A DNA stretch of 64,000 bases from Maribacter luteus (GTDB taxonomy: Bacteria; Bacteroidota; Bacteroidia; Flavobacteriales; Flavobacteriaceae): NCBI RefSeq assembly GCF_009674825.1, contig NZ_WKJH01000003.1:124001-188000 (forward strand), read 5' to 3'. Under the pieces are notes generated by a model, which saw only the letters and a list, made by a program, of their open reading frames with translations, had not been told where the DNA came from and searched no databases. Below are positions 1-64,000 of the stretch, piece after piece; the first letter of the stretch is position 1; every line of letters begins with the position of its first letter. Made by a program: the position numbers and the translations under genes.

Positions 1-498
1 AGATTGAGGCATTTTATGAAAGTAAAAGTCCCTAATCAATTTTCTACCGAAGAAATTACCGCTTCCGTCATCCATCGGGATGTAACCCAAAGACGTTACT
101 TTCTGTATGGCCTGGTTACCATCGTAATAACAGCAATTGGACCCTGTACCTAAAATACAGACAATTGCCTGATGACCTATTTTCGTTGTAGCATAAATGG
201 CTGCATAAGTATCTTCCTTAATATTGGCCTTGGCGTTTGGAAAGAAATCGGCAAATATTTCCTTTAAGAAATTCCTCATGCGATCCGTACCACAACCAGC
301 CCCATAAAAATAAAGCCTGGTTACCTTTTCACTATTCTTGGAAAGTTCAAAATTATTGGCCAAACGATCCTCGATTACCGAACGGGTAAGTACTTCCGGA
401 CTCAAACCTAGGGTTTGGGTCATGAACAATTGATTTCCTTTCTCATCCAATGCAATCCAATCGGACTTCGTAGCCCCACTATCAACAATTAAAATCAT
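1..498 (-). CDS. BadF/BadG-type amino-sugar kinase, N-acetylglucosamine kinase-like (3' truncated by window edge)
   Basis: Only the first 166 codons lie in the window; the gene runs off the left edge. The protein opens with MILIVDSGATKSDW, the first phosphate-binding motif of the actin-like BadF/BadG/BcrA ATPase family, and carries a second phosphate motif further on (CILGTGSNCC). Flavobacterial proteins of this family with this start are usually annotated as N-acetylglucosamine kinases, which phosphorylate GlcNAc (or in some relatives MurNAc or glucosamine) with ATP in the cytoplasm. There is no signal peptide. The gene follows gap with an 81-bp gap that contains a strong hairpin, so it may be partly uncoupled from the pfkA-gap unit. 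Substrate is inferred only from family and from the amino-sugar genes about 36 kb away. Confidence 0.75.
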   Translation of the reverse strand, partial: MILIVDSGATKSDWIALDEKGNQLFMTQTLGLSPEVLTRSVIEDRLANNFELSKNSEKVTRLYFYGAGCGTDRMRNFLKEIFADFFPNAKANIKEDTYAAIYATTKIGHQAIVCILGTGSNCCYYDGNQAIQKVTSLGYIPMDDGSGNFFGRKLIRDFYFHKMPQS

Positions 499-515
499 AG
501 ATCACTATTTAAGAA

Positions 516-557
516 CAATCCTGAAAACTATTGATCAGATCATAATTTTCAGGATTG
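516..557 (-). terminator. 12-bp perfect hairpin between gap and the BadF-type kinase
   Basis: The arms caatcctgaaaa (516-527) and ttttcaggattg (546-557) are perfectly complementary with an 18-nt loop, and the loop itself contains tgatcagatca. On the minus strand the stem is followed only by TTCTTAAATA, so it is a weak intrinsic terminator at best. It could instead attenuate transcription from gap into the kinase gene or stabilise the gap mRNA. Confidence 0.45.
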
Positions 558-579
558 CATATTCTAATTAATTTAAAAC

Positions 580-1584
<1,005 letters not shown>

Positions 1585-1603
1585 TCACTAATTTAAATTA
1601 AAA

Positions 1604-2587
1604 TTATATTGACATTATATCCGAAACCCTTATGAGTTCCTTATCTATTTTCGTATGACCTTTAATGGCCTTGTTTATCGGGGTAAGTATTATCTCATTA
1701 TCCTGTATACCCACCATTAAGTTGGTTTTTCCCTCTAAAAGTGATTCTACAGCCTTAACCCCCATTCTACTGGCCAAAACACGATCGTAACATGAAGGCG
1801 AACCACCACGTTGCATATGCCCCAGTACGGACACCCTAACATCATAGTCCGGGAAATTATCCTCGACATAGTCTTTAAGCTCAAAAATATTCTTTCCGGT
1901 TTTATCGCCCTCCGCAACTATTACTATACTTGAAGATTTACCCGACTCCTTACTTCTTTTAAGGGATTCCAACAATCTTTCCCTTCCTAAATTCTCTTCC
2001 GGTATCAAAATCTCCTCAGCCCCAGCCCCGACTCCAGCGTTCAAAGCGATATGGCCTACATCCCGGCCCATTACCTCAACAAAGAACAATCTGTTATGTG
2101 AACTTGCCGTATCCCTGATTTTATCAATGGCCTCTACTACCGTATTCAAAGCCGTATCAAAACCTAAGGTAAAGGTTGTACCGAAAATATCATTATCTAT
2201 AGTACCGGGAATTCCGATAACAGGGAAGTCAAATTCCTGATTGAAAATCATTGCTCCGGTAAAACTACCGTCACCTCCAATGACAACAAAAGCATCTATG
2301 CCTGCAGCGATTAAATTATCATATGCTTTTTGGCGACCTTCCTTGGTCCTGAATTCCTGGCATCTTGCGGATTTCAAGATCGTACCACCTTTGTTTATGA
2401 TATTGTTCACACTACGTGCTCCCATGGGTTTAAAATCACCCTCTATCATACCTTGATAACCTCTGTAAATCCCTATACACTCGACCTTTAAATAAGCACA
2501 GGTCCTAACAACTGAACGTATTGCCGCGTTCATGCCCGGAGAGTCTCCTCCTGAAGTAAAAACACCTATTTTTCTTATATTATTCAT
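1604..2587 (-). CDS. pfkA: ATP-dependent 6-phosphofructokinase
   Basis: A 327-residue group A phosphofructokinase that phosphorylates fructose-6-phosphate with ATP, the committed step of glycolysis. It shows the GGDSPGMNA start motif, the GGDGSFTGA nucleotide loop, the catalytic PGTIDND motif and the substrate-binding VEVMGRDVGH motif; length equals that of the E. coli enzyme. It is the first gene of a pfkA-gap unit, preceded by a good Bacteroidota -7 element. The presence of GGDGS rather than the PPi-type GGDDT-like signature supports ATP as phosphoryl donor. Fructose-6-phosphate is also the end product of the NagB pathway encoded near 38 kb. Confidence 0.97.
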   Translation of the reverse strand: MNNIRKIGVFTSGGDSPGMNAAIRSVVRTCAYLKVECIGIYRGYQGMIEGDFKPMGARSVNNIINKGGTILKSARCQEFRTKEGRQKAYDNLIAAGIDAFVVIGGDGSFTGAMIFNQEFDFPVIGIPGTIDNDIFGTTFTLGFDTALNTVVEAIDKIRDTASSHNRLFFVEVMGRDVGHIALNAGVGAGAEEILIPEENLGRERLLESLKRSKESGKSSSIVIVAEGDKTGKNIFELKDYVEDNFPDYDVRVSVLGHMQRGGSPSCYDRVLASRMGVKAVESLLEGKTNLMVGIQDNEIILTPINKAIKGHTKIDKELIRVSDIMSI

Positions 2588-2604
2588 ATAGAAAATTAAG
2601 CCAA

Positions 2605-2612
2605 CAAAAGTA
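2605..2612 (-). promoter_or_regulatory. Candidate -7 element upstream of pfkA
   Basis: The minus strand reads TACTTTTG, a full match to the Bacteroidota sigma-A -7 consensus TAnnTTTG, placing a start site a few bases downstream and giving a leader of only about 10 nt before the pfkA ATG at 2587. No convincing -33 TTTG was found at the usual spacing, so this is motif-based inference only. Confidence 0.4.
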
Positions 2613-2745
2613 ACAAACTTTTACCACAAAAAGAACTCTTTGACCCTTATTATTACACCTCAAATTACACTAAATCGTTTTCGGATATAAATAAATTTAA
2701 GAGTGTTTCAAATATCACATTACAAAGGCATAATGTTGTAAAAAA

Positions 2746-5700
2746 TCACAATTCTTTTGTTTTTCCTTGAAAAATTATCAAACTATCACGACCCATCACC
2801 TGAACCGGGTTGGCATTGCTTTGTTTTGGGGTATCTTCAACCTTATCGCGCTTGAACATTTTCCGCATCAGTTCTTTAAAACTATTGAAATCCACCTCAT
2901 AGGACAACCCCACCCCTTGGGTATACCCTTGGCGATCCCCTAAGAATGCCTGAATCTCATTTTCCCTATTAAAGAACTTTGCACTCAACGTTCCTTCCTC
3001 ATTTAAAAGCAACTGCAGCTCAAAGTCACCCGCGACAACGGTTTCGGTAGCACCACCAACAGGAACCCCCACCTTACCGTTTAATAAGACCCTATCGCTA
3101 ATTTGGGTAGATACGGTCACCCCTATCCGGTTTTCGGTCTCAATATCCGTACTGGCGTCCTGTATGCCCTGCTCATAAGAAAGACCTAAATTGAACTTAT
3201 CATTACCACCACTAAGTACCTGGTTCAACAATCCCGAAGCGGATTGGATCAAATTCCCCGTAACCGCCTGCGAATTAATACCACTTTGGTCATTGACAAA
3301 CGTTCCTTGGGCCAAAAGAAAAATCGCATTCTTCTCTTCTACTTGTGGATCTTGCAGGCTATATTCCAACTCTGATTTGATTATTGAGCTCGTACCTGGG
3401 AATTCGATACCAAAATCTATCTCAGGACTCTCAAGCTTATCTGTAAGGTGAATGATCACATCTGTAGCAATTCTTCTCGTGTACCCAGAATCTTCGAGTA
3501 AAGGCGCAGGGTTCGCATTTAAGGAATAAACAGCCTCCATATTCAACTCTGCGGATAAAGGATCACGATCCCATACGATAGTGCCCCCTGGTTTTACCTT
3601 GAAGGTTTTATTGATCACGCCCCCGAACTTATAATTGAACTCCCCGGTGACCACAACGAAATCCCCGAACATCTCGAACCTATCCTTGGTGTTTATACGA
3701 ATCAACAAAAGTCCTTCACCGGTACCCTTTAATGAACTACCTGTTTTCTGGTCGGTAACTATTTCCACTTCCGCATCAGGGGTAACGTCCAAGTTGAATT
3801 CCATCTCCAATCCTTGAATCTCATCCAAGACCCGTTGTACGTTTTCCGCATCGGTCTCATCTTTTTCAATGAATTTGATATATGAGTAATCACCAACCGT
3901 TGCAACATCACTCAAAGGTATTTTAAGAGAGGTTCCTTTAGCCGTTTTACCATCTACATTTATGGTCAAAGCTTTTGTTGAACCAAAGATATGGCCAGAG
4001 CCATTTAAAAAGCCCGTACCATAATATAACACCTCTTCTTCGAACGGAGTATCCAAAATCAAGAACCGGTCGTTATTCGTATTTACTTTTAAATCGAGCT
4101 CCCAGTCCTTAAAGAAGCTATGTGTTATTGAACCGTCTAGGGTAGCTTTGGTGTTACGGGCAACGTCGGTAATCGCTATTTCTTCAAAATTGAAGGACTG
4201 CTTAGCCAGCCTCACCTTCGAATTTTGGGCAAAACCATAATCCACATTCAAATATGGAATTGCAAGTCCTGCATTGTTCAAGGTTAGCAGACCACTAAAA
4301 TTAGGGTTATCTATATCACCTGTAAATTTAGCACTCCCATAAAGATCGCCCCGGATATTGGTTATCACATCTTCCCCCAAGGGACTAAATGGCTCCAGAT
4401 CAAAACCGTTGAAATTAACCATTAGGTTGGCCTGTGGCAACTCGGTCTTATTCTCTATATCCCCAATGATACTCAATTTCTCTTTCCCACCATCCATTAT
4501 TTGGGCATTGACCACAAAATCAGTCAAATCCCGATTACCGACTATACCTATCGACAAATCGCCCAAACGCATATCGTTAACAGAAAAATCAGTAATCCCC
4601 AGATTTGAAGAAGGCAAATACACTTCATCCTTTTGTAAAACGTTCAACGTACCATTTACCTCACCCCCCAATTTTAAACTATCTATAGATGGTGTGATTT
4701 TATCTAGGGAAACGATCTTAAATTGAAGTTCTAGGTCCTTATAGGTAGAATCTGCCAATTGCCCTCGTAGACGAATTTGTTCGCTTTCGTTATTGTTCAT
4801 CACGATTTCTTCAATCTGAATACTATCGAGTGTCCTATTTACTATTACCTTGTTCTTGGAATTACCCTCCTTATTAAGAATCCAGGTGTTGTTCTTAAAA
4901 CTGATATCCGACCTTTTTAAACCAATTACCGACCTATTCTGTTTATTGAAGGTGTGATAAAAATTAAGGTTATAACTATCATTGTATTCACTGCCCCCTT
5001 TAAACTCTGCCCTAAAGAACAAAGTGTCTTTTAATGTCGTATTGATTAGGTTAAAATCCTTGACATCGTAATAATTGGTAGAAAGGTCCCCCACAGAGAC
5101 AAATGTGTTGAACAAAGGGTTCTTGTTATCTATCTTAATATCTATATTATCGGCCTCATTGCCAAAAGCGATAATACTGGGCGATTTAAACGTAAGTTTA
5201 AAGTCGCCTTCATCCGCAATAATATTACCCTTTATAAATGTATTGGGATCGAATTTCACTTCAGGGAAGAAAACATCCACGATCTTGTTATAGATCTTAA
5301 AATTAAATGCCAATGTTTGACCGTCAGAAATCTCATAGGGTTTATAGTTAGTGTATATGCTACCCAAGGAGTTTTGAACCAACCGTCCCAGTTCCTTGAC
5401 CCGGAAATTCCCTTTTAGATAACCGGTTATGATATCGGGCGAATTTATATCTATGATCCTTGTGGAATCATTCTCAAAAGATGACGAGACCTTAAAATCA
5501 TCGAAGTAATAGGTATCGTTCACATTTTGGAAAACAGTCTTCGTGAAATTCACGTCCCCCACGATATTGTCCAACGAATTACCGCTTATATCAATATTCA
5601 CATTTCCTTTGAAAACGGAAATACTATCATTTATGAAATTCAACCGTTTTAGGTCGGCATGTTCCACATTGGCAATGAAATTAAAATTGTTGTGATCTTC

Positions 5701-7176
5701 CCCAAAATCAGCCAATCCTTTAAAATTGAATTTAATGTTGGGGTCGTTACTGAATATAGATCCATCAAAAAGTTGTTCTTTAAGAACACCTGAAACCTTT
5801 AGGTTCTTATAATCATAATTATTGAAATTAACCGAGTACACTTCCCCTATCACCTCCGTATTGAGCTTTTCCTTTACAAAACCTTTCCCTTCAACATTAA
5901 AGTCCAAGGTTGTTTTCCCCAATCTTTCATTATCGACAAAATAACCCAGATCAAAATCGATCAAGGAAACAAAGCCTTGATAAGCTGCATTTTCTATATT
6001 GTTGAAATCGGTCAATTCCAAATCCGTATAGCTGCTACCTATGGCCGTATTTAAGTTTACCTTGGCATAGACCGAACTTTCGGTTACCGTAGCATCTCCC
6101 CTTACGGTAAACTGACCGAACTTACTAAAGGCCGAGGACATTGATTTACTACCTAAGAAATTCGGCATCAACGCCCGCAATTCATAATAAGTACTGGTCA
6201 CATTTTTCATTTGGGCCTTCATCACAAAAGGCGCATCTTTTGAAAAGAGGTTCTTAAAATTAAAATCGCCACGCACTCCGGTATTTTCAGACAATAAAAA
6301 AAGGTCGTCTGTATTAAGGTCATTAAGGACACCGCTGACCTTTGATGAAAAAGAAACCATTTTCCCTTTCCCGAATTGATCGTAAAGCAGGTTTATTTCA
6401 TCGAGGGAAACGTTTGAATCGGTGAACTCAGCCGATAGCCTTACTTTGTTCAAAAAGTCTTGAAAATCCTTTCTTTCGTAATCAAATACCAAGTTACCGA
6501 TCAATTTGGATTTGGGTGTTTCAATACTTAGGGTATCGAAACTCATTCGCTGTTTGGTATATTTAAACTTCGTTGCAAGCTTTTTTACCTCAAGATTTCT
6601 TTTATCAATGAATGACAATGCCCCTATATCGGTTGAAACCTCTGGACCTAAAATCAAAAAATCCTCTGCGGATATTTTCAACTTTTTAAAGTTCAAGGTC
6701 TCTTTGTTCTCCAGGTTTTCATCGATCAATTTAAAAGTACTATTCGCAATTTCAACATTGGAAGAAGAAAAAAAGAAGGGAGGGGTTCCCGGGTCCCTTG
6801 GCTTTTTATCATCAAGCTTATCAATGAAAACCTCTAAATTGGTACTGATGGAGTCTTTATAGGTAATCAACTTAAAATCAAGTCCGTCAATATCAATATG
6901 CCCAAATTCCAACCTACCATTGGCTAAATTCCTAGCACTTAAGACCGAAGTTCCCAATTCATCAATATAAAACAGTGTATCCTTCTTAAAATCCTCAATA
7001 TAGATACCCTTGATGGCCACATCCCAAGAAATCAAAGAAAGACGTATCTCATCAATATTAATATTGGTACCATACTCCTTATTTATAGTATTGGTGGCAT
7101 ATTTGGCAAAACGTGTTTGCACAAAAGGCATGGAAAGTATTATAGTGCCCAACACACAGATGAGCAATAATACCAA
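2746..7176 (-). CDS. TamB-like translocation/assembly protein (DUF490)
   Basis: A very long (about 1476 residues) envelope protein with one N-terminal transmembrane segment and a long beta-rich body full of AsmA/TamB-like beta strands, ending in a TamB (DUF490) domain over roughly the last 400 residues (GTIVWDRDPLSAELNMEAVY and ATDVIIHLTDKLESPEI are typical pieces). TamB proteins span the periplasm and help move lipids or outer-membrane proteins between the two membranes. No TamA/BamA partner is next to it. The start is unclear: no ATG lies upstream in frame, the TTG at 7174-7176 cuts into the hydrophobic segment, and the open frame extends upstream to 7239 with a basic stretch (SPIRKLRKILVR) that looks like a genuine cytoplasmic N-terminus. 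A non-standard start or sequence error is possible. Confidence 0.85.
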   Translation of the reverse strand: MVLLLICVLGTIILSMPFVQTRFAKYATNTINKEYGTNINIDEIRLSLISWDVAIKGIYIEDFKKDTLFYIDELGTSVLSARNLANGRLEFGHIDIDGLDFKLITYKDSISTNLEVFIDKLDDKKPRDPGTPPFFFSSSNVEIANSTFKLIDENLENKETLNFKKLKISAEDFLILGPEVSTDIGALSFIDKRNLEVKKLATKFKYTKQRMSFDTLSIETPKSKLIGNLVFDYERKDFQDFLNKVRLSAEFTDSNVSLDEINLLYDQFGKGKMVSFSSKVSGVLNDLNTDDLFLLSENTGVRGDFNFKNLFSKDAPFVMKAQMKNVTSTYYELRALMPNFLGSKSMSSAFSKFGQFTVRGDATVTESSVYAKVNLNTAIGSSYTDLELTDFNNIENAAYQGFVSLIDFDLGYFVDNERLGKTTLDFNVEGKGFVKEKLNTEVIGEVYSVNFNNYDYKNLKVSGVLKEQLFDGSIFSNDPNIKFNFKGLADFGEDHNNFNFIANVEHADLKRLNFINDSISVFKGNVNIDISGNSLDNIVGDVNFTKTVFQNVNDTYYFDDFKVSSSFENDSTRIIDINSPDIITGYLKGNFRVKELGRLVQNSLGSIYTNYKPYEISDGQTLAFNFKIYNKIVDVFFPEVKFDPNTFIKGNIIADEGDFKLTFKSPSIIAFGNEADNIDIKIDNKNPLFNTFVSVGDLSTNYYDVKDFNLINTTLKDTLFFRAEFKGGSEYNDSYNLNFYHTFNKQNRSVIGLKRSDISFKNNTWILNKEGNSKNKVIVNRTLDSIQIEEIVMNNNESEQIRLRGQLADSTYKDLELQFKIVSLDKITPSIDSLKLGGEVNGTLNVLQKDEVYLPSSNLGITDFSVNDMRLGDLSIGIVGNRDLTDFVVNAQIMDGGKEKLSIIGDIENKTELPQANLMVNFNGFDLEPFSPLGEDVITNIRGDLYGSAKFTGDIDNPNFSGLLTLNNAGLAIPYLNVDYGFAQNSKVRLAKQSFNFEEIAITDVARNTKATLDGSITHSFFKDWELDLKVNTNNDRFLILDTPFEEEVLYYGTGFLNGSGHIFGSTKALTINVDGKTAKGTSLKIPLSDVATVGDYSYIKFIEKDETDAENVQRVLDEIQGLEMEFNLDVTPDAEVEIVTDQKTGSSLKGTGEGLLLIRINTKDRFEMFGDFVVVTGEFNYKFGGVINKTFKVKPGGTIVWDRDPLSAELNMEAVYSLNANPAPLLEDSGYTRRIATDVIIHLTDKLESPEIDFGIEFPGTSSIIKSELEYSLQDPQVEEKNAIFLLAQGTFVNDQSGINSQAVTGNLIQSASGLLNQVLSGGNDKFNLGLSYEQGIQDASTDIETENRIGVTVSTQISDRVLLNGKVGVPVGGATETVVAGDFELQLLLNEEGTLSAKFFNRENEIQAFLGDRQGYTQGVGLSYEVDFNSFKELMRKMFKRDKVEDTPKQSNANPVQVMGRDSLIIFQGKTKEL

Positions 7177-7227
7177 GAGTATTCTAACCAGTATTTTTCT
7201 CAGTTTTCTGATAGGGCTATAATGTTT

Positions 7228-7235
7228 TACCTTTG
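7228..7235 (+). promoter_or_regulatory. -7 promoter element for the tsaD operon
   Basis: TACCTTTG matches the TAnnTTTG consensus exactly. Initiation would fall near 7242, downstream of the ATG at 7222 but upstream of the GTG at 7261, so the element also argues for GTG 7261 as the true tsaD start. Confidence 0.5.
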
Positions 7236-7260
7236 TACTTCAATTTTTATTCCAAACCTT

Positions 7261-8283
7261 GTGGAAACAGAAACCATTTATATTCTTGCCATAGAATCGT
7301 CTTGTGATGACACTTCTGCGGCCGTTTTGTGCAATGACAAAGTCATTAGCAATGTTGTTGCAACCCAAAAAATCCATGAGGAATATGGGGGCGTTGTACC
7401 CGAGCTTGCCTCTAGGGCACACCAACAAAACATTGTTCCCGTGGTACACCAAGCTTTGCTCAGAGCAAATATCGACAAAAAACAATTATCAGCCATAGCT
7501 TTTACGCGCGGACCGGGACTTATGGGCTCACTATTGGTAGGAACGTCTTTTGCCAAGTCGTTGGCACTCGGTTTGGACATCCCTTTAATAGAGGTCAACC
7601 ACATGCAAGCCCATATTTTGGCCCATTTCATTACCGATGAAAACAACCCGAAACCAAGCTTCCCTTTCTTGGCCATGACCATTAGCGGAGGACACACACA
7701 GATCGTTAAGGTCAACGACTATTTTAATATGGAAATATTGGGCGAAACCTTGGACGATGCAGTCGGTGAAGCTTTTGACAAAAGTGCCAAAATACTCGGC
7801 TTACCCTATCCCGGCGGGCCTTTAATAGATAAAAATGCCAAATTGGGGAATCCCAAGAAATTTCCATTTCCGAAACCAAAGGTCGGTGAATTGAATTTTA
7901 GCTTTAGCGGATTAAAAACAAGCATTCTGTATTTTATTCAACGGGAGACCAAAACAAACCCCAATTTCATAGAGGACAATCTGAATGACATTTGCGCCTC
8001 TATACAGTATACCATTATCAATATTTTGATGGATAAACTTAAGAAAGCCGTAAAGGAAACCGGAATAAAACAAGTGGCCATTGGAGGTGGGGTTTCCGCA
8101 AATTCCGGAATACGTACGGCATTGAAAAATGCCGAAAAAAATTACGGATGGTCTACTTATATCCCTAAATTTGAGTACTGTACCGATAATGCGGCCATGA
8201 TCGGAATTGTGGGCTACCATAAATACAAACAAAATGTATTTACTTCCCAAGATGTTACGGCAAAAGCCAGGTACATTATATAA
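7261..8283 (+). CDS. tsaD: tRNA N6-adenosine threonylcarbamoyltransferase TsaD
   Basis: Transfers the threonylcarbamoyl group to A37 of ANN-decoding tRNAs (t6A synthesis) together with TsaB/TsaE in the cytoplasm. The ASKHA-fold start YILAIESSCDDT, the metal-binding NHMQAH motif and the SGGHTQ and GGGVSANS motifs are all present. I place the start at GTG 7261 (340 residues), because homologues begin a few residues before YILxIESSCDD and a promoter-like TACCTTTG sits between this codon and the upstream ATG 7222, which would add 13 unrelated hydrophobic residues. It heads a six-gene plus-strand operon with gaps of only about 4-25 bp and diverges from the TamB-like gene. Confidence 0.96.
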   Translation: METETIYILAIESSCDDTSAAVLCNDKVISNVVATQKIHEEYGGVVPELASRAHQQNIVPVVHQALLRANIDKKQLSAIAFTRGPGLMGSLLVGTSFAKSLALGLDIPLIEVNHMQAHILAHFITDENNPKPSFPFLAMTISGGHTQIVKVNDYFNMEILGETLDDAVGEAFDKSAKILGLPYPGGPLIDKNAKLGNPKKFPFPKPKVGELNFSFSGLKTSILYFIQRETKTNPNFIEDNLNDICASIQYTIINILMDKLKKAVKETGIKQVAIGGGVSANSGIRTALKNAEKNYGWSTYIPKFEYCTDNAAMIGIVGYHKYKQNVFTSQDVTAKARYII

Positions 8284-8293
8284 CAGTAAAAAA

Positions 8294-8644
8294 ATGGCCT
8301 ACGACCAAAATCTGGAGCAAAGATTGGATTATGCCTTTGACGTATTTCCTAAAGGGTTTACAAAGGACATTACAAAAAAGAAAATGTTCGGCGGATTGAC
8401 CTATCTTTTCAAAGGCAAGATGACTATAGGGGTTTTTAAAAAAGATCTTATGGTTCGCGTAATCGATAGCAAGATGGAAGAAATGCTAAAAAAGGATTAT
8501 GTTCGCCCTATGGATTTTGCAAAAAGCCCAATGAAAGAGTTCGTTTATGTCTCCCCTAAAGGATACCGGACAGAAGAAGCCCTCCAAAATTGGATTGAAT
8601 TAGGAATAGAACATGCCCAAATAAGATTACAGGGCGCCAAATAG
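8294..8644 (+). CDS. TfoX/Sxy N-terminal-domain protein
   Basis: A 116-residue cytoplasmic protein starting at ATG 8294 (the longer reading frame from 8207 overlaps tsaD and is not needed). The sequence KKMFGGLTYLFKGKMTIGVFKKDLMVRV is the hallmark of the TfoX N-terminal domain, here without the C-terminal TfoX domain. In gamma-proteobacteria full-length TfoX/Sxy promotes competence gene expression; stand-alone N-terminal domains of this kind are widespread and their role is not established. The gene begins 10 bp after tsaD and is probably co-transcribed with it. Confidence 0.85.
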   Translation: MAYDQNLEQRLDYAFDVFPKGFTKDITKKKMFGGLTYLFKGKMTIGVFKKDLMVRVIDSKMEEMLKKDYVRPMDFAKSPMKEFVYVSPKGYRTEEALQNWIELGIEHAQIRLQGAK

Positions 8645-8659
8645 AAACAGTCAACGATT

Positions 8660-9367
8660 ATGCAATTATTTTATTATCCAAAATTAGACAATAGCACGGC
8701 CCAGTTTGTTTTTACACCAGAGGAAAGCCACCATATCGTAAAGGTATTACGAAAAAAAGAAAACGACACCCTTCTTATAACCAACGGAAAAGGGCGCATT
8801 TTTGAAGCTAAGATATTATTGGCCGATGCTAAAAAATGCAAGGCACAAATAACCTCAACCAAGAAAAAACATCGAAAAATGTACTGGTTCCATTTAGTGG
8901 TAGCCCCTACGAAAAGTAACGATCGTTTTGAATGGTTCCTTGAAAAGGCCACGGAAATTGGTATAGATGAGATCACGCCCATCATTTGTGATCGTTCTGA
9001 ACGAAAAGTAATAAAGCCGGAACGCATGGAAAAAGTATTACAGTCCGCAATGAAACAATCTATGCAAGCCTACCTTCCAAAACTGAATCCGGCCGTAACC
9101 TATAACGAGTTCATAGAACAAGAAAGAGAAGGACTCTTGTTCATTGCGCATTGCGAAGATGACGAAAAAATGGAATTAAAAAGACGTGTGGCCCCGGATA
9201 AAGACATAACCATCCTCATTGGTCCTGAAGGTGATTTTTCGAGAAATGAGATCGACAAGGCCTACGAAAAAGGTTTTCTCCCAGTTTCATTGGGCCAAAA
9301 CAGACTCCGAACGGAAACTGCGGCAATCGTGGCCTGCACCACAGTAAACTTGATTAACAACGGGTAA
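8660..9367 (+). CDS. rsmE: 16S rRNA (uracil(1498)-N(3))-methyltransferase RsmE
   Basis: A 235-residue SPOUT-class methyltransferase that methylates N3 of U1498 in 16S rRNA using S-adenosylmethionine. The N-terminal PUA-like part (EESHHIVKVLRKKENDTL) is followed by the SPOUT knot with ATEIGIDEITPIICDRSERK, IGPEGDFSRNEID and LGQNRLRTETAAI, which are the diagnostic motifs of RsmE. Length is normal. It sits 15 bp after the TfoX-like gene and is part of the tsaD operon, giving this operon two RNA-modification enzymes. Confidence 0.96.
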   Translation: MQLFYYPKLDNSTAQFVFTPEESHHIVKVLRKKENDTLLITNGKGRIFEAKILLADAKKCKAQITSTKKKHRKMYWFHLVVAPTKSNDRFEWFLEKATEIGIDEITPIICDRSERKVIKPERMEKVLQSAMKQSMQAYLPKLNPAVTYNEFIEQEREGLLFIAHCEDDEKMELKRRVAPDKDITILIGPEGDFSRNEIDKAYEKGFLPVSLGQNRLRTETAAIVACTTVNLINNG

Positions 9368-9390
9368 ATTCGTAATATTATAATGTAAGA

Positions 9391-10041
9391 ATGGGATATT
9401 CCAAACTTCTTTTTCTATTGTTTTTTGCAGCGTTGGCAAACACGGGCAATGCTCAAGAAATTGCAATTCTCAAATATAAAGGAGGGGGTGACTGGTACGC
9501 AAATCCCACAGCATTACCCAATTTAATCCAATTTTGCAACTCAAATATCGGAACCAAAATCAAAGAACAACCCGAAACAGTGGAGATAGGCGATGTTACC
9601 ATATTTCAATATCCGATGCTTCATATGACCGGGCACGGTAATGTTCTGTTCTCCCAAGAAGAAGCGGACAACCTAAGAACCTATTTGCTATCAGGTGGAT
9701 TTTTACATATCGACGATAATTATGGTATGGAACCTTATTTACGCAAAGAACTCACCAAAGTTTTCCCGAACACTAACCTAGAAGAACTAGGAGTTGACCA
9801 CCCGATCTTTAAAGAACATTACCAATTCCCTGACGGATTGCCTAAAATACATGAACATGATGGTAAACGCCCCCAAGCTTTCGGTATAACCATTGACGGT
9901 AGATTGGTGCTCTTATTTACCTATGAATCCGATTTGGGCGATGGTTGGGAAGACCCTTCGGTACACAATGACCCGGAAAACGTACGCACAAAAGCTTTAC
10001 AAATGGGTGCGAATATCATATCTTATGCTTTTAAAAATTAA
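9391..10041 (+). CDS. DUF4159 domain exported protein
   Basis: A 216-residue protein with a clear signal peptide (hydrophobic LLFLLFFAALANTGNAQ, cleavage probably after NA at about residue 21) and a DUF4159 body: KYKGGGDWYANPTALPNLI near the start, MTGHGNVLFS, GGFLHIDDNYG and the C-terminal NDPENVRTKALQMGANII. DUF4159 has a glutamine-amidotransferase-like alpha/beta fold and is of unknown function; it often occurs near von Willebrand/BatA-type genes, which are not seen here. The gene follows rsmE by 23 bp and is 3 bp from the AI-2E transporter gene, so it belongs to the same transcript. Periplasmic location is inferred from the signal peptide. Confidence 0.85.
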   Translation: MGYSKLLFLLFFAALANTGNAQEIAILKYKGGGDWYANPTALPNLIQFCNSNIGTKIKEQPETVEIGDVTIFQYPMLHMTGHGNVLFSQEEADNLRTYLLSGGFLHIDDNYGMEPYLRKELTKVFPNTNLEELGVDHPIFKEHYQFPDGLPKIHEHDGKRPQAFGITIDGRLVLLFTYESDLGDGWEDPSVHNDPENVRTKALQMGANIISYAFKN

Positions 10042-10044
10042 CGA

Positions 10045-11133
10045 ATGACAGCCAAAACGATCTCAGACGGCATTTTAAGGGCGATAGCCATTCTACTTGG
10101 GATTAGCCTAGTATTATTGTTCTTATACAAAATACAATCGGTTCTGGCTTATTTGGCCATAGCCTTAGTAGCCTCATTATTAGGAAGACCCATAGTAATG
10201 TTTCTACGAAAACGATTAAAATTCAACAATACCTTGGCCGTCATCGTTACCATGTTATTGCTAATAGGAATCATAGCGGGGATCATTGCACTGTTCGTTC
10301 CCCTTTTGGTTGCCCAAGGCCAAAACCTATCCCTTTTGGATATTGAGGCCTTGCAGGTTAATGTAGAAAACCTTTACCGACAGGTAACTGAATATTTTGG
10401 ATTAAGCTCATCGGAAATTGAACAAGGCATCAAAGAGTCGAAAGTTTTCGCCAACCTGAATTTCGGGTTTATACCTGATGTCCTCAATTCATTTGTTAGT
10501 GTTTTGGGAAGCTTGAGTATCGGTTTGTTCTCCGTTCTATTTATCGCATTTTTCTTCTTAAAGGACAGCAAATTGTTTGAGCAAGGCTTAATGGTCTTCA
10601 TTCCTGAAAACAAAGAAGGCCGTTTAAAAAAATCATTGAACACCATAAAGGATTTACTTTCAAGATACTTCTTGGGACTCGTTTTACAAATCCTTATCCT
10701 GTTTGTAATCTACTCTATTGTACTGTTCATTTTCGGTATAGAAAATGCCATCGTAATAGCCTTTTTATGTGCCTTGTTGAATTTGATTCCTTACGTGGGC
10801 CCGATCATTGGCGGAGTGCTTATGATGACCTTGACCATGACCAGTAATCTTGGGTCCGATTTCAGCACGGTAATCCTACCAAAAACCGTCTATGTAATGA
10901 TAGGATTCATCATAGGACAATTGGTAGATAATTTCTTTTCCCAACCTTATATTTTTTCGAATAGTGTTAAGTCACACCCCCTCGAAATCTTTCTCATCAT
11001 CATCATAGGAGGATTACTTTTCGGTATCACGGGAATGATCATTGCAGTGCCGGGATACACGGCTATCAAGGTGATTTTAAAGGAATTTTTAGCCGAAAAC
11101 AAGATTGTGAAATCCTTGACAAAAAATATATAG
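10045..11133 (+). CDS. AI-2E family transporter (PerM/YdiK-like)
   Basis: A 362-residue inner-membrane protein with about seven to eight hydrophobic segments: two near the N-terminus (residues about 10-55), one at about 65-90, then a soluble stretch, and a C-terminal bundle containing the family motifs NLIPYVGPIIGG and the SHPLEIFLIIIIGGLLFG segment. This is the PF01594 family, named after the AI-2 exporter TqsA; most members have unknown substrates, and some act as sodium/proton antiporters. It is packed between DUF4159 and the methyltransferase gene with gaps of 3 and 7 bp. Confidence 0.9.
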   Translation: MTAKTISDGILRAIAILLGISLVLLFLYKIQSVLAYLAIALVASLLGRPIVMFLRKRLKFNNTLAVIVTMLLLIGIIAGIIALFVPLLVAQGQNLSLLDIEALQVNVENLYRQVTEYFGLSSSEIEQGIKESKVFANLNFGFIPDVLNSFVSVLGSLSIGLFSVLFIAFFFLKDSKLFEQGLMVFIPENKEGRLKKSLNTIKDLLSRYFLGLVLQILILFVIYSIVLFIFGIENAIVIAFLCALLNLIPYVGPIIGGVLMMTLTMTSNLGSDFSTVILPKTVYVMIGFIIGQLVDNFFSQPYIFSNSVKSHPLEIFLIIIIGGLLFGITGMIIAVPGYTAIKVILKEFLAENKIVKSLTKNI

Positions 11134-11140
11134 TATCACT

Positions 11141-12325
11141 TTGAATAAAGATATATTAAATACTGGTGTACAGGATTTTATAAACTCTAAAATATACACT
11201 GACATCATGTCAGTTTTACTTAAAAAAAGTCCTTTTCCGAGTATAAGCCCCAAAGAATTGGCCGAACAGATCCAAGCTAAGGAAAAGTGTGAAAAAAAAC
11301 TTCCCACTTGGTTCAATACTGAAAAAATTTACTACCCCAATAAGTTGAATATTGAACAATGTTCTTCAGAAACCACAGCTGAATACAAGGCGCAAATCGT
11401 GGATGGAAAATCACTGGTTGATATGACCGGGGGCTTTGGTGTGGACACCTACTTTTTCTGCAAGAAAATCGACGCTGTTTTTCATTGCGAAATCAATGAA
11501 AAACTTTCTGAAATAGTTGCCTATAATTTTAAGATTTTAGGACTAAATAATGTCCATACCACACCAATGGACGGTATGGAATTCCTTAATGGTTCTGACC
11601 AAGAATTTGATTGGATATTCATTGACCCCTCAAGACGATCCGAGAGCAAAGGAAAAGTTTTTTTATTGTCGGACTGCAGTCCAAACGTTGTAGAACAGTT
11701 ACCTCTTTTATTCAAAAAATCCGACCATATTTTAATCAAGACTTCTCCGTTATTGGATATTTCAATCGGACTCAACCAATTAAGCAATGTTAAAGAGATA
11801 CATGTTGTTGCCATTAAAAATGAGGTCAAGGAATTATTATGGGTCCTAGAAAAAGATTATGAGAGTGATGTAAAAATAAAGACGATAAATTTTACCCAGC
11901 CCAAGATACAAACCTTTGAATTTAATCTTTTAGAAGAGAAAAACGCTTTAGCTTCACTTGGCTTACCTCTTTCCTATTTATACGAACCAAACGCAGCAAT
12001 TTTAAAGGCCGGTGCTTTCAAACAAATTGCCAAATTTTTTAAAATAGACAAACTAGGTGATCATTCACACCTGTACACTTCTGTAAATCTTATCGAATTC
12101 CCTGGACGAACATTTCGTATTGAACAAGTAATGGGATATTCCAAAAAAGAACTTAAGCCTTACCTGGGTACGAAAGCCAATATTACGACGAGGAATTTTC
12201 CCGACAACGTTGCCAAAATCAGAAAAAAATACAGGATCCATGATGGTGGTGAGGTGTATTTGTTTTTCACAAGATTGATCAACAACAAATTAGTAGTGAT
12301 ACGTACCACAAAAGTAACGGAGTAA
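11141..12325 (+). CDS. Class I SAM-dependent methyltransferase with THUMP-like C-terminal domain
   Basis: A 394-residue protein that I start at TTG 11141, the only plausible start 7 bp after the preceding stop. The N-terminal helical part is followed by a Rossmann methyltransferase core with VDMTGGFGVDTYFF (SAM-binding loop) and WIFIDPSRRS, a DPxRR motif typical of RNA-directed enzymes in this group. The C-terminal third (ITTRNFPDNVAKIRKKYRIHDGGEVYLFF) matches the THUMP-like domain found in Bacteroidota members. The substrate is not known; an RNA base is likely from the domain pairing and the company of tsaD and rsmE. It closes the six-gene operon. Confidence 0.85.
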   Translation: MNKDILNTGVQDFINSKIYTDIMSVLLKKSPFPSISPKELAEQIQAKEKCEKKLPTWFNTEKIYYPNKLNIEQCSSETTAEYKAQIVDGKSLVDMTGGFGVDTYFFCKKIDAVFHCEINEKLSEIVAYNFKILGLNNVHTTPMDGMEFLNGSDQEFDWIFIDPSRRSESKGKVFLLSDCSPNVVEQLPLLFKKSDHILIKTSPLLDISIGLNQLSNVKEIHVVAIKNEVKELLWVLEKDYESDVKIKTINFTQPKIQTFEFNLLEEKNALASLGLPLSYLYEPNAAILKAGAFKQIAKFFKIDKLGDHSHLYTSVNLIEFPGRTFRIEQVMGYSKKELKPYLGTKANITTRNFPDNVAKIRKKYRIHDGGEVYLFFTRLINNKLVVIRTTKVTE

Positions 12326-12689
12326 TCACTTGATTAACAATTAACTCCATTTTTTCAGATTAGAACAATTCTAAATTACGGATTGTGAATTATTCATATC
12401 TACCATTTAATTAGAAATTAATCAGTGTTTTTTTACCCTGTTTACCTTCCTAACCCCCATAAACATTACGAAAACGTTTGAGTAGAGCTTTTTCGAAACT
12501 CTATTATGTTAATTTTAACAAAACAAATAATATCAATATTTGACAAAATATGACATGTTATATCACCCTTCATTCTATAAATTTGTTAATATAACCTTAA
12601 ATTATTGCGAACTATATATATTTTTTAGGCAAAAATTAAGGCTTTACTACATCACTATTTATTATTAAACTAACAAAACAACAAGGATT
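12326..12689 (+). promoter_or_regulatory. 364-bp AT-rich control region upstream of susC
   Basis: No open reading frame or RNA gene is visible. It contains a full -7 match TAAATTTG at 12578-12585 (about 95 nt of leader before the susC ATG) and a perfect 8-bp palindrome AAACGTTT at 12472-12479, which resembles the core of LacI-type operators. No regulator gene (SusR, hybrid two-component or AraC type) lies in the island, so control is probably in trans. Confidence 0.45.
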
Positions 12690-15600
12690 ATGAATCAAAA
12701 ACATGATTACAAATCGTTAAAGCCTAAAGGAAGATTTACTTCTTTCGGAATTGGGCTTTTATCGTTCATGATTTGCTTAAGTGCCCAAATGGCCTTGGCA
12801 AATTCTGAAACATCATTTTTAAAGGTTGATCTGGAAAGTTCCTTTCAATCCATTATTACCGGAACGGTCTCTGATGAATCGGGACCACTACCTGGGGCGA
12901 GTATCGTTATCAAAGGTACGACCCAAGGAACACAAAGTGACTTTGATGGTAACTTTACATTGGAAGCGGATAGCGATGCTGTTTTGGTCATCAGTTACAT
13001 TGGTTACCATACACAGGAAATTGCTTTGGATGGTAAAACTACCATTAATGTGGTTTTGGCCGAAGACGCAAGTTTATTAGAGGAAGTAATTGTAATAGGT
13101 TACGGTACCCAAACAAGAGGTGACATAACCGGTTCGGTTGCATCTGTTGATATGGGCGAAGCTTTAAAAGCACCTACATCAAACGCCGCTGAGGCCTTGC
13201 AAGGTAGAGCTGCAGGTGTAACGGTTGTAAACAACAACACTCCGGGAGCCGCTCCTAAGATCAACATTCGTGGTTTTGGTACTACCAACAATACCGACCC
13301 GCTTTATATTATAGACGGTGTACAGACTGATGATGCTAGTTTCTTAAACAACCTTAACCCTACCGACATTGATCAGATGAACGTACTGAAAGATGGTGCA
13401 GCTGCTATTTATGGAGCAAGGGCATCCAATGGGGTTGTAATCATAACGACCAAAAGTGGTGGTTATAATATGGATAAAGCAGAAATTTCAGTTGATATGT
13501 ACACTGGTTTTTCCAAAATCTCCAATGCACCTGATTTGCTGAACGCCCAACAACATGCAGATATGATTTGGCAAAGTCAACTAAATGATGGTGCTATTCC
13601 ATCACATGCACAGTATGGCAGCGGGGCCAACCCAGTTGTTCCTACTTCGATTATAGGGTATACAAGGGTTCAAACTTACAACCCAATCGTATACTATCCG
13701 GTAGGGGAATTAAATGCAACTGTTAAGCCAGGAGGCACTGATTGGATCGATGAGCTTACCCGTACCGCTCCCATTTCTAACATGTCAGTTTCCCTTTCCA
13801 ACGGAACCGAATCAGGCAAATATTTCATGTCTGTTGGTTATTTGGAAAGCGACGGTATTCTTAATGAAACTGGATTCAGTAGGGTAAGTACGAGACTGAA
13901 TTCTGAATTCAAGATCGGTGAAAGATTAAGAATCGGGGAACATTTGAATGTTTCCTACTCCAACACGAGGACAGGAAATTCCGAAGCCATGGAAATGGCC
14001 CAAAGGATGTCCCCTTTAGTTCCTGTTTATGATGATGAAGGCGAATTCGCTGGATCTGCAGCCCCTGGATTGGGTAACGGTAGAAACCCAGTAGCATTGA
14101 ATTATAGGACCAGAAACGATTACAATAAAAGATATGCGGTTTTAGGTGATATCTATTTAACGTATAACCTTCTTGATGAACTGACCTTTAAAACAACATT
14201 GGCCGGTGGTTTCAACACTTTTGATTCCAGGGCTTTTACTTCATTGGATCCTGAATTCAGTGAACCGATATCCGATCGATCTTTAAATGAGCAAGACCAA
14301 ACCAATTATAACTGGATCTGGACGAACACTTTAAATTACAACAAGACATTTGGAGAGCATAGCATTAATGCCTTAATCGGTGTTGAAGCGGTAAAAGGTT
14401 CCGGAAAAGGCAAAGGTATCACCCGTTCTGGATACCTTTTCGAGGATCCGGATTTTTATCTTTTAAGTAACGGTACAGGTTCGCCAAACGTAGACTATGC
14501 CTATGATGGTTATAATACCTTATTTTCTGTTTTCGGTACCGCCAATTACTCGTATATGGACAAGTATTTTATATCCGCAACAGTACGACGAGATGAATCG
14601 TCTAGGTTCATAGGAGACAATAAGAGTGATATCTTCCCTTCATTCAGTGGGGGTTGGTTAGTGAGTGCTGAGGATTTCTATCCGCAAGATGCCTTTGTCG
14701 GCCGATTGAAATTAAAAGGATCATGGGGGAAATTAGGAAATCAATCCTTACCAGTGGATAATCCTACATCCAATATTTCTATCTTAAGCGACCAGTATGC
14801 CAATTACGCTTTGAGTGGAACCAGTATAGCGACAGGAGCAATTTTGAGTCAAGTTGGTAATACCGACCTTAAATGGGAAACCAGTGAGACTACGAACTTT
14901 GGTATAGAATTGGGAATGTTGGAAAACAAATTAACATTTGAAGCAGAATATTTCAATATCACGACCAAAGATTTGATTACCCAAGATTTTGGAGCTATAA
15001 GTTCTACTGCTATTGATGCCAGTGCTCCTTACGTAAACCTAGGGAACATCAAAAATACCGGTTTTGATATAAGTGCCGGGTACAGGGACGAAACTGATTC
15101 TGGTTTATCCTACGGCATTACTGCAAACTTGTCCCATTATAAAAATGAAGTTACCGAGCTTATTGATGGTACACCAGTAACGGGATCTGGAACCAATTTA
15201 AGGGGTCAAACCCCAACGAGAACGGAAGTCGGTGAACCATTATCCTTTTTCTATGGTAGAAACGTAGTCGGGTTTACCGACCAAGGAAGGTTCCTCTATG
15301 AAGATGTTAATAATGACGGTACGATCAATGATGAGGACAGAACAAAAATCGGTTCCCCACATCCTGATTTTACTTACGGAATAAATATGAATGCTGCTTA
15401 TAAAGGTTTTGATATCTCCTTATTCTTTAATGGATCTCAAGGAAACGAAATCTATAATTTCAATAAGTACTACACTGATTTCCCTTCATTTGTAAACGGT
15501 AATAGAAGTACTCGGGTTTTAGAATCCTGGACTCCAACAAATACCAATGCTTCCTTACCGGGATTATCAACCTCAATAACCAATAATGAGGGTGATCCAA

Positions 15601-15878
15601 ATTCTTATTATGTTGAAGATGGTTCTTATTTGCGATTAAAGAATACACAAATAGGGTATACTTTACCTCAGAAAATTTCTGATAAGATAGGTATGAAATC
15701 TTTGAGATTATATGTACAAGCTACCAATCTGTTCACGATTACCGATTATGAAGGCTTTGATCCAGAGATTGTTTCCAACTTAGGAAGTGGAGAAAGTGCC
15801 AACTTAAGTCTTGGTATTGACGGCCGGGTATTTCCCGCTTCAAAGGTGTTTACTTTGGGTGCTAATATTAAATTTTAA
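12690..15878 (+). CDS. SusC/RagA-family TonB-linked outer-membrane transporter
   Basis: A 1062-residue TonB-dependent transporter that imports oligosaccharides through the outer membrane with its SusD partner. Visible in order: signal peptide (residues about 1-37), a carboxypeptidase D regulatory-like domain (about 55-135, ITGTVSDESGPLPGASIVIKGT), the plug domain (about 145-255, with the SusC signature LYIIDGVQTDDASFLNNLNPTDIDQ split across it and IYGARASNGVVIITTK) and a 22-strand barrel ending in an aromatic-rich C-terminus (VFTLGANIKF). Length is typical. The susD gene starts 9 bp downstream. The substrate is unknown; the adjacent sulfatase and GH9 enzyme hint at a sulfated or beta-glucan-like polysaccharide. 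Confidence 0.95.
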   Translation: MNQKHDYKSLKPKGRFTSFGIGLLSFMICLSAQMALANSETSFLKVDLESSFQSIITGTVSDESGPLPGASIVIKGTTQGTQSDFDGNFTLEADSDAVLVISYIGYHTQEIALDGKTTINVVLAEDASLLEEVIVIGYGTQTRGDITGSVASVDMGEALKAPTSNAAEALQGRAAGVTVVNNNTPGAAPKINIRGFGTTNNTDPLYIIDGVQTDDASFLNNLNPTDIDQMNVLKDGAAAIYGARASNGVVIITTKSGGYNMDKAEISVDMYTGFSKISNAPDLLNAQQHADMIWQSQLNDGAIPSHAQYGSGANPVVPTSIIGYTRVQTYNPIVYYPVGELNATVKPGGTDWIDELTRTAPISNMSVSLSNGTESGKYFMSVGYLESDGILNETGFSRVSTRLNSEFKIGERLRIGEHLNVSYSNTRTGNSEAMEMAQRMSPLVPVYDDEGEFAGSAAPGLGNGRNPVALNYRTRNDYNKRYAVLGDIYLTYNLLDELTFKTTLAGGFNTFDSRAFTSLDPEFSEPISDRSLNEQDQTNYNWIWTNTLNYNKTFGEHSINALIGVEAVKGSGKGKGITRSGYLFEDPDFYLLSNGTGSPNVDYAYDGYNTLFSVFGTANYSYMDKYFISATVRRDESSRFIGDNKSDIFPSFSGGWLVSAEDFYPQDAFVGRLKLKGSWGKLGNQSLPVDNPTSNISILSDQYANYALSGTSIATGAILSQVGNTDLKWETSETTNFGIELGMLENKLTFEAEYFNITTKDLITQDFGAISSTAIDASAPYVNLGNIKNTGFDISAGYRDETDSGLSYGITANLSHYKNEVTELIDGTPVTGSGTNLRGQTPTRTEVGEPLSFFYGRNVVGFTDQGRFLYEDVNNDGTINDEDRTKIGSPHPDFTYGINMNAAYKGFDISLFFNGSQGNEIYNFNKYYTDFPSFVNGNRSTRVLESWTPTNTNASLPGLSTSITNNEGDPNSYYVEDGSYLRLKNTQIGYTLPQKISDKIGMKSLRLYVQATNLFTITDYEGFDPEIVSNLGSGESANLSLGIDGRVFPASKVFTLGANIKF

Positions 15879-15887
15879 AAAAAAAAG

Positions 15888-17582
15888 ATGAAAAGAATAG
15901 TAACTTATTTATTTATGCTAATAGGTATATTGGCATGTAGTGACGATTTTACTGAATCGCCCGCAATCGGGTCATTAAGTGATGAAGCGCTTAAGAACGA
16001 AACCGGCGTAGACCTTTTGCTGGTCGGTGCCTATTCCGCTTTGGATGGTGTTCGTAACAATGAATTTGGCGAAGGATGGTCAATGTCCGGTGACAACTGG
16101 ATCATGGATGTTTTAGCAGATGATGCCCATAAAGGGAGTACCGATGGGGATCAGCCCGAATTATACAACATAGAGACAATGAATTGGACATCCGGTAGTT
16201 CTTATTTCTTAGGAAAATGGGGTGTTATATTCGCTGGTATCAACAGGGCCAATGCCGTTATTTCATTAATCAACTCGATTGAAGAGGGCGATTTCTCAAC
16301 TCAATTGGCCGAGGCTCGTTTTCTAAGGGGACATTATAATTTTGAACTTCAAAAAATGTGGGGTAATGTACCTTACATCTCAGAGGAAAATTATGCAGCG
16401 ACTGAATTCAACCAGCCAAATCCAGGTGACATTTGGGAAGAAATTGAAGCCGATTTTCAATATGCGATCGATAATTTACCTGCATCCCAAGAACAAGTTG
16501 GCAAACCAAGCTCTTGGACCGCCAAAGCTTTCTTAGGAAAGGCTCATTTACACCAATCTGATTGGGATACCGCTTTTCCTTTATTGAATGATGTAGTTCA
16601 AAATGGTCCTTATGACCTATTACCCGATTTTGTTGACAACTTTAGATTGGCAGGTGACAATAGTGTAGAGTCCATTTTCTCTATTCAATTTACCACGGAT
16701 GACGGACAATCTTACAACGCCAATGTCAAGGGAGCACTTAATTTCCCTAACCCTGGACCTTTCGGTTCTTGCTGTGGTTTTTACCAACCTACCCAAGATT
16801 TGCTGAATGCTTTCCAAACAGATGGTACAACAGGATTACCATTATTGGACACATATAACCAAAACGATGTGACAAGTGATTTTGGTATTGATTCCAGTGA
16901 ACCGTTTACACCGTACGCCGGTCCTTTAGACCCTAGATCGGACTACACTGTAGGTCGTCGTGGCATCGATTACAACGGATATGGCGAACATGTCGGAAAT
17001 GATTGGATCAGAGCGGAATACACTGATATATCCGGTTCTTACCTACCTAAGAAAAACGTATATTGGTCAGGTGAAACCGGGAACATAGCAACTGGCTCAT
17101 GGGGTCAACAGCATTCCGGTGTCAATTACCATATAATGCGTTTTGCAGATGTATTGTTAATGGCCGCGGAAGCTGCCGTAGAAAAAAGCAGTCCTGACCT
17201 AGCATTGGCCCTTGAATATGTAAATAGGGTACGTAACAGGGCAAAAAACTCGAACTATATGCAAACAGTTGATGATTCTGGTGATGCCGCCAATTATGTA
17301 ATAGAGCCTTACACCTCATTTGCCAGCGTTGCCTTTGCCCGTAATGCAGTTCGTTTTGAAAGACGTTTGGAATTAGGAATGGAAGGCCACCGTTTGTTCG
17401 ATCTTAGAAGATGGGACAATTTCGTAGAAGTCATGACCGAATATGCTGAAAATGAAGGCCGTACCATCCCACCATTCGGTGAAGAAGTAGGGACTTATTC
17501 CGATATTCATTATAATTTCCCTATTCCTATAACCGCTATTGACCAAAGTGGTAATATTTTAACTCAAAATACAGGGTATTAA
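15888..17582 (+). CDS. SusD/RagB-family surface glycan-binding lipoprotein
   Basis: A 564-residue lipoprotein that caps the SusC channel and binds the glycan at the cell surface. The lipobox is GILAC with the lipidated cysteine at residue 17, followed immediately by SDDF, which equals the start of the surface-export signal described for Flavobacterium johnsoniae lipoproteins. TPR-like SusD repeats fill the N-terminal half (EARFLRGHYNFELQKMWGNVPYI is the classic signature) and the RagB C-terminal part carries FERRLELGMEGHRLFDLRRW. It is directly downstream of susC and 37 bp upstream of the fasciclin gene, so all three are likely co-transcribed. Confidence 0.95.
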   Translation: MKRIVTYLFMLIGILACSDDFTESPAIGSLSDEALKNETGVDLLLVGAYSALDGVRNNEFGEGWSMSGDNWIMDVLADDAHKGSTDGDQPELYNIETMNWTSGSSYFLGKWGVIFAGINRANAVISLINSIEEGDFSTQLAEARFLRGHYNFELQKMWGNVPYISEENYAATEFNQPNPGDIWEEIEADFQYAIDNLPASQEQVGKPSSWTAKAFLGKAHLHQSDWDTAFPLLNDVVQNGPYDLLPDFVDNFRLAGDNSVESIFSIQFTTDDGQSYNANVKGALNFPNPGPFGSCCGFYQPTQDLLNAFQTDGTTGLPLLDTYNQNDVTSDFGIDSSEPFTPYAGPLDPRSDYTVGRRGIDYNGYGEHVGNDWIRAEYTDISGSYLPKKNVYWSGETGNIATGSWGQQHSGVNYHIMRFADVLLMAAEAAVEKSSPDLALALEYVNRVRNRAKNSNYMQTVDDSGDAANYVIEPYTSFASVAFARNAVRFERRLELGMEGHRLFDLRRWDNFVEVMTEYAENEGRTIPPFGEEVGTYSDIHYNFPIPITAIDQSGNILTQNTGY

Positions 17583-17619
17583 TCAAACATTCAAGCAATT
17601 AAATTTAAAAAATATAGAC

Positions 17620-19227
17620 ATGAATAAAATTCGAACTATAGGTATTGTTTTGTCGATGTTCGCATTACTAGGTTTAAATTCCTGTGATGACGATGATATC
17701 GATTCGCCTGGAAGCGCAATAATTGGCCCAGGCACAGTACATACGAGAATCAGTAAAAGTGGAGCTTTGACATCATTGGAGTCAGCTCTTGAGGCAGCGT
17801 CAGGAGACCTAACCTCAACTTTGGAGGGTACGGGACCTTTTACCGTATTTGCACCCAATAATACGGCATTTACCGTATTAGCAGAATCCCTCGGGTATGA
17901 ATCCACAGATGATGAAACGGCAGCTGAAGCTTTATTGGCAAATATAGATCCAGCCCTACTCTCACAGATATTGACTTACCATGTAGTATCTGGCAATATG
18001 GATGCAGCATCGTTTTCAGACGGCACAACACTAACTACCGTTTTAGGAGATGAAATCTCCGTTATCGTAACGGAAGATGGTGATATTCAATTATTAGATG
18101 CTACCAAAGAACCACAGACCAATCCTGTATCGACAGTCGTACAATCAAACGGATATGCCGACAATGGAATTGTTCATTACATTGATAAGGTTCTTTTACC
18201 ACAGGCAGCAATCGATGATTTGGATTTTGATGTTCGACCAACTATATTGGAATGGGCCACGGGAACCGATGATCTTAGTATTTTAGCAAGCGCAGTTGAA
18301 AAAGCCGGTTTGGCAGATGCTATTGCAGGGTTGGATACCGCAAGGGTTTTAGCCCCCAATAACCAGGCCTTTGCCGATCTTTTAGATGCACTCGGAGATG
18401 ATTACAGTAGTCTGGATGATTTTGATAATGATGCGGAAATAGCTTTACTAAGTAATATTCTATTGTATCATGTACTGCCTCCTGTTGATGGTTCCATTGA
18501 TTTGACCGTAGGCCCTGCCACAACTCTTCTTGATGATAGTTTTGTGGATGTTACAGCTGATGGTACAGGGTTTGCCTTTGGCGATGCCACAGCCACTACC
18601 GCAAGTACGTTAACTGCCGGGATAGATGCTAAGAATGGTCTTGTCGACATAATCGATAAGGTACTTTTACCTCAAGCAGCATTGGACTTTTTAGCATTAT
18701 TAAGTTCTGATGACTTGGCTACCACTGTAATTGCAGCTCCTGATCTTAGCATTCTGGAAGAAGCATTGATTGCAACTGATTTGGCCGGTGCCTTTGCTGA
18801 TGTCACAAATGTTCAGGACGATGAGGCCACCAATTACACCTATTTTAGACCTGCTACTGTCTTTGCCCCTACCGATGCTGCTTTTAACGAGCTATTTGAT
18901 ATTTTAGGTGCTGATTATACAGGTATAGCAAGTTTTGATACGGAAGAGGAGTTAGAACTTCTGACCGAAATACTTCTATACCATGTTTTGGCAGGAAAGG
19001 TTGTTAGCGGGGATTTAGAGGCTGGTACAGTAACTACAGCTTCTGAAAACGATATTGAAATCATTAGTGTAGTTGGTACGGAAAATTTTGTTATCGGCGA
19101 TGCTACCAATGATGTAAACGCTAATATAACAACTCCCGATGTCCTGGCAAGAAATGGGGTTGCCCATATTATCGATAAGGTTTTACTACCTAAAAACGCA
19201 ATTGATTTTATAAATTCCATGGAATAA
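17620..19227 (+). CDS. Fasciclin-domain surface lipoprotein with three FAS1 domains
   Basis: A 535-residue lipoprotein. The lipobox cysteine is C22 (LGLNSC), followed by four aspartates, a strong Bacteroidota surface-export signal. Three FAS1 domains follow at about residues 40-200, 205-355 and 365-535; each has the FxPNNxAF / APTDAAF H1 motif, the YHVL/YHVV motif and ends with an IDKVLLP segment. FAS1 domains mediate adhesion or carbohydrate/protein binding. The position directly after susD, and before a strong terminator, suggests it acts as an additional surface binding protein of this transport system, in the slot where a SusE/F-like protein would be expected; this role is inferred. Confidence 0.9.
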   Translation: MNKIRTIGIVLSMFALLGLNSCDDDDIDSPGSAIIGPGTVHTRISKSGALTSLESALEAASGDLTSTLEGTGPFTVFAPNNTAFTVLAESLGYESTDDETAAEALLANIDPALLSQILTYHVVSGNMDAASFSDGTTLTTVLGDEISVIVTEDGDIQLLDATKEPQTNPVSTVVQSNGYADNGIVHYIDKVLLPQAAIDDLDFDVRPTILEWATGTDDLSILASAVEKAGLADAIAGLDTARVLAPNNQAFADLLDALGDDYSSLDDFDNDAEIALLSNILLYHVLPPVDGSIDLTVGPATTLLDDSFVDVTADGTGFAFGDATATTASTLTAGIDAKNGLVDIIDKVLLPQAALDFLALLSSDDLATTVIAAPDLSILEEALIATDLAGAFADVTNVQDDEATNYTYFRPATVFAPTDAAFNELFDILGADYTGIASFDTEEELELLTEILLYHVLAGKVVSGDLEAGTVTTASENDIEIISVVGTENFVIGDATNDVNANITTPDVLARNGVAHIIDKVLLPKNAIDFINSME

Positions 19228-19275
19228 TAAAAATTGTTCCGTATTGACATTTATTTATCAATGTCAAAAATACTT

Positions 19276-19312
19276 AACCACCCTGTACCAAAGATTCAGG
19301 GTGGTTTTTTTA
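19276..19312 (+). terminator. Intrinsic terminator after the susCD-fasciclin operon
   Basis: The arms ACCACCCTG (19277-19285) and CAGGGTGGT (19297-19305) pair perfectly around an 11-nt loop and are followed by a run of seven T residues. It ends the susC-susD-fasciclin transcript, so the downstream VCBS gene needs its own promoter. Confidence 0.85.
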
Positions 19313-19482
19313 TACATGCATTCGTACGTCCGGGAAAAGAAGGCAGATATGTTCTTTTTGTTTATCGATTTCTATTTTTTACCTTTCCATTCACTTTAGA
19401 GCGTTGCGAATTTCCCAAACACTTTCAAATAGTTTAATCAGGTCCTAAATTACCCGGCCCATAAAAAAGCAATTAATTAAAA

Positions 19483-22400
19483 ATGAAAAAAATAAGTTTG
19501 TTTTTTCTTGTAGTGACAATATTGGTTTCATGTAATAAAAAAGAGGACACCCTATTCTCTATGGTTTCATCGGATCATTCCGGAATAACCTTTAACAATA
19601 AAATTACCGAAACAGATAGCTTCAATATATTGACCAGTGAGTATATTTTCAATGGAGGGGGTGTAGCCGTTGGGGATTTTAATAATGACGACAAACAAGA
19701 TCTCTTTTTCACAGGAAACCAAGTGGCCAACAAACTGTATATAAACCAAGGCGATTTTAAATTCAAGGATGTATCCAAAATAAGTGGTATTGAAGCATTG
19801 AACAGGTGGAAAACCGGAGTATCCCTTGTCGACATTAACAATGATGGTTTTTTAGATATCTACGTTTGTACGGCATTGTTCCCCAACTCTACGGAAATGG
19901 AGAACATATTATTCATAAACCAAGGTCTTGATGTAAACGGCATACCAACTTTCAAGGATATGGCAAAAAGCTATGGTATCGCAGATGCCGGAAATACCAT
20001 GAACGCTACATTTTTCGATTATGACAAAGATGGTTTTTTAGACCTCTATGTGTTGAACAATGTTGATATTCATGAGCTACCATCAAACTATCGTGCAAAG
20101 ATCACTGACGGTTCGGCCTTAAGTAACGACAAATTGTACCGTAATAATGGTGATAACACCTTTACCGATGTAACCCTAGAAGCCGGAATCACAATCGAAG
20201 GTTATGGCCTTGGCTTGGCTATTGCCGATCTGAATTATGACGGCTGGCCAGATATTTATGTCAGTAATGATTATCTCACCAATGATCTCTTATATATCAA
20301 TAATGGTGATGGCACCTTTTCCAATAAAATCGACAAGCTTCTAAAGCATCAGGGTAGGTTCTCTATGGGTAATGATATATCGGACTACAATAATGATGGT
20401 TATTTGGACATCATGACACTCGATATGTTAGGTGAGAACAACCACAGACTTAAGACGACAATGCGGGAAAGCAGGTACAACGATTATATTTTCAATGAAA
20501 AATTCGGGTATGAATATCAGTTCTCGCGGAACATGCTTCAAACTGGTCAAGGTGATGGAATACCTTATCAAGAAATCGGTTTAATGGCCGGAATCGCCAA
20601 AACCGATTGGAGTTGGTCTCCCCTTTTTGTAGACATGGACAATGATGGTTATAGGGACTTATTGATCACGAACGGATTTCCTAGGGATATAACCGATCTT
20701 GATTTTGGGGAATTTGAATTCAATGTACGACGTTATATGAAACCTATGCAAATCTTGGATTCAATCCCAATAGTCAAAATACCAAATTTTGCTTACAAGA
20801 ATGATCAAAATGGTCTTTTTACCGACGTAGGCCAAGAATGGGGACTTAACGTGCCCTCTTTCTCCAATGGTGCCGTATTCGCTGATTTGGATAATGATGG
20901 GGATATGGATTATGTCGTCAACAATATCAATGACGAAGCTTTCCTTTTTGAAAATACATTGGATAAAAACCTTGACCTTGCACACAATTATCTAAAGGTA
21001 GATTTAAAAGGGCCTAAAACGAACATATCGGGAATCGGGGCGAAAATCGCGATTAGACTGCCAGATGACACTATACAATATTATGAACATCATTTAAGCA
21101 GGGGCTATATGTCCTCCGTTCAGAATATCGCCCAATTTGGTTTAGGAAAAGAGCATCTTATAAAATCACTTGAAGTAATCTGGCCCGATGGCAAATTTCA
21201 AAAAATCAACGATGTTGAAAGCAATCAGACCATTGTATTGGATCATAAGAATGCGACCAAGGTAAATCCGATTGAAATCACCTTCCCTTTCATTCCTAAA
21301 AAACCAAAATCTATATATGTAGAAGTTACCGATAGTTTAGGAATTGATTATGTACATGACGAAAAAGATATGATCGATTATAATGTGCAACGCATATTAC
21401 CCCATAAATTAACCCAGAATGGCCCTTGTTTGGTAACAGGCGATATAAATGGTGACGGTACCGAGGATTTTATCGTCGGGAGTTCATCCGGTAATTCCCC
21501 TCAAATATTTTTACAGAAAAAAGACGGCTCTTTTAAAAATTCCCAACTTTTCACCGAACTAAAGGATATGAAGTTTGAAGAAGAAGGTTTGGCCCTTTTT
21601 GATTTGGAGAATGACGGTGACCTTGACCTTTATTTAGTCTCGGGCAGCAATGAATTTGAAAAAGGCAGTACCTTTTATTCCGATCGCTTAATGATCAACG
21701 ATGGTCAAGGAAACTTTTCTTTAGCCCCTGATAAGATGCCGGAAATCAAAGCCAGTGGTTCCGTGGTAAAAGCACATGATTTTGATGGCGATGGTTATAC
21801 CGACCTCTTTGTAGGTGGACGAACGCCATTTGCGGAGTTCCCAAAGCCAGAGAGAAGCTTTCTTCTAAAGAACGACAACGGTGTTCTTAGAAATGCAACC
21901 GATGAATTATGCCCTGCCCTAAGCGATATAGGTATGGTTACCGATGCAATTTGGACGGATGTTGATCAAGACGGACTCAGTGATCTTATCTTAGCCGGTG
22001 AATACATGCCTATCACAATATTCAAGAATGAAAGATCTTCTTTCCGAAAATTAAGGGAAACCGGTATAGACGGTCTAAATGGTTGGTGGGAAAGCCTATT
22101 GGCCCATGATTTTGATGGGGATGGTGACCTGGATATCGTAGCTGGTAATTTAGGGGCGAACAATTTTTATCAACCCACCAAAGAAAGGCCTGTAACCTTA
22201 CTTGCCAAGGATTTTGACAATAATGGCACGGTAGATCCTGTAATGTTCGCCTATTTCAAAACCGACTTTAATGATCCAACTTATAAATCTTATCCAACAA
22301 ATTTTTGGGGAGATCTTTATGGGCAAAGTCCATTGTTTAGGGCTAAGTTCAATTCGTACAAAGAATATGCAAAAACCACGGAAAATGATCTATTGACCCC

Positions 22401-22812
22401 TAAAGAAATGAAAGATGCCATGAAATTGTTCGTTAATTATGACAAAAGCAGTTATTTCGAAAATTTGGGTAATGGCAAATTCAAAAGCCATCCATTACCA
22501 CTAGAAGCCCAAATTGCGCCGATTAACCGTATGGCAGTAACGGATTATGACAACGATGATATAAGTGACCTTTTATTGATCGGAAACAACTTTGGTAATG
22601 AAGTTTTCATCGGTCGCCTTGATGCATTCAACGGCGGATTACTTAAGGGGGATGGCCATGGGGGTTTTGAGACGATCAAAACCAAAGAAAGTGGATTTTT
22701 GGTTACCGGTGATGCCAAGGACATGGTAATACTCCAAAACGCCCAAGGAAAATCCCCATACATTATCGTTTCCCAAAACAGGGGTAGGATTAAGATCTTT
22801 CAGAAGAACTGA
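19483..22812 (+). CDS. CRTAC1/ASPIC-type VCBS (FG-GAP) repeat lipoprotein
   Basis: An 1109-residue predicted lipoprotein (lipobox cysteine C17, followed by NKKED). It carries about fourteen Ca-binding DxNxDGxxD loops of FG-GAP/VCBS beta-propeller blades, for example DINNDGFLDI, DYDKDGFLDL, DFDGDGYTDL and DFDGDGDLDI. An ASPIC/UnbV domain lies at about residues 515-590 (GIGAKIAIRLPD, ending in EVIWPDGK). The pattern propeller - ASPIC - second propeller is common in marine Bacteroidota near SusC/D pairs; the function is unknown, with carbohydrate or metal-dependent binding at the cell surface the usual guess. It is separated from the fasciclin gene by a terminator and faces the sulfatase gene. 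Confidence 0.88.
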   Translation: MKKISLFFLVVTILVSCNKKEDTLFSMVSSDHSGITFNNKITETDSFNILTSEYIFNGGGVAVGDFNNDDKQDLFFTGNQVANKLYINQGDFKFKDVSKISGIEALNRWKTGVSLVDINNDGFLDIYVCTALFPNSTEMENILFINQGLDVNGIPTFKDMAKSYGIADAGNTMNATFFDYDKDGFLDLYVLNNVDIHELPSNYRAKITDGSALSNDKLYRNNGDNTFTDVTLEAGITIEGYGLGLAIADLNYDGWPDIYVSNDYLTNDLLYINNGDGTFSNKIDKLLKHQGRFSMGNDISDYNNDGYLDIMTLDMLGENNHRLKTTMRESRYNDYIFNEKFGYEYQFSRNMLQTGQGDGIPYQEIGLMAGIAKTDWSWSPLFVDMDNDGYRDLLITNGFPRDITDLDFGEFEFNVRRYMKPMQILDSIPIVKIPNFAYKNDQNGLFTDVGQEWGLNVPSFSNGAVFADLDNDGDMDYVVNNINDEAFLFENTLDKNLDLAHNYLKVDLKGPKTNISGIGAKIAIRLPDDTIQYYEHHLSRGYMSSVQNIAQFGLGKEHLIKSLEVIWPDGKFQKINDVESNQTIVLDHKNATKVNPIEITFPFIPKKPKSIYVEVTDSLGIDYVHDEKDMIDYNVQRILPHKLTQNGPCLVTGDINGDGTEDFIVGSSSGNSPQIFLQKKDGSFKNSQLFTELKDMKFEEEGLALFDLENDGDLDLYLVSGSNEFEKGSTFYSDRLMINDGQGNFSLAPDKMPEIKASGSVVKAHDFDGDGYTDLFVGGRTPFAEFPKPERSFLLKNDNGVLRNATDELCPALSDIGMVTDAIWTDVDQDGLSDLILAGEYMPITIFKNERSSFRKLRETGIDGLNGWWESLLAHDFDGDGDLDIVAGNLGANNFYQPTKERPVTLLAKDFDNNGTVDPVMFAYFKTDFNDPTYKSYPTNFWGDLYGQSPLFRAKFNSYKEYAKTTENDLLTPKEMKDAMKLFVNYDKSSYFENLGNGKFKSHPLPLEAQIAPINRMAVTDYDNDDISDLLLIGNNFGNEVFIGRLDAFNGGLLKGDGHGGFETIKTKESGFLVTGDAKDMVILQNAQGKSPYIIVSQNRGRIKIFQKN

Positions 22813-22823
22813 GAATTAAAAAA

Positions 22824-22863
22824 ATCATCCAAAAGGTTTTTGTTTGCTAACCTCTTGGATGAT
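22824..22863 (-). terminator. Bidirectional terminator between VCBS gene and sulfatase gene
   Basis: The arms atcatccaaaaggtt and aacctcttggatgat pair with one mismatch around a loop of about 11 nt. Read on the minus strand the stem is followed by TTTTTTAATTC, a good U-tract for ending the GH9-sulfatase transcript; on the plus strand it is followed by TCTTT. It serves two convergent genes. Confidence 0.75.
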
Positions 22864-22909
22864 TCTTTAGAATATAAGACCACTTTTTTATCTTAAGCAC
22901 TCTTATAAA

Positions 22910-24418
22910 TCAAAACTCATTCTTATGCTTAAAATCACCTGTACTATATTTTATCGTACGCTTAAGTGGTATCTGCATTCCATTGGTGCTCTCTAACCAA
23001 TCATAAATCGCAGTCGACATTTCTTTGGCAATTTCCTGCTTATCTGGATCAGCTATCAAATTGTACATCTCATCAGGATCATTTTGAAGGTCGTAAAGTT
23101 CATTGCGATCCCAAATGCCTTGATACTTGATATACTTGTATTGGTCTGTTCGCATTCCGAAAACCGTAGGGGTCATTGGAAAGTCATATTCCCAATAATA
23201 CTCATAAAAAACCTCTTTACGGGAAGGGGCATTGGTATCACCCGTGAGTATTGGAATAAAAGAAACCCCTGGCATATTATCGGGCTGTTTTACCCCTGCT
23301 TCTGCCAAAATAGTGGGACCTATATCTATATTTTGTACCATTTGCTCGGGTTTTTTACCCCCTTCAAACAACTCGGGACAACGAACCAATAAAGGAACTT
23401 TTACCGATTCTTCATAAAAATGTCTTTTATCTATAAGTCCGTGCTCACCCCAACTAAATCCATTATCCCCCATATAAATGACCAAGGTAGATTCATCCAA
23501 ACCTTCTTTTTTCAAGTACTCCATAATGGTACCTACACTTTCATCTACCCCTAACAAGGTCTCACAATAATCAACTACTTTATCATAAATACCATCATTC
23601 CCATGGTACATATAATCGACCCCGTGCCAACTTACCCGCTGGTCGGCAACCCATTGGGGCCAATTTAAATCACGATACTCCCCGGTCTTGGTTTGGTCAT
23701 ACGTTGAAGGTAAATCTATTCTTTTTCCTTTGTATTTTCCTTTGTGTCGTTTGGCCGGCTTAAAAGCTGCATGTACGGCTTTATGAGATAAATACATGAA
23801 AAAGGGTTTATCCTTATCTCGATTATCCAACCAATCAACAGCATGTTCAGTAAGTAAATCGGTGATATAAGTTGAATCTTTATAAGCCACCCGTTTACCA
23901 TTGATATTCAACGTAGGGTTGTAATACACCCCCTGTCCGGGAAAACTTTCCCAATGGGTAAAGCCAGGTTGGGGTTCATCCCCATGATCACCCATATGCC
24001 ATTTTCCGAAAAATGAGGTCTGATAACCTGCCTTTTCGAGGTACTGTGGAAAATAAACAAGATTACCTGGATCTGGCGCCTGATTATCCACTATGGTGTG
24101 TGAGTGCGAAAATTGGCCGGTCAAAATCGAAGCTCTACTGGGCGAACATAAAGAAGTGGTAACAAATGCATTGGGAAGGTAAGCCCCTTCAGATGCTAAT
24201 TTATCCATATTTGGGGTTTCTAACCAAGGTACTTTTCCCGTAAAGCCCATATAATCATACCTATGGTCATCCGTTAGGATAAATATTACATTACGAGGTT
24301 TCTTTTCAACCTTTTTCACAGGGGAAACAACAGTGTCTGACACGTAATTCGCATTGGCCCTATTCCCGCATAAAACCAAACAACAAAAAGTAAAAAATAA
24401 TGTTCTTAATGATTTCAT
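22910..24418 (-). CDS. Family S1 (formylglycine-type) sulfatase
   Basis: About 502 residues starting at ATG 24418 (a longer frame from 24469 adds 17 residues ahead of an obvious signal peptide MKSLRTLFFTFCCLVLCGNRANA). It hydrolyses sulfate esters after conversion of C91 to formylglycine; the modification motif is CSPSRAS followed by ILTGQ. The metal-binding ILTDDHR near the N-terminus, the FFGKWHMG motif and the MGDNGFSWGEHG motif are all present. The layout resembles N-acetylglucosamine-6-sulfatase-like arylsulfatases, but the subfamily is uncertain. Its ATG overlaps the GH9 stop codon (ATGA), so the two exported enzymes are translationally coupled and likely act on the same glycan. Confidence 0.92.
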   Translation of the reverse strand: MKSLRTLFFTFCCLVLCGNRANANYVSDTVVSPVKKVEKKPRNVIFILTDDHRYDYMGFTGKVPWLETPNMDKLASEGAYLPNAFVTTSLCSPSRASILTGQFSHSHTIVDNQAPDPGNLVYFPQYLEKAGYQTSFFGKWHMGDHGDEPQPGFTHWESFPGQGVYYNPTLNINGKRVAYKDSTYITDLLTEHAVDWLDNRDKDKPFFMYLSHKAVHAAFKPAKRHKGKYKGKRIDLPSTYDQTKTGEYRDLNWPQWVADQRVSWHGVDYMYHGNDGIYDKVVDYCETLLGVDESVGTIMEYLKKEGLDESTLVIYMGDNGFSWGEHGLIDKRHFYEESVKVPLLVRCPELFEGGKKPEQMVQNIDIGPTILAEAGVKQPDNMPGVSFIPILTGDTNAPSRKEVFYEYYWEYDFPMTPTVFGMRTDQYKYIKYQGIWDRNELYDLQNDPDEMYNLIADPDKQEIAKEMSTAIYDWLESTNGMQIPLKRTIKYSTGDFKHKNEF

Positions 24419-26142
24419 TTTGATTCTTGGTCTAAAAATCCAAGGATGTACGTTAAAGGGGCATTCCAATTTAAACAGATTTCATTACTTGCATAACTTG
24501 GTTCTTGATCTACCCAACTTTTCATAGGCGGAGCATTATCCGGATATACTACCCCGGATGCCGCATCTTGCTTTCCAAAATTAGGTCCACCACACACAAA
24601 ACCGGGCACAGGTTCCACTATTTCATCGGCTGCGCTTTGTCTATGGTGAATATTCATTGGGTACTTATCCCCATAGCCGGTTACGAAACTATACCCTGTC
24701 GCATTAGTACCGAATATATAATCGGCACATTGTTGTACGCCTCTCAAATATTCCGGTTTAGAGTTTAAACGATACGCCTGCGCCATTATCATAGCGGCAT
24801 TGAGAACATCGCTGTTTGAACCCCATTGAAAATCATCGATTGGTTGAAAATAATCCAAACCCCCTGCTTTTTTGACCAAGGCATCTGCCCTTTCCCCTAT
24901 ACCGGTTTTAAGCACTTTGTACAAACTCTCCGGAATATCTTCCTTGTTTTCCAACAAACTGAACATTCCCGAAAACTTCATGAACTTAGCCCAATTATCA
25001 CCTTTGGCGAATTCAAAATTCAATGGATTTTTATTTATCCCGTCCAAATAATTCGCTTCCTTGGTCGCGATAAACAATTCAGCATTGGCCCAAAACCATT
25101 CCTCTTCAAAGTTTTTATCCCCATATTGTCCCGTACTTACATCTTCCGGATTTAAAAATTCAATGTTCGGGTTTTCAACGGCCCAATGATAGGCTTTTTT
25201 AGCCGCTGCGAGACATTGATCGGCATAGGTAGGTTCAATATCCTTGAATACCCTATAGGCCTGTGCCGCACATGCAGCAAAATCCAAACTGGCCGCAGTG
25301 CCTTTACCTACAATAAAGCGTTGACTTGTTGCTTTATCGGGCATTACTATTCCTTCGAAGTTCTTTGTAGTTAATTTGTGGTATAATCCGCCATCATCAT
25401 CTTGCATGGTCAATAGCCAATCCATCTCATATTTCAATTCATCCAATAGATCGCTTACGCCATTACCGCTCTCTGGAATATTAAGTCCGCCATCAGTAAT
25501 AATCCCTGGATACTGTTCATACAATGTATAAAACTGACCTAAGGGAAAACTCCCGTTTACAACATATTTGTTATAGTCACCCGCATCGTACCAACCTTTG
25601 GTTGAAGAAATATATCCTTCGTTTTTACCGCTGGAAGGATGAAATACCACACTATCATCAGGGTGGCCCATTTCGCGTTTCCACTTACCGGCATATTTTT
25701 CTTCCAAAGCCATACCCGTTCGTTGATAGTACATGGCCTTAATGGAGCCGATAAAAGCATCGTGCATAACATGGTCCCCAACTTGAAAAGGATAAGAATA
25801 CCCCAACCCTTCTATATAAATGGAATAATCCCCAGACGTATTCAAACCGGTAAAATCAGCTACTTGGATTTGCTCCCCAGCCAACTTCCATTCCTTTGTT
25901 TCTGTCAAAGGCCCTGAGAAAACAATTTCTTTGGTTTCATTATTTACCAATGAAAATTCTTTTAACCCCTCTCCATTTACAATAACCGCTTTTTTAGTAG
26001 CAAATGGGTAATACCCAACTTGATTCAATCGTATTTGTTCGCTGAATTCCCCATTATTATCTGGGAGTCTTTCTTTACATCCAAAAAGTAAACAGATGAC
26101 CAATAACGGTAAATAAGCAAACTGGAATATAGGATATCTCAT
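24415..26142 (-). CDS. Glycoside hydrolase family 9 lipoprotein
   Basis: About 575 residues from ATG 26142, chosen because the signal peptide MRYPIFQFAYLPLLVICLLFGC begins there; the upstream extension to 26184 is not needed. The cysteine after LLFG is a lipobox, followed by KE, suggesting a surface lipoprotein. An N-terminal Ig-like CelD domain (residues about 30-115, IRLNQVGYYP) precedes the (alpha/alpha)6 catalytic domain. Catalytic candidates are D186 and D189 in KGWYDAGDYNKY and E554 in SNEICLNWNAPL, with the HHRQS motif between. GH9 enzymes cleave beta-1,4-glucans, and a few cleave beta-glucosaminides or mixed-linkage glucans, so the true substrate is open. It overlaps the sulfatase gene by 4 bp. 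Confidence 0.92.
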   Translation of the reverse strand: MRYPIFQFAYLPLLVICLLFGCKERLPDNNGEFSEQIRLNQVGYYPFATKKAVIVNGEGLKEFSLVNNETKEIVFSGPLTETKEWKLAGEQIQVADFTGLNTSGDYSIYIEGLGYSYPFQVGDHVMHDAFIGSIKAMYYQRTGMALEEKYAGKWKREMGHPDDSVVFHPSSGKNEGYISSTKGWYDAGDYNKYVVNGSFPLGQFYTLYEQYPGIITDGGLNIPESGNGVSDLLDELKYEMDWLLTMQDDDGGLYHKLTTKNFEGIVMPDKATSQRFIVGKGTAASLDFAACAAQAYRVFKDIEPTYADQCLAAAKKAYHWAVENPNIEFLNPEDVSTGQYGDKNFEEEWFWANAELFIATKEANYLDGINKNPLNFEFAKGDNWAKFMKFSGMFSLLENKEDIPESLYKVLKTGIGERADALVKKAGGLDYFQPIDDFQWGSNSDVLNAAMIMAQAYRLNSKPEYLRGVQQCADYIFGTNATGYSFVTGYGDKYPMNIHHRQSAADEIVEPVPGFVCGGPNFGKQDAASGVVYPDNAPPMKSWVDQEPSYASNEICLNWNAPLTYILGFLDQESK

Positions 26143-26356
26143 TTTATATTGTTTTAAAACCACCATGAAATTAGCACAAAACAAACTCAGAATTTTCCTT
26201 TATTTTATCACTTACCTATTAAAAACCTACAACTTTTAACCACTGGGGAATAATCATGAATAAATATTCCATAAACATCATACCAAGCCGATAATCTTCA
26301 TCTTACGGGAAGGTCAAATATCTTCAATAGTACTATGTTTTTGATCCCCTTAGTAA

Positions 26357-26390
26357 AAAAAATGCCGATTGATAACAATCGGCATTTTTT
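26357..26390 (-). terminator. Strong intrinsic terminator of the SprB-repeat gene
   Basis: The arms AAAAAATGCCGATT (26357-26370) and AATCGGCATTTTTT (26377-26390) are perfectly complementary around a 6-nt loop. On the minus strand the stem is followed by TTTTTT, right after the stop codon of the giant gene. The symmetric A/T flanks make it potentially active in both directions. Confidence 0.85.
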
Positions 26391-26408
26391 GTATGAACTT
26401 AATTTTAT

Positions 26409-29400
26409 TTATCTGTAAAGTGTAAAATGACCTACATAGCGTAGCTTGGTCTTGTCATTTGCATTGACCACGTACCAATAATCACCTGAAGGTACCGGAC
26501 TACCATCATAATAACCGTCCCAATTACTAACCGCATCAAGTTCGGCCACTACCCTACCATAGCGATCATAGATCTTGACCTCAATATTAGGGAAAAATTC
26601 ACGGTTCTTTGGTGCCCAAACATCGTTATTATTATCACCATCAGGAGTGAAGAAATTAGGTATTTCCAACATTCCCGTAAACTCGAACGGAACTGTTATC
26701 AAAGCCTCACATCCATTTTGATCCACGACCCTGGCCGTAACGGTTACACTTTCGTTGGTCGTAAACACATTTTCACTACCATAGGATTCCCCTTGGAAGA
26801 AAAACTCATATCCTCCAAAACCTCCACTAGCGGTAACCGTTAACTCATTCGGACCTGTTTTGACTCCATCTATGGTCAATGGCTCATAATTTTCAAGAGT
26901 GAACTCTTCAAAACTGGTACAACCATTTTCATGATAAATGTAGATCGTATGATCTCCTGCCGGAAGGTCTCCCCAAGTGGTTACGGTATCCGCTACATTA
27001 ATATCGTCAACATCCAAGGAGAAAAGTAATTGCGGCAATAAACCGGTTTCTTGCATTTCAAGGGAAACCGTACTATAAGGGAAGATACCTTCACAGCCAT
27101 ATTGCACTATAGCATCCGCTGTTAAATCAACCCCTATTTCTATAGGAATCAATGCATCGGTACCACACATATTCGCATCTTGGACAAATACAATGTAAGT
27201 TTCGCCCCCTGCAAGATTTTCAAAAGTTAAATCGTCATTACGAACAAAAACCTCACTACCATCCGAATCAGGACCGACCAACATGGTTTCGTAATAAGAT
27301 ACCGAGGTAATCGGATCTACAAAAGGTGTACCCCCAGAGACCGTTAATTGTGCTGTACCATCGGCAAACCCGATACAGGTTTCAGGCGTAGTCGCAACAT
27401 CATCTATACTTACGACTGGTGGTTCCGTTACCGTAAGCACGTCTTTTTCAAAACATCCGTTTTCGTCCTGAATCAAGATTTCATAACTACCTGCCGGAAG
27501 CTCCTCGAAAGTATATGTACCCGGATTTGATGGATCACTAAAGAATTCGTTGAAATTCGGTTCTATCGCGAATTGAATCAATCCAACACCTCCGCTGGTA
27601 ACCTCAATCGTAATGGACCCGTCCTCATCTCCAAAACAACTTACCGGAACAGGATTTGCTTCGAATATAATCGGTTCAGGTCTTACAATTTCAAAAGGAC
27701 CCGCAATATCACTACATGTTGCCCCACTTGTTACGACTATATAATAATCTGTACCTGCATCCAAACCTTCGAAAGTTCCATGATCTTGTGGGCCACGAAC
27801 AAGGGTTGCCGTTGCTGACGGACTAAATGCATCAACAGGGTCACCCGAATACAAGTAGAACTGATTACCCCCTACGCCACCGTTAGCAAAGGATTCTATC
27901 CTTCCGTCCAATTCAGATGCACAAGAAATATCATCCGGTAAATTAGGTAATAATGTTATTCCGGTCGCATCGGTCATGGTAATACCATTGGATCTTACTG
28001 CCGGACAAATATTTAAAGCATTTTTCTTTCTTACATCGAACTGATAAGTAATTCCGGCCACACCGGTAAATAATTGTGAAGTACCGGTCATATCAGTATA
28101 AACCCCGACTTCGACCCCATTCTCAATACGAACATATTCGTAAGTAAACAATGGATCCGGATTTTCTATGGTTAATCGGATTTCTCCCATACCACCACAG
28201 CCAGGAACTGCGGTCTGCACCAATTTAGGCTGTACGGCCGGTGGTGGGTCCACATAATAAGGCTCCGTGACGAATGTACAATCAAAACTGGAAGACACTT
28301 CTATAGCATACCAGCCTTCACTAATGAAACCACCGGTTGCCCCAATGAAAGTAGGTGTATTCTGCAATCCGCTTGTAGATACTATATCGGTATTATCATT
28401 ACTGTTAAGGTATAACAATTGATAGTTATATCCAGCTCCGGGATATCCTCCCGTAGCACCGGCGATTGCGGTTACTGCATCTCCCGATGATGTATCATAC
28501 GCTTCCAATACGGCATTGTTACCTCCTGGACATTGTAAAGCCAATGGTTCACGAATACCAGCATTAATCTGTGGAACCGGGGCCAAATTAATTTCAAACG
28601 TATCAGTACAACCTTCTACATCTTGGATTTCAATTTGGTAATCACCACTTGGTAAGTTTTCAAATCTGCTACTGTTCGAAAATGGTACAACCTCTGTGGC
28701 ATATGTTGCCCCTCCGTCAGAACTTACCAGAAGTCTGTACTCATAAGGGGAACCATCCCAGCCACCTTGACCAGTTGCCTCTATAATACCTGTATCATCA
28801 TTACATCCTGTATTACCGACCTCTATAGCGGTCACCTCCAATTCCCCGTTCGGTGTTCTTATCGTAGCAACATTACTGTCACTAGAACAATAGGGTACAT
28901 CATCTGAAATAACCTCAACAAAGAAATTACCCCCTGTTAAACCGGTTATGGTCTCTGGATTATTGGCCGTATCAAAACTACCCGTTGTTAATACCGTGGT
29001 TTTTCCTGTATCGCTGGCACTGTAGACATTATAAGTGTAGGAACCTATATAATCCGTAACTTCTATAGACAACTCACCGTCATTGCCCGGATTGAAACAA
29101 GTTATCGCTTTAGCCTCACTTATAACAACCGTAGGACTAGTTGGCTCTACGACAGTATGTACGGGCATTGGGTATGTACACCCTCCTATATTGTCGGTAA
29201 CCTCAAAAATATAGTCCCCAGCAGCAGGCAAGTACATATCTACATAATCATTGCCTGCAGAATTTGTCACTGGAGTAATAGGAGCTACTGAAACAGCACT
29301 TACCGTGAAATCAGTCGTGCCCGCTACTTGGATACGTACTCGTTCATCATCCCTACAGTTCAAGGCATCTACATCAATAATCGTTGAAGTAATATCATCT

Positions 29401-32400
29401 GGTGTAGCCAAAGTCGGTAAATCAAAGAAGGTTTGACAACCATTGCCATCAATGGCATAAACAGTAATATCTTGGGGAGAACCATTATCAACGATTTCAA
29501 AAGAATTTGATGATTGATAATCCGAATACCCCGTGATACTATATTGATATCCACTACCTACAGTTCCCGGATTTGAAGGATCTACCGTTACGGTAATCGT
29601 AGTAGAGCTATATCTATTTGCGCCTGTTTCACATGCAAAAGGAGGTGCTGTTGCCGTAATGGCAAAATCATCAGGTTCGGTGATTTCCAAATCCCCAGAC
29701 AAGGCTTCACAATTTCTGGCAGAGGTTACGATTACCTCGTAGTTGCCAGGTCCTAAATTCGTAAAAGACCCTGAATTGTTCGTTGTTATCGGAGTTCTAC
29801 TGACAAAATCAACCAATTGATATGAAATTGGTCCATCGACGTCAGTACCAGCTTGCAAGACAATATCGATACTACCATCATTATCCCCAAAACAGGTGAT
29901 ATCATGCAGATTCGTTGCCTCTATAACTGGGGTAACGGCCGCATCCAAATGAATATTCGAAATGGTAAAATCACAATAATCCGTACCATCAAACATGATA
30001 TTGTCCACAACGTGAACGGAGTAAGTCCCCGGGAATATGCCCGTAAACACATTAGAAGTTTGTGTTGTTGAAACTACATTGGAGTTATAGTCGGTACCGG
30101 TAAGCTCAAAAGTAAAATCACCACTACCGCCCGTAGTTTGTATGGTTATCTCCCCATCCGCATCGTTACAGGTAGTTGCTGTCGTAAAACTTCCTGAAGC
30201 CGATAAAAATTCGTAAACATGTGCCGTAGCCTGTGAGGTACACCCGTTGGCATCGACCACGTCTACAACATAATCACCGGGGGTGGAAACAACATAGGTC
30301 CATTCATAAACACTTCCATTCAATACACCATAATGCTCCTCTCCGCCCAAACTAAATAACGGTGTATCTATCGTATCCGGTACACTTACCGTAATATCAA
30401 AAGCCGTGGATGTAAAATCACATTGATTAACAACCGTTGTAGTGATAACAGGAGGAGTATCAGTAGGAATAATACTCGCTATTGCAAAAGAGCTACAACC
30501 ACTAAAATCTTTTACATAAACGTCATAGTCCCCTGCAGGCCCAAAGAAAGTGGTTGCTGAACCATAATCACTAGCAATAGGTACATCACCCTGCGGCATA
30601 AAAGCAAAGCTATAGGAAATACCATCACCTCCCCTACCTTGTACGGTAATGGATCCATCGGAATTACAATTCGCAGGGGTCGTATTTAATATATCAATAG
30701 CTGGTAGATTTTGATCTATGGTAACTGCAACTGCATCGACGCAAGTATCTGTTAAATTCTCAACAATAATCTGATAATCCCCATAAGGTGCATTATAACT
30801 TCCGGTATGTGGGGTCGCCGAAGTAGTAACAGAGGACTCTAAGGTAATTCGTGAGCCGTCCTGTTCGTTCAACAATTCAATCTGTAAAATATCCCCAACA
30901 ATAAATCCTGTGATTTCATACAAAATCTGACCATCGGTACTTGGGTAACACGCAGCTGGATTTGCTGTAGCCGTCACCTCTAGGGTAGATGGACCTTCAA
31001 TCGGAGGAATCTCCTGTTCATAAATACATCCAGTTCCTGTATCAGTCACCATCACAGTATATGTAACACCATATTGAATACCATCAGTCGAATTACTGAA
31101 TGTATGATCGTTTACAGCTGGCGTATTGTTTAATGGGTAGTACGCCGGTTGATGCTCCAATTTTATTTCATAAGAGCCTGATCCACCACTAACACTTACG
31201 GCATAGGTAAAGCCACTATCATCACAAATAACAGGTATTGGAGGAGGAATAGGCGTAATCACCACCTCATTGGTCGTTATGGTTACTAAATCTAAATCGG
31301 TACAACCGTTGGCATCCACAGTAATTACCCTATAATCGCCTGGTATCAAGGCTGTATCGGTTATCGCGTATGGCAACGAAGATCGAGCCACATCATCTTC
31401 CCTAGTAATAAAATTACCAAAGCTATCTTCTATGACAAAACTGAAATTTTCTGTACCGTCTATAACATTGGTAATTTCAATACCACCACTGACTGCACTT
31501 AGTGAACAGGTAGCAGGTATTTCTGTAACCATAGCATTGGGTACTGGCGTAGGATCGTTGTTAATGTCAATGGTACCTGTATACAAACATCCTCTTGCAT
31601 CCTGTATTTCCACATCATATGTACCTACGGCCAAATCCGAAAAAGCACTTTGGGAACCAAATCCTCGATTATCAAAATTAATTAGATAAGGAGGTACCCC
31701 ACTAGTGGCATCCGGGGTGATGACTACCCTACCATTATTGATAGCACCCCCACAACTTACATCAAAAGTTTCTATTGTTGGTGGATCCAAAGAAGCCGGC
31801 GGTGCTAAATATATTGGTGCTGACTCCGCAGAACAAGCACTATTGGTCGTATTTTCATCAAAAACGCGGAATATATAGTCTCCGTCTAAAGTAGTATCGT
31901 ATAAGAAACTATTGGAAGTAAATGTGGTCAATGCCCCCCAAGTAGCCCCATTATCAGCACTCACTTGATACTGTTTGGTTCCCGGTCCTGACAAATAACC
32001 CCCTGTTACACTTACCCTTATTGTTCCAGGGGTTCCTCCACATGGGATTTCAGTTTCAATACTCGTAGAAACACGTAACTGTGGCTCAATGGTTATTGAA
32101 AGATCGTCACTACAATCATTACCATCAACAACCTCAATTGTATAATTACCTGGCGTTAGCCCTGTAAATGTTGGACTAGCTTGTAGCGCTCCCCCATTAA
32201 TACGATACTGATGACCACTTAAAGGTGCCGTACCAGCTGTTGATGTTACTGTTGCAGTTGCACCAAAACTAGGGTCGTAACAAAAATCGGAAGCAGCTGT
32301 ATCCAAACTTATAGTTGGAGCGTTTAAAGGTTCAAGATCAAAAGTAAAGGTATCTGTACAACCTTCTGAATCTTCAACTGTTAAGGTATATACATCTGAA

Positions 32401-35006
32401 GGATCCAATGGGTCCGTTCCTTGGCTAAGGTTACTAAATGTCCTACCCGATTTAGGTCCCACGGTAGTACTTCCATCAGGATAAAGCAAGGTATACCTAT
32501 AAGTACCCCAACCCCCAGTGGCATTTGCAACAACCCGACCTAAATTACCATTGGCACAAGTCATGGCCGTAACCACACTGGTACTTAAATCTATGGGCGA
32601 AGCTTCTTGAATATCAAATGAAGCCGTATCGGTACAACCTGTATCCGCATCAGTAACTGTAATGGTATATGTCCCCGCTCCCGAAAGTGGCAATACAACC
32701 TCACCATCGCTCTGTGGACCTCCTGAAAACAATCCACTATTGATATCATATGTATAGTTATTCGCAAAACCATCGATTAAAAATGTTCCGGTTCCATCAG
32801 TGGCCCCATTACAAACATTTAAATCCCCTCCAGATTTAACCCTTGCCCGGATAGAACTTATTACTGCAGGTGTAAACCCTTCTGTATAGGTACATCCGTT
32901 AACGTCGGTTATCTGAAATATATAAGAGGTACTGGTACTCAGACCTACGAAGGTATCACTAGCCCCATTGTCGATAACGCTTGGACTTATAACCGAATAA
33001 TTGGCTATTGCCGCATTGGCCGTAGCAGTCAACTGTACATCGGAAGATCCCAAAGAACAATTGATATTGCTTTGGGCAAAATCGAGATCCGTTGGTGGAT
33101 CAACATCCAAAATTGTTATTGGCGTTAATTCCAATCGGCATCCGCCCCCGTCCTCTATCATTGGCGTATAGGTTCCCGGTGATAAATTAGCATACGATGT
33201 AGTACCCGTAAAGTTTAGCCCGTCGATACTAAAAACATACCCACTACCAGAGCCTCCGGTAAAAGGCCCAACAAAATCTATTTGACCTCCATTGGTTCCT
33301 CCACTACCATCACAGGTACGATCTGTAATTTTGGTCGCTGAACCGGAAATCACCCCTACACTTGAAACTGTTACATCCGATAAGGGCAGGGTACATTCAA
33401 ATCCTCCTTGTTCATAATGCACTTCTATCTCGTCATAAAGTGTACCTGAAGGCGATGCTGAAACTGATATTTCAGGAGTTGTCTCCCATGCATCCGAACT
33501 ACTGACCCTATAAGATAGATTATATCCTCTTGCATCTGTAACATTAAAATTAATTTTCGCTCCACCATTGGAGCATGTACCATCTGTTCCCGTTGCTGTT
33601 ACCGATGGCGGTAGCAGCGTTTCCACACTGGCCGAAGCCGTAATGGAACAACCATTACTATCGGTAATCACTATATCATATGAACCGGCTGAAGTTACCG
33701 TATATGTCGTTGATCCCGTATTGGTCATGGCATCACCAAATGCCGGTTGTGCGGCTCCACCATTTACCGTAAAAGTATATGGTGCGGCTCCACCGGAGGT
33801 ATTGATCGTAACATCAACATCGGAAATGACATTAGGGGCAATAGTACACCCAAAACTACTATGTACCTCTGTTGAGGCATCAAGAGCAATTAAACCATCA
33901 CCTATTATTATCGGATTTCCAAAATCATCTAAACTTTCTTGTGGCGGGTCTATCCCATTTAGTACATCTCCATAACATTGTTGTGTTTCTACTTGTACAG
34001 TATAGGTGCCAAAACCTACCGCTGAAAAAGTATAAGGATTATCAGAAATTGGAGCTGTGTACTCTTGGACTACCCCACTCGCATCCAACAAGGTGTAAAT
34101 ATAAGGTCCGGGTACATCATTCACCGTTACCTCAATAGAACCTGTTTCCCCATAGCATTGGGCATCGACGAAAGTCACCCCGATATCAATATTGCGTTCT
34201 TCTATAACTATAGGTGTGTAAGGATATTCACAAGTATTCGGTGTATTCTGCAATCTTGCCTTAACCACATACGTTCCAGGAGTTAAATCGGTAAAAATAG
34301 GACCTTGCCAAGGGCCATATCCACTTCCGCTATCAATACTGAACTCATATGCACTGGAAAGATTGGTTATCTGTATTCTTCCCGGTACGTCACAGATATA
34401 ATCTTGCTTTACAAAGGTCTGGGTAATCGTACTTTTCTTAACCTTAAAATAATAATAGGGTCCTGATCCATTGACCCTTACCCTGAATTCACCTCCTGTA
34501 GTTGAAGAAACAGTACTAGCATCAATGGTAAAGTTCTGTGCAGTACTAACCTGAGTATAACAAGAATTTTCCGTTTCGGGACAATCCTCATTAATATCGG
34601 CAGAACAAGAACCTCCTAATATTTCCCATGACACAGAACCAAAAGGAGCTCCTGACAAGGAAACAACCCTATCATCGGAATCACCACAAAGATTAAAACG
34701 CGCAATAGTACTACCATCATTCGTACATGCAACTTCTTCATCGGCACCTTGGATTATGGTGGTGAACATGGGCATCGGTGATGAAACGTTCAATGATTTT
34801 TGTTCTTCTAAAACAATTGACGTTTTGGACGTTTTGGAAACTTCAGTCTCCGAGCTACGTTCTTCCGTAGAAACAACCTTCTCGAGGACTTCCGAAATCC
34901 CAACTACAAAATTGTAGTCATAATTTGCAATAGCCGAAGTGCAAACCGCAGAGAATAGCAACAGCAATATGGCATAAAGTATATGCCTTGGGCTTTTTGG
35001 AAACAT
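26409..35006 (-). CDS. Giant SprB-repeat protein with T9SS type B (gliding-motility) C-terminal domain
   Basis: A 2865-residue secreted, cell-surface protein. After an N-terminal signal segment (LYAILLLLFSAVCTSAIA, about residues 10-28) it consists of some 25-30 tandem beta-sandwich repeats of roughly 85-95 residues, each with a conserved Cys pair and the SprB-repeat theme: C-x-G-x-x-DG near the start, GG-x-x-PY in the middle and L-x-x-G-x-Y-x-V-x-V-x-D-x-x-GC at the end. It closes with the type B sorting domain (IPNFFTPDGDNNNDVW, KIYDRYGRVV, YWYVVNANDKTKLRYVGHF), recognised by the type IX secretion system. SprB of F. johnsoniae is the mobile gliding adhesin; this protein is a shorter relative. 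No other gliding or T9SS genes lie next to it. Function as adhesin is inferred. Confidence 0.92.
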   Translation of the reverse strand: MFPKSPRHILYAILLLLFSAVCTSAIANYDYNFVVGISEVLEKVVSTEERSSETEVSKTSKTSIVLEEQKSLNVSSPMPMFTTIIQGADEEVACTNDGSTIARFNLCGDSDDRVVSLSGAPFGSVSWEILGGSCSADINEDCPETENSCYTQVSTAQNFTIDASTVSSTTGGEFRVRVNGSGPYYYFKVKKSTITQTFVKQDYICDVPGRIQITNLSSAYEFSIDSGSGYGPWQGPIFTDLTPGTYVVKARLQNTPNTCEYPYTPIVIEERNIDIGVTFVDAQCYGETGSIEVTVNDVPGPYIYTLLDASGVVQEYTAPISDNPYTFSAVGFGTYTVQVETQQCYGDVLNGIDPPQESLDDFGNPIIIGDGLIALDASTEVHSSFGCTIAPNVISDVDVTINTSGGAAPYTFTVNGGAAQPAFGDAMTNTGSTTYTVTSAGSYDIVITDSNGCSITASASVETLLPPSVTATGTDGTCSNGGAKINFNVTDARGYNLSYRVSSSDAWETTPEISVSASPSGTLYDEIEVHYEQGGFECTLPLSDVTVSSVGVISGSATKITDRTCDGSGGTNGGQIDFVGPFTGGSGSGYVFSIDGLNFTGTTSYANLSPGTYTPMIEDGGGCRLELTPITILDVDPPTDLDFAQSNINCSLGSSDVQLTATANAAIANYSVISPSVIDNGASDTFVGLSTSTSYIFQITDVNGCTYTEGFTPAVISSIRARVKSGGDLNVCNGATDGTGTFLIDGFANNYTYDINSGLFSGGPQSDGEVVLPLSGAGTYTITVTDADTGCTDTASFDIQEASPIDLSTSVVTAMTCANGNLGRVVANATGGWGTYRYTLLYPDGSTTVGPKSGRTFSNLSQGTDPLDPSDVYTLTVEDSEGCTDTFTFDLEPLNAPTISLDTAASDFCYDPSFGATATVTSTAGTAPLSGHQYRINGGALQASPTFTGLTPGNYTIEVVDGNDCSDDLSITIEPQLRVSTSIETEIPCGGTPGTIRVSVTGGYLSGPGTKQYQVSADNGATWGALTTFTSNSFLYDTTLDGDYIFRVFDENTTNSACSAESAPIYLAPPASLDPPTIETFDVSCGGAINNGRVVITPDATSGVPPYLINFDNRGFGSQSAFSDLAVGTYDVEIQDARGCLYTGTIDINNDPTPVPNAMVTEIPATCSLSAVSGGIEITNVIDGTENFSFVIEDSFGNFITREDDVARSSLPYAITDTALIPGDYRVITVDANGCTDLDLVTITTNEVVITPIPPPIPVICDDSGFTYAVSVSGGSGSYEIKLEHQPAYYPLNNTPAVNDHTFSNSTDGIQYGVTYTVMVTDTGTGCIYEQEIPPIEGPSTLEVTATANPAACYPSTDGQILYEITGFIVGDILQIELLNEQDGSRITLESSVTTSATPHTGSYNAPYGDYQIIVENLTDTCVDAVAVTIDQNLPAIDILNTTPANCNSDGSITVQGRGGDGISYSFAFMPQGDVPIASDYGSATTFFGPAGDYDVYVKDFSGCSSFAIASIIPTDTPPVITTTVVNQCDFTSTAFDITVSVPDTIDTPLFSLGGEEHYGVLNGSVYEWTYVVSTPGDYVVDVVDANGCTSQATAHVYEFLSASGSFTTATTCNDADGEITIQTTGGSGDFTFELTGTDYNSNVVSTTQTSNVFTGIFPGTYSVHVVDNIMFDGTDYCDFTISNIHLDAAVTPVIEATNLHDITCFGDNDGSIDIVLQAGTDVDGPISYQLVDFVSRTPITTNNSGSFTNLGPGNYEVIVTSARNCEALSGDLEITEPDDFAITATAPPFACETGANRYSSTTITVTVDPSNPGTVGSGYQYSITGYSDYQSSNSFEIVDNGSPQDITVYAIDGNGCQTFFDLPTLATPDDITSTIIDVDALNCRDDERVRIQVAGTTDFTVSAVSVAPITPVTNSAGNDYVDMYLPAAGDYIFEVTDNIGGCTYPMPVHTVVEPTSPTVVISEAKAITCFNPGNDGELSIEVTDYIGSYTYNVYSASDTGKTTVLTTGSFDTANNPETITGLTGGNFFVEVISDDVPYCSSDSNVATIRTPNGELEVTAIEVGNTGCNDDTGIIEATGQGGWDGSPYEYRLLVSSDGGATYATEVVPFSNSSRFENLPSGDYQIEIQDVEGCTDTFEINLAPVPQINAGIREPLALQCPGGNNAVLEAYDTSSGDAVTAIAGATGGYPGAGYNYQLLYLNSNDNTDIVSTSGLQNTPTFIGATGGFISEGWYAIEVSSSFDCTFVTEPYYVDPPPAVQPKLVQTAVPGCGGMGEIRLTIENPDPLFTYEYVRIENGVEVGVYTDMTGTSQLFTGVAGITYQFDVRKKNALNICPAVRSNGITMTDATGITLLPNLPDDISCASELDGRIESFANGGVGGNQFYLYSGDPVDAFSPSATATLVRGPQDHGTFEGLDAGTDYYIVVTSGATCSDIAGPFEIVRPEPIIFEANPVPVSCFGDEDGSITIEVTSGGVGLIQFAIEPNFNEFFSDPSNPGTYTFEELPAGSYEILIQDENGCFEKDVLTVTEPPVVSIDDVATTPETCIGFADGTAQLTVSGGTPFVDPITSVSYYETMLVGPDSDGSEVFVRNDDLTFENLAGGETYIVFVQDANMCGTDALIPIEIGVDLTADAIVQYGCEGIFPYSTVSLEMQETGLLPQLLFSLDVDDINVADTVTTWGDLPAGDHTIYIYHENGCTSFEEFTLENYEPLTIDGVKTGPNELTVTASGGFGGYEFFFQGESYGSENVFTTNESVTVTARVVDQNGCEALITVPFEFTGMLEIPNFFTPDGDNNNDVWAPKNREFFPNIEVKIYDRYGRVVAELDAVSNWDGYYDGSPVPSGDYWYVVNANDKTKLRYVGHFTLYR

Positions 35007-35146
35007 AGGTTAAGTCAGTTATGGCAAGAACATGCTTGGATTGGGGTGCAAGTATATTCTTTAGCGTATTTATTTAAACTTATATAATTCTATTTATCTT
35101 TAGGGCTGATAGCCTTTCATATAATATTTAATTTTAACGTCAAAAT

Positions 35147-36268
35147 ATGAAGAATAGTATTACATACCTCTATTTATTCGTTATAACGCTTAATTTTTCT
35201 TGCGCCCAGGAGCCTGAAAATAAGGCAAATACACCAAATAGCATTCCTTTTACAGCAGAGCTATTCGTCGATGGACTCCAAATACCATGGGGCATGGCGT
35301 TTCTTCCTCATGGCAGCATGCTCATTACGGAAAAATCCGGAGATTTGATTCACTTTCAAGAAGGGAAAAAAAACCATATTGCAAATGTTCCTAAAGTATA
35401 TGTTAGAGGCCAAGGAGGTTTAATGGATATATGTTTACATCCCGATTATGAAACCAATGGTTGGTTGTACATAACCTATGCTTCTGAAGAAGGAAACGAA
35501 AAAGGAGGACATACTGCTTTAATGAGGGCAAAACTAAAAGATAACATATTGTATGACAATGAGTTACTTTATAAAGCTGGTCCAAATACCACTAAAGGAC
35601 AACATTTTGGATCACGTATAGCATTTGACAATGAAGGATATTTATATTTCTCTATCGGAGAACGAGGTGCAAGGGACGAAAATCCGCAAGATATAACCAG
35701 GGATGGGGGCAAAATATATAGGTTGAATGACGATGGAAGCGTACCCGAAGACAATCCTTTCATCAACGAAAAAGGTGCTAAAACGGCTATTTACAGTTAT
35801 GGGCACCGAAATCCCCAAGGACTGGTAAAACATCCTGAAACAGGGGAAATCTGGGATCATGAACATGGGCCTAGGGGTGGTGACGAGATCAATATTATTG
35901 AAAAAGGGGCCAATTATGGTTGGCCTTTGATTACATACGGAATCAATTATAGCGGAACGCCCATTACCGATAAAACCGAAATGGAAGGCATGAAACAACC
36001 CATTCACTATTGGGTTCCTTCCATAGCCCCCAGTGGAATGGCCTTTGTAACTTCTGACAAGTATAAAGATTGGAAAGGTAGTTTATTGGTAGGATCCCTG
36101 TCTTTTCAATATCTGGAACGTTTGACCTTGGATGGAACAAAAGTCACGAACAGGGAAAAGTTGTTGGAGAACATGGGCCGGGTTCGCGATGTTCGTCAAG
36201 GTCCCGATGGAATCATTTATGTGGCCATAGAAGGCAAAGGAATTTATAAATTAATCCCTAAACATTAA
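35147..36268 (+). CDS. PQQ-dependent sugar (aldose) dehydrogenase, soluble-GDH family
   Basis: A 373-residue lipoprotein-like exported protein (LNFSCAQE lipobox near residue 19) of the glucose/sorbosone dehydrogenase six-bladed beta-propeller family. Motifs include QIPWGMAFLPHGSMLITEKSG near the start, the catalytic-region GGHTALMR, GSRIAFDNEGYLYFSIGERG and YGHRNPQGLVKHP followed by WDHEHGPRGGDEINI. These enzymes oxidise aldoses to lactones using PQQ in the periplasm or at the surface. The next gene, 10 bp downstream, encodes a c-type cytochrome that is a natural electron acceptor. Not every member of this family truly uses glucose. Confidence 0.9.
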   Translation: MKNSITYLYLFVITLNFSCAQEPENKANTPNSIPFTAELFVDGLQIPWGMAFLPHGSMLITEKSGDLIHFQEGKKNHIANVPKVYVRGQGGLMDICLHPDYETNGWLYITYASEEGNEKGGHTALMRAKLKDNILYDNELLYKAGPNTTKGQHFGSRIAFDNEGYLYFSIGERGARDENPQDITRDGGKIYRLNDDGSVPEDNPFINEKGAKTAIYSYGHRNPQGLVKHPETGEIWDHEHGPRGGDEINIIEKGANYGWPLITYGINYSGTPITDKTEMEGMKQPIHYWVPSIAPSGMAFVTSDKYKDWKGSLLVGSLSFQYLERLTLDGTKVTNREKLLENMGRVRDVRQGPDGIIYVAIEGKGIYKLIPKH

Positions 36269-36278
36269 TCCCCCACAC

Positions 36279-36680
36279 ATGAAATTAAGACTATTGACCA
36301 TCTTATTTTTTTTAATTGGCGTATTCTACACCAATGCACAAGAACCTGAATTACAATCCAGTATGGTAAGGGGAAGTGAAATATATAACGACTTCTGTGT
36401 GGCTTGCCATATGCCTGCAGGAGAAGGTATTCCTTTTGTTTTTCCTCCTTTGGCAAAATCGGATTATTTAAAACAGCAAAGAACTGCAAGTATCAAAGGT
36501 GTGAAATTCGGACAGGAAGGGGAGCTCATCGTAAACGGCGAAACATACAATAACACCATGGCCCCCATGGGATTGGATGACGGGGAAATTGCCGATGTCA
36601 TGAACTATATCATGAATTCATGGGGCAATTCAACGAACGAAATGGTTACAATTAAGGAAGTGGAGGCTATTACCGAATAA
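36279..36680 (+). CDS. Periplasmic c-type cytochrome
   Basis: A 133-residue exported protein: signal peptide MKLRLLTILFFLIGVFYTNA (cleavage near residue 20), a haem-binding motif C40-VA-C43-H44, and a probable axial methionine in the NTMAPMGLDDGEIADVMNYI segment, giving a class I monohaem cytochrome. It probably receives electrons from the PQQ dehydrogenase encoded just upstream and hands them to the respiratory chain. It converges with murQ, the two stop codons being only about 6 bp apart with no clear terminator between them. Confidence 0.9.
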   Translation: MKLRLLTILFFLIGVFYTNAQEPELQSSMVRGSEIYNDFCVACHMPAGEGIPFVFPPLAKSDYLKQQRTASIKGVKFGQEGELIVNGETYNNTMAPMGLDDGEIADVMNYIMNSWGNSTNEMVTIKEVEAITE

Positions 36681-36686
36681 TAGTCC

Positions 36687-37499
36687 CTATGGTCTTACCG
36701 CATCCAAGGCCTTTTTGACAGAACCATGTTTTTTAAGCAATTGTTCCGCCTCATCATAGTCTATACCTAAACCTTCGACCAAGTAACGGGTTCCACGGTC
36801 GACCAATTTTGTATTGGTCAATTGCATATTCACCATTTTATTTCCCTTAACACGGCCGATTTTGATCATCAAGGCAGTGGTTATCATATTAAGTACCAAT
36901 TTTTGGGAGGTCCCACTTTTCATTCGCGTACTACCGGTAACGAATTCAGGTCCAACATTTACCTCTATAGGGATATCCGATACCACAGCTAAAGGGGAAC
37001 CAGGATTGTTCGTAATGCCACCAGTTAACAAACCATGCTCTTTAGCCGCCTGAAGTCCACCGATTACATAAGGGGTTGTTCCAGATGCTGCAATACCCAC
37101 GATCACGTCATTTTCACAAACATTGAACTCTTTTAGATCCAACCAAGCCTGGTTTACATCGTCTTCCGCATTTTCAACAGCTTTTCTAATCGCAGTATCC
37201 CCACCGGCAATCAATCCAATTACCCGGGAGTGGGGCATTCCGAAAGTTGGCGGTATTTCAGAAGCATCCAAAATTCCGAGACGTCCACTAGTACCTGCTC
37301 CAATATAGAATAAACGTCCACCTTTATCAAAACGTTCCGCTAAGGCATCGACCAATTTTGTTATATTCGGAATAACCTCGGCCACGGCTAGAGCCACCTT
37401 TTGATCTTCATTGTTAATACTCTCTAAAATAGTAGAAGTACCCATATTCTCCAATTGATCGTAATTGGAGGGGGTTTCAGTAATCTTTTTATAGTCCAT
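36687..37499 (-). CDS. murQ: N-acetylmuramic acid 6-phosphate etherase
   Basis: A 270-residue SIS-domain enzyme that splits the lactyl ether of MurNAc-6-phosphate, giving GlcNAc-6-phosphate and D-lactate, in the cytoplasm. The family motifs are clear: IGAGTSGRLGILDASEIPPTFG (acid-base glutamate in DASE), GDTAIRKAVENAEDD, GIAASGTTPYV and the NPGSPLA plus STRMKSGTSQKLVLNM stretch. A little shorter than the E. coli enzyme (298 residues) but apparently complete. It is 5 bp downstream of the DeoR-family gene and in one unit with it. With anmK (47.7 kb), NagZ and the AmpG-like permease it forms a peptidoglycan-sugar recycling route. Confidence 0.95.
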   Translation of the reverse strand: MDYKKITETPSNYDQLENMGTSTILESINNEDQKVALAVAEVIPNITKLVDALAERFDKGGRLFYIGAGTSGRLGILDASEIPPTFGMPHSRVIGLIAGGDTAIRKAVENAEDDVNQAWLDLKEFNVCENDVIVGIAASGTTPYVIGGLQAAKEHGLLTGGITNNPGSPLAVVSDIPIEVNVGPEFVTGSTRMKSGTSQKLVLNMITTALMIKIGRVKGNKMVNMQLTNTKLVDRGTRYLVEGLGIDYDEAEQLLKKHGSVKKALDAVRP

Positions 37500-37504
37500 A
37501 AAAA

Positions 37505-38254
37505 TTATATCAGGTGTACGTTGTTGTTCCGAAAAAGTTTAAGTTGATCATCATCCGGTGATAACTCCGTGATCATGGTGTCAACCGCTGTCATATCACA
37601 GGTTTTATATCGATGTCTCGAATTCAATTTTTTTGATATACACAAAAGTATTGTTTTTTTCGAGGCCTTCATAATTGCTTTTTTCACTTGAACAACGTCC
37701 CAATCAAAATCTGTCAACCCGTCCGAGGCATCAACATACCCCGTACCTATAAAACCATAATCCACTTTTATTTCAGATAGGGCATGGGTAGCATTGGCCC
37801 CGATGGCAATTTGTGACTCTTTGGAAATTTTACCCCCAATGAATATAACATCGACCTTCGGTTTTGTGGTCAGCTCCATCGCCACTGGCAAACTCATGGT
37901 AAAGCAGGTCAATTTTAAATGCAAAGGAATTATCCTTGCGAACTCCATACAAGTTGTACCACCATCAATAAATATGACCGCATCATTTTTCAGCAAAGTT
38001 GCCGCTTTTTCCGCAATGGTTATTTTTTGTGGCAACGCATATATATTGGTATTCCTAGTACTACTGGTAGTAAAACCAAGGGATATGGCACCACCATGTA
38101 CTTTTCGCAATTTGTTCTCTTGATCCAATTCTTTAACATCCCTTCGTGCCGTGTCAATTGATACGTCCAATTTCTCGGCAATATCGGTAAGTAACACCCT
38201 ATTATGTAATTCAACTTGGGACAATATGGCCTGATGTCGCTCTTCCTTAAGCAT
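37505..38254 (-). CDS. DeoR/GlpR-family transcriptional regulator
   Basis: A 249-residue repressor with an N-terminal DeoR winged helix (residues about 5-58, LLTDIAEKLDVSIDTARRDVKELDQENKLRKVHGG) and a C-terminal sensor domain of the ribose-5-phosphate-isomerase fold (FIDGGTTCMEFA, AIGANATHALSEIKVDYGFIGTGYVDASDGLTDFDWDVVQVKKAIM). Regulators of this class respond to sugar phosphates. It diverges from nagB across a 184-bp region containing inverted operator-like repeats and is co-transcribed with murQ, so it probably represses both murQ and nagB until an amino-sugar phosphate accumulates. The ligand is inferred. Confidence 0.92.
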   Translation of the reverse strand: MLKEERHQAILSQVELHNRVLLTDIAEKLDVSIDTARRDVKELDQENKLRKVHGGAISLGFTTSSTRNTNIYALPQKITIAEKAATLLKNDAVIFIDGGTTCMEFARIIPLHLKLTCFTMSLPVAMELTTKPKVDVIFIGGKISKESQIAIGANATHALSEIKVDYGFIGTGYVDASDGLTDFDWDVVQVKKAIMKASKKTILLCISKKLNSRHRYKTCDMTAVDTMITELSPDDDQLKLFRNNNVHLI

Positions 38255-38274
38255 AACCGTTTATTTTGATCCTT

Positions 38275-38282
38275 CAAAGATA
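38275..38282 (-). promoter_or_regulatory. -7 element of the deoR-murQ promoter
   Basis: The minus strand reads TATCTTTG, an exact TAnnTTTG match, 20 bp upstream of the deoR start codon. A palindromic half of the operator pair (TTTAATTGCAGT, 38292-38303) lies directly upstream of it. Confidence 0.5.
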
Positions 38283-38291
38283 ATAAAAGAA

Positions 38292-38389
38292 TTTAATTGC
38301 AGTTTTATTCCTTTTTTTTAAACAAAACCCCTATAAATTATATTATAATGCAATTTACTGCAATTAAAACAGCAAAAAACAGCAATTTG
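38292..38389. promoter_or_regulatory. Inverted and direct operator-like repeats between deoR-murQ and nagB
   Basis: TTTAATTGCAGT (38292-38303) has its exact reverse complement ACTGCAATTAAA at 38357-38368. The second copy is followed by two more related elements, ACAGCAAA (from 38369) and ACAGCAAT (from 38379), and preceded by ATGCAATTT. The copies sit just upstream of the -7 elements of the two divergent promoters, where a DeoR-type repressor would bind and could loop the 50-bp spacer. Binding by the adjacent regulator is inferred. Confidence 0.55.
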
Positions 38390-38402
38390 TTTTAAAATAC
38401 AT

Positions 38403-38410
38403 TACATTTG
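38403..38410 (+). promoter_or_regulatory. -7 element of the nagB promoter
   Basis: TACATTTG matches TAnnTTTG exactly; transcription would start about 20 nt before the nagB ATG at 38439. The operator-like repeats end just upstream. Confidence 0.5.
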
Positions 38411-38438
38411 TAACTCAATCATATTCAAGAACAGTCAA

Positions 38439-40367
38439 ATGAGCACACTTTTAGAAAAAACAGCAAAAGACATCAGCTACAAACCCGTAGGTCAATTTGA
38501 GGAAACACGTTTTGAAAAAATTCATAATGTAATTTTCGAAGATTCCAATGAAGGCTCTATTCAGGTCGCTAGGGAAATATCAGATCTGATTCGCAAGAAA
38601 CAGGCATTAGGAGAAAACTGTGTCCTTGGTCTTGCTACAGGCTCATCCCCTATCAAGGTTTATGAGGAATTGGTGCGAATGCACCGGGAAGAAGGTTTAA
38701 GTTTTTCCAATGTAATTACCTTTAATCTGGATGAGTACCTGCCCATGGACAAGTCGAACATGCAAAGTTATTATTACTTTATGCACGAACACTTGTTCAA
38801 CCACATAGACATTCCTGCTGAAAGCATCAATATCCCGGACGGTAGCCTTCCGCAAGAAGAAGTGGTAGACTTTTGCCTGGCTTACGAAAAGAAAATAAAG
38901 GATAACGGTGGACTTGACTTTCAACTATTGGGTATCGGAAGGACAGGGCACATAGGTTTTAATGAGCCGGGGTCACATTTCAATTCAGGCACCCGCGTCA
39001 TAACCCTTGACCACATCACAAGGGTAGATGCCGCACCAGCCTTTTTAGGTATTGACAACGTTCCCAGAAAAGCAATCACAATGGGGATCGCAACAGTGCG
39101 GAACGCCAAAAGAATCGTTCTACTTGGTTGGGGTGACAATAAAGCGAAAATCATTAAACAAACCATTGAAGGCAAGATTTCCTCACAAGTACCTGCCACC
39201 TATCTTCAAGAACATGATAATGTAACGTTTGTATTGGATAAAGGTGCAGGTGGCGAATTGACACGAAACAAGACGCCATGGTTGGTTGGACCATGTGAAT
39301 GGACAGATAGTCTTACCGCTAAAGCAATCGTATGGTTATGTGGTAAAACTGAAAAATCCATCCTAAGCTTAACCGATAAGGATTATAATGACAACGGTAT
39401 GTCCGACCTTTTATCCTTGGAAGACTCCTACGACTTGAATATTAAAATGTTCAATAAGCTTCAACATACCATTACGGGGTGGCCAGGTGGCAAACCCAAT
39501 GCCGATGACACCAGCAGGCCGGAACGCGCGGAACCTGCCAAAAAACGTATCATCATATTCAGCCCTCATCCAGATGATGATGTTATATCAATGGGAGGCA
39601 CATTTGACCGTTTGATCGAACAGGGGCACGATGTACACGTGGCCTACCAAACATCGGGCAATATAGCCGTTTCTGACACGGAAGCATTGAAATTTGCCGA
39701 AATATCGAATACCATAACCCCTTCGACCGAATCCCAAAGTATAATAGACACTCTATTGAACAAGGACGAGAACAGTTTTGATGTCGCGGAGGTGAGGTCA
39801 TTGAAAGGCGCTATACGTAGAGCGGAATCCTACGCAGCAACCCGTTACTTAGGATTGGAAGATTCCCATGTACACTTCTTGAACTTACCCTTTTACGAAA
39901 CTGGTACAATTAAGAAAAACAACCTTTCAAATGCCGATATCGATATCATGGCAGACCTTATAAATGATATAAAACCACATCAGATTTATGCAGCTGGCGA
40001 TTTAGCCGATCCACATGGCACCCATAAGGTTTGTTTGGACGCGCTTTTCGAAACCCTAAAACGCCTTAAACCCGAACCATTCATGAAAGACTGTTGGTTA
40101 TGGCTATATAGGGGAGCATGGCACGAATGGGATATCAACGAAATAGAAATGGCCGTACCGATGAGTCCGGATCAGGTTTTGAAAAAACGATATGCGATTT
40201 TCTGCCATCAATCACAAAAAGACGGAGCAATGTTCCAAGGGGATGATTCAAGGGAGTTTTGGATGCGCGCCGAGGAACGCAACCGAAACACCGCTGCCAA
40301 ATACAAAGCATTAGGCTTGGCAGATTATGCGGCCATGGAAGCATTCGTGCGTTATAAATTAGATTAA
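38439..40367 (+). CDS. nagB: Glucosamine-6-phosphate deaminase fused to an LmbE/PIG-L deacetylase-like domain
   Basis: A 642-residue cytoplasmic protein with two domains. Residues about 30-300 are NagB: LATGSSPIKVYEEL phosphate loop, catalytic-base region NLDEY (D98) and GIGRTGHIGFNEPGS with H171 and E176; it isomerises and deaminates glucosamine-6-phosphate to fructose-6-phosphate and ammonia. Canonical NagB has Asp where this protein has T169, a Bacteroidota-type deviation. Residues about 365-630 are an LmbE/PIG-L domain with the Zn motif HPDDD (H377, D379, D380) and DPHGTH (H526, H529), so both metal motifs are kept. LmbE enzymes remove acetyl groups from GlcNAc-containing substrates; here it might deacetylate GlcNAc-6-phosphate. 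The gene diverges from deoR-murQ. Confidence 0.93.
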   Translation: MSTLLEKTAKDISYKPVGQFEETRFEKIHNVIFEDSNEGSIQVAREISDLIRKKQALGENCVLGLATGSSPIKVYEELVRMHREEGLSFSNVITFNLDEYLPMDKSNMQSYYYFMHEHLFNHIDIPAESINIPDGSLPQEEVVDFCLAYEKKIKDNGGLDFQLLGIGRTGHIGFNEPGSHFNSGTRVITLDHITRVDAAPAFLGIDNVPRKAITMGIATVRNAKRIVLLGWGDNKAKIIKQTIEGKISSQVPATYLQEHDNVTFVLDKGAGGELTRNKTPWLVGPCEWTDSLTAKAIVWLCGKTEKSILSLTDKDYNDNGMSDLLSLEDSYDLNIKMFNKLQHTITGWPGGKPNADDTSRPERAEPAKKRIIIFSPHPDDDVISMGGTFDRLIEQGHDVHVAYQTSGNIAVSDTEALKFAEISNTITPSTESQSIIDTLLNKDENSFDVAEVRSLKGAIRRAESYAATRYLGLEDSHVHFLNLPFYETGTIKKNNLSNADIDIMADLINDIKPHQIYAAGDLADPHGTHKVCLDALFETLKRLKPEPFMKDCWLWLYRGAWHEWDINEIEMAVPMSPDQVLKKRYAIFCHQSQKDGAMFQGDDSREFWMRAEERNRNTAAKYKALGLADYAAMEAFVRYKLD

Positions 40368-40389
40368 TTACACCTCTTAATACATTTTA

Positions 40390-40419
40390 AAGGCCTATTT
40401 TTAGTTTAAAATAGGCCTT
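40390..40419 (+). terminator. Hairpin between nagB and the GHL10 gene
   Basis: AAGGCCTATTTT (40390-40401) and AAAATAGGCCTT (40408-40419) form a perfect 12-bp stem with a 6-nt loop, followed by CTTTAC. The poly-T is poor, so it may be a partial terminator that lowers expression of the downstream peptidoglycan genes relative to nagB. It ends 13 bp before the next start codon. Confidence 0.6.
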
Positions 40420-40432
40420 CTTTACAATTACA

Positions 40433-41953
40433 ATGATCAAAAAATCCAGTTTATTACTAAGCATCCTTTTTTTTGCTTCTTGCTCTGTTTTTAAACCTTC
40501 TCCCCAACCGAGGACAGAATTCAGGGGCGTTTGGGTAGCGACAGTAGTCAATATCGATTGGCCAAAGAGCGGTTCAGATTCCATAGAAAAACATAAAAAA
40601 GATTTCTTAAACATCCTCCAATTTTACCAAGACCTTAATTTCAATGCCATAATCGTTCAAGTACGAACGGCCGGAGATGCTTTTTATGAATCAAATTATG
40701 CTCCCTGGTCCAGGTTTTTGACCGCAAAGGAAGGGGTAGCCCCAAAAAACGATTTTGATTACCTGGATTGGATGATCAAGGAATCTCACAACAGGGGAAT
40801 GGAGTTTCACGCATGGCTAAATCCGTATAGGGCCACTTTTGACCTAAAAACCGATATTCTTAGTCCTACCCATGATTTTAACCTTCACCCGGAATGGATG
40901 ATCAAATACGGTAAAAAATATTACTATGACCCAGGCCTTCCTGAAGTTCGAAAAAGAATGGTCTCCATAATGAACGAACTGGTCACCAATTATGACATTG
41001 ACGCCGTTCATTTCGATGATTATTTTTATCCGTATAAAATCAAAGATGAAATATTCAAAGATTCAACTTCCTATATTTCAAATGCCCTGCCGAACCAAAC
41101 ATTGGATGATTGGAGACGTAGCAACATCGACTCCTTAGTCATGAATATGCACAAGACCATAAAACAGGACAAACCCTGGGTACAATTCGGTATTAGTCCA
41201 TTCGGAGTATGGAAAAACCAAAGCACTGATCCAAGGGGCTCCGATACCCAAGCAGGACAAACGACTTACGAGGACCTTTACGCAGACCCTCTTACTTGGA
41301 TGGAAAATGGATGGATAGATTATATTGTTCCCCAAGTATATTGGAGTATGGATCTTCCTGTAGCGTCCCATTCCAAAATTGTGGACTGGTGGGCAGAAAA
41401 CAGTTCCAACACCAATCTATATATCGGAAATGGAGCCTATAAAGTCCGAAACAATAGTGACAAAGCTTGGGACAATAAAAATGAACTTCCCAACCAATTA
41501 AAACTGGCCAGAAAGACCCCAGCAGTTGAGGGCAACGTATTCTTTAGTGCCAAAAGCCTTATGGAAAACAATCCTGATGTTGTAGAAACCCTAAAAAAGA
41601 AAATTTACCACTCCCCATCCCTACCGCCAACCTCTCCTTTGGAACCCGAATTACGTAGACAAAGAGTGCAACTGGAATCTTGGGAGACTAAAAATGAAAA
41701 CCACGTACTCCAATTTAAAAACACCGGGCCATATCGTTATGCAATGATCTACCGAACAGGAAAAAAGACGAAAGATCCATATCCCATGAAAAAATTACTT
41801 TTCAAAACAAGCATCGATAACGGCAAAAGTATATCAATCCCATTCACAATACTAAACGACCAAAAAAGAATCGCAATTACGTTCATAGATAAATTCGGTC
41901 ATGAAAGTACCCCTATCAACTTACCTTTAAACCAACAGAAACCAACTAAATGA
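40433..41953 (+). CDS. GHL10-family (DigH/YngK-like) glycoside hydrolase lipoprotein
   Basis: A 506-residue lipoprotein (lipobox FFASC, cysteine 17). The residues after the cysteine (SVFKPSPQPR) lack the acidic surface-export signal, so it probably faces the periplasm. The GHL10 (DUF187) TIM-barrel motifs are clear: EFRGVWVATVVNIDWP, FNAIIVQVRTAGDAFYES, EFHAWLNPYRA, VHFDDYFYP and QFGISPFGVWKN, with a C-terminal Fn3-like tail. The E. coli relative DigH cleaves peptidoglycan glycan strands stripped of peptides. The operon context (AmpG-like permease overlapping by 4 bp, then NagZ) fits a role in making recyclable muro-sugars. Confidence 0.9.
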   Translation: MIKKSSLLLSILFFASCSVFKPSPQPRTEFRGVWVATVVNIDWPKSGSDSIEKHKKDFLNILQFYQDLNFNAIIVQVRTAGDAFYESNYAPWSRFLTAKEGVAPKNDFDYLDWMIKESHNRGMEFHAWLNPYRATFDLKTDILSPTHDFNLHPEWMIKYGKKYYYDPGLPEVRKRMVSIMNELVTNYDIDAVHFDDYFYPYKIKDEIFKDSTSYISNALPNQTLDDWRRSNIDSLVMNMHKTIKQDKPWVQFGISPFGVWKNQSTDPRGSDTQAGQTTYEDLYADPLTWMENGWIDYIVPQVYWSMDLPVASHSKIVDWWAENSSNTNLYIGNGAYKVRNNSDKAWDNKNELPNQLKLARKTPAVEGNVFFSAKSLMENNPDVVETLKKKIYHSPSLPPTSPLEPELRRQRVQLESWETKNENHVLQFKNTGPYRYAMIYRTGKKTKDPYPMKKLLFKTSIDNGKSISIPFTILNDQKRIAITFIDKFGHESTPINLPLNQQKPTK

Positions 41954-43224
41954 TACAAAAAGACAAACGGGCCTGGGCTTGGATCCCCCTGCTCTATTTT
42001 ACCCAAGGACTACCTTATGTATTGGTGGTGACCGTATCTGTAATCATGTACAAAAAACTAGGGGTAAGCAATGAAGATATAGGACTGTACACCAGTTTAT
42101 TGTACCTCCCATGGGTCCTAAAACCACTTTGGAGTCCTTTTATAGACTTAAAAAGCACGAAGCGGAATTGGTTTTTGGCCATGCAACTTCTTATTTCGAT
42201 TGCCCTATTGGGAGTAGGTTTAAGCTTACCGACCCAAATGTTCTTTATGACCACCTTAGCGTGCTTTTGGATGGCAGCTTTTGCTTCCGCGACCAATGAT
42301 ATTGCATCAGACGGATATTACATGTTAGGTCTTACGGAAAAAAAACAATCCTTTTTTGTCGGTATCAGAAGTACATTCTATCGTTTGGCAATGGTTACCG
42401 GTGAGGGACTAATTGTCATTTTAGCCGGATTTTTAGAACAGAAATACGGGGACAACACCAAAGCTTGGAGCATTACCATGACAGCAACTGCCTTTCTGAT
42501 GTTGGCATTGACCGTATCCAACTTTTTCGTTACACCCAAATACGAATCCTCAGAGGCCATTGCCACACAGAAACCGAAAGGCTTTTGGGAAGTCTTCACA
42601 TCTTTCTTCAACAAACCAAATATTGGCATCGCATTGACCTTTATCTTAACCTATAGGTTGGGTGAGTCACAACTTGTAAAGATGGTCTCACCATTTTTAT
42701 TGGATCCTTTGGAAAAAGGAGGTCTTGGCTATTCAACCGAGCAATTGGGAACTATTTTCGGAACGGTTGGAGTCATATTTTTATCGTTAGGTGGAATATT
42801 AGGTGGAATCTTAATATCAAGGGACGGACTGAAAAAATGGATGCTGCCCATGGTCCTATCACTTAACATACCCAATATACTTTATGCAATACTCGCCTTT
42901 ACAAAAACCACTAGTATTGTTGCCGTTACGACCACGGTAATCTTTGAGAAGTTCGGTTATGGCTTTGGCTTTGCCGCGTTTTTAATGTATCTGATATACA
43001 TTGCCGAGGGCAAATCCAAAACATCACATTATGCCATAGCTACAGGGTTCATGGCCCTTGGAATGATGTTACCCGGAATGATCAGTGGCTATATTCAACA
43101 ATGGCTGGGTTACGGGGGCTTTTTTATCTGGGTCGTCATAGCCTCTTTACCTGCTTTATTCTTATTGAAATTCATTACCTACCCTGCCGATTTCGGCAAA
43201 AAAACAAAAAACACCGATGCATAA
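41950..43224 (+). CDS. AmpG-like MFS permease (muropeptide/sugar uptake)
   Basis: A 424-residue inner-membrane protein with about 12 hydrophobic segments of the AmpG branch of the MFS superfamily: YFTQGLPYVLVVT in the first helix, GLYTSLLYLPWVLKPLWSPFID in the loop after helix 2, SDGYYMLGLTEKKQSFFVGIRS in the middle, and LGTIFGTVGVIFLSLGG. AmpG imports GlcNAc-anhydroMurNAc peptides from the periplasm. The start codon overlaps the stop of the GHL10 gene (ATGA) and its end overlaps the start of NagZ by 8 bp, so the three are translationally coupled. Substrate assignment is by family and context. Confidence 0.88.
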   Translation: MIQKDKRAWAWIPLLYFTQGLPYVLVVTVSVIMYKKLGVSNEDIGLYTSLLYLPWVLKPLWSPFIDLKSTKRNWFLAMQLLISIALLGVGLSLPTQMFFMTTLACFWMAAFASATNDIASDGYYMLGLTEKKQSFFVGIRSTFYRLAMVTGEGLIVILAGFLEQKYGDNTKAWSITMTATAFLMLALTVSNFFVTPKYESSEAIATQKPKGFWEVFTSFFNKPNIGIALTFILTYRLGESQLVKMVSPFLLDPLEKGGLGYSTEQLGTIFGTVGVIFLSLGGILGGILISRDGLKKWMLPMVLSLNIPNILYAILAFTKTTSIVAVTTTVIFEKFGYGFGFAAFLMYLIYIAEGKSKTSHYAIATGFMALGMMLPGMISGYIQQWLGYGGFFIWVVIASLPALFLLKFITYPADFGKKTKNTDA

Positions 43225-44812
43225 ATTGCTTCCATACGAATTAGCAGCCCAAGAATTGACCCCTATTGAGAAAATTGGGCAACTGTTCATGCCCGCTGCG
43301 TTCATTAATGATTCAGAAGAAGAAATAAAAATCTTGGAACGACTCATAAGCGAAAATCATATCGGAGGGCTTTGTTTTTTCCATAGTAGGGCAAGTGCGG
43401 CCACCAATTTTGAAGGTAAAAAAAAGATTGTTTACAATGAGCATAGTTTTGAAACACTACAAAAACTTATACAACGTTACCAAAACAAATCCAAGCATAG
43501 GTTACTTATTGCCATTGATGCCGAATGGGGCTTGGCCATGCGGATTGAAAACACCCCTCAGTACCCATATGCGCTAACTCTGGGAGCAATCAAGGACAAT
43601 AATGAACTTGTATATCAAGTGGGAAAGAACATTGCCAATGATTGCAAACAAGCAGGTATTCATTATAATTTAGCCCCTGTTTTGGACATTAACAACAATC
43701 CGAAAAATCCGGTTATCGGTTATCGGTCATTTGGCGAGGATAAAATTAATGTAGCCCAGAAAGCATCGGCGTATATAAGTGGTATGCAAAGTGAAGGTGT
43801 TCTCGCCAGTATAAAACATTTTCCTGGCCATGGAGACACTGCCACAGATTCCCATTTAGGACTTCCCATCATAAAAAAAACGAAGGAAGAGTTACTCGAC
43901 AATGAATTATTTCCGTTTAAGAAACTGATAAAGGAAGGGATTGATTCCTTGATGGTCGGGCATCTTTGTGTACCAGCCCTTTCCAATGGAAAAGAAATAC
44001 CATCGAGCATTTCAAAGGACTTGATCAAAGGTATTTTACGGGATGAACTTGGTTTTGAAGGCGTTGTGATATCCGACGCCCTGAACATGCATGCCGTTTC
44101 TAAAAACTACCCTGTAAAAGGTGAATTGGAGTGGTTGGCCTTTGATGCCGGAAATGATATTCTTTGTTTTGCTGAAGAGGTTGAAGCCGGAATGGAAATG
44201 ATTTTGAAAAAAGCCACCAATCGGCAAATAGAAGAATCGTTTGCTCGAGTTTGGGCCTTGAAAGAAAAAGCTATCCCAAATGAACCCGAAACATTGTCCG
44301 CTCTAAGCATGCCTGACTCACTAAATAAAGAAATCGCAAAAGCGAGCATTACAATTGTACGTGGCACTGAAAATGACATAACCTCTTTTCGGGAAAAGGG
44401 CTTCATTGGTTTTACAAATACCATGATAAGTGAAAACCCGTTTTTCCAAATGATTACCAAGGAGAATAGTTTTCATATGCATTCTTTCTTAGACACTTCC
44501 CTTGAAAAAATTGGGGAATTGACCAAAAAAGAAGAAAACCTTCTTATGGCCATTGTACCTCCACAAGCTAAACCAACCCATGATTTTGGTTTTTCAAAAA
44601 CTGAAATAGACTTGTTCAACAAAATGATCCATACAAAAAATGTTGTTCTTTATTTTTTTGGCAACCCTTATGCTCTGGAACTTTTTGATTACAAAAATGC
44701 CAATGTGGTGATTATGGCCTACCAAAACTTCAATACCTTCCAAAAGGTAGCTGCCACCCATTTTTTGGGCAAACTAGCTGCCAAGGGCGAACTTCCCGTT
44801 CATCTAAAATAA
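43217..44812 (+). CDS. NagZ-like family 3 beta-N-acetylhexosaminidase, cytoplasmic
   Basis: A 531-residue GH3 enzyme without signal peptide. The NagZ-specific histidine motif KHFPGHGDTATDSH is present, along with IGGLCFF and VISDALNMHAV, which supplies the catalytic aspartate (SDAL). GH3 NagZ enzymes use a His/Asp dyad to remove GlcNAc from GlcNAc-anhydroMurNAc in the cytoplasm. The C-terminal 170 residues form an additional alpha/beta domain, making it longer than E. coli NagZ (341 residues), as in many Bacteroidota. Overlap with the AmpG-like gene supports import of the substrate followed by cleavage. The released GlcNAc could feed the BadF-type kinase at the start of the window. Confidence 0.9.
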   Translation: MHKLLPYELAAQELTPIEKIGQLFMPAAFINDSEEEIKILERLISENHIGGLCFFHSRASAATNFEGKKKIVYNEHSFETLQKLIQRYQNKSKHRLLIAIDAEWGLAMRIENTPQYPYALTLGAIKDNNELVYQVGKNIANDCKQAGIHYNLAPVLDINNNPKNPVIGYRSFGEDKINVAQKASAYISGMQSEGVLASIKHFPGHGDTATDSHLGLPIIKKTKEELLDNELFPFKKLIKEGIDSLMVGHLCVPALSNGKEIPSSISKDLIKGILRDELGFEGVVISDALNMHAVSKNYPVKGELEWLAFDAGNDILCFAEEVEAGMEMILKKATNRQIEESFARVWALKEKAIPNEPETLSALSMPDSLNKEIAKASITIVRGTENDITSFREKGFIGFTNTMISENPFFQMITKENSFHMHSFLDTSLEKIGELTKKEENLLMAIVPPQAKPTHDFGFSKTEIDLFNKMIHTKNVVLYFFGNPYALELFDYKNANVVIMAYQNFNTFQKVAATHFLGKLAAKGELPVHLK

Positions 44813-44850
44813 AAGTCATGCCGATTGGCGAACCTATAACAACAAAAAGC

Positions 44851-44879
44851 CCCATAAAATCCTAAAATGATAGTATGGG
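44851..44879 (-). terminator. Weak intrinsic terminator of the DUF1080 gene
   Basis: On the minus strand CCCATA and TATGGG pair across a loop of about 17 nt, followed by GCTTTTTGTT. The short stem makes this only a probable terminator for the minus-strand unit ending at 44904. Confidence 0.45.
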
Positions 44880-44903
44880 ACTTCGATTATAATTATTACT
44901 TTA

Positions 44904-45710
44904 TTACAATTCCTTGATCTTTATATTACGGAACCATACATCATCGCCATGATCTTGAAGACCAATATATCCTTTTGAAGGAACTTCGGCCCAATCAGGA
45001 TTCAAGGCAGGGAATTTACTACCTGCAACCAGCTCCTTCCATTCTGGAGTCCATAAATGATACTCAACTACGTTCTCACCATTCTGATTATGGATAACGG
45101 TACCTTTAAACACGGTAAGTTCCACGGTATTCCATTCACCAGCTGGTTTTGCGTTCTGTGGTTTTGCAGGAATCAAATCATATAACGAGCCCGCCATGCG
45201 ATTACCATCTTTGCCTAATTTAGCATCTGGGTGCCGCTCATTATCCAAAACCTGCATTTCAGGAGCTGTTTTCCAAATATAATCCAACTCTTCTTCCCCT
45301 AGGTAGAAGATACCTGAATTTCCTCCTTCAGAAATTTTCCATTCCAAACTAAGTGTAAAGTTTTGGAACTTCTTATCGAAAATAATATCACCTCCATCTT
45401 TAGAACCTGCCTCGCCCCGTCCAGAGCCGATCATATGCAACGTGCCATCAACGATTTCCCATCCTTCTGGAAAGTGGTCTTTTTTATAACCGCGCCATCC
45501 TTCGGAGGTCTTGCCATCGAAAAGCATAACCCATCCTTCGGCTTTTTGTGCTTCGGTGAGTCCATTCATAGGGGCTTCTTCAACGGTTTCCTTAACCATT
45601 TCAGCTTCGGTTGCCGCTTCTTCTTTTTGTTCTGCTTTTTTCTCCTTGCAACTATTGAGCATTGGGAGCATAATCAATCCGAAAATAAAAACTAAACTTA
45701 TTTTTCTCAT
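44904..45710 (-). CDS. DUF1080 (3-keto-disaccharide hydrolase family) lipoprotein
   Basis: A 268-residue lipoprotein: signal MRKISLVFIFGLIMLPMLNSC, lipidated cysteine near residue 21, then a highly charged KE-rich linker (residues about 22-45) typical of surface-exposed Bacteroidota lipoproteins. The rest is one DUF1080 concanavalin-like domain (GWVMLFDGKTSEGWRGY, SGIFYLGEE, GEWNTVELTVF, GYIGLQDHGDDVWFRNIKI). Family PF06439 is now named 3-keto-disaccharide hydrolase because some members cleave 3-keto-glycosides. The neighbouring Gfo/Idh oxidoreductase, which could make 3-keto sugars, is separated by a strong hairpin. A link between the two is inferred. Confidence 0.88.
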   Translation of the reverse strand: MRKISLVFIFGLIMLPMLNSCKEKKAEQKEEAATEAEMVKETVEEAPMNGLTEAQKAEGWVMLFDGKTSEGWRGYKKDHFPEGWEIVDGTLHMIGSGRGEAGSKDGGDIIFDKKFQNFTLSLEWKISEGGNSGIFYLGEEELDYIWKTAPEMQVLDNERHPDAKLGKDGNRMAGSLYDLIPAKPQNAKPAGEWNTVELTVFKGTVIHNQNGENVVEYHLWTPEWKELVAGSKFPALNPDWAEVPSKGYIGLQDHGDDVWFRNIKIKEL

Positions 45711-45735
45711 TGGTAACTATTTATTGATTTTAAGA

Positions 45736-45765
45736 ACAGAACCGGCCAATAAAGGCTGGTTCTGT
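45736..45765 (-). terminator. Hairpin between the Gfo/Idh and DUF1080 genes
   Basis: ACAGAACCGGCC (45736-45747) and GGCTGGTTCTGT (45754-45765) pair with a single G-T mismatch around a 6-nt loop. It lies between two co-oriented minus-strand genes (45710 start downstream, 45800 stop upstream). On the plus strand it is followed by ATTTTT. It may attenuate or separate the two transcripts. Confidence 0.55.
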
Positions 45766-45799
45766 ATTTTTAAACTTTGATATATCGCTTTTTACAATT

Positions 45800-47311
45800 C
45801 TATTTTGGCATATCTGGCAATGACCAACCATCCCTATAGGTATGTTTAACCAATTCCTCGGCGTAGGCATTCGCATTCATAGGATCTGTCCAATCTTTAT
45901 TAAAGGTTGGGTGACCATCGTGAATTTTGAATCCGTCTTTGATAACGGTCTTGATTTCCTCATTTGAACCGATATTGGTAAATTTCATGTTTTCACCATC
46001 CCATTCAAGTGTTTTGTTCAATGCCTGTAAACGCACGGCCAATACTCCCATTACTACCATCTCATTAAAAGGACCTGCCTCAGCAAAGTCGGATGTACAT
46101 GGTTTTCTGTTTTCGGCACTTTCTTTACAAGCACGTACCCAATCCATTTCATGGGCTCCGGAATTCCAGCTTAAACCTAATTCATCCTCTACCCTACGTT
46201 CGGTTTTAGGAGCTGATATTTTCCTGCCTGACAACAATTCTGGCTCAACACCATAGCAACCTACGTGAAGAATATCCTTGGTTCCATAGAAGAAGGTTCC
46301 ACCACCACTTTTATTCGGGTTTTTACCTGATGGCCAATTATCGGGCAACATAGGTTTAATACCACCATCGTACCAGCTTACATCTACTTCTCCCAACTTC
46401 ATCTTACCTTGTCTGCCCCTTGATGGGAAAGTAAGTTTTACAGCTTGTGACACGGGAGCCGAATCGTTCAATAACAATGAGGAACTCGCTTGCACCTTGG
46501 TCGGGTACCCTAATTTCAATCCTTCAAATACAGGATGTAAGATATGGCATGCCATATCTCCTAGCGCACCTGTACCGTAATCCCACCATCCTCTCCAGTT
46601 CCATGGATGGTATACTTCATTAAAGGGACGCATTTTTGCAGGACCCGTAAACAAGTCCCAATTTAATGTATCAGGTACCCAATCCCCTTTTTCAGGAGTA
46701 TTCAGTCCTTGTGGCCAAATAGGCCTATCAGTAAATGATTCAACTTTGGTTACATCCCCTATGGCACCACTCCATAAAATCTCACATGTTTCGGCAACAC
46801 CGGCACCTGAGGCACCTTGGTTACCCATTTGGGTAGCTACTTTATGCTTATCGGCCAATTTTGTCAATAATCTGGACTCATAAACGGAATGGGTCAATGG
46901 TTTCTGCAAATAAACATGTTTACCCATTGTCATTGCATTAGCGGCTATAACGGCATGCGTATGATCCGCAGTGGCAATTACGACCCCGTCTATCTGATCC
47001 GCCATTTCATCGAACATCTTACGCCAATCCCAATATTTTTTGGCGTTTGGATATCTATCAAAAGCGCCTTTGGCATATTTCCAATCAACATCACAAAGTC
47101 CTACAATATTTTGGCTTTCCAAATTCTTTAAATTGGCTAGACCCATACCTCCTACACCAATACCTGCAATATTCAATTTATCACTCGGTGCTACATGGCC
47201 AAGTCCACTAACAGCATACGACGGTACAATCGTAAACGCAGCTGAGGCAGCCAAGGTTTTGCCGACAAAGTCTCGGCGTGATAAAGTGTTCTCTTTCTTC
47301 GTCTTACTCAT
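45800..47311 (-). CDS. Exported Gfo/Idh/MocA-family oxidoreductase
   Basis: A 503-residue protein with a Tat-type signal (SRRDFVGKTLAASAAFTIVPSYAVSG, twin arginine at residues about 11-12), an N-terminal NAD(P)-binding Rossmann domain starting LNIAGIGVGGMGLANLKNL, and the Gfo/Idh/MocA C-terminal domain (HPWNWRGWWDYGTGALGDMACHI, VRACKESAENRKPC). The lysine of the catalytic EKPxxx motif is LQKPLTHSVYE. These enzymes reversibly oxidise sugar hydroxyls; the Tat signal implies export in folded form with bound nucleotide. Upstream is the 347-bp region it shares with anmK; downstream, past a hairpin, is DUF1080. Confidence 0.9.
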   Translation of the reverse strand: MSKTKKENTLSRRDFVGKTLAASAAFTIVPSYAVSGLGHVAPSDKLNIAGIGVGGMGLANLKNLESQNIVGLCDVDWKYAKGAFDRYPNAKKYWDWRKMFDEMADQIDGVVIATADHTHAVIAANAMTMGKHVYLQKPLTHSVYESRLLTKLADKHKVATQMGNQGASGAGVAETCEILWSGAIGDVTKVESFTDRPIWPQGLNTPEKGDWVPDTLNWDLFTGPAKMRPFNEVYHPWNWRGWWDYGTGALGDMACHILHPVFEGLKLGYPTKVQASSSLLLNDSAPVSQAVKLTFPSRGRQGKMKLGEVDVSWYDGGIKPMLPDNWPSGKNPNKSGGGTFFYGTKDILHVGCYGVEPELLSGRKISAPKTERRVEDELGLSWNSGAHEMDWVRACKESAENRKPCTSDFAEAGPFNEMVVMGVLAVRLQALNKTLEWDGENMKFTNIGSNEEIKTVIKDGFKIHDGHPTFNKDWTDPMNANAYAEELVKHTYRDGWSLPDMPK

Positions 47312-47658
47312 ATTGTAATACTTTATAATTGGTTAATTAAACAGTGAATCAATTTATGCTAGGAACCATCTAATTAAAGTAGCAAATGAAAATTGCCAAA
47401 CTACTATCTTGGTATTTCAGATTTCTACTTTAAAAACAAATGGCTTTAAAAATTCATAATCCTAAAATTAAACATTTTTGATAAAAATGAATAGGTAAAA
47501 ACAGCAGAATAATAATTTAAATTGAACTAAAAATAGATTTTTGCAAATTTCATGTAAACAAATGCAAAAAATGTATCATTTGGTTTTAATATTTAAGAGT
47601 GAAACACATTACCTTTCGGTATTTTTGATACTTAATAAACTACAAAAGCATCTTCATT
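47312..47658. promoter_or_regulatory. Divergent control region between the Gfo/Idh gene and anmK
   Basis: No gene or RNA is visible in this 347-bp AT-rich stretch. On the plus strand TATTTTTG at 47620-47627 is an exact TAnnTTTG match, which would put the anmK start codon about 25 nt downstream of initiation. No matching element was found for the minus-strand gene. Confidence 0.45.
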
Positions 47659-48735
47659 ATGAAAACATACAAGGTCATAGGACTTATGTCGGGCACTTCT
47701 TTGGACGGACTTGACCTCACTTATTGCCATTTCACAAGGACTTTGGATCGTTGGGAGTATAAAATAATGAATAGCAAGAGTGTTTCTTATTCTCCTGAAA
47801 TGAAGGATAACTTAAAAGATTCGATCCACCTTTCTGCCGATTCCCTCTTGATCTTAAACAATACCTATGGTGAATGGCTTGGTAAAGAAGTAAATACTTT
47901 CATTCTAGAAAATGACCTGCAGGTAGATTTCATAGCGAGCCATGGGCATACGACACATCATCAACCAATGAACGGACTCACCTATCAAATAGGGTCTGGC
48001 CAGCATCTTGCCAATACTTGTCGCCACAAAGTAGTATGTGACTTTAGAACCAACGATGTTGCATTGGGAGGTCAGGGAGCCCCTCTTGTGCCCATAGGTG
48101 ATCGATTATTGTTCGGTGCGTATGATTTCTGTTTGAACCTTGGTGGTATCAGTAATATCTCTTTTGAAAAAGACGGCGGACGCATTGCATATGATATTGG
48201 TTTGGCCAATATGATTCTAAACCATATAACACAAAAAATAGATTTGAATTATGATAAAGGAGGGGCTTTAGCGAAAAGTGGAAAACTCAACGATCAAATG
48301 CTTGAGGCATTGAACAACCTGGAATATTACCGATTACCATACCCCAAATCCACAGGATATGAATGGTTTACAGAAGAAGTAGTCCCCATTGTCGAAGCCA
48401 CTAAGGATAGTATCGAAAATCTTTTGCACACCTCAGTTCATCACCTATGCGAACAGATTGCCATACAGGTCCTAGCGGTTAAGAGTACATCACCAGCCAG
48501 CTTATTGGTTACTGGTGGTGGCGCTTTAAACGACTTTCTTGTGTCAACGTTAAAGTCAAAATTAGGTGAACAGGTCAACGTTGTGGTACCTTCGAAGGAA
48601 TTAATAGAGAATAAGGAAGCCTTAGTGTTCGCATTAATGGGTGTATTACGCATGGAACGTGAAATAAATGTACTCTGTTCGGTCACTGGGGCCAAAAGGG
48701 ACTCTTCCTGTGGTGTCCTATATTGGCCAAATTAA
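47659..48735 (+). CDS. anmK: Anhydro-N-acetylmuramic acid kinase
   Basis: A 358-residue ASKHA-fold kinase that opens the 1,6-anhydro ring of anhydroMurNAc and phosphorylates it to MurNAc-6-phosphate, the substrate of MurQ. The signature GLMSGTSLDGLDLTYCHF starts at residue 8; other conserved parts are SHGHTTHHQP, TYQIGSGQHLANTC, VVCDFRTNDVALGGQGAPLVPIGD, NLGGISNISF and YDIGLANMI. It is of standard length and monocistronic, converging on the exonuclease gene with 10 bp between the stops. It completes the recycling route 10 kb away from murQ. Confidence 0.96.
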   Translation: MKTYKVIGLMSGTSLDGLDLTYCHFTRTLDRWEYKIMNSKSVSYSPEMKDNLKDSIHLSADSLLILNNTYGEWLGKEVNTFILENDLQVDFIASHGHTTHHQPMNGLTYQIGSGQHLANTCRHKVVCDFRTNDVALGGQGAPLVPIGDRLLFGAYDFCLNLGGISNISFEKDGGRIAYDIGLANMILNHITQKIDLNYDKGGALAKSGKLNDQMLEALNNLEYYRLPYPKSTGYEWFTEEVVPIVEATKDSIENLLHTSVHHLCEQIAIQVLAVKSTSPASLLVTGGGALNDFLVSTLKSKLGEQVNVVVPSKELIENKEALVFALMGVLRMEREINVLCSVTGAKRDSSCGVLYWPN

Positions 48736-48745
48736 ACTACGCCCA

Positions 48746-49414
48746 TTACAACAACCCCCTGCGATCCCAATTAAAAAAAAGATCACCTAAAACCAGGATT
48801 CTATTCTTAGATAGATTCGCCACTATCTTCAAGAATACCATTGCCGTCAAGAAAGCATCACCGGCCGCCGTATGCCTATCATGTTTTTTCAAATTGAAGA
48901 GTGAACATAAACGATCTAAGGAAAAGTATTCTTCCCTGTCTTTGCAAAAATCTGTTTTCTTAAAGACGATTCCAGTGTCGAGCACTTTATTCTTGAGCTT
49001 TGGAAGCCCCATTCTATCTAATGCTATATTGATCATCGCAATATCAAAAGCTGCATGATGAGCCACCAAAACAGCATTTTCAATATAACCCAAAAAGATT
49101 TTTATCGCCTCTTCTTCGTTTAATTTAGGAACATTTCCCTCTTTTAAGATCCCATGAATACCCACGGTCTCGGGATTGAAAATCTCCTGCTTCACATACA
49201 CTTCCAAAGAATCCCCAACATCTATCTTTAAGTTATTGATAGCAACGGCCCCAATAGACAAAATACGATCTCTTCCAATATCGAGGCCTGTAGTCTCCGT
49301 ATCGAAGACCACAAAACGAACCTTATCCAAATCCGCTGACGTTTTATCTTTGAAATGACGTGCATAATCCTTCCAAAAAACCGGTTTATCCCTATTAAAA
49401 ATATCACTGAACAT
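48746..49414 (-). CDS. DnaQ-like 3'-5' exonuclease (DEDDh)
   Basis: A 222-residue cytoplasmic exonuclease. All DEDDh motifs are visible: FDTETTGLD (Exo I), HHAAFDIAMI (Exo II) and DRHTAAGDAFLTAMVF (Exo III, with the catalytic histidine in DRHT). Proteins of this kind are annotated as DNA polymerase III epsilon-like, but here it is stand-alone. Its start codon abuts the stop codon of the cNMP/CBS gene upstream (TAAATG), so the two are translationally linked. From memory, the same pair is found beside sodium:solute symporter genes of the acetate type in proteobacteria; if so, it belongs functionally with the module downstream. Confidence 0.9.
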   Translation of the reverse strand: MFSDIFNRDKPVFWKDYARHFKDKTSADLDKVRFVVFDTETTGLDIGRDRILSIGAVAINNLKIDVGDSLEVYVKQEIFNPETVGIHGILKEGNVPKLNEEEAIKIFLGYIENAVLVAHHAAFDIAMINIALDRMGLPKLKNKVLDTGIVFKKTDFCKDREEYFSLDRLCSLFNLKKHDRHTAAGDAFLTAMVFLKIVANLSKNRILVLGDLFFNWDRRGLL

Positions 49415-51325
49415 TTACATCATTTGAGCAAGGTTAAAACGTACTTTTATCAATTCCTGAATATCTTTTATAGAACCAAAACATCCTTTCAATTTTAGGC
49501 GATTGGCCTTACTGAGCGACTTTAAATCTATAAACCTTCCTGAATCACCCTTCTTAAGTCCCTCAACCGTCCTAAAACGTAATAGGATCTTGAAAGCGTC
49601 TATACAAGCGTTGTAGACATCCCCATTCTGTGGTTCTAATTCGGCAAGTTTTTTAAACCTTTCAATCGTATTGTTATGATCCTTGATGTTTTTTGAAAGA
49701 ACCAGGAGCCTAGCCGAATCTACCAAAGGCATCATAGCCCTAGCCTTAATATCGAAAAGATCCTTATGCTCTCCGCTGGACTCTACCAAGAACTGTCTGA
49801 AAAAACTTAATGGTGGCGGATTCTTTATGGCATTCAGAGCTAGGAAATTTAAAAATATGGTATAACTATCTATTGAATTAAAAATGCTTTCCGACATCTG
49901 CTCAACTAAAGCCGAATCCCCATAAGCCTTTTCATAATCAAAGAAAATGGTGCAGAGCATTATCTTGTCTTCATCAGGTTTGGTAACCCAATCATTGAAT
50001 TGATTATTCCATTCGGAGAGCGACAAACACCATTTCGGATTACTCGCCATCATCTGCGCAGGACAAAACTCGAATCCTACGATATTCAATTTTACAGTAA
50101 CCAGTTGGGCCAATTTTAGAAAATAGGCCTTGGTTTTCGCCTCATCTTCCAAAGCTACATCTGCATATACTAGTGCATTGTCCTGATCGGTCAACAACAA
50201 TTGCTCGGCCCTACCCTGACTACCCAGTGAAAGCCAAGAAAAAGCTACAGGAGGTTGACCTTGCATTTCATCTATACTTAATGAAATCGCTTTTTGGGTA
50301 ATGGCCTCATTAATCGCGGATACAATTTTTGAAACGAAGCCTATTGGGATATGCTGATCTAGGTACCGCTTCATCAATCCTTGGGATTTCAATCGAATAT
50401 CACGAAGTTTCTCAGCAGTTTCGGCTCGTTTTACCTCCTTGATCAAGAAAGAAGGATTATTACTTTGGGCAACAACGATATCATGTTCGGAAAGCACACC
50501 CACCAACTCGGAATGAGGTGTCCCATTTTTTGTGATACAGAGGTGCGTTATTTTATTACGCAACATTGTTATTTGGGCCTCAGCTATCGATACATTTTCT
50601 GCTATGGTTATAACCGGGTAGCTCATAATACTAGTTACTATATCTGAGATAGCGAATTTACCTGTAGCTATTTTGGTTCGTAGATCCTTATCGGTGATTA
50701 TCCCTATGGGTCTGTTTTCCTTAGTAATGATTATGGAACCCACTTTTTTTGCGGTCATGGTCAGTGCCGCATTCCCGATCTGGGTATTCGGCGGACAAGT
50801 CACTGGTGTTTTTTTGTAGGTAACATTCTGAATAAAAGCCAAGTGGCCAGTTTCCTTATCAAACTCACCTTCGGTGGAATATAATCCTGCTCTATCTTTA
50901 TCCGAATATCGGTCCAAGGTATTGGAAGCAAAGCTCGCCATGATAAACTTATTCGCTTCAATATTGCTGGTTATGAATTCATCCAACAAGTCCGATGATA
51001 TGGCATATACGATACACTCTTCAATAGCTTTGGCACTCAATCTATAATTACTCTGGCGAATTAGCGCCCTTAATCCGAATATATCCCCTTCATCACATTC
51101 ATCAACAAGAACATCCAATCCCCGAAAAATACCCACAGCACCATCTTTTACGACATAGAAAGCATCATGCAAGCTTTCATTTTCCTTGAAAATATAATCC
51201 CCAACTTCATAATAACCGACTTTGACCTGCTCGCAAATGGTCATCAACTGGGCATTATCCAAGGTATTGAAAGGAGGAAAGTCCTTTAAAAAATCGTAAA
51301 TACGTTCTGCAATGGTATTTTTCAC
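49415..51325 (-). CDS. cNMP-binding / CBS / DUF294 nucleotidyltransferase-like protein
   Basis: A 636-residue cytoplasmic signalling protein. In order: a cyclic-nucleotide-binding-like domain (residues about 15-130, GDYIFKENESLHDAFYVVKDG), two CBS domains (about 165-290), a DUF294 putative nucleotidyltransferase domain (about 300-440, with SLGSQGRAEQLLLTDQDNALVY carrying the acidic pair DQD) and a DUF294 C-terminal substrate domain (about 470-610). The architecture resembles GlnD-like PII-uridylyltransferases without the HD/ACT parts and suggests sensing of nucleotides with nucleotidyl transfer to a protein partner. No substrate is known. It forms a coupled pair with the exonuclease and lies directly upstream (divergent) of the acetate module. 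Confidence 0.9.
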   Translation of the reverse strand: MKNTIAERIYDFLKDFPPFNTLDNAQLMTICEQVKVGYYEVGDYIFKENESLHDAFYVVKDGAVGIFRGLDVLVDECDEGDIFGLRALIRQSNYRLSAKAIEECIVYAISSDLLDEFITSNIEANKFIMASFASNTLDRYSDKDRAGLYSTEGEFDKETGHLAFIQNVTYKKTPVTCPPNTQIGNAALTMTAKKVGSIIITKENRPIGIITDKDLRTKIATGKFAISDIVTSIMSYPVITIAENVSIAEAQITMLRNKITHLCITKNGTPHSELVGVLSEHDIVVAQSNNPSFLIKEVKRAETAEKLRDIRLKSQGLMKRYLDQHIPIGFVSKIVSAINEAITQKAISLSIDEMQGQPPVAFSWLSLGSQGRAEQLLLTDQDNALVYADVALEDEAKTKAYFLKLAQLVTVKLNIVGFEFCPAQMMASNPKWCLSLSEWNNQFNDWVTKPDEDKIMLCTIFFDYEKAYGDSALVEQMSESIFNSIDSYTIFLNFLALNAIKNPPPLSFFRQFLVESSGEHKDLFDIKARAMMPLVDSARLLVLSKNIKDHNNTIERFKKLAELEPQNGDVYNACIDAFKILLRFRTVEGLKKGDSGRFIDLKSLSKANRLKLKGCFGSIKDIQELIKVRFNLAQMM

Positions 51326-51478
51326 ATCTTAAAGATAATCAATGAAATTCACTCACAATCAAAGAATTATCATCTTCATTTAAAATTTGAAATAGTGAGA
51401 TGGCCTTAATAGGTACAAAGCTTTATTAGTTATCCAATAATACGGTAAATAATCAAGTGAAAATATCGGCATTATTTA

Positions 51479-51515
51479 TATATTTTGCTAAATTAATATA
51501 TTTATGCTAATTTTA
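51479..51515 (+). repeat. Tandem TATTTTGCTAA-like repeats upstream of the zinc-ribbon/HTH gene
   Basis: Two similar AT-rich units, TATTTTGCTAAATTAATATA (51481-51500) and TATTTATGCTAATTTTATAT (51499-51518), overlap by 2 bp and place two GCTAA cores 19 bp apart, about two helical turns. A near-match to the -7 element (TATATTTTG, one base too long between TA and TTTG) lies inside the first unit. They could be the binding sites of the encoded DNA-binding protein (autoregulation). Confidence 0.4.
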
Positions 51516-51520
51516 TATAT

Positions 51521-51940
51521 ATGAAAATAAACAGCTGTCCCAATTGCGGATCCGAGAAGTTTGTGAAAAGTGGAATCATTAAAGATAGGCAACGCTACAA
51601 ATGCAAAGCGTGTAATTATTTCTTCTCGGTCAACAAAATAGGCAAAAGCATAGACCAGTATTATGTAAACAAGGCATTGCAATTATATCTAGAAGGTCTG
51701 TCCTATCGAGAAATTGAACGTATTTTAGGTATTTCACATGTAAGTATATTAAACTGGGTTAAGAAATATAACATCAAAAGACCCTATAATCCCGACTACC
51801 ACCCAACCTATAAAATATTGAATGCAGTTGAACTTTCGCACTATTTTCAGGATACCGACAATCTTTCAGGTGCTGGGGTCGTGGTTACCGAACTGGGCGA
51901 CAAGTTCATGCTCATTAAATGGGAGCGATTTAGAAATTAG
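51521..51940 (+). CDS. Zinc-ribbon + HTH DNA-binding protein derived from an IS1/IS1595-type transposase N-terminus
   Basis: A 139-residue protein. Residues 6-31 form an InsA-like zinc ribbon with C6/C9 and C28/C31 (CPNCG and CKAC), residues about 58-82 form a helix-turn-helix (SYREIERILGISHVSILNWV), and the last 50 residues (after RPYNPDYHP) are a small domain of their own with no DDE catalytic motifs. There are no terminal inverted repeats or target duplications that I could find around it. It therefore looks like a domesticated DNA-binding protein rather than a mobile element. It stands alone upstream of the porin-symporter genes, in the 0.7-kb gap between them and the cNMP/CBS gene, so it is a candidate regulator of the acetate module. 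Confidence 0.75.
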   Translation: MKINSCPNCGSEKFVKSGIIKDRQRYKCKACNYFFSVNKIGKSIDQYYVNKALQLYLEGLSYREIERILGISHVSILNWVKKYNIKRPYNPDYHPTYKILNAVELSHYFQDTDNLSGAGVVVTELGDKFMLIKWERFRN

Positions 51941-52048
51941 CTATACTTAATTACCATTTATATATATTGTTTTTTATTTAACACTTTCTTTTGAGGAGTT
52001 TAGCAAAGCACACAAAACCAATTTGTTACTAACTTAACTCCTAACTTT

Positions 52049-53269
52049 ATGAAGAAACATGCTTTACTCCTGGCAGGGCTATTCTGTACCTTTCAGTTAA
52101 TGCATTCACAAGGGTCACCCGATTATAATGGTGGCCTTAAAGTGAAACTAGATGAAGAAGGCAATAAATACCTTCGTGTCATTTCATGGGCCCAAGTACA
52201 AGGCACATACAACTCCGATGCACCGGACAATACGAGCAGCACGAGTTTCAACCTCAGAAGGGCCCGTGTTCTGATGTTCGCCCAGATCAACAAAAAATTC
52301 ATGATCCTTACCCATTTCGGGCTTAACAGCCTAAATAGCGGAACTTTGTCACCGACAGGAAAAGGCGAAGGCTCCCAACTGTTCTTCCATGATGTTTGGG
52401 CACAATACAATGTTGGTGAGGACCATGTTGTTGGTGGTGGTTTACATTATTTCAATGGGATATCAAGGTTGAACAATCAGAGTACCTTGAACTTTATGAC
52501 GCTGGACAATAATCGCCAGTCGTGGTCAACCTTAGGCCTTACCGATCAATTTGCCAGGCATATTGGTGTTTTCGCCAAAGGTAAATTCGGCAAGTTACAA
52601 TACAGGGTCGCCATAAATGATGCGATTACCAACGGTCTCGACACCCGCACGCCCGAAGCAAACGGTGCCGCGGTTTACGCTGGCAAAAGATTACTGGGTT
52701 CAAAAGACTCCGGTAAAGCATATGCCGGTTATTTTGATTTTAATTTCCTGGACCAAGAATCCAATTTCCTTCCTTTTAAGGTAGGTTCGTACTTAGGTAC
52801 CAAAAAGGTATTTAACATTGGAGCCGGATTTTTTCTACATCCTGGCGGATCGGTAATCGCGGATGCCGTTGGAAATCTGGAAAAAGAAGATGTTAGCATA
52901 TTCGGAATCGATGCCTTTTACGACACCCCATTAGGGGATGACGGTAGCGCACTGACGGCTTACGCCACATACCAGAGCAACGACTATGGCAGGGATTACC
53001 TATTTAGCGCTTATGGAACGGGAAGCATGCTGTACTCGCACTTAGGCTACGTTTTTGCCGGTGATAAAACAAAAACCAGATATCAACCTTATGTGTCATT
53101 TGCTTCTAACAGCTATGACGCCACTGACGATAACAGAAATGTTTTTGGTATTGGGGCAAACGCCTATTTAAACGGTCATAACTCCAAATTAACACTGGAA
53201 TACAAAAACCAAAAGTTTGGTGATACTGACACAGGGGCCATTACCCTTCAAGCAATGATTTACCTATAA
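52049..53269 (+). CDS. Outer-membrane porin (phosphate-porin-like beta barrel)
   Basis: A 406-residue exported protein: signal peptide MKKHALLLAGLFCTFQLMHSQ (cleavage near residue 20), followed by an OprO/OprP-like beta-barrel rich in aromatic strands (LRVISWAQVQGTYNS, FNLRRARVLMFAQINKKFMILTHFG, VGGGLHYFNGISR) and a C-terminal strand KLTLEYKNQKFGDTDTGAITLQAMIYL. It is 14 bp upstream of the DUF4212 gene and the first gene of the symporter operon, so it is presumably the outer-membrane entry port for the acid taken up by the symporter. Substrate inferred from context. Confidence 0.85.
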   Translation: MKKHALLLAGLFCTFQLMHSQGSPDYNGGLKVKLDEEGNKYLRVISWAQVQGTYNSDAPDNTSSTSFNLRRARVLMFAQINKKFMILTHFGLNSLNSGTLSPTGKGEGSQLFFHDVWAQYNVGEDHVVGGGLHYFNGISRLNNQSTLNFMTLDNNRQSWSTLGLTDQFARHIGVFAKGKFGKLQYRVAINDAITNGLDTRTPEANGAAVYAGKRLLGSKDSGKAYAGYFDFNFLDQESNFLPFKVGSYLGTKKVFNIGAGFFLHPGGSVIADAVGNLEKEDVSIFGIDAFYDTPLGDDGSALTAYATYQSNDYGRDYLFSAYGTGSMLYSHLGYVFAGDKTKTRYQPYVSFASNSYDATDDNRNVFGIGANAYLNGHNSKLTLEYKNQKFGDTDTGAITLQAMIYL

Positions 53270-53282
53270 AAAACCAACAACT

Positions 53283-53543
53283 ATGAGTGAAAAACAAAAA
53301 AAGGCCACCGCCTATTGGAAAGAAAACCTAAAGTATCTGATCATACTGCTTTCTATATGGTTCGCGGTATCGTACGGCGCAGGAATACTATTCAGGGAAG
53401 CCCTAAATGAGTTTCGTTTAGGCGGATTCAAACTGGGATTCTGGTTTGCACAACAAGGTTCTATCTATGTCTTCGTGATACTGATTTTCGTTTACGTAAG
53501 ATTGATGAACAAACTAGATAAAAAATACGGTTACGACGAGTAA
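53283..53543 (+). CDS. DUF4212 small subunit of sodium:solute symporter
   Basis: An 86-residue inner-membrane protein with two transmembrane helices (LIILLSIWFAVSYGAGILF and IYVFVILIFVYVRLM) and the DUF4212 signature (TAYWKENLKYLIILLSIWFAVSYG, FRLGGFKLGFWFAQQGS). Such proteins are the small partner of VC_2705-type sodium:solute symporters and are always found just upstream of them. The gene is 13 bp after the porin gene and 29 bp before the large subunit. Confidence 0.92.
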   Translation: MSEKQKKATAYWKENLKYLIILLSIWFAVSYGAGILFREALNEFRLGGFKLGFWFAQQGSIYVFVILIFVYVRLMNKLDKKYGYDE

Positions 53544-53572
53544 TCCATTCACTAACCAAAAAAATAAAAATT

Positions 53573-55348
53573 ATGAGTGTTCAATTATGGACTTGGATTT
53601 TAGTTGGGATTACCTTCGCCCTGTATTTCGGAATTGCCATATGGGCAAGGGCCGGATCTACTAAAGAATTCTATGTGGCCGGTGGTGGGGTTTCCCCATT
53701 GGCAAATGGTATGGCTACGGCAGCCGACTGGATGAGTGCCGCATCGTTCATCTCTATGGCCGGTATCATTTCCTTTGCTGGTTATGATGGATCGGTTTAC
53801 CTAATGGGATGGACCGGAGGATACGTGCTTCTTGCCCTACTCCTTGCACCCTATCTTCGAAAATTCGGAAAATTTACCGTACCTGATTTTATCGGTGATC
53901 GATATTATTCCAATACGGCCCGTACAGTAGCTGTTATTTGTGCATTGATCGTTTCGTTTACATACGTTGCCGGTCAGATGCGGGGTGTGGGAATCGTATT
54001 TTCACAATTCTTACAGGTCGATATTAATATCGGAGTAATCATAGGTATGGCCGTAGTTCTTGTTTTTGCTTTCTTAGGTGGAATGAAAGGGATTACCTAT
54101 ACTCAGGTAGCACAATACTGCGTGCTGATTTTTGCCTTTATGGTACCGGCATTTTTCATCTCTATGCAAATGACGGGTAACCCAATTCCTCAACTGGGAA
54201 TGGGTGGCAAGGTCGAAGGAGGTACTTTTCTACTGGATAAGTTGGATACCCTTCATACCCAATTAGGATTTAACGAATACACCAGTGGGACAAAATCAAC
54301 CTGGGACGTTTTTGCCATTACACTTGCCCTAATGGCAGGTACCGCAGGATTACCACATGTTATCGTACGTTTCTTTACCGTACCAAAAGTTAAAGATGCA
54401 CGTAAATCGGCCGGATTGGCTTTACTATTCATCGCCATACTTTATACAACGGCACCGGCCATTGCGGTTTTTGCCAGAACAAATTTAATCGAAACGGTAG
54501 ATAATAAATCTTATTCAGAAATTCCCCAATGGTTCAAAAATTGGGAAGATACAGGTCTGATCGCTTGGGCTGATAAGAATAATGACGGAAAAATACAATA
54601 TGTTGCCGGTAGTGCCCTAGAAGGTAAAAAACCTGCCTTCACAGATGCCCGTGGAGCCAATGGCGAACGTCTTATTTCAAATGCCAACAGTTCTTCCAAT
54701 GAACTTTATGTAGATAGGGACATCATGGTATTGGCCAATCCTGAAATAGCCAATTTACCAAACTGGGTAATAGCCCTGGTGGCCGCAGGTGGCTTGGCCG
54801 CAGCTTTATCAACTGCTGCAGGATTACTTCTTGTAATATCAACATCGATTTCGCATGATTTGATCAAAAAACAGATTAACCCGAACATCTCTGAAAAAGG
54901 GGAGTTAATGGCGGCCCGTATCGCAATTTTGGTTGCTATCGTTATCGCAGGTCTTTTCGGTATTTATCCGCCCGGCTTTGTCGCAGCGGTTGTCGCCTTG
55001 GCATTTGGTCTCGCGGCAGCCTCATTCTTCCCCGCCATTATTTTGGGGATTTTCGATAAAAGGATGAACAGCAAAGGGGCTATTGCCGGTATGATCGTTG
55101 GTATAACATTAATGCTGTTCTATATGATCCGGTACAAAACGGGATTGATCGGTGTCATGGATGCAAGACCCGCAAGTGAATGGTGGTTTGGAACCTCTCC
55201 AGAAGGATTTGGAACCATTGCCATGATCATCAATGTAATCGTTTCAGTGGTGGTCTCAAGAATGACCCCTCCACCACCGGAAAATGTACAGGAAATGGTT
55301 GAAAGTATTAGAATACCTAGTGGAGCTGGTGATGCAAGTTCCCATTAA
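53573..55348 (+). CDS. Sodium:solute symporter (VC_2705/ActP-like, acetate-type)
   Basis: A 591-residue transporter of the SSS family with about 13 transmembrane helices. The VC_2705-type features are the start FYVAGGGVSPLANGMATAADWMSAASFISMAG, GTAGLPHVIVRFFTVP, a hydrophilic insertion at about residues 310-395 and ALSTAAGLLLVISTSISHDL, which contains the conserved helix around the sodium site. Family members carry acetate, pyruvate or other short-chain carboxylates with sodium. The partner subunit precedes it, the acyl-CoA synthetases lie about 3.5 kb downstream, and a terminator follows at 55369, so porin, DUF4212 and this gene form one unit. Confidence 0.92.
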   Translation: MSVQLWTWILVGITFALYFGIAIWARAGSTKEFYVAGGGVSPLANGMATAADWMSAASFISMAGIISFAGYDGSVYLMGWTGGYVLLALLLAPYLRKFGKFTVPDFIGDRYYSNTARTVAVICALIVSFTYVAGQMRGVGIVFSQFLQVDINIGVIIGMAVVLVFAFLGGMKGITYTQVAQYCVLIFAFMVPAFFISMQMTGNPIPQLGMGGKVEGGTFLLDKLDTLHTQLGFNEYTSGTKSTWDVFAITLALMAGTAGLPHVIVRFFTVPKVKDARKSAGLALLFIAILYTTAPAIAVFARTNLIETVDNKSYSEIPQWFKNWEDTGLIAWADKNNDGKIQYVAGSALEGKKPAFTDARGANGERLISNANSSSNELYVDRDIMVLANPEIANLPNWVIALVAAGGLAAALSTAAGLLLVISTSISHDLIKKQINPNISEKGELMAARIAILVAIVIAGLFGIYPPGFVAAVVALAFGLAAASFFPAIILGIFDKRMNSKGAIAGMIVGITLMLFYMIRYKTGLIGVMDARPASEWWFGTSPEGFGTIAMIINVIVSVVVSRMTPPPPENVQEMVESIRIPSGAGDASSH

Positions 55349-55368
55349 AATAGTTAGTTGATTATTAT

Positions 55369-55404
55369 AAAAAGCGGTACTTCATTCTGGAGTACTGCTT
55401 TTTT
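55369..55404 (+). terminator. Intrinsic terminator after the symporter gene
   Basis: AAAAAGCGGTACT (55369-55381) and AGTACTGCTTTTTT (55391-55404) pair (one G-T mismatch) around a 9-nt loop and end in a T-run. It separates the porin-symporter transcript from the sensor-kinase operon. Confidence 0.8.
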
Positions 55405-55432
55405 CATATATTTATTATTACAGCCCCATAAA

Positions 55433-55627
55433 ATGAAAAAACGCCACGAACAGAAATTGGTCATTGTATCCATAGCCCTTTTATTGGTATTGAACATTCC
55501 TATAGTCTTGGTTTTTAATTTAGACGGCGCCATTTTTGGCATACCCTTATTCTATTTTTATGTTTTTACGGTCTGGATTCTCTCCATCATCATATCTTAT
55601 ATAGTTCTAAAAAGATATTATGAATAA
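55433..55627 (+). CDS. Small DUF3311-like membrane protein coupled to the sensor kinase
   Basis: A 64-residue protein from ATG 55433 (a longer frame from 55358 runs through the terminator and is rejected). It has two transmembrane helices (LVIVSIALLLVLNIPIVLVFN and YFYVFTVWILSIIISYIVL) separated by the motif AIFGIPLFYFY, resembling DUF3311, a small partner of sodium:solute symporters. Its last 8 bp overlap the start of the SLC-type histidine kinase, so synthesis of the two is coupled. This suggests that the transporter-derived sensor has kept a small subunit, as the true symporter next door has DUF4212. The function is otherwise unknown. Confidence 0.75.
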   Translation: MKKRHEQKLVIVSIALLLVLNIPIVLVFNLDGAIFGIPLFYFYVFTVWILSIIISYIVLKRYYE

Positions 55628-58310
55628 CTATTTCTTGATCATTATCATCTTGTGTTACTTGGCAGTACTTTTCTACATTGCCTTTATTGCTGAAAAAAAC
55701 GCTAAAAGTAAATGGGTCAACAACCCTTATATCTACACCTTGTCCCTTGCAGTGTATTGCTCCGCCTGGACGTACTATGGCAGTATTGGCACGGCGGCAA
55801 GTTCTGGCGTAGGCTTTTTACCGATATATCTGGGTCCGGCCATAGCAGTACCTTTATGGATCATCGTACTTCGTAAAATCATTCGGATTTCCAAACAACA
55901 TAAAGTATCATCCATTGCGGATTTTATTTCCCTTAGATATGCGAACAATCGCTTTTTGGGAGCTTTAATAACCGTTTTATGTATTACGGCCACTGTTCCA
56001 TATATTTCATTGCAATTGAAGGCCGTAGCAGAATCATTTGCAATAATGACAAATGAAACCCATGGCATTACTGCAAGTATTTTTGACGACTCTACCTTTT
56101 ACATTGCTTTGATATTGGCGATTTTCGCCACATTTTTTGGCACTCAGGCAACAGATGCTTCAGAAAAACATAAGGGAATCGTAACTACAGTAGCTTTTGA
56201 ATCGCTCTTAAAACTTACTTTCTTTTTAATTATTGGTGCATACGTCACCTATTATCTTTTCGATGGCACACAAGACATATACGACAAGGTTTCAATAACA
56301 CCCGATTTCAACAATTTAGTTAAACTTTCAGGCTTGGAGGGAGGTATCGATTGGGGGTTTATGATATTGCTATCCTTTACTGCGATATTTTTATTACCTA
56401 GACAATTTCAGGTTTCCGTATTGGAAAACACTAGGGAAAAACACTTAAAAAAAGCCATTTGGTTGTTCCCTCTCTATCTATTGCTCTTTAACGTATTCGT
56501 GATCTTTATTGCTTGGGCCGGTAAATTGACTTTGGAAGAAACAGCCAATCCGGAATACTATGCACTATTACTCCCATTGAACAGTAATCATACTTTTTTG
56601 GCTTTATTGGTATTTCTCGGGGGGTTATCGGCAGTAATTTCCATGGTTGTGGTATCTACCTTGGCTTTATCAAAAATGATTAGTAACAACCTGATTATCC
56701 CATATGGTTTCTTGGAAAAATTTATCAAGGCAAAACCGGAAGAAAATGCCATCTACATCAAAAACATAAGACGCATATCTATTTTTACGGTAATCATACT
56801 TGCCTATTTTTTTTACAATAACTTTTCCATAGAACTTTCTTTGTATTCCATCGGGTTGATTTCTTTCGTTATCGTAGCCCAATTAGCGCCTTCCTTTTTC
56901 ATTGGCCTCTATTGGAACCGCGGTTCTTCCTTAGCTTCGATATTGGGTATAATCCTAGGCTTTTTAATTTCTGCATATACGTTGATCCTGCCATTTACGA
57001 TAGAGGCATTTACGGGTAGTAGTGAATTTACGGAATTTGGGTTATTCGGAATCTCCGCATTAAAGCCCTATGCCCTATTCGGCATTGATTTCCTGAGTCC
57101 GCCCGCCCATGCTTTTTTCTGGAGTTTAACGGCCAATATCTTATGTTACCTGATTATTTCATTGGCTTTCAAAGGACATTACAGGGAACGTAATTACGCT
57201 GAAATGTTCGTCGATAGCAAGAACTATTCCTCGCTTCAGGATAGCGCCTTGGTTTGGAAAGGGGAAGCCTATGTGGCCGACATAAAAAACGTATTGACCA
57301 AATTTTTAGGGGAAGCAAGGACCCAACGTGCCCTACAGATCTTCTTTAGAAAATATGATATCCCTAGCGATACACAAATGGCCGATGCCCGTTTGATCAA
57401 TTTTTCAGAGAAATTATTGACCGGAAGCATTGGTGGGGCATCTGCAAAAATCTTGATTGCAGGGGTAGTAAAGGAACAAGAGATAAGTCTTCCCGAGGTT
57501 TTGAAAATCCTGGAAGAATCCAAAGAAACCATTATCAGTAACAAAGCCTTACAGGATAAATCTTCAGAGCTAACTCTTTTGACCGCAAAACTCAAGGATG
57601 CCAATGAGGAACTGATTGTAAAAGACAAACAAAAAGACGAGTTTTTGGATACGGTGGCGCATGAATTGAAAACGCCAATTACAGGAATCAGGGCCGCCTC
57701 TGAACTCCTGATGGATGATGACGACGAAATGCCGGTTGAAATGAGACAGACTTTCCTGAAAAATATCGTTGATGACTCCGATCGCTTATCTCGATTAATA
57801 AATAATATATTGGATTTTGAAAAACTCTCCACGGGCAGGGAACAATTGAATTTAAAGAAACGCAACATTCAGGATACCCTTAAAAAAGCAATCGGTAATA
57901 CACAGCATATCGCAGCGAAAAAGGAAATTGAAATAGTAAACAAAAACCGTTTTCATTTTGAACTTCCTTACGATGAGGATCGTATTTTGCAGGTCCTGAC
58001 CAATTTGCTTTCGAATTCAATCAAATTCTGCGAACCAAAAAAAGGAGTAATAACGTTGGACTATAAATTAGGGAATGATTGTATCGAAGTTTTTGTAAAG
58101 GACAACGGGAAAGGTATACCCGATGAGGATATAAACTATATATTCGATAAATTCTATCAATCTAAAAACCAAAATACGATTAAACCCCAAGGTAGTGGTT
58201 TGGGGCTGGCCATAAGCAAACAAATCATTGAAAAACACCATGGCCGCATTTGGGTAGAAAAAGGAAGTAAAGTTGGAACAACTTTTGGATTTAAGCTACC
58301 TTTTAATTAA
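55620..58310 (+). CDS. SLC-STAC histidine kinase (CrbS/CbrA-like short-chain-acid sensor)
   Basis: An 896-residue membrane sensor kinase. Residues about 1-515 form a sodium:solute-symporter domain with about 13 helices (NNRFLGALITVLCITATVPYISLQLKA). Residues about 545-640 form the STAC domain that links transporter-type sensors to kinases (ADIKNVLTKFLGEARTQRALQ, LINFSEKLLTGSIGGASAKIL). A short coiled coil follows (about 643-672), then HisKA with the phospho-histidine H681 in VAHELKTPITG, and the ATPase domain (LTNLLSNSIKFC, DNGKGIPDEDI, GSGLGLAISKQIIEKHHG). No PAS domain is present. Proteobacterial CrbS has the same transporter-kinase plan and controls acs. It is followed 19 bp later by the response regulator. 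Confidence 0.93.
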   Translation: MNNYFLIIIILCYLAVLFYIAFIAEKNAKSKWVNNPYIYTLSLAVYCSAWTYYGSIGTAASSGVGFLPIYLGPAIAVPLWIIVLRKIIRISKQHKVSSIADFISLRYANNRFLGALITVLCITATVPYISLQLKAVAESFAIMTNETHGITASIFDDSTFYIALILAIFATFFGTQATDASEKHKGIVTTVAFESLLKLTFFLIIGAYVTYYLFDGTQDIYDKVSITPDFNNLVKLSGLEGGIDWGFMILLSFTAIFLLPRQFQVSVLENTREKHLKKAIWLFPLYLLLFNVFVIFIAWAGKLTLEETANPEYYALLLPLNSNHTFLALLVFLGGLSAVISMVVVSTLALSKMISNNLIIPYGFLEKFIKAKPEENAIYIKNIRRISIFTVIILAYFFYNNFSIELSLYSIGLISFVIVAQLAPSFFIGLYWNRGSSLASILGIILGFLISAYTLILPFTIEAFTGSSEFTEFGLFGISALKPYALFGIDFLSPPAHAFFWSLTANILCYLIISLAFKGHYRERNYAEMFVDSKNYSSLQDSALVWKGEAYVADIKNVLTKFLGEARTQRALQIFFRKYDIPSDTQMADARLINFSEKLLTGSIGGASAKILIAGVVKEQEISLPEVLKILEESKETIISNKALQDKSSELTLLTAKLKDANEELIVKDKQKDEFLDTVAHELKTPITGIRAASELLMDDDDEMPVEMRQTFLKNIVDDSDRLSRLINNILDFEKLSTGREQLNLKKRNIQDTLKKAIGNTQHIAAKKEIEIVNKNRFHFELPYDEDRILQVLTNLLSNSIKFCEPKKGVITLDYKLGNDCIEVFVKDNGKGIPDEDINYIFDKFYQSKNQNTIKPQGSGLGLAISKQIIEKHHGRIWVEKGSKVGTTFGFKLPFN

Positions 58311-58329
58311 ATTGTAAGCACTATTGGGA

Positions 58330-58692
58330 ATGAAAAGAATATTGATAGTCGATGACGAGCCGAATATTGTGATGACTTTGGAATACGCCTTCAAGAAAAA
58401 AGATTTTGAGGTTTATATCGCAAGAGACGGTGGGGAGGCAATGCAAATACTTAAAAACAATATTCCCGATGTGGTATTACTAGATATAATGATGCCCAAT
58501 GTAGATGGTTACCAAACATTGGATCATATTAAAAAAAGTGAAGCTTTAAAGAACACAAAAGTTGTGTTCCTTACCGCTAAAAATAAAATTTCAGATATTG
58601 AAAAAGGATTGAAACTTGGGGCGGATAAGTATTTGACCAAGCCTTTTTCAATTAAAAAGATAGTTTCAGAAATACTAGAACTTCTTAATTAA
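58330..58692 (+). CDS. Receiver-only response regulator (CheY-like)
   Basis: A 120-residue single receiver domain, started at ATG 58330 (TTG 58324 would add two residues). The acidic pocket is D8/D9 (IVDDEPN), the phosphorylated aspartate is D52 (VVLLDIMMPN), and the lysine in TKPFSIKKIV follows the GADKYLTKP loop. There is no DNA-binding or enzymatic output domain. It is encoded 19 bp after the SLC-STAC kinase, so it is the obvious cognate partner, yet CrbR-type partners in proteobacteria carry a LuxR-type HTH. How its phosphorylation is read out is unknown; interaction with a separate DNA-binding protein is a possibility. Confidence 0.93.
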   Translation: MKRILIVDDEPNIVMTLEYAFKKKDFEVYIARDGGEAMQILKNNIPDVVLLDIMMPNVDGYQTLDHIKKSEALKNTKVVFLTAKNKISDIEKGLKLGADKYLTKPFSIKKIVSEILELLN

Positions 58693-58715
58693 CAATTGGT
58701 TTTGTGTGCAAACAA

Positions 58716-58723
58716 CACCTTTG
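58716..58723 (+). promoter_or_regulatory. Candidate promoter for the acyl-CoA synthetase operon
   Basis: CACCTTTG differs from TAnnTTTG by one base, and a TTG at 58696-58698 lies 17 bp upstream as a possible -33 element. Initiation near 58730 would precede the 74-residue gene. Confidence 0.35.
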
Positions 58724-58743
58724 TCTAATTAATGTAAGTTAAA

Positions 58744-58968
58744 ATGAAATTACGTCTTAATCCTTTGACATCGGATATTCTTATCTGTGTCTATGCCGTT
58801 GTATCCCTTTATCTACGTTTTAAATTTGAAAGCGAAACGGCAATCAGTCCTATGAACTCCATAGTCATGGGAATTTGTTTCGTGGTTATTCTTTGGGTAC
58901 TTATTAAACTTAAGGTACTTAACCCCAATTGGTTTGGACTTTTCAATGCTAAAAAAACCAAGTCATGA
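58744..58968 (+). CDS. Small two-helix membrane protein, unknown function
   Basis: A 74-residue protein with two hydrophobic segments (DILICVYAVVSLYLRF and MNSIVMGICFVVILWVLIKLKVL) and a basic tail ending KKTKS. I do not recognise a family. The last four bases overlap the start codon of the PrpE-like synthetase (ATGA), so it is translationally coupled to it and presumably serves the same acyl-CoA module. It could be a membrane tether or an accessory of the transporter; neither is shown by the sequence. Confidence 0.6.
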   Translation: MKLRLNPLTSDILICVYAVVSLYLRFKFESETAISPMNSIVMGICFVVILWVLIKLKVLNPNWFGLFNAKKTKS

Positions 58969-60857
58969 AGTATCAGGAATTCTACAAAAAAAGTATTGAA
59001 AATCCGGAACGTTTTTGGGAAAAACAAGCCCATCAGCTGCAATGGTACCATACCCCCAAAAATATACTTTCCAATGACGACAATGGTTATCCCCAATGGT
59101 TCGTCGACGGAAAATTAAACCTCAGCCATTTATGCATAGACAAACATATTGAAGATGGTTTTGGAAGGCAAAATGCCATAATTTATGATTCGCCGGTAAC
59201 CAACACCAAAGAAATCATCACCTATAATCGCCTGCAAAAAGAAGTTTCCAAACTAGCTGGGGCAATAAAGGATTTAGGACTAAAAAAAGGGGATACCGCC
59301 ATCATATATATGCCCATGATTCCACAGGCACTATATGCCATGCTTGCCTGTACACGAATAGGTGTTATCCATTCCGTGGTATTTGGAGGCTTTGCCCCAA
59401 ACGAGTTGGCCATAAGAATAGATGATTGTACGCCCAAGGTTATTATCACGGCATCTAGCGGTATTGAGATAGACCGAATAATACCCTATAAACCTTATGT
59501 TGACAAAGCTATTGAATTGGCTTCCCATAAACCCGAAAAGGTAATCCTCTTTCAAAGACATTTAGGTGCCGCTACCCCCGCAAAACCATATGATATAGAT
59601 TATTTGGAAGCGATTAAAAATGCAAGTCCCGCCGAGCCCATTGAGGTGGAATCGAACCATCCTTCCTATATATTGTACACATCCGGCACAACAGGGACAC
59701 CTAAAGGGATAATCCGTGATACGGGTGGCTATGCAACAGCCTTGAAATTCTCAATGAAGTATATCTATGGGGTAGATCCAGGTGATGTTTATTGGGCAGC
59801 CAGTGATGTTGGTTGGGTGGTTGGCCACAGCTATATTGTTTACGGCCCATTATTAAATAGAAACACTACAATTCTTTTCGAAGGAAAACCTATAAGAACG
59901 CCCGATGCCTCAACTTTTTGGAGGGTGATCAGTGAGCATAAGGTAAAAGTGATGTTTACCGCCCCAACAGCAATAAGAGCAATCAAGAAAGAAGACCCTG
60001 AAGGAAAAATGATCAACGATTATGATCTATCTAGCCTTAAATATCAGTTTTTGGCCGGTGAACGTTGTGATGTTTCTACCTTAAAATGGACAGAGGACAA
60101 ATTAAAGGTCCCGGTAATCGACCATTGGTGGCAGACCGAATCGGGCTGGCCCATGTTGGCAAATATGGTCGGGGTTGAATTGGCTAAGGTAAAACCGGGA
60201 TCGGCAACCTTTCCGGTATGTGGTTATGATATTCAGATATTGAACGAGGACGGAGAAGTTCTAGGACCAAATTCAGAAGGTTATGTTGTGGTAAAACTGC
60301 CACTGCCCCCTGGTAATTTGAGAAACATATGGGGCAATCCCCAAAGATTCCAAGCTGGCTATCTAGAGCGTTTCCCCGGGTATTACTTTTCGGGTGACGG
60401 AGGTTATAAGGATGAGGAAGGTTATGTATTCATTACCGGGCGGGTCGATGACGTTATCAACGTTGCGGGACATAGGCTCTCAACCGCCGAAATGGAAGAA
60501 ATAGTCGCTTCACATTCCCAAGTGGCCGAGTGCGCGGTAATAGGGATCAACGATGACCTTAAAGGTCAAATACCATTGGCCTTGGCAGTTACCAAATCTG
60601 GAAACGAAATTGCCGAATCGGTCATCCAAAGTGAAATTATAAAGGAAATCAGAAGTCAGATTGGGCCCGTAGCATCCTTAAAACAGGTTATCCTGGTAAG
60701 TAGATTGCCCAAAACACGATCAGGGAAAATCCTACGTAAATTATTACGAGGAATCGCAGACAATGAGGATTATAGCGTGCCTTCGACGATTGATGACCCT
60801 CTAATCATAGATGAAATAGCAAAAGCATATAGAACACATAAAATAGGATCCAACTAA
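58965..60857 (+). CDS. PrpE/ACSS3-like propionyl/acyl-CoA synthetase
   Basis: A 630-residue AMP-forming acyl-CoA synthetase. Adenylation motifs: YILYTSGTTGTPKGI (phosphate loop), YWAASDVGWVVGHSYIVYGPL, WWQTESGWP and SGDGGYKDEEGYVFITGRVDDVI, continuing into NVAGHRLSTAEMEE; the reactive lysine is in KTRSGKILRKLL. GHRLSTAEMEE and WWQTESGWP are the features of the PrpE/ACSS3 branch, active on propionate and other short-chain acids, rather than of Acs. It overlaps the small membrane protein gene by 4 bp and is followed 13 bp later by Acs, so two synthetases of different preference are co-expressed. Confidence 0.88.
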   Translation: MKYQEFYKKSIENPERFWEKQAHQLQWYHTPKNILSNDDNGYPQWFVDGKLNLSHLCIDKHIEDGFGRQNAIIYDSPVTNTKEIITYNRLQKEVSKLAGAIKDLGLKKGDTAIIYMPMIPQALYAMLACTRIGVIHSVVFGGFAPNELAIRIDDCTPKVIITASSGIEIDRIIPYKPYVDKAIELASHKPEKVILFQRHLGAATPAKPYDIDYLEAIKNASPAEPIEVESNHPSYILYTSGTTGTPKGIIRDTGGYATALKFSMKYIYGVDPGDVYWAASDVGWVVGHSYIVYGPLLNRNTTILFEGKPIRTPDASTFWRVISEHKVKVMFTAPTAIRAIKKEDPEGKMINDYDLSSLKYQFLAGERCDVSTLKWTEDKLKVPVIDHWWQTESGWPMLANMVGVELAKVKPGSATFPVCGYDIQILNEDGEVLGPNSEGYVVVKLPLPPGNLRNIWGNPQRFQAGYLERFPGYYFSGDGGYKDEEGYVFITGRVDDVINVAGHRLSTAEMEEIVASHSQVAECAVIGINDDLKGQIPLALAVTKSGNEIAESVIQSEIIKEIRSQIGPVASLKQVILVSRLPKTRSGKILRKLLRGIADNEDYSVPSTIDDPLIIDEIAKAYRTHKIGSN

Positions 60858-60870
60858 AAAACGAATAATA

Positions 60871-62778
60871 ATGAGTAATTATCACATTAAACATCTAGAA
60901 GAATATTATCAGGTATATAGAAAATCTGTGCGTAACCCCGAGGGTTTTTGGGAAGAAATCGCAGAAGAACATTTTATTTGGCGAAAGAAATGGGACAATG
61001 TTCTAGAGTGGGATTTCTCTAAACCGGAAGTAAAATGGTTCCAAGGCGCACAGCTCAATATTACCGAAAACTGTATAGACCGGCATTTACCTACACGAAG
61101 AAACAAAACCGCCATCCTTTTTGAACCTAACGACCCAAAGGAAGAAGCCTTGCATATTACTTACGGGCAATTATTTGAGAAGGTTTGCAAAATGGCCAAT
61201 GTTTTGAAAGCCAATGGCGTTAAAAAAGGTGACCGTGTTTGTATATATCTTCCGATGATACCAGAACTGACCTATGCCGTTTTGGCCTGTGCAAGGATCG
61301 GGGCAATACACTCGGTGGTATTTGCAGGTTTTTCATCGAATGCACTAGCTACGCGAATCAATGATTCCGATTGTAAAATGGTGATTACATCCGATGGTTC
61401 ATTTAGAGGAAGTAAATCAATCGACCTAAAAGGAATCGTGGATAAGGCTTTGGAAGATTGTCCTGGTGTTAATACCGTCTTGGTCGCCAAGCGGACCAAA
61501 AGTGATATTGAGATGGTAGAGGGTAGGGATAAATGGTTAGCTCCCTTAATGGCAGAGGCCTCTGCAGATTGCGATGCTGAAACCATGAATGCCGAAGACC
61601 CCCTTTTTATTCTCTATACCTCTGGATCCACAGGCAAACCCAAGGGTATGGTACATACTTGTGGTGGTTATATGGTTTATACGGCATATACGTTCAAAAA
61701 CATTTTTCAATATCGTGAAGAGGATGTATACTGGTGTACTGCTGACATTGGTTGGATTACCGGCCATTCCTATATCGTTTATGGTCCATTAGCCAATGGG
61801 GCTACTTCGATAATGTTCGAAGGGGTCCCCTCCTATCCCGATTTTGGTCGTTTTTGGGAAGTGGTGGAAAAACATAAAGTAAATCAGTTTTACACCGCAC
61901 CTACGGCTATTAGGGCCCTGGCCAAAGAGAATTTGGATTATTTGGAGAAATATGATCTTTCCTCATTAAAGGTTCTAGGTTCTGTAGGAGAGCCGATAAA
62001 TGAAGAAGCATGGCATTGGTACAACAATAATGTAGGTAAGAAAAAGAGTCCGATCGTAGATACTTGGTGGCAAACCGAGACGGGTGGAATCATGATTTCC
62101 CCTATACCTTATGTTACACCGACAACACCAACATTCGCCACATTACCCTTTATAGGAATACAACCGGCCTTAATGGATGAGGAAGGCAAAGAAATTAAAG
62201 GTAACCAAGTAGAAGGCCGCCTATGTATTAAATTCCCCTGGCCATCGATTGCACGAACTATTTGGGGCAATCATGAACGTTATCGGGATACTTACTTTTC
62301 GGCTTACAAAGACATGTATTTTACGGGTGATGGCGCCAATAGGGATGCCGTTGGCTATTATAGGATTACAGGTCGGGTAGATGATGTGATCATCGTTTCT
62401 GGCCATAATTTAGGTACCGCACCTATAGAAGACGCGATAAACGAGCACCAAGCAGTTGCTGAATCTGCCATTGTAGGTTTCCCACATGATGTTAAAGGAA
62501 ACGCACTTTATGGTTATGTTATCTTGAAAGAAACAGGGGAAAGTCGTGACAGGGATAACGTTCGTAATGAAATAAACCAACAGATTACCGAACTTATAGG
62601 CCCCATTGCCAAATTGGATAAAATTCAATTCGTATCAGGATTGCCCAAAACCCGAAGTGGTAAAATTATGAGAAGAATTTTACGTAAAATCGCGAGTAAC
62701 GACACTTCCAACCTTGGGGATACCAGTACCCTATTGAATCCTGAAATTGTAAAGGAAATCATGGATAACGTTTTATAA
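60871..62778 (+). CDS. acs: Acetate--CoA ligase
   Basis: A 635-residue AMP-forming acetyl-CoA synthetase that converts acetate, ATP and CoA to acetyl-CoA. Motifs: FILYTSGSTGKPKGM, WCTADIGWITGHSYIVYGPL, TWWQTETGGIMISP, YFTGDGANRDAVGYYRITGRVDDVI and IVSGHNLGTAPIEDA, ending with the acetylatable lysine in KTRSGKIMRRIL. Length is typical of Acs. It is the last gene of the operon, ending before a terminator at 62808, and sits downstream of the symporter and CrbS-like sensor, which together suggest acetate is the main substrate of the module. Confidence 0.95.
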   Translation: MSNYHIKHLEEYYQVYRKSVRNPEGFWEEIAEEHFIWRKKWDNVLEWDFSKPEVKWFQGAQLNITENCIDRHLPTRRNKTAILFEPNDPKEEALHITYGQLFEKVCKMANVLKANGVKKGDRVCIYLPMIPELTYAVLACARIGAIHSVVFAGFSSNALATRINDSDCKMVITSDGSFRGSKSIDLKGIVDKALEDCPGVNTVLVAKRTKSDIEMVEGRDKWLAPLMAEASADCDAETMNAEDPLFILYTSGSTGKPKGMVHTCGGYMVYTAYTFKNIFQYREEDVYWCTADIGWITGHSYIVYGPLANGATSIMFEGVPSYPDFGRFWEVVEKHKVNQFYTAPTAIRALAKENLDYLEKYDLSSLKVLGSVGEPINEEAWHWYNNNVGKKKSPIVDTWWQTETGGIMISPIPYVTPTTPTFATLPFIGIQPALMDEEGKEIKGNQVEGRLCIKFPWPSIARTIWGNHERYRDTYFSAYKDMYFTGDGANRDAVGYYRITGRVDDVIIVSGHNLGTAPIEDAINEHQAVAESAIVGFPHDVKGNALYGYVILKETGESRDRDNVRNEINQQITELIGPIAKLDKIQFVSGLPKTRSGKIMRRILRKIASNDTSNLGDTSTLLNPEIVKEIMDNVL

Positions 62779-62807
62779 GAATCTGGTAGAAACCAACCAA
62801 CCTGACC

Positions 62808-62844
62808 AAACCGTTCTTAGGCCAAACCTTTGAACGGTTTTTTT
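62808..62844 (+). terminator. Intrinsic terminator after acs
   Basis: AAACCGTTC (62808-62816) and GAACGGTTT (62832-62840) form a perfect 9-bp stem with a 15-nt loop, followed by TTTT. It separates acs from the convergent exporter gene. Confidence 0.8.
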
Positions 62845-62850
62845 ATGTAT

Positions 62851-64000
62851 TTAGGCCATGACCTTTGCTCGCCTTGAAGCCCTTCTCCTCACCAATATAA
62901 AAATAGCGAGGGATACCATTCCACAAATTGCCAAGCCCATGAACATGGGCAACACCGATTTTTGGATAAAACTGCCCACAAAGGCCGCTATGGGAATGGA
63001 CAATAAAGTAGAAATAAAACCTGTAATCGCAGCACCTATTCCCGCTATATGTCCAATTGGCTCCATGGCTATGGAACGAAAATTCCCCCACATAAAGCCC
63101 AAGCAGAAAAACTGTAAAGAAAGAAACCCGATCAATATTGCTACGTCAGGGTTTCCTGAATTCCAGAACAATAGTACATATATCAATGCTACACTGCTGA
63201 ATATGGAAAGTGCGGTCAAAGAAAGTCTTCGCATTCCAAACTTCAACACAAGGGTTCCGTTTAAAAAAGTTGACAAACCAATGGATACCGACAAACCGGC
63301 GAAAATCAGTGGAAAAGCCTCCTTCAGTCCGTAAATATCCTCGAAAATATGTTGTGAAGAACTTAAATACACCAAAAAAGAACCTGTGATCAAACCAGAT
63401 ATCATGGTAAATGCCAAGGTTTCTTTATACTTAACCAATTCCTTAAGTCCATCTACGAAAATATGGCTTGAAAAAGGTATTTTATATTCGGGATGCAAGG
63501 TTTCCGGTTGTCGTTTCCAGAACCATATACACACAACCAATGCAAGGATCAATTGCAAATAGAATATGGCCTGCCAGCCAAAAAAGCCCATAACCCCCTT
63601 ACCAATAGCAGGAGCTACAACAGGGACCAGAATAAAAAATGCGGTTACGAACGACATCACCTTGGCCATATAATCACCCTTATAAGTATCCCTGATAATC
63701 GAGATACTAATGGTCCTAGCGGCAGATAGCCCTATACCCTGGAATATTCGCCCAACGATCATCCATTCCAACGAAGGAGCCCAAAGACAAAGGATACTTG
63801 CGAGTGTAAAAACACTGAACCCTAAATAAACCATAGGTTTTCTACCAAATGTGTCGGATAACGGCCCAAAAAACAATTGACCTATTCCCAAACCTAAGAA
63901 AATCATGGTAATCAGTAATTGATGATCGGTAGAATCCAGGCTATTTATGGCCACACCGATATCGGATAACGCCGGCAACAAAGCATCTATCGCCAATGCG
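62851..64000 (-). CDS. Bcr/CflA-type MFS multidrug exporter (5' truncated by window edge)
   Basis: At least 381 residues of a 12-helix major facilitator protein running off the right edge, so the true start is outside the window (the TTG near 63996 is internal). The first helices are partly missing: visible pieces are AIDALLPALSDIGVAIN, LGLGIGQLFFGPLSDTFGRKPMVYLG (the MFS loop 2-3 signature) and FQGIGLSAARTISISIIRDTYKG, then an RRRASRRAKVMA tail. The DxxLPALxxI start of helix 1 and GPLSDxFGRK fit the Bcr/CflA group, which exports drugs and small peptides by proton antiport. It converges on acs. Confidence 0.85.
   Translation of the reverse strand, partial: ALAIDALLPALSDIGVAINSLDSTDHQLLITMIFLGLGIGQLFFGPLSDTFGRKPMVYLGFSVFTLASILCLWAPSLEWMIVGRIFQGIGLSAARTISISIIRDTYKGDYMAKVMSFVTAFFILVPVVAPAIGKGVMGFFGWQAIFYLQLILALVVCIWFWKRQPETLHPEYKIPFSSHIFVDGLKELVKYKETLAFTMISGLITGSFLVYLSSSQHIFEDIYGLKEAFPLIFAGLSVSIGLSTFLNGTLVLKFGMRRLSLTALSIFSSVALIYVLLFWNSGNPDVAILIGFLSLQFFCLGFMWGNFRSIAMEPIGHIAGIGAAITGFISTLLSIPIAAFVGSFIQKSVLPMFMGLAICGMVSLAIFILVRRRASRRAKVMA

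Follow-up and report, generated by a model that had tools for sequence, protein, structure and literature searches.

Regulators of mobile elements that have been recruited by their hosts are an already known kind of protein. The TldR proteins, for example, are derived from TnpB. They are described as RNA-guided transcription factors (PMC13418256), and the Ner/SfsB case is presented as recruitment of a mobile-element repressor by the host for carbon metabolism (PMC8987985). For the E. coli insertion sequence IS1 the excerpted description states that the zinc finger and HTH of InsA bind both inverted repeats, and that a promoter with which the left inverted repeat overlaps is under InsA repression (PMC12428005). 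Among systems that sense carboxylates, CrbR of the CrbS/CrbR (MxtR/ErdR) pair is described in the excerpt as a LuxR-family regulator (PMC5715377), and the SLC5/STAC kinase of the Sinorhizobium RpuS/RpuR pair is described, again in an excerpt, as controlling a carboxylate transporter (of a pyruvate system) through a direct repeat (PMC9100948). In the portions of the open-licence PMC literature that we covered, no report of a circuit of the type presented below was recognised.

The window analysed here (the whole 64,000-nucleotide stretch of Maribacter luteus DNA) codes for a 139-residue protein, for which we use the working name REG and whose gene occupies 51521-51940 on the plus strand (Table 1). 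An earlier note on this DNA had read it as a protein with a C6/C9/C28/C31 zinc ribbon and an HTH, lacking a nuclease domain and placed directly upstream of porin, DUF4212 and symporter genes, and profile searches bore out each of these points. The zinc ribbon passed the NCBIfam model IS1_IS1595_Zn (NF050000; 40.1 bits, cut-off 28) and the HTH the Pfam model HTH_28 (25.5 bits, cut-off 25), with Pfam Zn_ribbon_IS1595 staying under its cut-off (23.5 bits against 25.4); the four cysteines are invariant across 28 aligned REGs. The IS1 transposase model NF033558 aligns with residues 6-122 through its positions 1-120 of 199 with 78.7 bits, where the cut-off is 100. No DDE domain follows REG, the next ORF on the same strand being that of the porin. 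REG is single-copy in its own genome, where the other matches reach only E-values of 0.06 and 0.17, and there is one match per genome across the 54 genomes compared below. Its AlphaFold model (mean pLDDT 85.6) displays the HTH and a beta-alpha-beta-beta tail. Foldseek searches with this model returned no match with an E-value of 0.001 or lower, and VIA-align gave no clear full-length match, its best alignment (Z 6.8) covering the HTH alone and a few weak rows covering the tail (KCTD5, Z about 5); a Pfam search with the tail alone recovered no family.

Table 1. Features of the REG locus, with window coordinates, strand and supporting evidence
Feature	Coordinates	Strand	Evidence
Operator-like unit 1 (TGCTAAATTAATATAT)	51486..51501	+	PWM score 24.2; tandem recognised in 48/54 loci
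Operator-like unit 2 (TGCTAATTTTATATAT), last base adjoins ATG	51505..51520	+	PWM score 20.0; 19-bp period from unit 1
REG, probable domesticated InsA-like zinc-ribbon/HTH protein, 139 aa	51521..51940	+	ORF, profiles, alignments
Zinc ribbon (residues 6-31; C6, C9, C28, C31)	51536..51613	+	Family profiles, REG alignment
HTH (residues 46-82)	51656..51766	+	Pfam, predicted structure
C-terminal beta-alpha-beta-beta tail (residues 89-139), homologue of InsA 0-frame tail of some related IS1 elements	51785..51937	+	AlphaFold, hhalign, shuffle test
Inverted operator-like unit (rc TGGTAATTAAGTATAG), directly after REG stop codon	51941..51956	-	Strict matrix 10.1; relaxed 16.1
Porin, probable target gene	52049..53269	+	NCBIfam porin_ExtI 64.1 bits, under cut-off 150; linkage
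DUF4212 symporter small subunit	53283..53543	+	Pfam/NCBIfam, 122 bits
VC_2705-type sodium/solute symporter	53573..55348	+	Pfam/NCBIfam, 869 bits
Small membrane protein, 89 aa, overlaps kinase start	55358..55627	+	Conserved position; DUF3311 very weak (E 0.67)
SLC5-type transporter-like sensor histidine kinase	55620..58310	+	Pfam HisKA/HATPase_c; PDB 10ed chain A match
Receiver-only response regulator, 122 aa, no output domain	58324..58692	+	Pfam Response_reg residues 6-117
Propionate/acetate--CoA ligase	58965..60857	+	Acetate--CoA ligase subfamily 681.7 bits, cut-off 657
Acetyl-CoA synthetase	60871..62778	+	ORF + likeness to neighbour

Plasmid-borne relatives of REG recovered by tblastn are mainly IS1 transposases (among 20 of the 42 records). 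Profile-profile comparison (hhalign) of 28 REGs with 5 InsA-like proteins aligned residues 5-134, a collinear HTH included, with an E-value of 2.5e-38, and the 28 REGs group together, separately from the 11 IS rows (support 96/96, subject to a long-branch warning). The single-copy REG belongs to a clade that is related to the IS1 repressor InsA, itself a zinc-ribbon/HTH protein. The earlier note had credited REG with a C-terminal domain of its own, a claim that has to be withdrawn, as residues 89-134 align with the un-frameshifted InsA tail of some related IS1 elements. Such 0-frame products measure 144 aa in Methanomethylovorans (two copies), 148 in Methylobacter, 150 in one Tenacibaculum copy and about 114 in G481, the second Tenacibaculum copy being a single 219-aa frame. 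For four REGs tested against the Methanomethylovorans and Methylobacter tails only 0 to 5 of 500 shuffles were as good; against the Tenacibaculum tail 72 to 500 of 500 were, and no likeness was detectable there. Three of the IS elements carry an A-run (7 or 8 A) near the frame change; in the REG gene no run of A reaches 5. Opposite the IS motif ELDEMHTY, REG reads NAVELSHY in the alignment, so that the Asp of the motif, which we take to be catalytic, is replaced. Separately, a same-family genome without a REG match (G322, locus L234) has a 133-aa truncated IS1-like ORF of a different IS1 subgroup.

Directly before the REG ATG lies a conserved tandem, (TGCTAAATTANTATAT)x2, with a 19 bp period, which by eye is the sole conserved part of the upstream DNA, at or near the ATG. 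In 48 of the 54 loci the 35-base consensus of this tandem reaches a score of 28 or higher out of 35, as against a maximum of 27 in 1060 shuffled upstream regions; the matrix was built without six loci (L118, L119, L136, L138, L139, L140), which are weak, differently spaced or at a contig end. A degenerate 35-base pattern run over the GTDB species collection gave at least 118 matches. All 118 of those listed fall at REG loci, 115 of them at -6 to +21 bp before REG and 3 just downstream; the 80 record titles among these matches are all Bacteroidota by name, and 51 of the 53 listed tandem loci with at least 4.5 kb downstream encode the kinase. In the three exceptions in position (L289, L306 and L363, the first two titled Runella) the tandem just downstream of REG perhaps lies at the porin promoter. 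Scanning 33 other loci (20 REG-less DUF4212 loci, 12 kinase-only loci and one second contig of a REG genome) with the unit matrix yielded 6 single-unit matches over 473,529 bases, with no locus having more than one; the highest score, 17.7, was in the REG-less locus L161. In the genome of the window itself the unit pattern has 49 matches against 55 for the reversed control, so no wider regulon is seen. We also considered the tandem as coding sequence. It is in frame in many loci, but the window and others have an in-frame stop in unit 1, and in L091, L127, L129 and L130 it lies 15-33 bp further upstream, and this candidate was rejected.

An inverted unit follows the REG stop codon. On the minus strand the relaxed score there is 6 or more in 25 of 53 loci (L138 being left out of this count), with 2.8% for shuffles and only 1/53 on the plus strand; the best inverted unit sits at -1 or 0 bp from the stop in 21/53 and at +20 to +23 in 4/53, and it is missing from most loci beyond the near relatives of the window. 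Elsewhere in the module, 4 of the 54 loci have a strong unit 66-87 bp ahead of a gene for an acyl-CoA synthetase (ACS in L120, L121 and L123, PrpE-like in L124), and within the window the matrix finds nothing of note before DUF4212, the kinase or PrpE.

Direct units before REG and an inverted unit after it reproduce the layout of an element's inward-facing ends. The earlier note had seen no insertion-element ends here; this has to be revised, since the units on both sides of REG resemble the terminal inverted repeats of related IS1 elements. We scored the ends of 18 IS1 entries, in which the Tenacibaculum pair and the Methanomethylovorans pair are copies of one element each. The Tenacibaculum ends are GCATTGCTAATTTAATATAG and GCATTGCTAATTCAATAAAG; the left one scores 19.6 on the REG matrix and the right one just 1.4, against a background of 20,000 30-mers with 99th percentile -7.0, 99.9th 0.8 and maximum 9.5. 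The theoretical P for a score of 19.6 is 3.5e-6 per 30-mer, and when the matrix is built from 10 other loci, of which 9 belong to other families, the left end still scores 19.9. It is this match to a terminal inverted repeat of the Tenacibaculum IS1 that makes element-like ends visible at REG. The next best ends belong to Methylobacter (6.4), Microcystis (3.1), G481 (3.0) and Cylindrospermopsis (-2.4), with the remainder below -10. Among the 18 entries, L225-L230, L379, L381 and L384 are weak controls because they show no convincing repeat (14-17 of 24). The Methanomethylovorans element, which has the most similar tail, has ends at about -11, under the 99th percentile of the background, and the best-fitting end and the most similar tail accordingly belong to different elements. 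Further IS elements of the nearest subgroup turned up in 0/179 and 0/178 genomes, searches whose absence result is weak as they had no positive control, and in one partial viral contig. A single ancestral insertion explains both REG and its sites; alternatively, the sites may have been gained later around a retained specificity.

Orthologues were collected from 299 genomes of the same family and 296 genomes of the phylum, the 54 loci comprising 33 from the family sample and 21 from further genomes of the phylum sample. IS1-like matches (L141, L142 and genomes G311, G470, G481) were left out of the REG counts; in the phylum sample 26 genomes had a match and 3 were dropped as IS1-like, leaving 23 with REG. 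In the family sample REG occurs in 33/299 genomes, invariably adjoining DUF4212-symporter genes (33/33), and across several Bacteroidota families an SLC5-type kinase lies downstream of REG in 50/54 loci; this is not the picture of scattered orthologues or of neighbouring DDE genes that the earlier note had named as speaking against a host role. Adjacency to DUF4212, which the earlier note had proposed as a check, is complete in the family sample; among the 21 loci added from the phylum sample, 17 have no visible DUF4212 (L138, one of them, is on a short contig). Four of these 17 were read (L120, L122, L129, L134) and have in its place a permease of about 500 aa, MFS-type by eye. Of the other downstream genes, the receiver is present in 49 of the 54 loci and the porin in 44; DUF4212 and the symporter each occur in 37. 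Separate locus counts for PrpE and Acs were not used, since the homology of the two makes these counts overlap. DUF4212 itself is found in 193 of the 299 family-sample genomes, the 33 REG genomes among them, leaving 160 without REG, and 20 REG-less DUF4212 loci had neither kinase nor receiver. In 18 of these 20 (L143-L162) an AnmK-like gene lies upstream of DUF4212, at 0.4 kb or less in 15, with exonuclease and DUF294 genes in between in L143 and L144 and a porin in between in L161.

REG and the kinase, in turn, largely share their distribution: in the family sample REG is in 33 genomes, the kinase in 32 and both in 31 (Fisher p 1e-38), and in the phylum sample the figures are 23, 32 and 21 of 296 (p 4e-22), p values that are not clean probabilities since the genomes are related. 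The kinase occurs without REG in G270 and in 11 phylum-sample genomes outside the class of the window, always at 45% kinase identity or less, and REG without the kinase in G064, G280, G456 and G577 (4/54 loci). The linkage and co-occurrence counts indicate that REG tracks the sensor kinase, not the transporter. The dN/dS of REG ranges from 0 to 0.065 in the 8 usable of nine same-genus pairs tried, with dS above 1.5, and hence saturated, in five of the eight; at the level of these comparisons REG is shown to be under apparent purifying selection.

Over residues 6-586 the kinase matches chain A of PDB 10ed ('histidine kinase'; E 4e-70), presumably an SLC5-type kinase. The Pfam SSF model gave no match on the kinase of the window. 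Receivers also accompany such kinases where REG is lacking: 11 of the 12 REG-less kinase-only loci fetched (all but L190) have a receiver match, 7 of those 11 as a receiver-length ORF of 122-164 aa, and a Paracoccus plasmid carries a receiver-only regulator with an SLC5-type kinase and no REG. This implies that the regulator has, or had, another output, and it weakens the idea that REG originated as a replacement for a missing DNA-binding part of the regulator. In several kinase-only loci (L183-L193; three translated) a PAS/kinase-like or exonuclease-fused gene directly follows the receiver gene and is a possible alternative receiver output. On the Paracoccus plasmid, the kinase and receiver-only regulator genes share a gene run with flanking genes annotated as cNMP/CBS/DUF294 and exonuclease kinds. 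In the window two ORFs, one for a cNMP/CBS/DUF294 protein and one exonuclease-like, are divergent from REG (48746-51325, minus strand), and the Paracoccus arrangement raises the possibility that this pair belongs to an ancestral signalling module. The 89-aa membrane protein is retained in most REG loci, and DUF3311 is also present in the RpuS/R gene context according to the excerpt of that report (PMC9100948). The first CoA ligase of the window scores 756.8 bits with the propionate--CoA ligase model, under its cut-off of 955, and from the neighbouring acyl-CoA synthetase we infer that the module responds to acetate.

The orthology, synteny, purifying selection, conserved repeats and IS-end likeness shown by these genome comparisons lead us to consider it probable that REG is a domesticated InsA-type protein without a DDE nuclease, which binds units resembling IS1 ends, autoregulates and controls an acetate/propionate module. 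The earlier proposal of a domesticated regulator of an acetate module thereby gains support from linkage, dN/dS, the operator-like tandem and the likeness to IS1 ends. REG would probably bind the TGCTAAWTTANTATAT units, the two direct copies before its start codon and the inverted copy between its stop codon and the porin gene, and would in this way autoregulate and control the downstream genes of the porin, the transporter and acetate or propionate activation. By analogy with InsA it would repress, and autorepression is the simplest guess because the layout matches that of E. coli InsA autorepression. An acetate-type signal might then pass from the SLC5-type kinase to the receiver-only response regulator and on to REG, whose C-terminal tail the receiver would possibly contact; the partnership of receiver and REG is one that we infer, and REG could be the DNA-binding output of the receiver-only regulator. 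More tentatively, and with the odds against it, the whole may form a three-part pathway in which kinase and receiver-only regulator act on an InsA repressor seated on doubled transposon-end relics, protein and operators having come from one ancient IS1 insertion.

How far REG depends on the kinase is where a competing account is strongest. REG may regulate the module independently of kinase and receiver, for instance as an InsA-like autorepressor that sets basal expression, an account that we hold to be credible if somewhat improbable. It fits with the four kinase-less REG genomes, with receiver-only regulators elsewhere that do without REG and with InsA itself, an autorepressor in the excerpted description (PMC12428005), but co-occurrence is far tighter with the kinase than with the transporter. 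Moreover, in the kinase-less REGs of G280, G577 and G456 the tail has diverged beyond what the DNA-binding domain predicts (mean z -5.8, -2.9 and -1.6), in three cases that are among the most divergent REGs and with pairs that are not independent. The sign of the control is a distinct question: we think it unlikely that REG is an activator that sits on the tandem and inverted units and recruits RNA polymerase. CrbR of the comparable proteobacterial acetate system is described as a LuxR-family activator in the excerpt (PMC5715377), and the unit upstream of acyl-CoA synthetase genes in four loci would suit such a role, yet the tandem ends a few bases from the REG start in most loci, which is more typical of an autorepressor, and InsA represses.

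The position of the tandem beside the start codon would likewise suit a promoter element, or a signal in the 5'-UTR, that a factor other than REG reads. We regard this as quite improbable, given that every listed pattern match lies at a REG locus and that the element with the matching end encodes an InsA-like protein similar in its recognition region. That REG is a decaying or recent IS1 fragment without host function, as its homology to InsA and its end-like flanks might suggest, is hardly tenable, being already contradicted by intact frames across many genera, the low dN/dS in all usable pairs, fixed synteny, the conserved operator-like tandem and the single match in each of 54 genomes. A live or dying IS copy was rejected on similar grounds, namely the lack of DDE, the single copy and purifying selection.

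The probable domesticated InsA-type regulator can thus be set against the systems described at the outset. With InsA it shares the zinc ribbon and HTH, homology over residues 5-134 and the presence, next to its start, of repeats resembling terminal inverted repeats; it differs in having neither an InsB frame nor a DDE domain after it, no A-run of 5 or more, a replaced Asp in the ELDEMHTY motif, a single copy in a fixed place beside acetate genes and doubled end units. Unlike the mobile IS1 element it lacks multiple copies and scattered positions and does not reach the cut-off for a complete transposase. As in CrbS/CrbR, a sensor kinase in which an SLC5-type transporter-like domain is fused to HisKA/HATPase_c stands beside genes of acetate uptake and activation; the regulator of the window, in contrast, is receiver-only, with 122 aa, and not of the LuxR family, and the InsA-like REG may supply DNA binding. 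In the carboxylate sensing of Bacteroidota, REG is a candidate for the output through which a receiver-only regulator acts. The RpuS/RpuR system, as far as the excerpt describes it, resembles the REG module in its SLC5-type kinase, carboxylate transporter and direct repeat, whereas RpuR is of the LuxR family and the excerpt does not mention an IS-derived protein (PMC9100948). Were the tentative three-part pathway true, a self-limiting transposon circuit would have been converted whole into a Bacteroidota carboxylate switch. REG provides a specific path, open to experiment, by which the self-control of a transposon could turn into control of host metabolism. TldR likewise represents a transposon protein turned bacterial regulator, but it is an unrelated, RNA-guided protein, whereas REG looks like an ordinary DNA-binding protein. 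The regulator in the Ner/SfsB case is of phage origin with an Xre-type HTH, not IS1, and the accessible part of that report does not describe an element-end operator (PMC8987985); in the case of REG the repressor and the end-like operators, the two halves of the circuit, both seem to have been kept, and each finds a match in present-day relatives of the element.
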